Assembly (NCBI GenBank): GCA_020628775.1
Contig: JAHDEP010000004.1
Location: 1,445-42,804, forward strand
Direction of reading: 5' to 3'
Length of the DNA: 41,360 bases
Source of the DNA: Rhizobiaceae bacterium
GTDB taxonomy: Bacteria > Pseudomonadota > Alphaproteobacteria > Rhizobiales > Rhizobiaceae
Part shown: positions 1 through 41,360 of the stretch, piece after piece
Layout of the letters: every line of letters begins with the position of its first letter
How positions within the stretch are numbered: position 1 is the first letter of the stretch
Made by a program: the position numbers and the translations under genes
Notes under the pieces: generated by a model
Database searches by the model: none
What the model was told of the DNA's origin: nothing
What the model saw: only the letters and a program-made list of their open reading frames with translations

Positions 1-506
1 TCATCACCGGACTTCCTGTTTGGGGAACATTAATTGGCCTTTATCAAAATGGCCGCGCGGTGATGGGTATGATGGATCAACCATTTACCGGAGAACGGTT
101 TCTATCAGATGGAAAATCTTCATTTATGAAGTTGCGCGGCGGAGAGCCACAGGTTCTAAAAACAAGCAACGTCACAGATTTGTCAAAAGCAAGTATGTTT
201 ACAACGACGCCTGAGCTGCACACTGGCGATAATTCAAGACGCTATTTTGCTCTTGAAAAAGAGATCAATCTGCCGCGCTATGGGGTTGATTGTTATGCTT
301 ACGGGGTACTTGCTATGGGGTATGCAGATCTGGTTTGCGAATCCGATCTTAAGCCATATGACATTGGCGGTTTGATTGCTGTGGTTGAAAATGCAGGTGG
401 TGTGGTGACAAAGTGGGATGGTGGTCGACCAGAAATGGGCGGCGATTGTTTAGCTGCTGCAACACCTGAATTGCACGCAAAAGCGCTTGAAGTTTTGAAC
501 AGATAA
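1..506 (+). CDS. hisN: Histidinol-phosphatase, IMPase type (3' part)
   Basis: This is the C-terminal part of an inositol-monophosphatase-superfamily protein; the reading frame is open from base 3 and the start lies outside the window. The visible part begins ITGLPVWGTLIG and continues through MMDQPFTGERF, which resembles the rhizobial HisN form that dephosphorylates L-histidinol phosphate in histidine synthesis. The superfamily's C-terminal Asp motif is present as YDIGGLIAVVENAGG (usually WD in this family, here YD), and supplies a metal ligand. The catalytic N-terminal motifs (E-E and DPIDGT) would lie upstream and cannot be checked. The ORF track starts it at base 60, but that ATG is internal. 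The stop codon lies inside a terminator-like hairpin facing galU. A generic IMPase or 3'(2'),5'-bisphosphate nucleotidase is possible, but the sequence style favours HisN. Confidence 0.75.
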   Translation, partial: ITGLPVWGTLIGLYQNGRAVMGMMDQPFTGERFLSDGKSSFMKLRGGEPQVLKTSNVTDLSKASMFTTTPELHTGDNSRRYFALEKEINLPRYGVDCYAYGVLAMGYADLVCESDLKPYDIGGLIAVVENAGGVVTKWDGGRPEMGGDCLAAATPELHAKALEVLNR

Positions 507-529
507 GCCAGAGGCGAACCCCTGGCTTA
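504..529. terminator. Hairpin between convergent hisN and galU
   Basis: TAAGCCAG pairs perfectly with CTGGCTTA. Inside lies one A/C mismatch, then GG/CC closing a CGAA tetraloop. The first arm contains the hisN stop codon. It lies between two converging genes and could serve both strands, but neither side has a strong T-run, so it is a terminator candidate only. Confidence 0.5.
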
Positions 530-545
530 ATCTAATGGTTTTGAA

Positions 546-1424
546 TTACCCAACCAGCTTCTTGATGTCGTCTTCGACCAAGCCGCGAATGTCATCGCGT
601 TCCATAGCATAGGCGACATTGGCGAGGATAAACCCTTGCTTAGTGCCGCAATCATATGTGTTGCCTTCAAAACGGTAACCAGAGAATTTTTGTTGATCCG
701 CTAGTTTTAACATCGCATCGGTGATCTGAATTTCATTACCAGCACCGCGCTCTTGGGTTTCCAGAATATCAAAAATTTCCGGCTGCAAAATGTAACGACC
801 GTTGATGAAAAGGTTCGATGGTTCAGAACCGCGCGCTGGTTTTTCAACCATGCCCGTAATTTCAAAACCACCATCGAGTTCTTCACCGACACCAACAACG
901 CCATATTTATGTGCGTCTTCCATGGCAACTTCTTCAACAGAGATCACGTTGCCGCCGGTGTTGTTGTAAAGATCCATCATGCCTGACAAACATCCTTGCT
1001 TATCTTGCATCACCATATCTGGGAGCAAAAGCGCAAATGGTTCATCACCGATGATATCGCGTGCGCACCAAACAGCATGGCCCAGACCTAATGGTTCCTG
1101 CTGGCGGGTAAAGCTTGTTGCACCGGCTTTTGGCAACATGGAATTGAGCATTTCCAGCTCTGCATTTTTGCCACGATTTTTAAGGGTGTCGTTGAGCTCA
1201 TATTGGATGTCAAAATGATCTTCAATCACCGCTTTATTACGTCCGGTCACGAATACAACGTGCTCAATACCTGCGGCCATCGCTTCTTCAACCACGTATT
1301 GAACGACGGGTTTATCGACGATATTCAGCATTTCTTTGGGAACAGCTTTTGTGCCGGGGAGAAATCTTGTGCCGAGGCCTGCTACTGGCAAAACGGCTTT
1401 TCTTACTTTTTTGGAACTTGTCAT
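546..1424 (-). CDS. galU: UTP-glucose-1-phosphate uridylyltransferase GalU
   Basis: GalU makes UDP-glucose from UTP and glucose 1-phosphate in the cytoplasm, feeding exopolysaccharide, LPS core and cyclic glucan synthesis. The 292-residue product has the usual family length. It opens with the nucleotidyltransferase signature GLGTRFLP (residues 16-23) followed by KAVPKEM, and contains the sugar-site segment [21 protein letters not shown]. It also has the late YDCGTKQGF motif typical of bacterial GalU. The ATG at 1424 gives the standard N-terminus. The gene converges on hisN and diverges from the lytic transglycosylase gene, so it is probably a single-gene unit. Nothing unusual is seen. Confidence 0.95.
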
Positions 1425-1609
1425 CTTCCTGTCCTACTCTTCATGAATGGGATTATTGTTGGTGGCAGATTGATAACTGGTAAATCCTAATGATTTCGCA
1501 ATGCCTTTGTTTTGCTCATATTTATGGTAAAAATTAACTTAATTTGATTCTTTTGCCAGTACAAATTGAACTTAATGAAACGAAATTCAATACGGCGAGA
1601 TTTAAGACA

Positions 1610-2833
1610 ATGAAACTTCAGCACATCTGGAAGACGTTATTTTATATTATCGTATCATTTGCGATTACCATGGGGTCTGTGTCGGCGGATACCAAATTTC
1701 GCAATTGGATCAATGGGTTTTACGCAACAGCCGCCAAGCATGGAATTTCAAAAGCGACCTATAATAAAGCATTTAAGGGTATCAAATCACCGGATCCACG
1801 GGTGCTCGAACGGGCACGATATCAGCCAGAATTTAGAACCAAAATTTGGGACTATATCGACGCAAAAGTTAATCCTTATTCGCTAGGTGTCGGTGCAGAA
1901 AAAAAACGACAAAATGCATCGGTGCTCAAAGCTTTAGAGGATCACTTTGGTGTAAATCAGCATGTATTGCTGGCGCTTTGGTCGGTTGAAAGCAATTATG
2001 GTGCAATTTTTCAGGACCGCTCAAAGCTGTTTAATGCGCCTCATGCGTTAGCAACTCTGGCCTATGCTGATCGCAAACGGTCAAAATATGCACGTGCGCA
2101 ATTGATCTCTGCATTGAAGATTATTCAACATGGCGATGTGCAACCAAGTGATATGTATGGCTCATGGGCGGGTGCGCTCGGTCAAACCCAGTTTATCCCG
2201 ACAAGTTATGATCTATATGCCATTGATGCAGATGGTGATGGTAAAAAAGACATCTGGCGTTCGGTTCCTGATGCTTTGGCAACAGCTGCGAACCTTCTGG
2301 TTAAGAATGGATGGCGCCGCGGTGAAACCTGGGGCTATGAGGCGAAAGCTCCCAGATCAGGCTATAAATATAACGGTCAAACCAAGACGTTAGCGCAATG
2401 GGCAAAGCTTGGTTTTAAACGTCCCAATGGCAAAAGGTTTTCCGGAACCGGTCGCCGTGCAGAGCTTAAGTTTCTTGCCGGAGCAAACGGACCTGCATTT
2501 TTGATGATGCGGAACTTTTTCGTGATTAAAAAATACAACAACGCTAATTCATATGCTCTATCAGTGGGCTTACTTGCTGATCGATTAGCTGGATATCCGG
2601 GCATGGTGCAGCGCTGGCCGTTGCCGCCTGGCGCGCTTAATGTTGACGAAAAAGTATTGCTGCAGAAGGGGTTAGCCAAGCTTGGCTATTATAAAGGCGA
2701 GTTTGACGGAAATATTGGATCTGGCTCGCGTGCTTCCATTGCTAAGTTTCAGAAAAAATACGGTCTGACTGTTGACGAAAAACCATCGCAAAATTTGTTA
2801 AAAGCTGTTAAGAAAGCTGCTAGAATTAGATAA
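1610..2833 (+). CDS. Lytic murein transglycosylase, MltB family
   Basis: A predicted periplasmic enzyme that cleaves the glycan strands of peptidoglycan, leaving 1,6-anhydro-MurNAc ends. I place the start at ATG 1610, not the TTG 1544 of the ORF track, because this puts a signal peptide (hydrophobic run FYIIVSFAITMGSVSA) at the N-terminus. The product is then 407 aa. The catalytic glutamate is in LLALWSVESNYG, matching the ALWxxExNxG motif of MltB-type enzymes. SWAGALGQTQFIP and DADGDGKKDIW follow, both characteristic. The last ~70 residues form a peptidoglycan-binding domain (LAKLGYYKGEFDG ... SIAKFQKKYG). The SGNH-like gene follows within 30 bases, probably co-transcribed. Confidence 0.92.
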   Translation: MKLQHIWKTLFYIIVSFAITMGSVSADTKFRNWINGFYATAAKHGISKATYNKAFKGIKSPDPRVLERARYQPEFRTKIWDYIDAKVNPYSLGVGAEKKRQNASVLKALEDHFGVNQHVLLALWSVESNYGAIFQDRSKLFNAPHALATLAYADRKRSKYARAQLISALKIIQHGDVQPSDMYGSWAGALGQTQFIPTSYDLYAIDADGDGKKDIWRSVPDALATAANLLVKNGWRRGETWGYEAKAPRSGYKYNGQTKTLAQWAKLGFKRPNGKRFSGTGRRAELKFLAGANGPAFLMMRNFFVIKKYNNANSYALSVGLLADRLAGYPGMVQRWPLPPGALNVDEKVLLQKGLAKLGYYKGEFDGNIGSGSRASIAKFQKKYGLTVDEKPSQNLLKAVKKAARIR

Positions 2834-2859
2834 GCTTAACACGTTTTGGAAAATTGGTC

Positions 2860-4110
2860 GTGAAATTCGGATTAAAATCTTTCGCTTTTGTCCTTGCATT
2901 TGTTGTTGCTGTTTCAATGGTCGCAACGTCGTTTGGCACTGATTTTTTCGTATCGTCAGCTCAGGCTGAAACTAAAATTGTCAAAGTGAAAAAGAAGAAG
3001 AATATTTTTCAGGTTATTTTTGGCAATCGAAAAAAGACTACAAAAAAGACAACAAAGAAAACCGTAAAACGTAAGCGGACAACAAAGGCAAAAACAGCCG
3101 TAGCAGCCGTTGAAAAGGTAGAAAATGCCCAAACTGTTTTGGTTATGGGTGATTTTATTGCTTCCGGTCTTGCTGATGGTTTGAAGGTTGCTTACGCAAA
3201 GAACCCGAATGTTGCGATTGTTAAAAAGACCCGTGGTTCGTCGACGATAGCGCGTCCTGATAATTATGACTGGATGAGCCAGACAGCCGTCGTTGTCGAG
3301 GAAGTTAAGCCATCCCTCATTGTCTTTAATATTGGTTCTAGTGATCGACAGGATATGAAGGTTGATGGCACTTGGCTTGGTTTTGATAGCGAAGAATGGT
3401 GGACTGAATATCGCAAACGGGTTGATAGTTTAGCGCAAGTGTTACGCTCGCAAAATGTACCTGTGCTGTGGGTCGGTGTCCCGTCGTTTAAATATACCAA
3501 GATGACCCGAGATATTCTTGCATTTAATGGTATCTATCGTGATGCGATTGAAAAAGCAGGCGGCACCTTTGTCGACATCTGGGAAGGTTTTGTCGATGAG
3601 AACGGTAAGTTTGTTTATACAGGATCTGATATCAACGGACAGCAAGTTCGCTTGCGATCATCGGATGGTATTAACCTAACAAAAGCAGGTAAGCGCAAGT
3701 TAGCGTTTTATGTTGAAAAGCCTGCAAGCCGTTTCCTATCTATCGGTAACAGCGTTTTAGCAAACCTTTACCGCGATGCGCCTGCATCCGCATTTGCTAA
3801 TCGTCCTGTGCAAGATCCTAGATTATTGACCAAAACACGTGTCTATTCCTTCACAGATCCAGAACTTGATGGCGGTGATTATTTGCTCGGTGGCAACAGT
3901 CAGGCGCGAGTATTTAAAGAGAAATCACCATTGGATAATTTAATCCAAACCGGGCAAACGCCGGTGATACAAACAGGGCGGGTGGATGACTTTACTTGGA
4001 AAGCATCTGTTGGCGTTAAAAAACCGGCTGTTGAAGATGTAAAGGCTGAAGATAAGAGCGCATCTATCCGGCCTGCTGCATTGATAAATCCAATAACAGC
4101 GACAAACTAG
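2860..4110 (+). CDS. DUF459 / SGNH-hydrolase-like envelope protein
   Basis: An exported protein of about 416 aa with an SGNH (GDSL) hydrolase-like fold of the DUF459 kind. The signal peptide ends near SSAQAET. Next comes a very basic, low-complexity Lys/Thr stretch (KKTTKKTTKKTVKRKR), which could contact the wall or other anionic polymers. The SGNH core runs from about VLVMGDFIASGLADGL to DGINLTKAGKRKLAFYVEK. The usual catalytic residues look replaced: GDS is GDF, the block III Asn is Ser (NIGSSD), and the DxxH His is Asn (DGIN). A hydrolase activity is therefore doubtful. Start: GTG 2860 sits 9 bases after a GGA; TTG 2854 in the track is too close to it. The gene follows the transglycosylase directly, which suggests a wall-related job. 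Confidence 0.75.
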   Translation: MKFGLKSFAFVLAFVVAVSMVATSFGTDFFVSSAQAETKIVKVKKKKNIFQVIFGNRKKTTKKTTKKTVKRKRTTKAKTAVAAVEKVENAQTVLVMGDFIASGLADGLKVAYAKNPNVAIVKKTRGSSTIARPDNYDWMSQTAVVVEEVKPSLIVFNIGSSDRQDMKVDGTWLGFDSEEWWTEYRKRVDSLAQVLRSQNVPVLWVGVPSFKYTKMTRDILAFNGIYRDAIEKAGGTFVDIWEGFVDENGKFVYTGSDINGQQVRLRSSDGINLTKAGKRKLAFYVEKPASRFLSIGNSVLANLYRDAPASAFANRPVQDPRLLTKTRVYSFTDPELDGGDYLLGGNSQARVFKEKSPLDNLIQTGQTPVIQTGRVDDFTWKASVGVKKPAVEDVKAEDKSASIRPAALINPITATN

Positions 4111-4135
4111 TTTTTATTTTAAATCGGATAAGATC

Positions 4136-4163
4136 AATTGGCTGGATGTTGGTCCAGCCAATT
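4136..4163. terminator. Bidirectional terminator, DUF459 gene / gltD
   Basis: A perfect 10-bp inverted repeat, AATTGGCTGG and CCAGCCAATT, encloses an 8-base loop. It lies between the convergent DUF459 gene (ending 4110) and gltD (ending 4172). The plus-strand side is followed by the T-rich TGTATTTGTT, so it should work best for the DUF459 transcript and may also stop gltBD. Confidence 0.75.
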
Positions 4164-4171
4164 TGTATTTG

Positions 4172-5626
4172 TTATCGTGGGAGAACTGTTTCGCCCATGA
4201 GTTCTAGATCAATCGCGCGTGCTGCCTGACGACCTTCACGGATGGCCCAAACAACGAGTGATTGACCGCGGCGAACATCACCTGCGACCCAAACATCATC
4301 AACGCTTGATTTGTAATCTTGATCATTGGCGGTAACAGATTTTGATCCGCGTCTGTCTGTTGCGATTGAAAGTGCATCGCCAAGTTCTGCAACAACACTA
4401 TCTTCATATGGGCCACGGAAGCCGATGGCGATAAATGCTAGATCTGCTTTGATGATGAACTCTGTGCCAGCGATTGGCTTACGTTGTTCGTCAACTTTGC
4501 AGCATTTAACGCCAGTTAGAACACCGTCTTCACCAACAAATTCAAGCGTACCGATTTGGAATTCGCGCTCAACGCCTTCAGCTTGTGAAGAAGAAACGCG
4601 CATTTTTGTTGCCCAGAATGGCCATACTGCAAGTTTGTCTTCAACTTCTGGCGGTTGTGGGCGAATATCAAGCTGCGTTACTTTCACCGCACCCTGGCGG
4701 AAGGCTGTGCCGACACAGTCAGATGCCGTATCACCACCACCGACAACAACAACATGTTTGCCGCCAGCTGTGATTTCTTCTGCTTCCCAACCAACGCTTT
4801 GGATGTCTTCGCCACCAACGCGTTTGTTCTGTTGAACAAGATATGGCATGGCATCATGCACACCATCGAGCTCCGTGCCATCTAGGCCAGATTCGCGAGG
4901 TGTTTCTGAACCACCGGCATAAAGTACCGCGTCATATTCTGATTTTAAATCTTCAACCGTTTTGTCAACACCGATGTTTACATTATAAAAGAATGAAACG
5001 CCTTCGCCTTGCATTTGCTCAACGCGGCGATCGATATGGTGTTTTTCCATTTTAAAATCAGGAATACCAAATCGAAGCAGTCCACCTGCTTTTGATTCAC
5101 GCTCGAATACATGCACGTCATGACCTACGCGGCCCAATTGTTGCGCCGCTGCAAGACCCGCAGGACCAGAACCGATGATCGCAACTTTCTTGCCAGTTTT
5201 TTCTTTGGCTGGCTGCGGTGCATAATAACCTGTTTCATAGGCTTTATCGGCAATCGCATTTTCAATGGTCTTAATTGTAACCGGAATATCTTCCAAATTC
5301 AGCGTACATGCTTCTTCACATGGCGCTGGGCAAATGCGCCCAGTGAAATCAGGGAAGTTATTCGTTGAATGCAGGTTCTTAATCGCTGAATCCCAATCAT
5401 TGTTATAAACAAGATCATTCCAGTCAGGGATCTGGTTGTTAATCGGACAACCAGTTTCATCGTGACAATAAGGAACACCGCAATCCATGCAGCGTGCCGC
5501 TTGGTCACGAAGTGATTCATCACTCATGGGAATGGTGAATTCTTTAAAATGGCGAATTCGATCTGATGCTGGTTGATATTTCGCTGTACGGCGATCTATT
5601 TCCAAAAATCCTGTAACTTTACCCAT
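4172..5626 (-). CDS. gltD: Glutamate synthase (NADPH) small subunit
   Basis: The small subunit of NADPH-GOGAT passes electrons from NADPH through FAD and Fe-S clusters to GltB, which makes glutamate from glutamine and 2-oxoglutarate. The 484-residue length is normal. Cys46, Cys49, Cys54 and Cys60 (CMDCGVPYCHDETGC) and Cys99, Cys103 and Cys107 (ICPAPCEEAC) give the N-terminal 4Fe-4S ligands. The FAD Rossmann motif GSGPAG is at 152-157 and the NADPH motif GGGDTA at 296-301. The C-terminus has the AGDVRRGQSLVVWAIREGR segment of the family. The ATG at 5626 follows an AAGGA Shine-Dalgarno sequence. It is last in the order gltB, YbjQ gene, gltD. Confidence 0.96.
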   Translation of the reverse strand: MGKVTGFLEIDRRTAKYQPASDRIRHFKEFTIPMSDESLRDQAARCMDCGVPYCHDETGCPINNQIPDWNDLVYNNDWDSAIKNLHSTNNFPDFTGRICPAPCEEACTLNLEDIPVTIKTIENAIADKAYETGYYAPQPAKEKTGKKVAIIGSGPAGLAAAQQLGRVGHDVHVFERESKAGGLLRFGIPDFKMEKHHIDRRVEQMQGEGVSFFYNVNIGVDKTVEDLKSEYDAVLYAGGSETPRESGLDGTELDGVHDAMPYLVQQNKRVGGEDIQSVGWEAEEITAGGKHVVVVGGGDTASDCVGTAFRQGAVKVTQLDIRPQPPEVEDKLAVWPFWATKMRVSSSQAEGVEREFQIGTLEFVGEDGVLTGVKCCKVDEQRKPIAGTEFIIKADLAFIAIGFRGPYEDSVVAELGDALSIATDRRGSKSVTANDQDYKSSVDDVWVAGDVRRGQSLVVWAIREGRQAARAIDLELMGETVLPR

Positions 5627-5637
5627 AATACAAATCC

Positions 5638-5964
5638 TTAATCCAATTGGACGGCGGTACCTGATGCAGATACCATCAGCATTGAGGAGTTTCCTCCAGC
5701 TGAAATATTTTCATAATCGATGTCAACGCCGATGATTGCGTTTGCGCCGAGCGAAGCTGCTTCTGCGCGAAGTTCATCAAGTGCAATCTCGCGCGCTTCG
5801 CGAAGTGACTTTTCATAAGCGCCTGAGCGACCACCTACAATGTCACGAATGCCAGCGAGAAAATCCTTAAAGATGTTCGTGCCAAGAATTGCTTCACCCG
5901 TGACAATGCCGTGGTAGCGCGTGATTGTCTTACCTTCGATACTGTTAGTCGTTGATACGATCAT
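5638..5964 (-). CDS. YbjQ/UPF0145 family protein inside the glt operon
   Basis: A 108-residue protein of the YbjQ (UPF0145, 'heavy-metal-binding domain') family, recognised from the N-terminal [24 protein letters not shown] and the later [21 protein letters not shown]. These proteins form small oligomeric beta-rich assemblies and their function is not established; the metal-binding label is historical. No cysteines or His clusters are visible here. It starts 4 bases after the gltB stop and ends 11 bases before the gltD start, so the three genes are almost certainly one transcript and probably translationally coupled. Any link to GOGAT is inferred from position alone. Confidence 0.85.
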
Positions 5965-5968
5965 TAAA

Positions 5969-8900
5969 CTACTCCGCTGCCACTTTAGCGTTTTCCATTT
6001 CTTGTAATGCGCGGCGATATTCTACCGGCATGACTTTACGGAATTTTGGACGATATTCAGACCAGTTGTCTAAGATATCCTGCCCACGCGTTGAGCCTGT
6101 GTGATGAACGTGATTTGCAATCAGCTTGTATAGACGCTCTTCATCATTCTTTGTCATGTCAGATTTGACATCAACACGACCCTTGTGCGCAAGGTCGCCA
6201 CCGTGGTGGTGAAGTTTTTCCAAGATGTCATCTTCTTCTGGAACAGGCTCTAGCTCAACCATTGCCATGTTGCAGCGTTCTGCAAAGTCGTCGGTTTCAT
6301 CAAGCACATAAGCAACCCCGCCGGACATACCAGCTGCAAAGTTTCTGCCTGTTTTACCGATTACAACAACAAGACCACCGGTCATGTATTCACAACCGTG
6401 ATCGCCAACACCTTCAACAACCGCGATAGCGCCTGAGTTCCGCACGGCAAATCGTTCACCCGCCACACCGCGGAAATAACATTCGCCGCCGATTGCACCA
6501 TAAAGAACAGTGTTACCAACAATGATAGATTCTTCAGCGATGATATTTGTATCTTGCGGTGGCTTGATCACAATGCGACCACCTGACAGACCTTTACCGA
6601 CATAATCATTGCCGTCGCCTGTAAGTGTAAAGCTCACGCCTTTGGTCAAGAAAGCACCAAATGATTGGCCAGCAGTTCCTTCCAGCTCAACAGAAATAGT
6701 ATCTGTTGGAAGACCTTTATAACCGTATCGTCTTGCCACTTCACCAGACAGCATAGCGCCTGTAGAGCGATCAACGTTTTTGATCTCAGTCATGATCTTA
6801 ACAGCTTCGCCTTTTTCAAGTGCTGGCATCGCTTGTTCGATCAATTTACGATCTAGGATATCGTCAATTGGATGGTCCTGACGCATTGTCCAGTAGATGT
6901 CTTCTTTTGCAGCTTCAGGCTTATAGAACACATTTGTGAAGTCTAGACCTTCAGCTTTCCAGCGTTCAACCAATTGCTCTTTTTCAAGAAGCTGAGACTG
7001 ACCAATAAGATCATCAAACTTTGTAAAGCCCATTTCGGCCATCAATGCTCTGATTTCTTCAGCAACAAAGAAGAAGTAATTGATCACATGCTCAGGTGTA
7101 CCTTTAAAGCGTTTGCGCAAGACAGGGTCTTGTGTGGCAACACCAACTGGACATGTGTTTAGGTGACACTTACGCATCATGATACAGCCAGCTGCAATCA
7201 ATGGAGCGGTTGAGAAACCAAATTCATCAGCACCAAGTAATGCGCCTACAATCACATCACGGCCAGTTTTAAGACCACCATCAACTTGCAAGGCAATGCG
7301 AGAACGCAAACCATTAAGCACAAGTGTCTGATGTGTTTCAGCCAGACCAAGCTCCCATGATGAACCTGCATGTTTAAGCGATGTCAAAGGAGACGCGCCC
7401 GTACCGCCATCAAATCCTGAGATTGTGATGTGATCCGCACGTGCTTTTGCAACACCAGCGGCAACAGTTCCAACGCCTACTTCAGACACGAGTTTAACTG
7501 AGATATCTGAAACAGGGTTCACGTTTTTCAGATCGTAGATCAGCTGGGCCAAATCTTCGATTGAATAAATGTCGTGATGCGGTGGCGGTGAAATAAGACC
7601 AACACCTGGTGTTGAGTGACGTGTTTTAGCAATTGTCGCGTCCACTTTGTGGCCAGGCAATTGTCCGCCTTCACCAGGCTTTGCACCTTGTGCAACTTTA
7701 ATCTGGATCATGTCTGAGTTGACAAGATATTCAGTTGTCACACCAAATCGACCTGAAGCAACCTGCTTAATAGCAGAACGCTCTGGATTTGCAGTGCCAT
7801 CTGGGAGCGGATTAAAGCGATCAGGCTCTTCGCCACCTTCACCTGTGTTTGACTTGCCGCCAATTTCGTTCATGGCAATCGCAAGCGTCGTATGTGCTTC
7901 GCGGCTAATTGAACCAAATGACATGGCGCCAGTTGAGAAGCGTTTTACGATATCGCTTGCAGATTCAACATCATCGATTGAAACTGGTTTGCGGCCATCT
8001 TCCTCAGCAGTTTTGATTTTGAACAATCCGCGGATTGTGTTCAAACGCAGCGAAGATTCGTTGATCAGTTTGGCGAACTCATTATAGCGATCTTGTGCAT
8101 TGCCACGAACAGCATGTTGAAGTGCAACCACGGCGCCAGGTGCCCAGGCGTGGTCTTCACCGCGTGTTCGATAACCATATTCGCCGCCCACTTCGAGGAA
8201 GTTGCGAAGAACTGGGTCTTTACTAAAGGCTGCTGTGTGACGTTGCGCTGTCTCAGACGCAACTTCTTTCAGGCCAACACCTTCAATTTTGGTGGCTGTA
8301 CCTGTGAAATATTTGTCGACAAACTCAGTCGCCAAACCAACGGCATCAAAAATTTGCGCGCCACAATATGATTGGTAAGTTGAAATGCCCATTTTAGACA
8401 TAACTTTCAAAATACCTTTACCGATGGCTTTGATATAACGCGTGACAACCTCATGGCGATCAACTTCCGGCGGGAAGGCGTTGTTTTCGTGCATGTCGAT
8501 GAGCGTATCAAATGCAAGATACGGGTTAATCGCTTCAGCGCCAAAACCAGCCAAACAGCAGAAGTGATGTACTTCGCGTGGTTCACCTGATTCAACCACA
8601 AGACCCACAGATGTGCGCAAACCTTTGCGGATGAGGTGATGGTGCACAGCTGCGGTTGCAAGAAGCGCAGGAATGGCCAAACGATCTGGTCCGATACGAC
8701 GATCTGACAAGATGATAATGTTGTAATTACCTTTAACAGCTTCTTCTGCACGCTCACAAAGGTTAGTCAGCGCGGCATCCATGCCTTCAGGCCCTTGAGC
8801 ACTATCATAACTCATACCAAGTGTTTTGGTATCAAAGCGATCATCCATTTGGCTAATGGAGCGAATTTTCTCCAAATCACCATTTGTCAAAATCGGCTGA

Positions 8901-10684
8901 CGCACTTCAAGACGTTTCAGCTTTGATGCGCCTTCATGATCAAGAAGGTTTGGACGAGGTCCAATAAATGACACCAAGCTCATGACCAATTCTTCACGAA
9001 TTGGATCAATCGGTGGGTTTGTCACCTGGGCAAAGTTTTGCTTGAAATAGGTGTAAAGCAGCTTTGATTTTTCAGACATTGCCGAAATCGGCGTATCTGT
9101 GCCCATGGAGCCGATAGCCTCTTGGCCAGTGGTTGCCATTGGTGACATCAAGATTTTTGTGTCTTCTTGGGTGTAACCAAATGCTTGTTGACGATCGAGC
9201 AAGGACACATCATGGCGCACCTCGCGAGGCTCAACAGGATCAAGATCTTCCAAAATAAGCTGCGTGTTATCCAGCCATTCACGATATGGGTGGCTATCAG
9301 CTAATTGAGACTTAATCTCATCATCAGAAATGATGCGGCCTTCTTCCATGTCGATTAGCAACATCTTACCAGGCTGCAAACGCCATTTCCGAACGATGTT
9401 TTTTTCTTCAACCGGCAATACACCAGCTTCTGACGCCATAATAATGCGATCATCATTGGTGACGATATAACGCGCTGGGCGCAAACCGTTACGATCAAGT
9501 GTCGCGCCAATTTGGCGGCCATCTGTAAATGCCACAGCTGCTGGACCATCCCATGGTTCCATCAGAGCTGCATGATAGTTGTAGAACGCTTTACGATCTT
9601 CAGACATTAATTTGTTGCCAGCCCAAGCTTCTGGGATCAGCATCATGACAGCATGAGCCATTGAATATCCGCCTTGGATCAAAAATTCCAAAGCGTTATC
9701 AAAACATGCTGTATCTGATTGGCCTTCGTAAGAAATTGGCCACATTTTCTCAATGTCATCGCCAAACAATGGTGATGTGATAGATGCCTGACGCGCAGCC
9801 ATCCAGTTCACGTTACCACGCAATGTGTTGATCTCACCATTATGCGCAACCATGCGGTAAGGGTGTGACAAACGCCATGACGGGAATGTGTTGGTAGAAA
9901 AGCGTTGGTGAACAAGCGCAACAGCTGATTCAAAACGTGGATCAGCCAAGTCTTTATAATAGGCGCCAACCTGATAGGCGAGGAACATGCCTTTATAAAC
10001 GATTGTTCGTGCAGAGAATGAAACCGGGTAGAAAGTTTCACTATCAAATTTATGATCATCTAGAAGACGATTTGAAATCACTTTGCGAAGTGTATAGATC
10101 GCGCGCTCATATTCATCATCATCGGTGATGTTTTCATCACGACCAACGAAAATTTGGTAATGAATAGGTTCTGTAGCTGCAATCTCAGGATCTTTTGACA
10201 AAGATGAATTATCAACTGGCACATCACGGATGGTGATCAGCTCAAAACCTTCGTCGATAATTGTATCTGTAATTGCATCCAAGATATTCTGACGAATTTC
10301 TTCGTCTTGGGTCAAGAAGAAATACCCAACGCCATAATCACCGGCTTCTGGCAATTCGACATCATCTTTTGCAAGTTCTTCTTTAAAGAATGTGTGCGGA
10401 ATTTGCATAAGCATACCCGCGCCATCGCCCATAAGCGGATCAGCACCCACAGCACCACGGTGCGTTAGGTTTTCGAGCATGAACAAACCGTCTTTAACGA
10501 TCTGGTGGGATTTCTTACCTTTCATATGCGCGACAAAGCCTACGCCACACGCATCATGTTCATTGCGCGGATCGTACATGCCCTGTTTATGAGGCAAACC
10601 AAAAGTGTGAACAGGTTTTCGCGTATCAGCATGATTTGCTGTTACGTTTTGCTGTTGTGGCGCGGATGGCGAATGTTTCGTCAT
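5969..10684 (-). CDS. gltB: Glutamate synthase (NADPH) large subunit
   Basis: The large GOGAT subunit hydrolyses glutamine and channels ammonia to 2-oxoglutarate. At 1571 aa it has the full expected length. The N-terminal amidotransferase nucleophile is Cys46 (HDACGVGF), so a propeptide of about 45 residues is probably cleaved. The central and FMN-binding synthase domains follow, including [12 protein letters not shown]. The 3Fe-4S ligands [12 protein letters not shown] lie near residue 1175. The C-terminal beta-helix has the Gly-rich repeats [20 protein letters not shown] and [13 protein letters not shown] 10684 has a good AAGGAGA Shine-Dalgarno sequence 8 bases upstream. It is first in the operon; a perfect dyad about 110 bases upstream (10794-10811) is a possible operator. 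Confidence 0.97.
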
Positions 10685-10793
10685 CGTCTCGTCTCCTTCT
10701 GGCCCTTAGGGCATTTAAACTGCTTCGGCTTTTATCAAAGCTCGAAGAATACTCCGATCATGTTTGTTTCATCCCAAAATCCAAGTTTTATGA

Positions 10794-10811
10794 CACGTAT
10801 GAAAATACGTG
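10794..10811. promoter_or_regulatory. Dyad CACGTAT-N4-ATACGTG upstream of gltB
   Basis: A perfect 7-bp inverted repeat with the spacer GAAA lies about 110 bases upstream of the gltB start. The 18-base symmetric form suits a dimeric regulator near the gltB promoter. The binding protein is not identifiable from the sequence, and it could also be chance. Confidence 0.4.
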
Positions 10812-10930
10812 GGCATTGCATTTAAGATTTTGTGATGCACCAATTTTTCAGCTTCCGCTTTCTCTCAAGACTTGCGGTAATCTGCGCTGGCATTGATCAC
10901 GTGTTACGTAAATTTGTAAGCTTACGTCGA

Positions 10931-10955
10931 AATAGGACAGTAAGTCTGTCCTATT
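10931..10955. promoter_or_regulatory. Perfect 25-base dyad AATAGGACAG-N5-CTGTCCTATT
   Basis: Two perfect 10-base arms surround TAAGT. The site lies about 250 bases from gltB and 380 from bufA. It is not followed by a T-run and does not lie at a gene end, so an operator is more likely than a terminator. The regulator family is unknown to me; an Rrf2-type or other dimeric repressor is a guess. Confidence 0.5.
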
Positions 10956-11333
10956 CTTACGGTTCTATGCCAGAACATATGACGTTTCGCAAGGTCACGC
11001 TCGCATTTTATTGGCTCGCTGTGACAAAATTCCCAGAAATCAACAGGCTGCTGGTGCATATTATAGCAGAATTATCAAAGCTTGTAGTATTATAAAGAAT
11101 AGCACGGTGTGCTTCATTTTGGATCTGACCCGAATTTGTGGTAAGATATAGGTAAGCTTAGTGAAGTTTATTGAGTTCTCCGGTGATAAACTAAATCTCG
11201 CGAAATGCTCACATTCAGTTGATCAAATCTAACGCGTCGTTGATTTCCAATTGATCAGGTATTTGGTTAGTAATGTTCTTGCCGGGTCACTAACGACCCA
11301 AAACGATGAATGGTCATCCTAAGGAGAATTTAA

Positions 11334-11636
11334 ATGTCTAAGAAAATTGTTGGTGCATCTGCACTTGCTGGCGCAGTAGCTATGGCTCTTTCAGGTGCAA
11401 CTTTGGTTGCTTCTACAACTGGTGCATCTGCTGCTAAAGAAAAATGCTACGGCGTTTCACTAGCTGGTAAAAACGACTGTGCTGCTGGTCCAGGTACATC
11501 ATGTGCAGGTACTTCTACAGTTGACTACCAAGGCAATGCTTGGAAATCAGTTGAAGCTGGTACATGTGTATCAATGGCAGTACCTGGCGATCGTAAAGGT
11601 TCACTTGAGCCTCTAACACGTGACCTTCCAGCTTAA
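11334..11636 (+). CDS. bufA: Bufferin precursor BufA1 (DUF2282)
   Basis: A 100-residue precursor of the DUF2282 family, the substrate class of bufferin clusters, which are ribosomally made, post-translationally modified copper-binding peptides. It begins with a signal peptide ([21 protein letters not shown]) ending around ASAAKEK, so the product should be exported by Sec. Four cysteines follow at 38, 49, 57 and 78 in the contexts [20 protein letters not shown] and AGTCVSM, the usual BufA1 layout. In the characterised Caulobacter system, cysteines of this set become thiooxazoles; which ones change here is inference. A strong AAGGAG lies 7 bases before the ATG, and codon choice looks like a highly expressed gene. 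First in the bufABC-DoxX operon. Confidence 0.9.
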
Positions 11637-11673
11637 TAATTAGGCTCATTGTTTGTCAGATAGGAGTGATGAG

Positions 11674-12600
11674 ATGTTGAATGCCACCCCCCGGCCTATC
11701 CCAGCTGATCATGAATATCTGGCAGAGTGTTCGGTTCCTGCAAGAGCGGGAGCCGGACTCAAAGGCCAGCATGTCGACGACATCTTATCTGATGAATATA
11801 AGATGGGTTTCTTTGAAGTCCATGCTGAGAACTACATGGGCGAGGGCGGTTTACCGCATCAGGCGCTCACCGAAATTCGAAATAATTTCCCTATAACTGT
11901 ACATGGCGTTGGTCTTTCCATCGGTTCTGAAAAAGGTCTTGATAAAGATCATATCGAACGTTTGGCAAAGGTTGTTGATCGCTATCAGCCTGGCATAGTG
12001 TCAGAACACCTGGCCTGGTCCACCCACGATAATCATTATTATAATGATCTTTTGCCGGTGCCATATGATCAAGCAACTTTGGATCGCGTGGTTAGCCATA
12101 TCGGGCAAGTGCAGGATAGGTTGAAACGTCCAATATTACTTGAAAATCCATCCACTTATGTTGCGTTTGAACAATCAACCATGAGTGAGACAGATTTCAT
12201 CACAGAAATCGCTCGACGCGCGGGCTGTGGCCTGCTGCTGGACATCAACAATGTCTTTGTTTCAGCGACAAACCACAAATATAGCCCCGAGAAATATCTA
12301 TCTGAGTTTCCACTTGGTCATGTTGGTGAGATCCACCTTGCGGGCCATGCTGAGGATAAAGACGATGATGGCGAGACATTGCTTATTGATGCACATGATC
12401 GCCCGGTTGCTGATGAAGTTTGGAAACTTTATAAAGACGTTGTGACCCAAATGGGGCCTATTCCAACCTTGATTGAATGGGATAATGATGTGCCCGAATG
12501 GCGTATCTTACGTCGCGAAGCGAAAATTGCTGAAGCAATCTTAGATGCAGTTCCAGAGCATCCATTATTGGGAGAGCGTCATGCCAGCGCGGCTGAGTGA
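11674..12600 (+). CDS. bufB: MNIO-family bufferin maturase (DUF692)
   Basis: A multinuclear non-heme iron oxidative enzyme (MNIO, DUF692) predicted to modify cysteines of the BufA precursor in the cytoplasm before export. The family's acidic and His metal-ligand motifs appear in order: FFEVHAENYMG, VHGVGLSIGS, VSEHLAWS, LLENPSTYV, LLLDINNVFVSATNH, GEIHLAGHAED, IDAHDRPV and TLIEWDND. I choose ATG 11674 because AGGAG lies 7 bases upstream, giving 308 aa. The track start (TTG 11653) lies ahead of that site. The gene begins 37 bases after bufA and overlaps bufC by 20 bases, so coupled translation is likely. The substrate is assigned from the adjacent DUF2282 gene. Confidence 0.92.
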   Translation: MLNATPRPIPADHEYLAECSVPARAGAGLKGQHVDDILSDEYKMGFFEVHAENYMGEGGLPHQALTEIRNNFPITVHGVGLSIGSEKGLDKDHIERLAKVVDRYQPGIVSEHLAWSTHDNHYYNDLLPVPYDQATLDRVVSHIGQVQDRLKRPILLENPSTYVAFEQSTMSETDFITEIARRAGCGLLLDINNVFVSATNHKYSPEKYLSEFPLGHVGEIHLAGHAEDKDDDGETLLIDAHDRPVADEVWKLYKDVVTQMGPIPTLIEWDNDVPEWRILRREAKIAEAILDAVPEHPLLGERHASAAE

Positions 12601-13399
12601 GTTGTCCGACGAATACAACGTTACTCAAGATACGTTTTCATCTCTACTACTTGATCCTGAAATCCCGTGTCCAAAAGGCTTGGTCAGTCCATCTGGCAAG
12701 GCGGATGCCAAAAGGTTTTCAGTTTATCGCAACAATGTGGTTGTCGGTTTAACCGGTGCATTGGCGGATATTTTTCCAGCCATACAAAGACTACTTGGTG
12801 AAGAAGCGTTTATGTCGCTCGCAAGGCTTTTCGTTGCAGATAATCCGCCAACTTCACCGTTAATGTTCAAATATGGTGCTGGTTTTGCAGAGTTTTTAGA
12901 AGCGTTTGAACCTTTAGCAAACTATCCTTATCTTGGCGATGTCGCGCGGATAGAACGTTTATGGCTTGATTGTTTTCATGAAGCAGATGCGCCACCTCTT
13001 GCATTGGATGCGCTTGCTGCATTCCCGCCGGAAAACCTGGGCGATATCGTATTTGAAAAACATCCAGCTGTGCGACTATTTTCCAGTCAGTTTGCAGCTG
13101 TTTCAATCTTTTCTGCCAACCGTCAAAGTGCAGCGATGGACGGTATCGATCCTGCCGCTGGGGAAGATTGCTTGATTTCAAGACCGGATGCACAAGTTGA
13201 TGTTCGGCAGATACCGCAAGCTGCGACACTATTTTTCCAAACGCTATTTGATGGTCACACATTGGGTGAAGCGGCAAATGCTGCGAGTAATCTTGATGCT
13301 GAATTTGATATTTCAATGGCGATTTCAACAATGCTTGAGGCCGGTATTTTCTCAAGCTGCAAAATAAACAACGAAGATCTGGGTGAAACTGGACAATAA
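12581..13399 (+). CDS. bufC: Bufferin maturation partner (DUF2063)
   Basis: A 272-residue DUF2063 protein, the usual partner of DUF692 enzymes. The N-terminal half carries the family pattern RFSVYRNNVVVGLTGALADIFPAIQRLLGEEAF and the PYLGDVARIERLW segment. The C-terminal ~80 residues (LFFQTLFDGHTLGEAANAAS ... AISTMLEAGIFSS) look like a PqqD/winged-helix-type domain, which in RiPP systems can hold the precursor's leader; that role is inference. ATG 12581 is preceded by GGGAGAG and lies inside the end of bufB. The track start at 12545 would extend the overlap and has no better ribosome site. It probably works as a complex with BufB. Confidence 0.88.
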   Translation: MPARLSELSDEYNVTQDTFSSLLLDPEIPCPKGLVSPSGKADAKRFSVYRNNVVVGLTGALADIFPAIQRLLGEEAFMSLARLFVADNPPTSPLMFKYGAGFAEFLEAFEPLANYPYLGDVARIERLWLDCFHEADAPPLALDALAAFPPENLGDIVFEKHPAVRLFSSQFAAVSIFSANRQSAAMDGIDPAAGEDCLISRPDAQVDVRQIPQAATLFFQTLFDGHTLGEAANAASNLDAEFDISMAISTMLEAGIFSSCKINNEDLGETGQ

Positions 13400-13420
13400 T
13401 ATTACAGTAAGGGCGACAAA

Positions 13421-13999
13421 ATGAATGGACTAATCAAACTTATACGCAATCTGCACGATGGCGTTTTTAACTTTATCACACGCATCACAGAGGGTTGGTT
13501 TCTCGGGCTTTTTGCTCGCTTCACTTTTGTTGCCGTCTTATATGGTTATTATTTCAACTCCGCGCTGACGAAAGTCAAAATTGACGAACTTGGCATTCTC
13601 GGGTTTTTCCAAATCTCAGACGGTGCTTATTTCCAGATCGCAATGCCTGCGGTTGAAGCTGCCGGGTTTGATCCTTCAGCGGTCGCATTTTTCCCGCATG
13701 GCCTTATCGTTTTCTTGGGAACTTATGCCGAATTTATCCTCCCTGCGATGATTGTCATCGGACTGTTCTCACGCGTTGCGGCAGCCGGCATGATTGGCTT
13801 TATCATCGTGCAATCGCTCACAGATGTGTTTGTGCACAATATTGGCGCTGAAAGCACTGGCGCTCTGTTTGATCGCTTCCCAGATTCTCTGATTATGGAT
13901 CAGCGTTTGCTTTGGATCTTTGTTCTTGCTGTTATCGTGTTGAAAGGCGCTGGCAAGGTTTCGGTAGATCATCTGCTATCGAAGCGCGCATCAACCTAA
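13421..13999 (+). CDS. DoxX-family membrane protein of the bufferin operon
   Basis: A 192-residue integral membrane protein of the DoxX type with about four hydrophobic segments: GLFARFTFVAVLYGYYF, FFPHGLIVFLGTYAEFILPAMIVIGLF, AAAGMIGFIIVQSLTDVFV and LLWIFVLAVIVLKGAG. DoxX proteins are regular companions of bufABC genes; their biochemical role there is unsettled, with redox or quinone-linked functions suggested for the wider family. The gene starts 21 bases after bufC and ends just before a strong terminator, making it the last gene of the unit. No cysteine pair for direct thiol chemistry is visible. Confidence 0.85.
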   Translation: MNGLIKLIRNLHDGVFNFITRITEGWFLGLFARFTFVAVLYGYYFNSALTKVKIDELGILGFFQISDGAYFQIAMPAVEAAGFDPSAVAFFPHGLIVFLGTYAEFILPAMIVIGLFSRVAAAGMIGFIIVQSLTDVFVHNIGAESTGALFDRFPDSLIMDQRLLWIFVLAVIVLKGAGKVSVDHLLSKRAST

Positions 14000-14022
14000 C
14001 AAAATTATCTCAATACAAATAA

Positions 14023-14050
14023 AAAATGGCGTCCAACTGGGCGCCATTTT
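14023..14050 (+). terminator. Terminator of the bufferin operon
   Basis: AAAATGGCG and CGCCATTTT form a perfect 9-bp stem that continues through a T-G wobble and CC/GG to a tight AACT loop. The 3' arm ends in TTTT and is followed by CCGTTTTG. It lies 23 bases after the DoxX stop and may also help stop hsp20 transcription on the other strand. Confidence 0.85.
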
Positions 14051-14059
14051 CCGTTTTGA

Positions 14060-14105
14060 GCTTCGACCTTTTTTGGGGAGGAGGAGGGAGGGAGGCCGAA
14101 GATCA
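14060..14105. repeat. GA-rich tract between bufferin operon and hsp20
   Basis: After the bufferin terminator the plus strand reads TTTTTTGGGGAGGAGGAGGGAGGGAGG, flanked by CTTCGACC and GGCCGAAG, which are inverted repeats with one mismatch. The run of G blocks could form a G-quadruplex on the plus strand, and the minus-strand side is C-rich. It may end hsp20 transcription, but that is unproven. Confidence 0.5.
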
Positions 14106-14120
14106 AATTTTCTATGTCAA

Positions 14121-14594
14121 TTAAGCTTTTGCTTCTTCAATCTGCTTGGTTTCTGAAGTCGCACTTGGCGCTGCTGAAATTGCAATTTTACGCAATTTCT
14201 TTTCTTCAGGTACTTCACGAACGAGATCGATGTAGAGCAAGCCGTTTTTCAAGTTAGCGCCATGAATATGCATGTGCTCTGCAAGTTGGAAACGACGCTC
14301 AAACGCGCGGGTTGCGATGCCGCGATGTAGATAAGTTGCCTCATCTTGCTCATCGGACGTTGCTTTCTCGCCGCGGATTGTCAGTGTGTTCTCGCGTGCT
14401 TCAACATCTAGCTCGTCTTCTGCAAAGCCGGCGACAGCCATTGTGATGGTGTAAGCATCATCTGCGGTGCGCTCGATGTTATATGGCGGATATGATTTGG
14501 TTTGTTCAGGCTGGCCGAGGCTATCTAGCATTGTAAATAGACGGTCGAAACCAACTGTTGAACGATAAAAAGGTGAAAAATCTACGTGACGCAT
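14121..14594 (-). CDS. hsp20: Small heat-shock protein Hsp20 (IbpA type)
   Basis: A 157-residue alpha-crystallin-domain chaperone that holds unfolding proteins in the cytoplasm for refolding by DnaK/ClpB. The N-terminus DFSPFYRSTVGFDRLFTMLD and the segment YPPYNIERTADDAYTITMAVAGF are typical of bacterial class A proteins. The crystallin domain covers about residues 40-130 and includes RGIATRAFERRFQL and the A-x(3)-GL motif ANLKNGLLYIDL. A short charged tail follows. Regulation is unusually readable: a near-consensus RpoH promoter and a folded leader hiding the GGAG ribosome site lie upstream. The gene ends in front of a GA-rich tract and faces the bufferin operon. Confidence 0.95.
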   Translation of the reverse strand: MRHVDFSPFYRSTVGFDRLFTMLDSLGQPEQTKSYPPYNIERTADDAYTITMAVAGFAEDELDVEARENTLTIRGEKATSDEQDEATYLHRGIATRAFERRFQLAEHMHIHGANLKNGLLYIDLVREVPEEKKLRKIAISAAPSATSETKQIEEAKA

Positions 14595-14695
14595 GTGTGT
14601 TCTCCATTGAGCAACTAGTGTTTTGCGTTAGCAATATTGATCCCATTTTTGGCAATCAATTTGCGGTTATTACAGACCCGTTATTGGCGTCTGTA
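14595..14695 (-). promoter_or_regulatory. ROSE-like RNA thermometer in the hsp20 leader
   Basis: The roughly 100-base leader folds into successive hairpins when read on the minus strand. First is ACAGAC/GTCTGT (14672-14694). Second is a long helix GCAAATTGAT/ATCAATATTGC (14631-14664). Last, next to the start codon, is GTTGCTC-AATG-GAGAAC (14599-14615), in which GTT/AAC and CTC/GAG pair around one bulged G. This last hairpin sequesters the GGAG ribosome site 7 bases before ATG. A TTGCT motif with an extra G opposite the Shine-Dalgarno sequence is the hallmark of ROSE elements that control rhizobial small heat-shock genes. Temperature response is inferred. Confidence 0.8.
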
Positions 14696-14701
14696 GACTA
14701 T

Positions 14702-14730
14702 AGATGGGGAGCAAATTTTGGCTTTTCAAG
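14702..14730 (-). promoter_or_regulatory. RpoH (sigma-32) promoter of hsp20
   Basis: Read on the minus strand, CTTGAAA, a 14-base spacer and CCCCATCT match the classical heat-shock promoter consensus almost exactly. Transcription would begin near 14695, which is where the first leader hairpin starts. Confidence 0.88.
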
Positions 14731-14857
14731 AGATAAAAATAAAATTCGAAGATTATTGTTTTTATACGGTAATCGTTGATATTCCGCCAAAAACGGCTTT
14801 TTCTTTTGACCTTCTGACGAGCAGTGATTAAGACCCGCTATAGGTTGGAAAAACATT

Positions 14858-15802
14858 ATGAGTACAATACTATTTTCATCGCCCGGAAATCCGGTCCCTG
14901 AAGATCACAAAGCGGGATATTTCACCGGGTGTGATGGGCGCCAATTACGCTACGCTTTGTTTCGATCAACGGGTCAGAATGCAAAGGGTACGATCGTGCT
15001 TTTGCAAGGTCGGAATGAATGTATTGAAAAGTATTTTGAAACCATCAAAAATTTCACCGAAGCTGGATTTTGGGTCGCAACTTTTGACTGGCGAGGTCAG
15101 GGTGGTTCGGAACGTATTCTGCGCAATAAAAAGCGTGGTTTTGTCAGACGTTTTCGGCATTTCGAAGATGATCTAAAGATCTTTTTAGAGCAAGTTGTAT
15201 TGCCTGATGCGCGCATTCCGTTTTATGCGATTGCCCATTCAATGGGTGGATTGATCTTGCTATCCGCATCACCGAACATTGCCAATCGAATTGATCGAAT
15301 TGTTTTGTTAGCACCGTTTATTGGCACCCATATTTCAGGTTTTAAGCTCTTTGTGACAAAGTTTTTACTTAATCTGCTCAATGGGATCGGATTGGGGTCT
15401 TTACCAATTATAAGACGCAAGCAAGCGGCAGAAGAACGATTTAGAATTCTTACCTCCGATGAAAAGCGCTTTGTGCGTAATGATAAGATTTTCGAAAATT
15501 ATCCCGAATTTGAAACAGGTGTTCCGACAATCAAATGGTTGCTATTGATGTTTAGAGCCATGAAGCAGGTGAATAAGCAAGAACATTTAGAACGCATTAC
15601 CATCCCGACAATTATCATGGGTGGAAGTCATGATGGCATCGTCCCGTTTGAAGCTTTTGAGGATGTCAGCACAAAATTCCGCGCAGGTCAGTTAATCCCA
15701 TTTGATGGTGCGCGGCATGAGCTTATGACTGAAATTGACATCTATCGTGAGCCCACGCTTGCCGCAACGATCGCGTTTTTCACCAAGCCTGAAGAAGATT
15801 AG
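14858..15802 (+). CDS. Alpha/beta hydrolase, lysophospholipase-like
   Basis: A 314-residue serine hydrolase of the lysophospholipase/monoacylglycerol-lipase (PldB-like, Hydrolase_4) group. The nucleophile elbow is AIAHSMGG, the oxyanion region FDWRGQGGSER, the acid residue lies in GGSHDGIVP and the His in DGARHELMTE. No signal peptide is visible, so it is probably cytoplasmic or membrane-associated. The natural substrate is not readable from the sequence; a glycerolipid or lysophospholipid is likely from the family. The ATG at 14858 is retained without a strong ribosome site. Its last 4 bases overlap the end of the convergent beta-barrel gene. Confidence 0.85.
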   Translation: MSTILFSSPGNPVPEDHKAGYFTGCDGRQLRYALFRSTGQNAKGTIVLLQGRNECIEKYFETIKNFTEAGFWVATFDWRGQGGSERILRNKKRGFVRRFRHFEDDLKIFLEQVVLPDARIPFYAIAHSMGGLILLSASPNIANRIDRIVLLAPFIGTHISGFKLFVTKFLLNLLNGIGLGSLPIIRRKQAAEERFRILTSDEKRFVRNDKIFENYPEFETGVPTIKWLLLMFRAMKQVNKQEHLERITIPTIIMGGSHDGIVPFEAFEDVSTKFRAGQLIPFDGARHELMTEIDIYREPTLAATIAFFTKPEED

Positions 15803-17205
15803 CGCGTAAGCGTTAGGCCGATGCCGATGGATGTGTCATCAACATCATCTGCGCTGCCAAAGCGATCGGTTCGTGTGAAGCTTAGGTCACTATTCATGCT
15901 CAAATAACGATTAATAGCCCAATCAAATGCAAGGCTTGCGCCATAAATGCTTTCATTGGGGGTCGATGTTGATCCGCGGAAATCTCGGACCGAATAGTTT
16001 AATCCAAGTGTGGCGTCTAATCGGTTGGTGATTTCCTGACTTAGATCGAGCGTGCTCGCATATAAAATTGATCCGCTTTGCCCTGCAGATGTTGAGGGTT
16101 CAACGCTTGTTGTAAGGCCCAATGCAGCTGTTGTGCCTCGGCGCGGTGACCAATTGAGTTCGCTATCAAAAGTTACAGCTTTAATATCTGGCAGGCTTGC
16201 ATCTTTAAATTTATTGGCAACGTAACCGATAGATGCTTCACCGGATAATTTATCACCTAAATCCGCAACAATACCGGTGCGTAATCCATAACTTGTAAAT
16301 TCTCGATTGGTGCCCGAGCTATCAATATCTTGATCATAACGGGTTGTACCGATTTCACCTTCGATGAAGGGCATCAGCACTGGGTTACCTGCATATTGTA
16401 AACGTAGTGCCAATCCTAAATTTAACCGATCGCGATCGTTGCCTGAGACGATGATGTTGCCCGGCAGTGTCGCATCACCATTGACCACCCGCGTGAGACT
16501 ACCAGTAACCGAACCTCTTAAAATCCCTAGTTCCTTCGTCAAACCTAATGAGGATGAGAATGTATGGATATTTGCCTGACTGGTGGCGTTGGTAATCGCA
16601 TTAGGATCGTTACGGCTTTCTTTTGAAAAATTGTAACTACCGATAAGATTAGCGGTCAGTAGATCATTGATGTTAAATTCAAGATCGCTTGTCACATCAA
16701 CCGATGGGTTTTCTTCAATAGTGCCGCGGATATTCTTCTGTAAAGTGGCATTTCCGGTAACGTTGAGCGAATGCCTAGACCAATCGGATTCTAATGTTGC
16801 GCCCAAATTTGTTTGATTAAATGTACGGGTCGCCGTGCTCGTCGCTGATTTCTGACGTTCATAAATGATTTCATTTTGCAGCGTGGGTCTTAGCGTCAAA
16901 GTCCCGATACGGATCCCCGGCGCAGAGCCATCATCCGCATTAATCAGATCACGCGTTTCATTAACAGCGCCGGTTGAAAGGTTTTGTTGCGAACGATCAA
17001 GCTCAGACAGCTGATTGATATTTGTCGTTGTAAGCTCTGTCTCTAAGGCGTTTGTCTCAGCGCCTAATTCGGTCGGCAAGCTTTGCGCAAAGGCAGAAGT
17101 CGACGCTAATAATAGATAGGCGAAAGTAATCCGTGCACCCTTAACAATTGTCGCAGGGAGGCGGGTATCATTTATTGTTTTTGTTTTGGCTTTACCAATA
17201 TGCAT
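15799..17205 (-). CDS. Outer-membrane beta-barrel protein (BBP2-like)
   Basis: An exported protein of about 468 aa. The signal peptide (GARITFAYLLLASTSAFAQS) is followed by a short Thr/Asn/Glu-rich stretch. The rest is a long series of alternating amphipathic strands, such as LRPTLQNEIIYERQ, RLNLGLALRLQYAG and YGASLAFDWAINRYLSMNSDLSF, typical of an outer-membrane barrel. It resembles the 'putative beta-barrel porin 2' proteins common in rhizobia, whose role is unknown. The C-terminus (IGIGLTLTR) ends in Arg, not the usual aromatic residue. Start: ATG 17205, not the track's TTG 17241, since it places the signal peptide better; neither has a clear ribosome site. Confidence 0.75.
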   Translation of the reverse strand: MHIGKAKTKTINDTRLPATIVKGARITFAYLLLASTSAFAQSLPTELGAETNALETELTTTNINQLSELDRSQQNLSTGAVNETRDLINADDGSAPGIRIGTLTLRPTLQNEIIYERQKSATSTATRTFNQTNLGATLESDWSRHSLNVTGNATLQKNIRGTIEENPSVDVTSDLEFNINDLLTANLIGSYNFSKESRNDPNAITNATSQANIHTFSSSLGLTKELGILRGSVTGSLTRVVNGDATLPGNIIVSGNDRDRLNLGLALRLQYAGNPVLMPFIEGEIGTTRYDQDIDSSGTNREFTSYGLRTGIVADLGDKLSGEASIGYVANKFKDASLPDIKAVTFDSELNWSPRRGTTAALGLTTSVEPSTSAGQSGSILYASTLDLSQEITNRLDATLGLNYSVRDFRGSTSTPNESIYGASLAFDWAINRYLSMNSDLSFTRTDRFGSADDVDDTSIGIGLTLTR

Positions 17206-17306
17206 TTTCGCCGAACTTTCGCGCGTCGGAGTTATTAGCAATTAGTAAATCTTTATGGTTAACGTTTCGTTTATAAAAGCCGGATCATTTCGTCACAAAG
17301 ACGCTG

Positions 17307-17765
17307 TTATGCCGGCTTTACGCCAAGGCGATTTGAGTTGGCAGAAACAATCTCAATTGTATCGCCGGCTTTCAAATCAGGGCCTTCAATCACCCAAAGC
17401 GTATCATCAAGTTTGATGCGTCCGCGACCGTTTTCAATGGGTTCATCCAAGGTTGCTTTGCGCCCGATTAAGCGCTGAGTGCGCTGGTTTAAAAGCGGTT
17501 CATCACTTTCCTTGCCACGATCGGCAATATATTTCTTGCCGATATATGAGGATGCGACTGCTAATATAGCGAATATTGTTAGCTGAACTTGCCATGGCCA
17601 AATGCCTGTTTCCCATAGAAGAAAAGACAATAGGCCGACGATCATCGCTGCAATGCCAATCCAAAGCAGGAATATGCCTGGGATTATAATTTCAAGGCCA
17701 AGTAGGACGAGGCCAACGACCCACCAAATCCATGGGCCGAGTTCAGTTATAATCGTATTGATCAT
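17307..17765 (-). CDS. NfeD-family membrane protein
   Basis: A 152-residue short-form NfeD protein. N-terminal hydrophobic segments ([40 protein letters not shown] and [17 protein letters not shown]) precede a C-terminal OB-fold domain ([29 protein letters not shown]). NfeD proteins pair with stomatin-like SPFH proteins and are thought to help organise membrane microdomains or quality control. Its ATG overlaps the stop codon of the stomatin gene by 4 bases, indicating coupled translation. The gene is second in this two-gene unit. The long-form protease domain is absent. Confidence 0.9.
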
Positions 17766-18754
17766 GAGTTTGGACCCGAACGTGGTGTGGTGCGAACAGG
17801 ACGTGTGACTTTGTTTGTTGTCTCATCATCGTCACCACCGCCAAACACTTCTTTGGCAATTGAGCCAATGCCACCCAAAGATCCAATGAGCGATGAAGCT
17901 TCCATTGGCATGAGGACAATTTTTGAGTTCTTGGCAGAACCGATACTTGTCAAAGCTTCAGTATATTTTTGAGCAACGAAGTAGTTAATTGCCTGCATAT
18001 TACCTTCTGAAATCGCTGTCGACACCATTGTAGTCGCTTTTGCTTCCGCTTCGGCTAAACGTTCACGTGCTTCCGCATCGCGAAAAGCTGCATCACGACG
18101 TCCTTCAGCTTGCAACACAGCTGCTTGCTTTTCACCTTCAGCACGGAGGATTTGCGAATTTCTTGTGCCTTCAGCTTCCAAGATTTCTGCACGCTTTTCA
18201 CGCTCAGCTTTCATCTGACGACCCATCGATTCAATCAAATCACGTGGTGGCGCGATATCTTTAATCTCAACACGGGTGATTTTAATGCCCCAAGGTGCAG
18301 CGGCTTCATCAACCACTTTTAACAATCGTTCATTGATCGCATCACGGTTTGACAAAAGATCATCTAGATCCATTGAACCCATGACTGAACGAATGTTTGT
18401 CATAGCCAAATTTACCAGCGCATTTTCCAAGTTATTTACTTGATATGCGGCTTCTGCAGCGTTTAACACCTGATAAAACGCTACGGCATCAGCGGCTACG
18501 GAAGCGTTATCGCGTGTGATAACTTCTTGCGTTGGAATATCTAAAACCTGTTCCATCATGTTCATTTTTGCGCCGATGCGGTCAACAAAAGGAACAATAA
18601 TACGCAGGCCTGGCATCAAGGTTGTTGTATATCTGCCGAAACGTTCGACGGTATAGGAAAATCCTTGTGGAACAGTTTTAACACTGGACGCTAAAAATAT
18701 GATCGCCACAAATACGATCACAATGACTGTGATATCCAAACCTTCGATAAACAC
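17762..18754 (-). CDS. qmcA: Stomatin-like SPFH/band-7 protein
   Basis: A 330-residue SPFH-domain protein anchored by one N-terminal transmembrane segment ([18 protein letters not shown]). The SPFH core contains [33 protein letters not shown] and [10 protein letters not shown]-like sequence. It is followed by a long Ala/Glu-rich coiled coil ([36 protein letters not shown]) that drives oligomer rings. Family members such as QmcA form large membrane assemblies linked to FtsH and protein quality control. GTG 18754 follows GGGAG by 8 bases and is a better start than the track's TTG 18769. It is co-transcribed with the NfeD gene. Confidence 0.88.
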
Positions 18755-18864
18755 GATATAAACTCCCAAAAATGATAAATTCAGTTTTAAGATAGGAGTT
18801 TAAAAGCAGTTTTACAAGCGTTTGGATCAGATGATCAACGTATATCTTAGCGTCTCAGCGGGTG

Positions 18865-19905
18865 TTACAGCCACCCGCCAAGTTCGCGCATTACGACAGA
18901 TTTAATAACCGTCATTCCCTCATCGCTATCATTTAGACAAGGGATGTGAGAGAAGTTTTCTCCGCCATGCTCGTGGAAAATCTCTTGTGCTTCTTCACCC
19001 ATTTCTTCAAGCGTTTCTAAACAGTCAGAGACAAAACCAGGGTTAAATACAGCGATATTCTTAGTGCCGGATTTTGCCAGTTCTTCCACGGTCACATCTG
19101 TATAGGGTTGTAGCCATTCTTCCGGGCCGAAGCGAGACTGGAATGTTGTCATTAAGCGACCTTCTTCCCAGCCAAGTCGATCATTTAACAATCGGGACGT
19201 TTTGTAACAATGGCAGTGATATGGATCGCCTTTTTTGAAGTATGATTGCGGAATACCGTGATATGACGCAATGACTTTTTCAGGTTCAAAATCAAGACTT
19301 GCGAGATGCTTTTCAATCGAAGTGGCTAAAGCTTCGATATAAACCGGATCATCATGATAGGCTGGAACCGTGCGGATGGCTGGTTGCCAACGCATATCAA
19401 GCAGTGTCTTAAATGTTTTATCATTTACCGTAGCTGTCGTTGCCGCCGCATATTGCGGGTATAGCGGGAAGATAACAATTCGGTCACATCCAGCATTTTT
19501 CAAACCGAGTAATTTATCTGGGATTGATGGCTGACCATAACGCATGGCCCAATCGACCATGATGTGTTCATGAGAAGCCATCATCTCTGCAAGCTTATCT
19601 GACTGGTTGCGCGTATATGTGCGCAGATAGCTTTCATCTAAGTCATTGTTCCAGATAGACTTATATGCTTCGCCAACCTTTTGGGGGCGTTTATTTAAAA
19701 CAATACCGAATAAAATTGGATACCAAAGTGCCTTTGGCCATTCAATCACGCGGGCATCGGTTAAAAACTCTTTCAGATAACGGCGCATTGAGGTGTAATC
19801 GGTTCCATCCGGTGTTCCCAAATTGACGAGCAAAACGCCAACTTTTCCAATTTTTACAGGAGGGTGTTCTTGAGGCAATTTCATGGGAACAGGAGAGAAT
19901 TTCAT
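18865..19905 (-). CDS. hemH: Ferrochelatase
   Basis: HemH inserts Fe(II) into protoporphyrin IX, the last step of protoheme synthesis. The 346-residue protein has the normal length. It opens with GVLLVNLGTPDGTDYTSMRRYLKEFL. The conserved catalytic His lies in ASYHGIPQSYFKKGDPY near residue 214, followed by CHCYKTSRLL and the TFQSRFGPEEWLQPYT motif. The C-terminal metal-site region is VFNPGFVSDCLETLEEMGEEAQEIF. It stands alone between the stomatin gene and the nucleotidase gene. No ribosome site decides between Met1 and Met8; either leaves the core intact. Confidence 0.95.
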   Translation of the reverse strand: MKFSPVPMKLPQEHPPVKIGKVGVLLVNLGTPDGTDYTSMRRYLKEFLTDARVIEWPKALWYPILFGIVLNKRPQKVGEAYKSIWNNDLDESYLRTYTRNQSDKLAEMMASHEHIMVDWAMRYGQPSIPDKLLGLKNAGCDRIVIFPLYPQYAAATTATVNDKTFKTLLDMRWQPAIRTVPAYHDDPVYIEALATSIEKHLASLDFEPEKVIASYHGIPQSYFKKGDPYHCHCYKTSRLLNDRLGWEEGRLMTTFQSRFGPEEWLQPYTDVTVEELAKSGTKNIAVFNPGFVSDCLETLEEMGEEAQEIFHEHGGENFSHIPCLNDSDEGMTVIKSVVMRELGGWL

Positions 19906-20019
19906 AAATAGGCAACCGTTTGTTTAATGCATTTAAATCTATATACGCTCTAAAGTGCAAAATGGTCCAAAAAAATCTGAAGTTTTATGTGCGGCAAATT
20001 ATTTATCTGCCCAAAGAAA

Positions 20020-20046
20020 AAGGCCCTGAGCAATGCACAGGGCCTT
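20020..20046 (-). terminator. Intrinsic terminator of the ushA-like gene
   Basis: AAGGCCCTG and CAGGGCCTT form a perfect 9-bp GC-rich stem with a 9-base loop. Read on the minus strand it is followed by TTTCTTTGG, a good T-rich tail. It lies 26 bases after the nucleotidase stop codon. Confidence 0.9.
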
Positions 20047-20071
20047 CCTTCAGTAATATATGTTTGGAAAA

Positions 20072-21673
20072 CTAGTTAGATTCCATGCCCTTAGCTGTGA
20101 TGCGTCCATCAGTGAATGGTTTGTAAGGCTGGTTTGCAGCTAGATATTCAGCCACAACGTCCGCCAAATCTGGACCATAATCATAAGCGTTCATGCCGCC
20201 TGTTTTGAAGATTTTATAGCCATCGCCACCACTACGCATGTAGTTGTTTGATACAACGCCATATGTTGCACCTGTATCAATTGGTGACGCATTGCCATCA
20301 GCATCAACGACCATGACATCGCTAACGCGTTCACCGGCAGGTTTTTTGCCATCAAAAGTATATTTGACACCAGCTACTTGTGGGAAGCGGCCTTTCGCCT
20401 CTTCGACCTGACTTACGCCATTTTCCAAGGCCGCAACAACATCTGAGCCTTTAAGTTGGAATGTTGAAAGTGTGTTTTGGAATGGAAGAACTGTGAGAAC
20501 TTCGCCCATTGTGATCTCGCCTGAATCAATTGACGCGCGAAGACCGCCACCGTTTTGAATAGCGATTGAAATGCCCTGATCACGAACGCGATCGAGCATT
20601 GCATCGGCAACAAGATTGCCCATTTCGCATTCTTGAGCACGACAGAATTTGCGATCACCTTCAATAGCCGCATCAGCGCTAGCAACAACCTTGTTACGGA
20701 TTTCATCTAGCGGCATAGCAAGTTCTTTAATGCGTGCAACAGAACTTGCATCTTCTGCGACACTTGCGTCCATGATGATCGGTTCACCTTTAGCTTCGGT
20801 GATGACACCTGCATCATCAAATGTCACATTCAATTCGCCGAGGAATTTTCCGTAAGCATATGCTGAGACAATTGCTGTTGTGCCAACCATTGTTGGATAT
20901 GAGCCTTCGGCACGATCAGAAGTGTTGGACAAGAATGTGTTTGAGTGACCGCTGACGATAACGTCGATCTCAGGCACAGCTGCCGCAACGGCTTTATCCA
21001 CTGAAAAACCGGAATGGCTGAGCACGATGAACTTGTTGATACCCATACCTTTAAGTTTGTCGATTTCACCTGCGACCGCATCAGCTGGTGCAGTAAATGT
21101 GATTTTCTCGCCCGGAGATGCAAGCTCATCAGTATCTTGAGGTGTTAAGCCAATCAGGCCAAGTTTTTCACCGTTTTTTTCAATAACTGTCGATTTGGCA
21201 AGTTTGCCAGCAAGCAGCGGCTCACGCGATACATCAGCATTTGACATAAGCACCGGGAAACTAACAGCTTCCATAAAACCAGCAAGAACTTCTGGTCCAT
21301 CATCAAACTCGTGGTTGCCGACAGTCATCGCATCGTAACCCAATTTGTTCATGAATTCCGCGGCCATCTTACCTTTATAATAGGTATAAAACAGCGTGCC
21401 TTGGAACTGATCACCACCATCAACGAGGATGGAATTATCCAAACGTGCACGCGCTTCGTTTACGGCTGTCACAAGACGAGCTGAACCACCAAAGCACTTA
21501 CCTTCAGCATTTGAATCTGCACTACATCCGCTGTCGTATTTTGAGATTGGTTCAAAACGCGCATGAAAGTCATTTGTGTGAAGAATTGTCAGACTATAAT
21601 CGGCTTGCGCGACAACTGTAGAAAGCGCAAGGGTTGCTGCGCCAAGCCAGAGTTTCGTTTTGATTTTATGCAT
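20072..21673 (-). CDS. 5'-nucleotidase / UDP-sugar hydrolase (UshA-like)
   Basis: A 533-residue periplasmic metallophosphatase with a signal peptide (LGAATLALSTVVAQA). The N-terminal calcineurin-like domain carries the dinuclear metal motifs LTILHTNDFHARFEP, LVDGGDQFQGTLFY, TVGNHEFDDGPE and VLSHSGFSVDKAV with VIVSGHSNTFL. The C-terminal substrate domain has IQNGGGLRASIDSGEITMGEVLTVLPFQNTL and SNNYMRSGGDGY. The family releases phosphate and nucleosides from extracellular nucleotides for salvage. The exact substrate range cannot be read. ATG 21673 is preceded by GGGAG. The gene is single, with its own terminator. I found no convincing Pho box upstream. Confidence 0.93.
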   Translation of the reverse strand: MHKIKTKLWLGAATLALSTVVAQADYSLTILHTNDFHARFEPISKYDSGCSADSNAEGKCFGGSARLVTAVNEARARLDNSILVDGGDQFQGTLFYTYYKGKMAAEFMNKLGYDAMTVGNHEFDDGPEVLAGFMEAVSFPVLMSNADVSREPLLAGKLAKSTVIEKNGEKLGLIGLTPQDTDELASPGEKITFTAPADAVAGEIDKLKGMGINKFIVLSHSGFSVDKAVAAAVPEIDVIVSGHSNTFLSNTSDRAEGSYPTMVGTTAIVSAYAYGKFLGELNVTFDDAGVITEAKGEPIIMDASVAEDASSVARIKELAMPLDEIRNKVVASADAAIEGDRKFCRAQECEMGNLVADAMLDRVRDQGISIAIQNGGGLRASIDSGEITMGEVLTVLPFQNTLSTFQLKGSDVVAALENGVSQVEEAKGRFPQVAGVKYTFDGKKPAGERVSDVMVVDADGNASPIDTGATYGVVSNNYMRSGGDGYKIFKTGGMNAYDYGPDLADVVAEYLAANQPYKPFTDGRITAKGMESN

Positions 21674-21858
21674 TTCGGCACTCCCAGTATAAGTGAAATA
21701 TAACCCGCAATATTGTTGTATTGTTTCGGGTATTGTAACGGTGATCTACCATCAAAAGATGACAATCACTTAACTACAATGGTTCCACTTAAGAGGTGAA
21801 AGTGCAAGTCTAAATCGCGCATAATCTTCAAGAATAATGCGATAGGCTTTAAACTTGT
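21674..21858. other. Gap upstream of the nucleotidase gene
   Basis: This 185-base gap lies between the ushA-like gene and the upstream omp10-like gene on the same strand. It holds the nucleotidase Shine-Dalgarno sequence and a loose ACCCG/CGGGT dyad, but no clear promoter or terminator that I can support. Confidence 0.4.
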
Positions 21859-22221
21859 TTATGAACTACGCACGAGTGTGAACTGTGCGCCTGCGCTTGA
21901 AGTGCAGTTCATGCGTGTCGAAGTCGCCAATGCACAGTTTACCTGGGACACTGTTCGGCGAACAAGCGAACGGAGTTCGATCTCAGCAAGAGTTGGTGAA
22001 ACCTGAGTATAGCTACCCACCGCTAGGAGCGTGTTTGTGCCATCGGTTGTTTTGGTTTGGAACTGGCCATTATTAAACGTCGACAAGATGCCGTTTTGAT
22101 CAAGCCATTCACCTTCAAAACCAGAGACAGGCGCAGACGCTGGAATAAGTGGTTGTGTTTGACATGACGCCAATCCAAGCGATGCCATTCCAATGAGCAA
22201 TAGTTTTTTAATCTGCAACAT
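21859..22221 (-). CDS. omp10: Omp10-like outer-membrane lipoprotein
   Basis: A 120-residue lipoprotein resembling Brucella Omp10, a small lipoprotein conserved in Rhizobiales. The lipobox LASC places the lipidated cysteine at residue 20. The mature part shows the family's GFEGEWLDQNGILSTFNNGQFQTKTTD, the LAEIELRSLVRRTVSQVNCAL stretch and the C-terminal MNCTSSAGAQFTLVR. Two cysteines in VNCAL and MNCTS could form a disulfide. The function of Omp10 is not well defined; loss affects envelope properties in Brucella. It follows pepF by 66 bases on the same strand and may share its transcript. Confidence 0.82.
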   Translation of the reverse strand: MLQIKKLLLIGMASLGLASCQTQPLIPASAPVSGFEGEWLDQNGILSTFNNGQFQTKTTDGTNTLLAVGSYTQVSPTLAEIELRSLVRRTVSQVNCALATSTRMNCTSSAGAQFTLVRSS

Positions 22222-22287
22222 GTTTCACCCCTATTTTATTCTGTCTTTTTGCGCCGAACACATGGCGAAAACAAGGCAAAATACCAA

Positions 22288-24141
22288 TTATCCCAATTGT
22301 TTGTCCAGCTCTTCAAGCTCATTTATCAGACCTTCAATCATTGAAAGCCCCTTATCCCAAAAGTCAGACTGCGTTGCATCAAGTCCAAACGGCGCTAACA
22401 ATTCACTGTGATGTTTTGTGCCGCCAGCCTTTAACATATCAAAATAACGCACCTGGAAATCATCGTCGGCATTTTGGTAAACAGCGTATAGTGAATTAAC
22501 CAGACAGTCGCCAAATGCATAGGCATACACATAAAAAGGCGAGTGGATGAAATGTGGAATATAAGTCCAGAAAGTCTTATATCCATCATCAAGCTTGATC
22601 GCAGGGCCCAAGCTTTCCGCTTGTACGGACATCCATAAGTCGCCAATTTGATCGCTGGTTAATTCACCCTCGCGACGTGCTGTATGCAGCTTTCTTTCAA
22701 AGTCATAAAAAGCGATTTGTCTGACGACCGTATTGATCATGTCTTCCACTTTTTGTGCCAAAATGGCTTTGCGCTCGCGCGCATCTTCGGTTTTGTTCAG
22801 GATTGCGCGGAAGGTTAGCATTTCTCCGAAAACAGATGCAGTTTCGGCAAGTGTGAGCGGGGTTGATGCCATCAACGCGCCTTGGCTTCCCGCTAGAACC
22901 TGATGAACACCGTGGCCTAATTCATGCGCTAAGGTCATTACATCGCGCGCCTTGCCCATATAATTGATTAGCACGTATGGGTGCGCTGAAGGTACAGTTG
23001 GATGAGCAAATGCACCCGGCGCTTTACCTTCGCGATTGGCAGCATCAATCCAGCCCTTATCGAAAAAGTCTTTTGCTGTTGCTGCCATTTCAGGTGCAAA
23101 TCCAGAATATGCATCTAAAACAATTTGCTTAGCATCATCCCATGAAACCAGTGATTTCGGGGTTTCAGGAAGCGGGGCATTGCGATCCCAATAATTCAGC
23201 TCATCAACACCCAGCCATTTGGCTTTAAGATTATAATATCGGTGAGAGAGACGCGGATATGCATTTTTGACCGATGTCATCAGCGCATCAACAACTTCGC
23301 GTTCCACCCGATTAGCAAGGTGACGGCTATCGGCGATATCCTCAAACCCGCGCCAGCGATCTGAAATTTCTTTATCTTTGGCAAGTGTATTTGTAATCAG
23401 CGTAAAGATACGCAGGTTTTTTGAAAATGTTTCAACCAGTGCTTTCGCGGCTTTTTCGCGAATAGCAGGATCAGCTTCTTGAAGGAGATTTAATGTCTGT
23501 TCAAGTGGAAGTTCTTCGCCATCAATATCAAATCGCAAATCGGCCATGGTTTCGTCAAAAAGCCTGTTCCAGGCTCCGTGACCAGTGATCGATTTTTCGT
23601 GGAAAAGTTGTTCGACATTTTCTTGAAGCTGATGCGGCTTGTCTTTTCGTAGATCTAAGATCCATGACTTGTAATGTGCGGTTAACGCATCGTTTTCAAT
23701 GCCGTTCGCAATGTCTTTTTCATCAATACGGTTGAGTTCTAATGTGAAGAAAATCAAATGCGCGCTGGCATCGGTGATGTGCGCTTGCATGTCCCCATAA
23801 AATTTCGCGTTTTGGGTATCGAGCGTGTTGGAAAAATACAGCAACCCGGCATAGGACGCCATTCGTCCCATAACTTCTTCAATCTGTTCATATTCGCGGA
23901 TGGCGGCTCCCAAGCCATCATCGCCAGATTTATGTGTTGCGTCGCCAAGATTGCCCTTCCAACGCGCTTCAAATTGCTCAGAAGCTGATTTTGTCCAGGT
24001 TTGGTCTTTTTCAAAGGCGTCAGAATCTTTGCCTTTATAAAGATCATCGAGATTCCAACTTGGCAAATCGCCAAGTTCTTGCAGTTTTGACGCAGATTGA
24101 TTTGACCAAAGCAGCTGAGATTTGTGGGGGGATATTGGCAA
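22288..24141 (-). CDS. pepF: Oligoendopeptidase F (M3 family)
   Basis: A 617-residue cytoplasmic zinc metallopeptidase of the PepF/M3B group, which cleaves medium-length peptides. The zinc motif HELGH is near residue 405 in TLAHELGHGVHQVL. The family's NYMGKARDVM, TPLTLAETASVFGEML (third ligand Glu) and FIHSPFYVYAYAFGDCL segments are present. The N-terminus starts at LPSWNLDDLYKG, as in other PepF proteins. The only in-frame start upstream of that is TTG 24141, with no strong ribosome site, so the start is uncertain by some residues. It is divergent from the NtrC-like regulator gene across 141 bases. Confidence 0.93.
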   Translation of the reverse strand: MPISPHKSQLLWSNQSASKLQELGDLPSWNLDDLYKGKDSDAFEKDQTWTKSASEQFEARWKGNLGDATHKSGDDGLGAAIREYEQIEEVMGRMASYAGLLYFSNTLDTQNAKFYGDMQAHITDASAHLIFFTLELNRIDEKDIANGIENDALTAHYKSWILDLRKDKPHQLQENVEQLFHEKSITGHGAWNRLFDETMADLRFDIDGEELPLEQTLNLLQEADPAIREKAAKALVETFSKNLRIFTLITNTLAKDKEISDRWRGFEDIADSRHLANRVEREVVDALMTSVKNAYPRLSHRYYNLKAKWLGVDELNYWDRNAPLPETPKSLVSWDDAKQIVLDAYSGFAPEMAATAKDFFDKGWIDAANREGKAPGAFAHPTVPSAHPYVLINYMGKARDVMTLAHELGHGVHQVLAGSQGALMASTPLTLAETASVFGEMLTFRAILNKTEDARERKAILAQKVEDMINTVVRQIAFYDFERKLHTARREGELTSDQIGDLWMSVQAESLGPAIKLDDGYKTFWTYIPHFIHSPFYVYAYAFGDCLVNSLYAVYQNADDDFQVRYFDMLKAGGTKHHSELLAPFGLDATQSDFWDKGLSMIEGLINELEELDKQLG

Positions 24142-24282
24142 TTTTAATCGTCCGATTTCGCATGTCGCATAAGTTAACTACGACTTTAATCAATTGCTGC
24201 GCAATTTGGAAAGTCATTTTTCAAGTTTTTGGTGCATTGATGTTGGTGGGGACGTATCGAGACCATCAAACATGAGGCCGTT

Positions 24283-25731
24283 ATGTCAAAAAAGGTTCTA
24301 GTTATAAGCTCCGACGTCGATAGTTATGAGATCGCGCGACGAATGGCAAAGGTTACTCATTTTGAGTATGTTTTTGTTGATTCACTGGAGAAATTGCAGG
24401 TTCAGCTCAACTGGTCCAAAGATGCATTTATTGCCATCCATTTCGATGCAGCAATAAATCCTATTGATTTTGACGGAACGGCAAATTTATTGGTTTCTTA
24501 CGCCAATCAGATACCGATTATTTTATATTCCATTGCCCAGTCTGACGGTGGGGAATGCTTAAACAAACTTGCAGCGTTAACTTACCAAAATATTGATGAG
24601 CGGGCAGTTGATCAACTGGCTAAGTCATTAAAAATACTTGATCTTTATGCCAGTTTCATCACCTCAGAGCAGCACCTGCTTGATTGGGTAGATGTGCGTG
24701 ATGGCAATGATGAATTGGTATTTCAACCAGCGGTAAAAGCATCGAAAAATGATTTGCCGGTGCTTATTGAAGGTGGCGTAGGCACCCCAAAGGCTGAGAT
24801 GGCAGTAGCTGCGCACAAACTGAGCAATCGTTATCGGCACGCGATTAAAATCGTCGATGCAAGTCTGTATTCTACGCAGGACTTAGTCCCTGCAATTTTT
24901 GGTGCGGATACAACCGATGGATTGATCATTGAAGCGAACCGCGGGACGTTATTTATCAACAATCTAAATCACTTTACTGATGATATTCAGGATAAAATTT
25001 CCAAGTTTTTAGATCACGGATCTGTCTATTCTCACAGCGAAAAAACCAATCTGAATTTAGATGTTCGATTGATCATCGCAACGGATTTGGATTTAATCAG
25101 CGAAGTGAAGGCGGGTCGGCTGCGTGAGGCACTATATTATCGATTGAGCGTCTCGCCGATCATCATGAATAAGTTCAACACAATCGCTGAGGATATGAGG
25201 TGTTGGATTGGTGATTTCGTCAGTTCTTTAAAACCAAAATACACCCATAAGGATATTGAAATTGAGGCATTTGCCTTAGATTCTCTGGTGAAATTTAACT
25301 GGCCAGGCAATCACCAACAGTTTTTACATGTTCTCGCCTGGGCTATTAGTCAGTCCTATAATGGTACGATCCGCCCGGATGTGTTGCCGCGTTTTTTAAA
25401 CCCGGATGAGACGACGATTTATGTTGGAGATACCAAGCATAAATTAGCACCCGACCTTGTAGATCTTGTGTCTGACACTCCTAGTAATGAGGTTTTGTCT
25501 CGTCAAATCCAGCATGTCGAACCCTCCCAATATCTGAACTTGTTTAACAGCCGTGGTGACATGCGATCAATTGAGGAAGTTGAGGAAGAACTTATCCGCC
25601 GTGCGATTGCATTTTATGACGGCAAAATGAGCTTCGTTGCAAGGCAATTGGGGATCGGACGATCTACCTTATATCGCAAACTTAAGGAGTATGAGATCGA
25701 TCCTGATTACCCCTTGGAATTAGAGCGCTAA
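24283..25731 (+). CDS. Degenerate NtrC-type regulator with Fis HTH
   Basis: A 482-residue protein laid out like a sigma54 enhancer-binding protein. Its N-terminal ~130 residues form a receiver-like domain (KVLVISSDVDSYEIARR) without the acidic pair of a normal receiver. An AAA+ domain covers about 155-385 and a Fis-type helix-turn-helix lies at the end (AIAFYDGKMSFVARQLGIGRSTLYRKLKEY). The AAA+ motifs are eroded: Walker A reads EGGVGTPK, Walker B reads GTLFINNL in place of GTLFLDE, and the GAFTGA loop that touches sigma54 is absent. It therefore probably binds DNA but neither hydrolyses ATP nor drives sigma54 promoters. ATG 24283 follows GAGG. Targets are unknown. Confidence 0.85.
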   Translation: MSKKVLVISSDVDSYEIARRMAKVTHFEYVFVDSLEKLQVQLNWSKDAFIAIHFDAAINPIDFDGTANLLVSYANQIPIILYSIAQSDGGECLNKLAALTYQNIDERAVDQLAKSLKILDLYASFITSEQHLLDWVDVRDGNDELVFQPAVKASKNDLPVLIEGGVGTPKAEMAVAAHKLSNRYRHAIKIVDASLYSTQDLVPAIFGADTTDGLIIEANRGTLFINNLNHFTDDIQDKISKFLDHGSVYSHSEKTNLNLDVRLIIATDLDLISEVKAGRLREALYYRLSVSPIIMNKFNTIAEDMRCWIGDFVSSLKPKYTHKDIEIEAFALDSLVKFNWPGNHQQFLHVLAWAISQSYNGTIRPDVLPRFLNPDETTIYVGDTKHKLAPDLVDLVSDTPSNEVLSRQIQHVEPSQYLNLFNSRGDMRSIEEVEEELIRRAIAFYDGKMSFVARQLGIGRSTLYRKLKEYEIDPDYPLELER

Positions 25732-25930
25732 ATCGCTATATATTAGGTGATGGTAGAGTTTGGTTGAGCTTAAGTCTGTAAATCGTGTTCGATGCTGTTC
25801 CTTAAGGACTTTTTAGCAATTCATTTACTATAATGACAACAAGTGGCAGATAAGCTAAAAATTGCCATGGTGTTACCTCATTTATTAAATAGAAATCAGC
25901 TCAACAGCATGGCATAGGACGAGGGCGAGT
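25732..25930. other. Gap between regulator and DUF882 gene
   Basis: This 199-base gap separates two genes on the same strand. I see no gene, perfect dyad or clear promoter that I can support; it presumably carries the DUF882 gene's promoter. Confidence 0.35.
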
Positions 25931-27607
25931 TTGCTAATTAAGCTATCACATACGGATTTGCGTCAAGATTGCGCGCGTCTTATGGGGAAAATTGCGTTTG
26001 TTATCGCGCTTTTTGCCGTGGCGTTTGCGTTTAATTTTGCACCATCATTTGTGAATGCAGATAAGGCTTTTGCCCAGACAAAATCTCTCAAGATTTACTA
26101 CACTCATACCCGTGAACGCGAAAAAATCGTGTTCAAGAAAAATGGGCGTTATGACAAAGCCGGCTTGAGAAAGCTCAATCGTTTGCTTCGAGATTGGCGC
26201 AATAACAAAGTTATCGCCTTCGATCCAAAACTCTTTGATTTGGTGTGGGAAGTCTATCGCAGATCTGGTGCTAAAAACTATATCCACGTTGTATCATCTT
26301 ATCGTTCGCCTGAATCTAATGAATTGTTGCGCCGTACGCGCGGCGGTCAGGCAAAAAACAGCCAACACCTTTACGGTAAGGCGATGGATTTTTATATTCC
26401 TGGCGTTAAGTCGAGCAAGCTGCGCGCAATTGCGATGCAATTGCAAGGTGGTGGCGTAGGTTATTATCCAAGATCTTCATCACCCTATGTGCATTTGGAT
26501 GTGGCAAGTGTTCGTGCTTGGCCGCGCATGAGCCGTAAAGAATTGGTGAGATTGTTCCCCGACGGTAAAACAATGCACCTTCCATCTGATGGCAAGCCGC
26601 TGCCTGGCTATAATGTTGCCTTGCGCGAATATAAGCGTCGCGGTGGTGGCATCGATACGAAGAGGGCGCCGGCGAAGAAAGAAAAAACAGCTCCAGCTCG
26701 TACGGTTGTTGCGAAAGCTGAGACAGATAACAATCGTTCAGCAAATGCTTCAGGTGGTTTGTTAGGTAACCTGTTTGGCCGCAGAAATGATAATGCGCCG
26801 AAACCAGCACCAACGCCCACGCAACAAGTTGCATCTGCTGCACCTGCAGCTCAGCAAGCGCCAGAACCAACATTTGCACAGAATTTAGCCGAGTTACCTC
26901 GCGAGAATATCCCGGTTCCAACTTTGTTGGTCACAGCCCCGCAGGGAATTGAAGCGGATGTGAAACCAGAGATCACAGGGCAGGAAGAGCGTGTTCAAAT
27001 TGCATCTCTTATCCCGCAGCCACAGGAACGTCCTGAAGGTGTTACCGTCTCTGAAGTGCAGCCACTTGCATATGATCAAACGGATACAAAACCCGCATTA
27101 CCTACTTTAACCGCGATTATCGCAGCGGCTGTTGAGACAGATCGCAAGCGTAAGGAAAATGGAGAAATTCCGACACCAACACTTGCTTCTTTTGCAACGC
27201 CTGAAGAAAAACGCGTAGATTTTGCATCTCTTGAGACCCCAGAATTGCGTGCGCATAATCGTATTGATCGCACCGAACTTGGCGCAAGTGTTTCCCAAGC
27301 ATTGGAAGATTCTCGTAAGGGCGGCCGTCCAAATCTACGCGATGCAATTGCTGCGAAATATAAAGCAAACCCATCCACTCCAACATTTGAACAGATTACG
27401 ATTTCTAAACGCGTGTTCTCGCAAGATAGTATTTTGAGCATGCAACCGCCGGCAAAAGCGCCGCGTTTTGTAAATCGCTTTATGAGAAAAGCGCCTGCCG
27501 TTGTCTATGCCAATGGGTTCTCAAAAGACAATACCGCTCAGCAAGGGCAGACGACATTTAGCGGAAATGCCGTCAACTTTTTACCAGTCGTGAGATATAA
27601 CGGTTAA
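25931..27607 (+). CDS. DUF882 (YcbK/M15-like) exported protein
   Basis: A 558-residue envelope protein with an N-terminal signal or anchor segment (IAFVIALFAVAFAFNFAPSFVNA) and a DUF882 domain at about 55-215. This domain belongs to the M15-like zinc peptidase group. Its motifs are SSYRSPESN, NSQHLYGKAMDFYIPG and GGVGYYPRSSSPYVHLDVASVRAWPR, giving the expected His, Asp and His metal ligands. A role in trimming peptidoglycan peptides is likely from the family. The remaining ~340 residues are Pro/Ala/Gln-rich and look disordered. TTG 25931 follows GAGG by 6 bases; ATG 25982 is possible and still leaves the signal segment. Confidence 0.82.
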   Translation: MLIKLSHTDLRQDCARLMGKIAFVIALFAVAFAFNFAPSFVNADKAFAQTKSLKIYYTHTREREKIVFKKNGRYDKAGLRKLNRLLRDWRNNKVIAFDPKLFDLVWEVYRRSGAKNYIHVVSSYRSPESNELLRRTRGGQAKNSQHLYGKAMDFYIPGVKSSKLRAIAMQLQGGGVGYYPRSSSPYVHLDVASVRAWPRMSRKELVRLFPDGKTMHLPSDGKPLPGYNVALREYKRRGGGIDTKRAPAKKEKTAPARTVVAKAETDNNRSANASGGLLGNLFGRRNDNAPKPAPTPTQQVASAAPAAQQAPEPTFAQNLAELPRENIPVPTLLVTAPQGIEADVKPEITGQEERVQIASLIPQPQERPEGVTVSEVQPLAYDQTDTKPALPTLTAIIAAAVETDRKRKENGEIPTPTLASFATPEEKRVDFASLETPELRAHNRIDRTELGASVSQALEDSRKGGRPNLRDAIAAKYKANPSTPTFEQITISKRVFSQDSILSMQPPAKAPRFVNRFMRKAPAVVYANGFSKDNTAQQGQTTFSGNAVNFLPVVRYNG

Positions 27608-27643
27608 TACCAGCCGAAACTTTTGATCATTGAATAGCGTGTG

Positions 27644-27919
27644 CTACTCGTCTTCAATGCGCTCATCTTGTGGCAGCATGCCCAAAGCTGCAAGGTAAGT
27701 ATCAAGTACAGCTTCTTGTTCCATGCGCTCGTTTTGATCCAATTTACGAATTGAGACAACTTTGCGCAAAACCTTGGTGTCGTAACCCATAGCTTTTGCT
27801 TCGCCATATACATCTTTGATGTCGTCTGCGATTGTTTTTTTCTCTTCTTCAAGGCGCTCAATGCGCTCGATGAATGCTCTTAGTTGATTGCTGGCTACGC
27901 CGCCGACTACATCTGACAT
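27644..27919 (-). CDS. gapR: GapR-family chromosome-structuring protein (DUF2312)
   Basis: A 91-residue DUF2312 protein, the family of Caulobacter GapR. GapR is a nucleoid-associated protein that encircles overtwisted AT-rich DNA ahead of replication forks and highly transcribed genes and helps topoisomerases. The sequence is nearly all helical and charged: [45 protein letters not shown] is the family core, followed by [26 protein letters not shown] 27919 has AAGGA 8 bases upstream. It converges on the DUF882 gene with only 36 bases between, and follows the DUF1244 gene on the same strand. Confidence 0.93.
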
Positions 27920-28036
27920 GGGTCATCCTTTTTCCAGCGCGATATTTAACATTTAAGTTGGAACCGCGAATACTCATTTTAAATTTGTGCAATACCTGAC
28001 TGTCAATCGCTGTTTGGTCAAGCAAATATGGTTGGC

Positions 28037-28336
28037 TTACGCGTCTTTTGGTTTGTTTTCCTCAAAAGACTGCTGTTGAGCGGGTGTCGCTTCGGTTTGG
28101 TATTTTGATTTCCAGTCCGAATAAGGCATCCCATAGATAATTTCTCGAGCTGTTTCTTTGTCGATGTCCAAGCCCTTCAAATCGGCCTCTTCTTTATACC
28201 ATTTTGAAAGGCAGTTTCGGCAAAACCCGGATAAATTCATTAAATCTATGTTCTGAACATCGGTTCTATTTTGCAAATGTGAGACCAAACGGCGAAAGGC
28301 AGCCGCTTCTAATTGGACACGTTGTTCATCATTCAT
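28037..28336 (-). CDS. DUF1244 family protein
   Basis: A 99-residue protein of the DUF1244 family, widespread in proteobacteria and of unknown function. The hallmark is the cysteine motif NLSGFCRNCLSKWYKEEA, in which CxxC could bind metal or be redox active. LDIDKETAREIIYGMPYSDWKSKYQTEA follows, also characteristic. No signal peptide is seen, so it is probably cytoplasmic. An AAGGA ribosome site precedes ATG 28336. It lies 117 bases upstream of gapR in the same direction; co-transcription is possible. Confidence 0.88.
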   Translation of the reverse strand: MNDEQRVQLEAAAFRRLVSHLQNRTDVQNIDLMNLSGFCRNCLSKWYKEEADLKGLDIDKETAREIIYGMPYSDWKSKYQTEATPAQQQSFEENKPKDA

Positions 28337-28490
28337 GGGCCAAAATCCTTCATCGCCTTATTGCCGTAATACTTTACAAATAATGATTCGTGATGTTGAA
28401 ATCGATAGCTGACAGAAAATTTATCTGCGGTGGCAGAAAATAAGCTATACAATTAGCACAGAGCTATGTTTGTGAGAGGATTATTTTATT

Positions 28491-29099
28491 TTGACGTCCA
28501 GTAGTACAAAATATAATCGTTTTAAGTATGAAATGTTGACTTTGCAGGCTTTGCAGCGCAAAAGGACACCCAAGGTTTTCAATCAACTAAAATCGAGTTC
28601 ATTCGTGCGTATTATGTCATCGTTAGCTCATGGTTTGTTTTCATCAGACAGACTGCTATCACCTGTCATAAAACTTTCACTGCTGACCTTCATTGTATTC
28701 TCAAACCCGATTTGGGGCGATGAAGCGCGTGCCGATTTTAGGGTCTGTAACGGAACGCAATCTCTGGTCGGGGTCGCAATAGGATATAGAACAGCCGAAG
28801 GATGGGTTTCAGAAGGTTGGTGGCAAGTTCAGCCAACGTCTTGTGAAACACTGATTAAAGGGAAGATTGAATCCAGATTTTATTATGTCTATGCCGAAGA
28901 CGCCGCTGGCGGCGGTCGTTGGGGTGGAGACATTAATATGTGTGTGTCGGATACAGAGTTCAAAATTGTCGGCGTCGAAGACTGTTTTGCACGAGGTTTC
29001 CAGCGCATGGGTTTTAAAGAATATGACACCGGACGTCAGGGGAGTTGGATGGTTCAGCTTACCGATGGTCAGGAACAACAAGGAACGCCAACGCAATGA
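28491..29099 (+). CDS. DUF1036 exported protein
   Basis: A 202-residue protein whose second half is a DUF1036 domain (ADFRVCNGTQSLVGVAIGYRTAEGW ... TSCETLIKG ... YYVYAEDAAGGGRW ... MCVSDTEFKIVGVEDC). The aromatic and cysteine pattern is typical, with probable disulfides. A hydrophobic segment (VIKLSLLTFIVFSNPIWG) precedes it and likely acts as a signal or anchor, so the domain is periplasmic. Start is unsure: TTG 28491 follows GAGAGGA by 10 bases and leaves a long polar N-terminus, while Met42 (28614) would give a more ordinary signal peptide. Function is unknown. Its stop overlaps the pyruvate kinase ATG. Confidence 0.78.
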   Translation: MTSSSTKYNRFKYEMLTLQALQRKRTPKVFNQLKSSSFVRIMSSLAHGLFSSDRLLSPVIKLSLLTFIVFSNPIWGDEARADFRVCNGTQSLVGVAIGYRTAEGWVSEGWWQVQPTSCETLIKGKIESRFYYVYAEDAAGGGRWGGDINMCVSDTEFKIVGVEDCFARGFQRMGFKEYDTGRQGSWMVQLTDGQEQQGTPTQ

Positions 29100-30523
29100 G
29101 AAGAAAACGCAAGGTCAAAATTTTAGCAACTCTTGGCCCAGCTTCATCTGATGAAGCAACAATCCAAAAGCTTTACGAAGCAGGTGCTGATGTATTCAGA
29201 ATCAACATGAGCCATTCAAGCCATGAAGTTCTGAATGACCTAGTGCAAAAAATTCGAAACGTTGAAAAAGCGTGCAAGCGTCCGATTGGCATTCTAGCCG
29301 ACATTCAAGGCCCAAAACTGCGTGTTGGTATGTTTGAGGGAAATGAAGCTGCGCTTGAGATTGGCCAAACATTTACACTAGATGGCGATGAAACAGCGGG
29401 AAACAAGACGCGTGTTTATCTTCCACATCCTGAAATTTTGGCGTCTGTTAAAGTTGGCGATCGATTGCTTATTGATGATGGTCGTCTTCAGCTAAAAGCA
29501 ACCAAATGCGATGGCAAATCCATTGTTACTGAAGTGATCAATGGTACAAAAATCTCTAACAAAAAAGGCGTAAGCCTTCCTGATACAGATCTTGCGGTAA
29601 GCGCGCTTACACCGAAGGATCGTTCTGATCTTGATGCTGTGATTGCCAATGGCTCTGTTGATTGGATCGCGCTTTCTTTCATTCAGCGTCCTGAAGACTT
29701 GATTGAAGTTCGCGAGATCGTTGGTGATCGTGCTGCGCTGATGTCTAAAATTGAAAAACCACAAGCGCTTGAAAAAATCGATGAGATCATCGAATTGTCC
29801 GACGCTATCATGGTGGCACGCGGTGACTTGGGTGTTGAAATGCCGATTGAGGCAGTTCCTGGTATTCAAAAGCAGCTCACACGCGCATGCCGCAGAGCAG
29901 GTAAGCCAGTTGTTGTTGCAACACAGATGCTTGAATCAATGATTACAGCGCCTGTACCAACACGTGCTGAGGTTTCTGATGTGGCAACAGCTGTGTTTGA
30001 AGGTGCTGACGCTGTTATGTTGTCTGCTGAATCTGCCGCCGGTCAGTTCCCGGTTGAGGCTGTTGGAACGATGGCTTCAATTGCGCGTAGCGTTGAGCTT
30101 GATCCAACATATACAGGCATTGCACATGCACAACGTGCTGAGCCTGATCCAACAATTGCGGATGCGATTTCGCTTGCTGCACGTCAAACAGCTGAAACCC
30201 TCGATCTACCAGTGATCGTTTGTTACACGGCTTCTGGTGCAACAGGTATTCGTGCATCTCGTGAGCGCCCAAATGTTCCGATTATCGCGCTATCACCTGT
30301 GGTGGACACAGCGAGAAAGCTATCGATTGTATGGGGTTTGCACAGTGTGATCACGGGAGATGCTACCGATCTTGATGATATGGTAGATCGCGCGTGTAAG
30401 ATTGCAGCTGATGAAGAGTTCGCCAAAACTGGTGATCGCATCATCATCACAGCTGGTGTTCCTCTTGGAACAACAGGCGCAACGAACATGCTGCGTATCG
30501 CTCACATCGGTGATGTGCGCTAG
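29096..30523 (+). CDS. pyk: Pyruvate kinase
   Basis: Converts phosphoenolpyruvate and ADP to pyruvate and ATP at the end of lower glycolysis. I start it at ATG 29096, which overlaps the DUF1036 stop as ATGA and gives MRRKRKVKILATLGPAS at the N-terminus, a normal pyruvate kinase start and 475 aa. The track start (29045) lies inside the previous gene. Active-site motifs are visible: FRINMSHSS, DIQGPKLRVG, the signature MSKIEKPQALEKIDEII and the MVARGDLGVEMP segment, plus VATQMLESM. The C-terminal regulatory domain is present. It overlaps the convergent hydrolase gene by 4 bases at its end. Confidence 0.95.
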   Translation: MRRKRKVKILATLGPASSDEATIQKLYEAGADVFRINMSHSSHEVLNDLVQKIRNVEKACKRPIGILADIQGPKLRVGMFEGNEAALEIGQTFTLDGDETAGNKTRVYLPHPEILASVKVGDRLLIDDGRLQLKATKCDGKSIVTEVINGTKISNKKGVSLPDTDLAVSALTPKDRSDLDAVIANGSVDWIALSFIQRPEDLIEVREIVGDRAALMSKIEKPQALEKIDEIIELSDAIMVARGDLGVEMPIEAVPGIQKQLTRACRRAGKPVVVATQMLESMITAPVPTRAEVSDVATAVFEGADAVMLSAESAAGQFPVEAVGTMASIARSVELDPTYTGIAHAQRAEPDPTIADAISLAARQTAETLDLPVIVCYTASGATGIRASRERPNVPIIALSPVVDTARKLSIVWGLHSVITGDATDLDDMVDRACKIAADEEFAKTGDRIIITAGVPLGTTGATNMLRIAHIGDVR

Positions 30524-31557
30524 ATACTGATTTCAGTTTTTTGAGAAACAAGTTGGCGGGAAAGCTTTTGATCAAGCTCTTCCGCCATTTTCTTAAGTTC
30601 GATACTTTGATCGCCACTTAGTTTTTTTATCGCAGCAATGGTCAGTTCTGTTGCAATGTGATCCGGCTTGTGGCCAAGATTTTCCAAATCATAAAGTTCT
30701 GAACTTTTGACATGTTGGTGTAGACCATCGGAATGAATATATGGAAAAACCACCGTATCCCTGTTGCCTGAGATGATGATCGTTGGGGCTGTGATCTGTT
30801 TGTATTTTGGCCAGGTTTTGCAAAGATAGTTAAACAATGAAGCGATGTCCTTGGCGTTTGCTTGAAATGTTTTTGGTCGCAATACCAATTCAGGTGCCGT
30901 ATCGCGCACATAAGTATCAGGCATTTTGTTTGGCCAGAAAACACACTTCGAACCACTTTCAATGCGCTGTAGGCCAGCGATCAAAGCGAGCGTATTTGCA
31001 AACATCCAACCTAAAACTGGAAGGCTTGTGAGTGTGTAATACCATCTGACGCCGCCCGGCCAAGGATATGCCACAGGTGACAAAAACAAAAGTGAATGAA
31101 CTTTTGACGGATGATGCACGGCAAAACTTGCGACAACCGCACCGCCAAATGAATGGCCAACCATAATTGCCTTATCAATTGCCAACTGATCCATAAGTTT
31201 AGCAATTACTGCTGCTTGCTGATCAGGGTATTTGTTTTCATCCGGTCCTCGTTCGGACCAGCCATGACCTGGGCGATCTATAAATAAAAGGTCTGCCTCT
31301 ATCTTCGCTAAATCTTCAAAAGGTGCCATCTGATCACGCAAGTTTCCACTTGCGCCATGGATGAAGACAACAGGAGGGGATCCATTTGGATTGTCTGCTT
31401 TAATGAATTTAGCGTGGATTTTTACGCCATCAATATCGTAAAATTTTCCGATCGGCGGATATTTCTTATCGATTTGAGCTGATTTAAATTGGGTAAAGAT
31501 GAAGAGCGCGACAAACAGGATCGCAAGTCCCACTACACCAAATAACAATATGTCCAA
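30520..31557 (-). CDS. Membrane-anchored alpha/beta hydrolase
   Basis: A 345-residue alpha/beta hydrolase with an N-terminal membrane segment (ILLFGVVGLAILFVALFIF), so the catalytic domain is likely anchored in the inner membrane. The oxyanion region is FIHGASGNLRDQ, the nucleophile elbow MVGHSFGG, the acid residue lies in ISGNRDTVVFP and the His in LENLGHKPD. The substrate is unknown. The start is a TTG at 31557 with a weak CGGA upstream, 16 bases after the TPR gene on the same strand, suggesting one transcript. It overlaps pyk by 4 bases at the far end. Confidence 0.82.
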   Translation of the reverse strand: MDILLFGVVGLAILFVALFIFTQFKSAQIDKKYPPIGKFYDIDGVKIHAKFIKADNPNGSPPVVFIHGASGNLRDQMAPFEDLAKIEADLLFIDRPGHGWSERGPDENKYPDQQAAVIAKLMDQLAIDKAIMVGHSFGGAVVASFAVHHPSKVHSLLFLSPVAYPWPGGVRWYYTLTSLPVLGWMFANTLALIAGLQRIESGSKCVFWPNKMPDTYVRDTAPELVLRPKTFQANAKDIASLFNYLCKTWPKYKQITAPTIIISGNRDTVVFPYIHSDGLHQHVKSSELYDLENLGHKPDHIATELTIAAIKKLSGDQSIELKKMAEELDQKLSRQLVSQKTEISI

Positions 31558-31573
31558 TTATAAAATTCCGAGA

Positions 31574-32209
31574 TCAGATTTCGCTTTTTTCAAGCTTTTG
31601 CATGAGTTTGATCATGCTGGCTTGAGCATTTCTGTTCGCAGGATAGATTGATAATACGCGTTCGTAAACTTCTAATGCTTTGTCATCTTCACCAATAGCT
31701 GACAAAATCGTTGCCATGCCAACAAGTGCACCAAAATGCCTTGGTTCAAGAGCAAGCGTTTGCTCGATATCAGCCATGGATTTAACGTAATTGCGCATTA
31801 CATAATGCAACGTTGCTCTGCGGTTCCAGCCTTCAGCGTAATCTGGTAGCAATACGATGACCTGGTCTAAAAGTTCCATTGCATCGGTGTTGCGACCATC
31901 GCGCATAGCCTGTTGTGCCCAAACCATGAGCGCATTTGCTGTTGCACTGCCTGAACTTGCCCAACTGATTGTGATACGAGATGCTAAGCGTTTTGCTTTG
32001 CCAAAGTTTGGCTCGCGTTTTAGCTCGCCAAATAATTCATCCAGCCTCTCAGCTCGAGCAAGACTAAGCTTGTTCTTCTTGGTAGCTGTTGTTGTTGCTT
32101 TTGGTATTGATGACGTTGTAACCGGGTCCGTCACTTCAGAGTGTGCCGTACCGGTTATGGTCAGCGACGCAACAAAAATCAGAGTATGAATCAAATTAAA
32201 ATGGCGCAT
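31574..32209 (-). CDS. Exported tetratricopeptide-repeat protein
   Basis: A 211-residue protein with a signal peptide (LIHTLIFVASLTITGTAHS) and at least three TPR-like units, including AMELLDQVIVLLPDYAEGWNRRATLHYVM, KSMADIEQTLALEPRHFGALVGMATILSAIG and ALEVYERVLSIYPANRNAQ. Such proteins serve as scaffolds in the periplasm; the partner is unknown. The N-terminal linker is Thr/Lys-rich and low in complexity. The ATG at 32209 is kept without a strong ribosome site. It is the first gene before the membrane-anchored hydrolase on the minus strand. Confidence 0.8.
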   Translation of the reverse strand: MRHFNLIHTLIFVASLTITGTAHSEVTDPVTTSSIPKATTTATKKNKLSLARAERLDELFGELKREPNFGKAKRLASRITISWASSGSATANALMVWAQQAMRDGRNTDAMELLDQVIVLLPDYAEGWNRRATLHYVMRNYVKSMADIEQTLALEPRHFGALVGMATILSAIGEDDKALEVYERVLSIYPANRNAQASMIKLMQKLEKSEI

Positions 32210-32341
32210 AATAGGTTCATGGTTACCTAGTTTGCACCAAACGTCAAACCCTAATAAACACGGATAACTATTCGTTAACCATGTTTAGGAAATATTTAAC
32301 AAAATGTGAATGACAAATCGTTGTCGTTAAGTCGCTGTGGA

Positions 32342-32467
32342 TTAACCTTGGCGAGCTTTAAAACGAGGGTTTGATTTGTTGATGATATAAACACGGCCTT
32401 TACGACGAACCAAACGGTTTTCGCGGTGACGGTTTTTAAGTGACTTAAGAGAATTTTTAATTTTCAT
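32342..32467 (-). CDS. rpmJ: 50S ribosomal protein bL36, zinc-free type
   Basis: A 41-residue bL36 beginning [18 protein letters not shown] and ending [10 protein letters not shown]. It lacks the Cys/His zinc ribbon of the classic protein, so it is the C-minus form usual in alphaproteobacteria. It binds 23S rRNA in the large subunit. The ORF track extends it 38 residues upstream to 32581, but the extra part has no bL36 resemblance, and a GGAAAAAAAG ribosome site precedes ATG 32467. Two hairpins lie in the leader. It is not beside other ribosomal protein genes. Confidence 0.93.
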
Positions 32468-32477
32468 CTTTTTTTCC

Positions 32478-32532
32478 ACGCCACTTGAAGGCGTTGCTCC
32501 TAAATAATCAAAGCGCGCCAGACGAGGCGCGC
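32478..32532 (-). promoter_or_regulatory. Paired hairpins in the rpmJ leader
   Basis: Read on the minus strand, GCGCGCC-N6-GGCGCGC (plus-strand arms 32513-32519 and 32526-32532) is followed by TTTGATTATTT. Then ACGCC-N7-GGCGT (32478-32494) abuts the rpmJ ribosome site. The first resembles an attenuator or a leftover terminator; the second could limit ribosome entry. Function is inferred. Confidence 0.45.
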
Positions 32533-32623
32533 CATTTGTTGGGCAGGAGGTAACTTTTTCCGTCCTATTTGTCAACATCAAAGCCAGCCACAGATCAAAA
32601 TATTTGTGACATATGTGTAATAT

Positions 32624-33703
32624 TTATGGCTTTAAAAAAGTTACATGCCCCATTTTTCGACCCGGCCGGGCTTCCAATTTCCCATATAAATGAATTTTGG
32701 CATTATGATCCGCGGCATGTTTTTCTAAATCATTCACATCATCGCCAATCAAATTCAGCATCACGCAATCACTGTGACGTTTAGCATTTGAAAGCGGCAA
32801 ACCACTGATGGCACGAATATGCTGTTCAAATTGAGATGTCACACACGCAGCTTCCGTCCAGTGGCCGGAATTATGTACACGCGGAGCAATTTCATTCACG
32901 CAGATATTAAAGGCATCGCTATTTGCATTTTCTACGAAAAACTCAACCGCAAACACACCAACATAATTTAGATGTTCAGCAATTTTTTGTGCATATTCAA
33001 TTGCGGTCTTCACTACATCACCATGCACATTGGCCGGTATTGTTGATGTATGCAGGATATGATTTTTGTGAACGTTTTCTGCAATATCAAATGCTTGAAA
33101 TGATCCATCAATGCCACGTGCTGCAATGACTGAGACTTCGCAATCAAAGTTCACAAAAGCTTCTAGGATCGCGTCCTGACCTGCCATAGCGTCAAATGCT
33201 GCTTGAAGGTCTGCATCTGTATCAATTTTTACCTGCCCCTTGCCATCATAACCTAAGCGTCTGGTTTTTAAAATTGCTGGTAGTCCGGTTTGCGCAACGC
33301 CATCTTTTAAGTCTTGAAGCGAATTGACGGCATGAAAACCTGCGGTTTTTGCGCCAATTCCCTGCGCCATTTGTTTTTCCATCAAGCGATCCTGAGAGAT
33401 CTTTAAAGCTTGTGCACCTGGATAAACAGGGATGACTTTTTCCAAGCTTTCAATGGCAAGGCTTGGTACATTTTCAAATTCGTATGTCACCACATCACAT
33501 TGATCTGCTAGGCTTTCAAGCGCAATCTCATCGTCATAAGCTGCGATGATTTGATCATTTGCAACCTGTGCGGCAGGTGCATTTGGATCAGGCTCTAAGA
33601 TGACCGTTTGATAACCCAATTGTGCGGCGGCCATTGCCAACATGCGTCCAAGCTGTCCGCCGCCGATAATGCCAATAGTTGAGTTTGGAGCAAGTGCCGT
33701 CAT
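32624..33703 (-). CDS. purK: N5-carboxyaminoimidazole ribonucleotide synthase
   Basis: PurK uses ATP and bicarbonate to carboxylate aminoimidazole ribonucleotide in purine synthesis; PurE then rearranges the product. The 359-residue protein has an N-terminal GIIGGGQLGRMLAMAAAQLG motif, the ATP-grasp core (ILKTRRLGYDGKGQ, FNICVNEIAPRVHNSGHWT) and the usual C-terminus ending KMGHVTFLKP. I use ATG 33703, which lies just after the purE stop (TAATAATG), instead of the track start 33760 inside purE. It is second in a purE-purK operon and tightly coupled. Confidence 0.95.
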   Translation of the reverse strand: MTALAPNSTIGIIGGGQLGRMLAMAAAQLGYQTVILEPDPNAPAAQVANDQIIAAYDDEIALESLADQCDVVTYEFENVPSLAIESLEKVIPVYPGAQALKISQDRLMEKQMAQGIGAKTAGFHAVNSLQDLKDGVAQTGLPAILKTRRLGYDGKGQVKIDTDADLQAAFDAMAGQDAILEAFVNFDCEVSVIAARGIDGSFQAFDIAENVHKNHILHTSTIPANVHGDVVKTAIEYAQKIAEHLNYVGVFAVEFFVENANSDAFNICVNEIAPRVHNSGHWTEAACVTSQFEQHIRAISGLPLSNAKRHSDCVMLNLIGDDVNDLEKHAADHNAKIHLYGKLEARPGRKMGHVTFLKP

Positions 33704-33705
33704 TA

Positions 33706-34206
33706 TTATACGTTGTCCGTTGGTTTTTCTGCGATTGAGGCTGAATTTGCAGCGCGCCATTCATCCAGATTTTTAGCAATCTTATCGTCATTAAGCGCAA
33801 TGACTGCCGCTGCCATTAAGCCAGCGTTTTTTGCGCCTGCTTTACCAATAGCAAGTGTCCCAACCGGAATGCCACCTGGCATCTGAACGATTGATAACAA
33901 GCTATCTTGACCCGATAGTGCTTTGCTTTCGACAGGTACGCCCAAAACCGGAAGCGGCGTTAATGAAGCGACCATGCCTGGAAGGTGCGCCGCACCTCCT
34001 GCGCCTGCGATAATTACTTTAAATCCTTCGTCGCGGGCTGATTTTGCAAAATCATACATGCGATCTGGCGTTCTATGGGCTGAAACAATGCGCGCGTCAT
34101 ATTCAAGCTCCAGCGCATCAAGTATGTCGGCTGCGTGCTTCATAGTTGGCCAATCAGATTGGCTCCCCATGATAATGGCAATGGGGGCGGATGTTTTGCT
34201 GGTCAA
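33706..34206 (-). CDS. purE: N5-carboxyaminoimidazole ribonucleotide mutase
   Basis: PurE converts N5-CAIR to CAIR in de novo purine synthesis. The 166-residue class I protein has the motifs [26 protein letters not shown] and [25 protein letters not shown], including the catalytic His. The start codon is TTG 34206, with AGGA about 7 bases upstream, and no better start is visible. It is the first gene of the purEK pair, with a DUF465 gene 14 bases further upstream on the same strand that may share the transcript. Confidence 0.95.
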
Positions 34207-34220
34207 TGTGCTGGTCCTAT

Positions 34221-34424
34221 TTAGGCAATAATATCTGGGATAATTTGGTCTTCGATTTTGCTGATTTTGTCTTTAATTGCGAGTTTTTTCTTCTTCATAC
34301 GCTGTATCGAAAGTGCGTCAGATCCGGTCTCAATCATCGCTGTGATTGCGAGATCATAATCTGCATGCTCGTGTTTGAGTTTAGCCATTTGCATTTTTAA
34401 CTCAACTTGGTCTTGGTCGGCCAT
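34221..34424 (-). CDS. DUF465 (YdcH-like) small protein
   Basis: A 67-residue, highly charged helical protein of the DUF465/YdcH family, recognised from [46 protein letters not shown]. The family is common in proteobacteria and its role is unknown. It lies 14 bases before purE on the same strand and is divergent from a second DUF465 gene 183 bases away. No cysteines and no signal peptide are present. Confidence 0.88.
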
Positions 34425-34607
34425 TTAAAACACCCATATGTCCCAATTTTGAATAGACGTATTTTTTGAACAATATAATTTAATAATAAATTATTATCGA
34501 TAAAAAATTCCCTTCGACAATTGCGCTGACACATGGCACACTTCTTATGCCAAATCTAGTTTCTCTTTATTTCGGCTAAAGTCAGACTTTTAATCAAGGA
34601 GAAAAAT

Positions 34608-34778
34608 ATGTCATTTGAAACACATCTTGCATCACTTGAGGCCAAACATTCTGCTTTGGAAAATGAGCTAGCAGCCTTGCTTAGCCGCCCTCAGCCGCAG
34701 GAAGAACTTGTCATTGATTTAAAGCGAAAGAAACTAAAACTTAAAGACAAAATGGAAATGTTACGAACCACGAATTAG
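34608..34778 (+). CDS. DUF465 (YdcH-like) small protein, second copy
   Basis: A 56-residue gene missing from the ORF track because of its size. The translation begins MSFETHLASLEAKHSALENE and continues LVIDLKRKKLKLKDKMEML, the DUF465 pattern of an acidic N-terminal helix and a Lys-rich second helix. AAGGAG lies 6 bases before the ATG, a strong ribosome site. It diverges from the longer DUF465 gene, and the two share only the general family pattern. Function is unknown. Confidence 0.88.
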   Translation: MSFETHLASLEAKHSALENELAALLSRPQPQEELVIDLKRKKLKLKDKMEMLRTTN

Positions 34779-34805
34779 TTATTTAACTCTTTGTTTTTAT
34801 TTTAA

Positions 34806-35075
34806 TTAAGCTGGCTCGGCCCAGAATTGGTCGAGCCAAATATTTAATCTGTTAAACCCGTCATGACTGATAGAATAGTATCTTCGGGTTCCCTGATTTT
34901 TTACCTCAACCAATCCACTATCTAATAGCGCTTTTAAGTGTTGAGAGACAGCTGGCCGACTTATCGGCAAACCTTTAGCCAATTCATTCACAGTTTGAGG
35001 CCCTCTCAAAAGCTCTTCGAGGAGGTATCTGCGATTCGCATCAGCAATTGCGGAAAATGGGTCAATCTTTTGCAT
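34806..35075 (-). CDS. ArsR-family transcriptional regulator
   Basis: An 89-residue winged-helix repressor of the ArsR/SmtB group. The DNA-reading region is VNELAKGLPISRPAVSQHLKALLDSGLVEVKNQGTRRYYSI, and FSAIADANRRYLLEELL precedes it. There is no cysteine at all, so a metal- or sulfide-sensing thiol is unlikely. It resembles the Cys-less ArsR regulators found next to SRPBCC or transporter genes. A perfect 9-bp dyad lies 26 bases upstream of its start, a good candidate for autoregulation. The TauE/SafE gene lies upstream on the same strand. Confidence 0.88.
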   Translation of the reverse strand: MQKIDPFSAIADANRRYLLEELLRGPQTVNELAKGLPISRPAVSQHLKALLDSGLVEVKNQGTRRYYSISHDGFNRLNIWLDQFWAEPA

Positions 35076-35100
35076 ATCAACAAGCTAATTTAATTTATTG

Positions 35101-35127
35101 TGCGATGCAAGAGGATTGTGCATCGCA
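35101..35127. promoter_or_regulatory. Dyad TGCGATGCA-N9-TGCATCGCA before arsR
   Basis: A perfect 9-bp inverted repeat lies in the 69-base gap between the TauE/SafE gene and the ArsR gene. Neither side is followed by a clear T-run, so an operator for the adjacent ArsR protein is more likely than a terminator, though a weak terminator is possible. Confidence 0.55.
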
Positions 35128-35144
35128 ATAATTCTATCGAGGGT

Positions 35145-35912
35145 TTATCCGATTAACCCATCATAGATGAGTTTTACACCGGTTATAAACATGAGTACGT
35201 ACATGAATGGGAAGAAGATTTTTGCCGACATGCGTTTCACAACCCAGGCACCGCATAAAGTTGTCACAATTGCCAGAGGCATCAAATATAACGACGTTTG
35301 TAGATTTGTTGTATCAAACTGGCCAAGCGCAAAATATGGGATGAGTTTGATCACGTTGACGATGAAGAAGAACCGGACACTCGTTCCTGTGTAAATGCGT
35401 GGTGTTTGCCCCAGCGGAAGGGTATAAACTTGATAGGGTGGTCCGCCAGCATGGGAGACAAAACTCGTGTAGCCGGCAATCGCGCCCCAAAAACTTCCAG
35501 CCGTCGCATTTGCAGGTTTCGGGCTTTGTTCTTTAGCTCTGTTGGCAAATTTTAGAATAAGAAAATACAGCACAAAGCTAACGGATATGATGCCAACAAT
35601 CAGGCGTACGAGATTTTCATCGATATACGCTGCGGTTAAGCCGCCGATGGCAATGCCAACAACAGCACCGGGCAGCATGATTTTTAATAATTTAAGATCG
35701 AAATCTTTTCGCCAAGACCATAGGCTGAAGATGTCCATAATGATCAAGATGGGCAAAAGGATTGCAGCCGCTTGCACGGGCGGCATTGCAATTGCCATAA
35801 TTGGAACCCCGAGCATCCCCATGACGCCACCTAAACCGCCTTTAGAAAGGCCGGTGAGTGCAACAGCAATAAGCGCGCAAACTAAAACTAATGGGTCACT
35901 TGTGAGGAACAT
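35145..35912 (-). CDS. TauE/SafE (TSUP) family transporter
   Basis: A 255-residue inner-membrane protein with about eight hydrophobic segments, in the TSUP family that moves small organosulfur or sulfite-like anions. The duplicated family motif appears as ALTGLSKGGLGGVMGMLGVPIMA in the first half and GYTSFVSHAGGPPYQVYTLP in the second. The substrate cannot be read from the sequence. ATG 35912 has AAGGAG upstream. It lies 69 bases ahead of the arsR gene on the same strand, with a dyad between them, and could be under that regulator's control. Confidence 0.88.
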   Translation of the reverse strand: MFLTSDPLVLVCALIAVALTGLSKGGLGGVMGMLGVPIMAIAMPPVQAAAILLPILIIMDIFSLWSWRKDFDLKLLKIMLPGAVVGIAIGGLTAAYIDENLVRLIVGIISVSFVLYFLILKFANRAKEQSPKPANATAGSFWGAIAGYTSFVSHAGGPPYQVYTLPLGQTPRIYTGTSVRFFFIVNVIKLIPYFALGQFDTTNLQTSLYLMPLAIVTTLCGAWVVKRMSAKIFFPFMYVLMFITGVKLIYDGLIG

Positions 35913-36023
35913 CCTTGAACTCCTTGGTTCTAAGGTTTATCGGGTAATGGAAAACAAAGGTTGCTTCAATGGGTAATGCGCCATTGATTGCAACTATAAA
36001 CAACAGAACAGATTGTGACCCCT

Positions 36024-36677
36024 ATGACTTTAACACCAAATCGCTGCAGACTTGTATTGATAACACCTGATCTTGATAGCGTTTCTAAGTTGAGCGAATG
36101 CGTTGAAAACGCGCTTAAGGGCGGGGATGTTGCATCGGTTATCATTCCCCAACGACAATTGGATGAGCAGACATTTCAATCAGTTGCCGAAGCATTGGTG
36201 CCGATTATCCAAAAGTCAGATGCAGCAGCGCTTATTGCAGGTGATACGCGCGTTATGGGGCGCGTAAAAGCTGATGGGGTGCATGTTATTGGAAATGCAG
36301 ACAATGTTTATGATGCAGTTCAGGACTTTGCACCGCAAAAGATTGTTGGTGGTGGTAATGCAAAAGATCGCCATGCAGCATTATCTATTGGTGATACGCA
36401 GCCTGATTATTTGTTCTTTGGTAAAATTGATGGCGATATTAAACCTGATGCGCATCCTAAAAATTTAGCATTAGGTCAATGGTGGGCAGAATTTGTTGAA
36501 GTTCCATGCATTGTATCTGGTGGCACTCATCTAGATAGCGTTGAACAGGTTGCAGAAACTGGATGTGATTTTATCGCACTTGGTAAGGCGGTATTCGCAA
36601 AACCAGAAGAAGCGGCATTAAAAGTATCTGAGATAAATGCTATTCTTGACGAAAAAGCGCCACGATTTGAAGCTTAA
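36024..36677 (+). CDS. ThiE/TenI-like thiamine phosphate synthase homologue
   Basis: A protein of about 217 aa with the TIM-barrel pattern of thiamine phosphate synthase. VKADGVHVIG matches the ADGVHLG motif, PCIVSGGTHLDSV sits where IGGI is expected, and CDFIALGKAVF is like the phosphate-binding region. However, the usual GVSTHS segment reads IVGGGNAKDRHAA, and the N-terminal LRxK substrate motif is not evident (VIIPQRQLDEQ). Activity as a true ThiE is therefore uncertain. The start is ATG 36024 (MTLTPNRCR); the track's GTG 36015 is 3 codons upstream. It precedes the Sel1-repeat gene. Confidence 0.75.
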   Translation: MTLTPNRCRLVLITPDLDSVSKLSECVENALKGGDVASVIIPQRQLDEQTFQSVAEALVPIIQKSDAAALIAGDTRVMGRVKADGVHVIGNADNVYDAVQDFAPQKIVGGGNAKDRHAALSIGDTQPDYLFFGKIDGDIKPDAHPKNLALGQWWAEFVEVPCIVSGGTHLDSVEQVAETGCDFIALGKAVFAKPEEAALKVSEINAILDEKAPRFEA

Positions 36678-36756
36678 ATAAATCGAACCGGTGAATATTC
36701 GCCGATAATATCCATAAACGCCTTGTGCTATTTTGTTGCAAATACTGGAGAACTTA

Positions 36757-37824
36757 ATGTCAAAATATAGATTGGTACCGTTTGCCATGCTTATATTTAT
36801 CAGTTTTTCCAATGCGCAAGCTCAGTTTGTGCCGGTTCCAAGCGATGAAAATTCAGATGGCGCGTCCGCTACGCCTAATTTGAAGCTTTTAAAAACAATT
36901 CCCAGTGCACCTTTTGAAGATTTAAGTGCGTTTCAAGAACCTGAAACAAAGCAATCAGGTAAAACCAATCGAATAGTCACCAAAGAAATTGATGAAGCCG
37001 CATGGCTGCCATTTGGTGCGTTTCAGCGCGGGCAATATCTAAAGGCAATGGAACTTGCGCTTCCTCGGGCGCAACTTGGCGATCCTGCAGCACAAACTTT
37101 ACTGGCAGAATTATTTGCTGAAGGCTTTGGCGTTGGTCGCAGCATGGATGATGCTGTTTTTTGGTATGATCAAGCGGCTAAAAACGGTGATCCTGCAGCG
37201 CAATATAAGCTTGCGTTGTTGTTGACTGACGGCAAATACATTACGCGCAACGATGAGCGCGCACGTGAATTGATGAGACAATCTGCAGAAGCTGGCAATC
37301 CAAAAGCGCAGTTTAATTACGCACAATTGCTTGTTGCCGATAAACCAGGTCAGGTTGGTATTCGCGAAGCTTTGCCATTTTTTGAAAAATCTGCAGCGCG
37401 CGGTATTCCAGATGCGCAATATGCTTTGTCGCAGATATATATCAACGCATTGGATGTTGATGAGAATAAGCGCGCCATTGCGCGCCGTCATTTAATTTCA
37501 GCTGCACGCGCAGGCTATGACACCGCGCGATTAGATCTAGCGATTTGGCTGATTGATGGTGTTGGAGGTGAACGCGATTTTGAGGCAGGGTTTGAATGGA
37601 TGAGCCTTGCTGCGCTGAAAGGCAACGTGATTGCACAAAATCGGTTAGCGCATTTATATATCCAGGCCATTGGAACCAGAGGCAATCCTATTGAAGCTGG
37701 AAAATGGTACATCATCTCCCGTCGCGCAGGTCTTGAAGACGCCAGCCTTGAGGATTTTTACCAAGGGCTAACTGTTGAAGAGCAGAAAGAAGCGCTGGCT
37801 GCCGCGAATGAGCTGCGTTTTTAA
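36757..37824 (+). CDS. Exported Sel1-repeat protein
   Basis: A 355-residue protein with a signal peptide (PFAMLIFISFSNAQAQ) and about five Sel1-like repeats, including LGDPAAQTLLAELFAEGFGVGRSMDDAVFWYDQAAKNGDPAAQ, GNPKAQFNYAQLL, GIPDAQYALSQIYI, YDTARLDLAIWLIDG and GNVIAQNRLAHLYI. Such helical repeats act as periplasmic binding scaffolds; the partner is unknown. ATG 36757 follows CTGGAG by 6 bases; the track start at 36733 is 8 codons upstream. It lies between the ThiE-like gene and efp on the same strand. Confidence 0.88.
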   Translation: MSKYRLVPFAMLIFISFSNAQAQFVPVPSDENSDGASATPNLKLLKTIPSAPFEDLSAFQEPETKQSGKTNRIVTKEIDEAAWLPFGAFQRGQYLKAMELALPRAQLGDPAAQTLLAELFAEGFGVGRSMDDAVFWYDQAAKNGDPAAQYKLALLLTDGKYITRNDERARELMRQSAEAGNPKAQFNYAQLLVADKPGQVGIREALPFFEKSAARGIPDAQYALSQIYINALDVDENKRAIARRHLISAARAGYDTARLDLAIWLIDGVGGERDFEAGFEWMSLAALKGNVIAQNRLAHLYIQAIGTRGNPIEAGKWYIISRRAGLEDASLEDFYQGLTVEEQKEALAAANELRF

Positions 37825-37927
37825 CCATTCATATCGACTAAGGCTTGAAAAACAGCACGTTTTGTGTTCTTGAAGCGGCAATTGCCCAAAACTGTTCGGG
37901 CTTCTCTCAATATACTGGAATATATCC

Positions 37928-38491
37928 ATGAAAATTAACGGTAATGAAATCCGCCCTGGAAATGTTATTCAGCACAATGGTGGCCTTTGGGCAGCTGTGA
38001 AAACAAATGCTGTGAAGCCAGGTAAAGGCGGTGCATTTAATCAGGTTGAACTGAAAAACCTCATCGATGGCACAAAGCTAAATGAGCGCTTCCGTGCAAA
38101 CGAAACTGTTGAGCGTGTTCGCTTGGAGCAAAAAGATTTTCAATATCTTTATGCGCAGGATGATATGCTTGTTTTCATGGATACAGAAAGCTACGAGCAG
38201 CTTGAACTTCAGGCTGAGTTTGTTGGCGATCGCTCAGCATTCTTGCAAGACGGTATGATGGTCACAGTTGAATTGTTTGAAGAAAAAGCAATCGGCGTAC
38301 GTTTGCCTGACCAGGTTACTTTGGAAATTGCTGAAGCTGATCCTGTTGTTAAAGGTCAAACAGCTGCATCTTCTTATAAACCAGCAGTGTTGGAAAATGG
38401 CGTGCGAATTCTTGTGCCACCATTTATTTCTTCAGGTGAAAAAGTGATCGTGGATACAAACGAGTTAACTTACGTTCGCCGCTCAGAATAG
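37928..38491 (+). CDS. efp: Elongation factor P
   Basis: EF-P relieves ribosomes stalled at consecutive prolines. The 187-residue protein has the expected three-domain length. The tip loop is [10 protein letters not shown], with Lys33 at the position modified by beta-lysylation in EpmA-containing bacteria; whether EpmA/B exist here is not visible in this window. Other family segments include [33 protein letters not shown] and [15 protein letters not shown]. It lies 48 bases upstream of the SuhB-type gene, in the same direction. Confidence 0.96.
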
Positions 38492-38539
38492 TTACGCGAC
38501 TGTTCTTTTTAGCGCAAAACAAACATAGAGATTTTTTAA

Positions 38540-39343
38540 ATGGCACGTTCAGCATTACTCAACGTCATGGTTCAAGCCGCAATGAAAGCCGGTCGTTCGC
38601 TTTCACGCGATTTCGGCGAAGTGCAACAGCTTCAGGTGTCGGTTAAAGGCCCGTCTGATTATGTTAGTCAGGCAGATTTGAAATCTGAGAAGATTGTTCG
38701 TGAAGAGCTTTTAAAAGCCCGCCCGACCTACGGGTTTTTGGGTGAGGAAAGCGAAGAGATCAAAGGTACGGATGGTACTCACCGTTGGATTGTTGATCCT
38801 TTAGATGGCACGACTAACTTTTTGCATGGCTTTCCCATGTTCTCTGTCTCTATTGCGCTAGAGCGTGGTGGCGAATTGGTTGCGGGCGTTATCTTTAACC
38901 CTGCAACAGATGAATTGTTCACGGCTGAAAAAGGCGGCGGCGCATATATGAACGATCGTCGTTTGCGTGTTGCAGGTCGTAAGAAACTTACCGATTCTAT
39001 CGTAACATGTGGCATGCCGCATTTGGGCCGTGGCAATCACGGTAAATTCCTCATCCAGCTTGCTAATGTGATGGGAGAAGTCTCAGGTGTTCGTCGCACA
39101 GGTGCGGCTTCGATCGATTTAGCGTATTTGGCTGCCGGTCATGTTGATGGTTATTGGGAAGAGGGGCTTGCCCCTTGGGATATTGCTGCAGGTATCGTGC
39201 TCATTCGTGAAGCGGGTGGGTTCATTTATGATGCTGATGGTGGCACGAAAATGCTTGAAACAGGCTCACTTGTTGCGGGTAATGAATATATCCAAAAGTC
39301 ATTGAGCGAAGTTGTCTCGCGCCCAGCGCCGAAAAAAGCTTAA
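38540..39343 (+). CDS. suhB: Inositol monophosphatase, SuhB type
   Basis: A 267-residue magnesium-dependent phosphatase of the IMPase family. Its motifs are complete: YVSQADLKSEKIV, FLGEESEE, WIVDPLDGTTNFLHGFP and PWDIAAGIVLIREAGG, supplying the metal ligands. SuhB-type enzymes hydrolyse inositol 1-phosphate and, in some species, act in rRNA antitermination; which applies here is not shown. It follows efp by 48 bases. The start at ATG 38540 gives MARSALLNVMVQAA, the common N-terminus. Confidence 0.93.
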   Translation: MARSALLNVMVQAAMKAGRSLSRDFGEVQQLQVSVKGPSDYVSQADLKSEKIVREELLKARPTYGFLGEESEEIKGTDGTHRWIVDPLDGTTNFLHGFPMFSVSIALERGGELVAGVIFNPATDELFTAEKGGGAYMNDRRLRVAGRKKLTDSIVTCGMPHLGRGNHGKFLIQLANVMGEVSGVRRTGAASIDLAYLAAGHVDGYWEEGLAPWDIAAGIVLIREAGGFIYDADGGTKMLETGSLVAGNEYIQKSLSEVVSRPAPKKA

Positions 39344-39469
39344 TAACCTTTTAATAATTAACTATCTTTTTTAACGAAGTTTTTCGGAAACGCTTTTAAT
39401 TTCGCCATTTTTTTGCTTAGAGTTCCTATACGGGGATAAGTATAAAAAAATTTAGGCGGATATTAGGGT
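39344..39469. other. Gap before the MotA-like gene
   Basis: A 126-base AT-rich gap between the SuhB-type gene and the MotA-like gene. It presumably holds the promoter of the channel pair. I see no perfect dyad or clear terminator to name. Confidence 0.35.
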
Positions 39470-40495
39470 ATGGCTAATTCGACTTGGGACCAAGTTTCTG
39501 AAAATGGGAAAGCGCCAAATAAGCTTTCAAGCCCAATTGTATTTTTATTTAGTGTATTGATATCATTGGTTTTTGTGGGTTTTGCGGTTGCTGTGTTGTT
39601 TAGGCAAGTTCAGGCAGCATTTCTGGCAAATCCTGGGTTAAATGGCCTAATTATCTTTGTTTTGTTCGCTGGTGTGCTTTTAGCTATCCGTCAAATCACG
39701 CAATTAAGACCTGAAGTAAGATGGGTTAATTCTTTCAGAGCCGCAGGAGACGCTGACAAAGTTAGTCGCGATCCAATTCTGCTTGCTCCTATGCGCGTTT
39801 TATTTAGCGGGCAGCGTGAGAAGGCTCTTTCAACATCCTCGCTCCGTTCGATATTGGATTCCATTGCCAATCGCTTAGATGAATCTCGTGACACAACACG
39901 TTATCTAATTGGCCTTTTGGTGTTTTTAGGTCTGTTGGGTACATTTTGGGGTCTATTAGGCACCATCGGGTCGATTAAAGATGTGATTGGTTCACTCGAT
40001 GCAGGTTCTGGAAACACCGAAGATGTGCTTGCAGCATTGAAAACAGGTTTGGGTGCGCCACTTGATGGCATGGGCACCGCCTTTTCATCATCACTGTTCG
40101 GTTTGGCGGGTTCGCTGATCCTTGGCTTTATTGATCTTCAAGCAGGGTGGGCGCAATCTCGTTTTTATGCAGAACTTGAAAACTGGTTGGCATCGGTTAC
40201 CGATGTGACCTCTGATGTGGGCAGCACAAATGTACCTACGATCACCACAAGTGCGGACAGCTCTGAAGAGTTAAAAGCTGTTGCTGAGCATCTTAAAAAT
40301 CTTTCAGTTGATGGTGGCACAAATCAGCGAACAACAGCTGCAATGGCGAACTTGGCTGAAGGTATTCAAGGCCTTGTAAAAAATATGCGTAATGAGCAGC
40401 AAATGTTGCGTGATTGGATTGATGCCCAACAGGAAGAGTCTAAATCAATGCGCGTCACGTTGGATAAATTAGCCGACCGGATCAAAGATAAGTAG
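39470..40495 (+). CDS. MotA/TolQ/ExbB-like proton-channel protein
   Basis: A 341-residue inner-membrane protein of the MotA/TolQ/ExbB superfamily. Transmembrane segments lie at about 21-44 (VFLFSVLISLVFVGFAVAVLF), 56-73, 140-165 (LVFLGLLGTFWGLLGTIGSI) and 200-222 (AFSSSLFGLAGSLILGFI). The third and fourth match the TolQ/ExbB channel pair. The C-terminal tail is polar and helical (LKNLSVDGG ... LRDWIDAQQEESKS). It forms a two-gene unit with the following MotB-like gene, 9 bases away. No flagellar genes are nearby, so it is probably an envelope motor, not a flagellar stator. The energised process is unknown. Confidence 0.85.
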   Translation: MANSTWDQVSENGKAPNKLSSPIVFLFSVLISLVFVGFAVAVLFRQVQAAFLANPGLNGLIIFVLFAGVLLAIRQITQLRPEVRWVNSFRAAGDADKVSRDPILLAPMRVLFSGQREKALSTSSLRSILDSIANRLDESRDTTRYLIGLLVFLGLLGTFWGLLGTIGSIKDVIGSLDAGSGNTEDVLAALKTGLGAPLDGMGTAFSSSLFGLAGSLILGFIDLQAGWAQSRFYAELENWLASVTDVTSDVGSTNVPTITTSADSSEELKAVAEHLKNLSVDGGTNQRTTAAMANLAEGIQGLVKNMRNEQQMLRDWIDAQQEESKSMRVTLDKLADRIKDK

Positions 40496-40504
40496 GGCGG
40501 GGAT

Positions 40505-41360
40505 ATGGCTCTTTCTCGCAATCGTCGTCGCGATCGTTCAGTCGATTACTGGCCCGGATTTGTTGATGCTTTATCAACATTGCTCCTGGCTATTATGTTT
40601 TTGCTTTCCGTATTTGTATTGGCGCAGTTCTTTTTAAGTCGTGAGATTAGTGGCCGTGATGAAGTGCTCACGCGTTTGAATTCTCAAATTAATGAGCTCA
40701 CGCAATTGTTGGCACTTGAAAAAGCTGGTCGTCAGGATTTGGAAGACACACTTGCAAATCTGCAAGCGTCTTTGTCGTCTGCTGAAAGCGAACGCTCGCG
40801 CCTTGAACAATTGCTGAATGAAGGTTCTGGTGCATCGCAATCTGCAAATGATCAAATTAGCAGTCTTAATCAAGATCTTGATGAAGAGAAAAAGGTTTCT
40901 CAACGCGCATTAAGTCAAGTGAACCTTTTAAATCAACAAATCTCAGCCATGCGCCGTCAGCTGGCAGCGTTGGAAGATGCTTTGGAAGTGTCAGAGAGCA
41001 AGGATGACGAAGCGCAGGTTAAAATCGCTGATCTTGGTCGTCGTTTAAATGTAGCCTTGGCTCAACGTGTGCAAGAGCTTAATCGTTATCGCTCTGATTT
41101 CTTTGGCCGCTTGCGCGCGATCTTATCTGATCGCGAGAACATTCGCATTGTTGGTGACCGATTTGTGTTCCAATCAGAGGTTCTATTCCCATCAGGTGGT
41201 AACGAGTTGAACCCTGAAGGCCAGGTTGAAATGGCAAAACTTGCGGAAGCTATGCTTGATTTAGCACGCGAAATCCCATCTGAAATCAATTGGGTTTTAC
41301 GTGTCGATGGTCACACTGATAATGTGCCGTTGTCAGGCACGGGTCGTTATGCCGATAACT
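40505..41360 (+). CDS. MotB/OmpA-like partner protein (5' part)
   Basis: The gene continues past the window end, which is why the ORF track omits it. The visible 285 residues start MALSRNRRRDRSVDYWPGFV. A single transmembrane helix follows (LSTLLLAIMFLLSVFVLAQFF), with Asp21 just ahead of it, the position of the proton-carrying aspartate in MotB/ExbD proteins. A coiled coil of about 140 residues follows (SQINELTQLLALEK ... LRRQLAALEDAL-like heptads). An OmpA-type peptidoglycan-binding domain then begins (RFVFQSEVLFPSGGNELNPEG ... LRVDGHTDNVPLSG). It should anchor the channel pair to the cell wall. Confidence 0.88.
   Translation, partial: MALSRNRRRDRSVDYWPGFVDALSTLLLAIMFLLSVFVLAQFFLSREISGRDEVLTRLNSQINELTQLLALEKAGRQDLEDTLANLQASLSSAESERSRLEQLLNEGSGASQSANDQISSLNQDLDEEKKVSQRALSQVNLLNQQISAMRRQLAALEDALEVSESKDDEAQVKIADLGRRLNVALAQRVQELNRYRSDFFGRLRAILSDRENIRIVGDRFVFQSEVLFPSGGNELNPEGQVEMAKLAEAMLDLAREIPSEINWVLRVDGHTDNVPLSGTGRYADN

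Follow-up and report, generated by a model that had tools for sequence, protein, structure and literature searches.

The hsp20 gene in the analysed window, a 41,360-nucleotide stretch of a Rhizobiaceae genome, very probably (about 90%) stands behind a chromosomal ibpA/hsp20 control region that would combine two heat-responsive layers, an RpoH (sigma-32) promoter and a ROSE-type RNA thermometer in the mRNA leader (Table 1). The IbpA-like product, assigned to Pfam HSP20, shares 56% identity with IbpA and 39% with IbpB of E. coli in pairwise alignments, and the structured leader is part of the gene's 5' UTR, the position occupied by ROSE elements. The closest relatives of the source genome, itself a MAG, are two MAGs, with a protein identity of 94%.

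Table 1. Features of the hsp20 control region and its neighbours (window coordinates)
Feature	Position	Strand	Basis
hsp20 gene, encoding an IbpA-like small heat-shock protein of 157 aa	14121-14594	(-)	Pfam HSP20, E 9.2e-21
Outer clamp over the start codon: ACGCA (14628-14624) paired with UGCGU (14593-14589)	14589-14628	(-)	Predicted MFE fold, 34-50 C
Putative thermosensor hairpin GUU-G-CUC-AAUG-GAG-AAC, bulged G14612	14599-14615	(-)	Fold, alignment, covariation; ROSE motif UUGCU against the Shine-Dalgarno (SD) sequence
Shine-Dalgarno GGAG	14602-14605	(-)	Sequence; ATG 7 nt away
Leader helix II, long, GCC..GGG core	14631-14664	(-)	Fold and family covariation
Leader hairpin I (UACAGACgCC..GGGUCUGUA), bulged G	14671-14695	(-)	Fold and family covariation
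Whole leader, match to covariance model R1	14586-14701	(-)	69.1 bits, E 9.9e-17
RpoH (sigma-32) type promoter CTTGAAA-N14-CCCCATCT	14702-14730	(-)	Exact consensus match
alpha/beta hydrolase gene	14858-15802	(+)	Divergent to hsp20

The promoter reads CTTGAAAAGCCAAAATTTGCTCCCCATCT and fits CTTGAAA-N14-CCCCATNT exactly, in line with the RpoH-type pattern CTTGAA(A)-N13-15-CCCCATNT. This exact pattern occurs once in the window and in none of 100 window shuffles, with 0 matches expected by chance. A looser version (CTTGAAA-N12-15-CCCCAT) is found once per genome in the source and its two closest relatives, always before hsp20, and twice in the fourth-closest genome. Nearly all of the 71 family leaders inspected upstream of orthologues carry an RpoH-type promoter; the best matches begin with CTTGAAN or CTTGACG, have a 14-base spacer in 61 leaders and end in CCCATCT/CCCAAAT-like (CCCAWMT-like) -10 boxes, scoring 11-15 of 15 against 8-12 in shuffled sequence. 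The CTTGAAA-N14 promoter proposed in a first-pass annotation is thus borne out, both by its exact match and by its conservation across the family. A search of the minus strand for a sigma-70 promoter of hsp20 found none. The genome encodes rpoH (TIGR02392 positions 53-269, E 3.5e-87), as a partial, sub-cut-off match in a fragmentary assembly, and two relatives have rpoH above the TIGR02392 cut-off. Judged by sequence, the hsp20 promoter would be used by RpoH, with a plausible transcription start near 14695, 3-8 nt past the -10 box.

For the resulting leader of 107 nt, the predicted fold at 37 C starts with hairpin I, continues with a long helix and ends in a hairpin that contains the SD sequence. 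In the latter, GUUGCUC pairs with the SD strand GAGAAC around a single bulged G (14615-14599). This corresponds to the published hallmark of ROSE elements, an imperfectly paired U(U/C)GCU that blocks the SD sequence in the 3'-proximal hairpin (PMC3669281), and the element therefore qualifies as ROSE. The SD hairpin motif occurs only once in the window, where ~0.05 occurrences per strand would be expected. The order of elements described at first pass, a hairpin, a long helix and a final hairpin hiding GGAG opposite one bulged G, was recovered in full in the fold. The hiding of GGAG holds in part: GAG is paired opposite G14612, but the first G of the motif sits unpaired in the loop.

The energy of the fold carries little weight. 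The leader reaches -30.3 kcal/mol (z -2.8 against dinucleotide shuffles, of which 2 of 200 were equally good), and because 16% of G+C-matched windows fold as stably, fold energy was set aside as weak evidence. The same figure would suit a leader that follows a real promoter but is a fixed structured 5' UTR, acting on mRNA stability or damping basal translation with no thermometer at all, as would the predicted opening of the SD sequence, just 2% at 42 C. This interpretation is nevertheless improbable, since the core of the SD hairpin and its bulged G are kept with compensatory changes in nearly all family leaders, and this core is identical to the motif by which ROSE elements were shown to sense heat (PMC3669281).

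The evidence for these compensatory changes comes from an alignment of 48 leaders of the same family (A2), from which the window's own genus was left out; it was built in place of a MAFFT alignment containing the window (A1), because circularity was to be avoided. RNAalifold recovered the same three helices from these 48 leaders, which lies within the two to four covarying hairpins of ROSE elements. Two-sided changes occur in 13 of the 19 pairs. Paired cells make up 94.2% (81.3% in shuffles), and none of 500 shuffles reaches the covariation score of 0.448 (0.204 when shuffled); in slid controls, pairing drops to ~50%. One pair of hairpin I is seen as all six standard pair types. In helix II, where 82% of cells are paired, the inner five pairs all show two-sided changes. 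The SD hairpin is the most uniform, with 99.7% of cells paired and a Y-R pair that appears as U-A (20 leaders), C-G (16) or U-G (12) and is never broken, and GUYGCU is present in all 71 family leaders. Conservation in the alignment peaks at the SD sequence and the start codon. This peak also argues against the very improbable reading that the conserved leader serves transcriptional attenuation or an antisense role, for which stable hairpins early in the leader could be cited; no U run follows these hairpins, and no intrinsic terminator was called on the minus strand in the region.

The downstream end of hsp20 has features of its own. A G-rich tract (ggggaggaggagggagggagg, 14073-14094, plus strand) lies between convergent 3' ends, and no intrinsic terminator was called there. 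The tract is flanked by arms resembling CTTCGGCC/GGTCGAAG, and it recurs in two relatives with differing run lengths. Beyond it, consecutive genes at 11334-13999 on the plus strand encode a small Cys-containing DUF2282 peptide, an MbnB/TglH/ChrH (DUF692) enzyme, a DUF2063 partner and a membrane protein; we take these genes to resemble a bufferin-type RiPP cluster.

A covariance model built from the 48 leaders (R1), and hence from no member of the genus, has the window leader as its sole match in the source genome. Within the family, 101 of 111 genomes contain a match to R1, almost always a single one; of eight genomes in the order's other families, one does. In the 3 kb ibpAB region of E. coli K-12, R1 matches the leaders of ibpB (E 9e-8) and ibpA (E 7e-6), which establishes kinship with accepted ROSE elements, although the R1 scores partly reflect letters in common at unpaired and coding positions, for example AUGCGU. 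In Lonsdalea and Sodalis loci (L034, 1976-2069; L020, 1947-2090), R1 matches lie ~30-180 nt downstream of the matched gene and probably precede a second, ibpB-like gene, an arrangement also seen in E. coli. A second hsp20 gene in the source genome (G000:C317, locus L055, ~1410-1469) has a shorter ROSE-like leader that lacks the long middle helix and consists of a hairpin (CAGACGCC..GGGUCUG) and an SD hairpin (GUUGCUU..GAGGAC); a weaker promoter-like stretch (CTTGTAA..CCATATCT) precedes it. R1 did not recognise this second leader. Taken together, family covariation, the U(U/C)GCU/SD core with its bulged G and a model that recognises the E. coli ibpA ROSE support the earlier proposal that a ROSE-like thermometer with an RpoH promoter is the best reading of the region.

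Rfam gives a different picture. At the gathering threshold, the leader has no Rfam match. At a relaxed threshold, RF00435 (Rfam ROSE) scores 23.6 bits, short of its threshold of 45, and the match is misaligned, with the model placed on the middle helix instead of the SD hairpin. Annotation pipelines would therefore miss the element. Among 20 loci scanned from relatives, only the hspA-type L018 and L040 pass the RF00435 threshold. This score represents one curated model and no defining trait of the class, and the E. coli ibpA leader itself is called by ROSE_2 (RF01832, 100 bits), not by RF00435. The window leader and RF00435 (Bradyrhizobium/Agrobacterium hspA type) share the SD core UUGCUC-4 nt-GAG with its bulged G, as well as a GCC..GGG first hairpin and an outer helix over AUG; the SD hairpin of the window is shorter. 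E. coli ibpA has in common with the window a sigma-32 type promoter (CTTGAAA-N13/14-(A)CCCATTT), a multi-hairpin leader with an SD hairpin, the ATGCGT start and the R1 match, but differs in its UCGCU/AGGAG core and reaches only 22 bits with R1.

The proposed control would proceed as follows. RNA polymerase containing RpoH would start transcripts ~3-8 nt after the CCCCATCT box, and the leader would act as a ROSE-type thermometer made of two stable upstream hairpins and an imperfect SD hairpin, with an outer clamp closing over the start codon. The ribosome-binding site would be hidden at growth temperature; upon heating, the weak SD hairpin would open and ribosomes could enter. The sequence analysis shows the promoter match, the structure, the covariation and the relationship to known ROSE elements, and from these, use of the promoter by RpoH, melting, thermoregulation and translational control are inferred. 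The predicted probability of a wholly free GGAG is ~0.1% at 25 C, 1.1% at 37 C and 2.1% at 42 C, a small opening in absolute terms, from energy models that are poor on non-canonical ROSE pairs. Deletion of the bulged G brings the predicted opening to zero at all temperatures, and the earlier expectation that its removal locks the hairpin is thus matched by the thermodynamic prediction. Up to 30 C, the MFE structure predicted for a longer transcript replaces the SD hairpin by other pairings, in which the SD sequence is still paired.

The predicted outer clamp, absent from the first-pass annotation, has a counterpart in the Rfam ROSE consensus, where an outer helix likewise covers the start codon. 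Just upstream of the anti-SD strand, 58 of the 71 leaders carry a stretch of 4 nt or more that is Watson-Crick complementary to AUGCGUC, where shuffling would give 23; the leaders are related, so these cases are not independent. Codon 2 of hsp20 (14589-14591, minus strand) is CGT in all 30 family genes checked, while the remaining Arg codons of these genes are 69% CGC and 18% CGT. This choice fits the clamp, but weak structure may also be favoured at gene starts in general, and the T of CGT falls outside the four-pair version of the clamp. On a tentative and less probable reading, the family leader could be a ROSE subclass of its own that Rfam does not contain. Its start codon would be latched apart from the SD sequence (CGCA upstream of the anti-SD with AUGCG), and CGU at codon 2 would be kept for the sake of the RNA; the result would be a thermal latch in two parts, which might also be read by Hsp20.

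Reading by Hsp20 could go further. The leader may mainly bind Hsp20 itself, as with E. coli IbpA, so that the protein represses its own synthesis until aggregates titrate it away and heat acts by titration more than, or as well as, by melting. The product is IbpA-like, with the 56% identity given above, and the Arg of GIATRAFERRFQ and the Tyr of YPPYN align with R93 and Y34 of E. coli IbpA, residues reported to be required for self-repression or associated with it, and to be conserved in alpha-proteobacteria (PMC10474464). This reading is nonetheless rather unlikely: self-repression has been demonstrated for gamma-proteobacterial IbpAs only, and is more likely an addition to the thermometer than a replacement of it.

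Transcription by RpoH combined with a ROSE-type thermometer has clear precedents. P. putida ibpA is under sigma-32 and ROSE control (PMC3669281), the ROSE leader of S. meliloti ibpA was detected by RNA sequencing (PMC2873474) and the gene is rpoH-dependent (PMC3989490), while in A. tumefaciens the promoter of hspL depends on RpoH (PMC2885654). The ibpA-type small heat-shock genes of S. meliloti and M. loti (PMC2873474, PMC3989490) are rhizobial relatives of the same gene kind with a ROSE leader, rpoH-dependent in S. meliloti; they belong to a different genus from the window. The short ROSE of Pseudomonas ibpA (PMC3669281) shares sigma-32 transcription, ROSE control of translation and a short SD hairpin with the window, but has two hairpins in ~62 nt in place of three in ~100 nt. 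Given the published cases in P. putida, S. meliloti and A. tumefaciens, the window element is an unlisted case of a known kind.

The first-pass annotation was wrong in holding that both layers are rarely this plain in a leader, as nearly all sampled family leaders of this gene show them, and E. coli ibpA as well. With R1 matching 101 of 111 genomes and the promoter in nearly all 71 leaders, this layout is the norm of the family and no rarity. The element is genuine but ordinary, an unlisted addition to the established ROSE and RpoH arrangement, which is already standard for hsp20 in Rhizobiaceae and E. coli and will hold little surprise for the specialist. What the analysis points to is that sigma-32 transcription with ROSE control of translation is near-universal for ibpA in this alphaproteobacterial family. 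The curated ROSE model overlooks this branch, so that a covariance model specific to the family would be the way to recover the element in nearly every genome.
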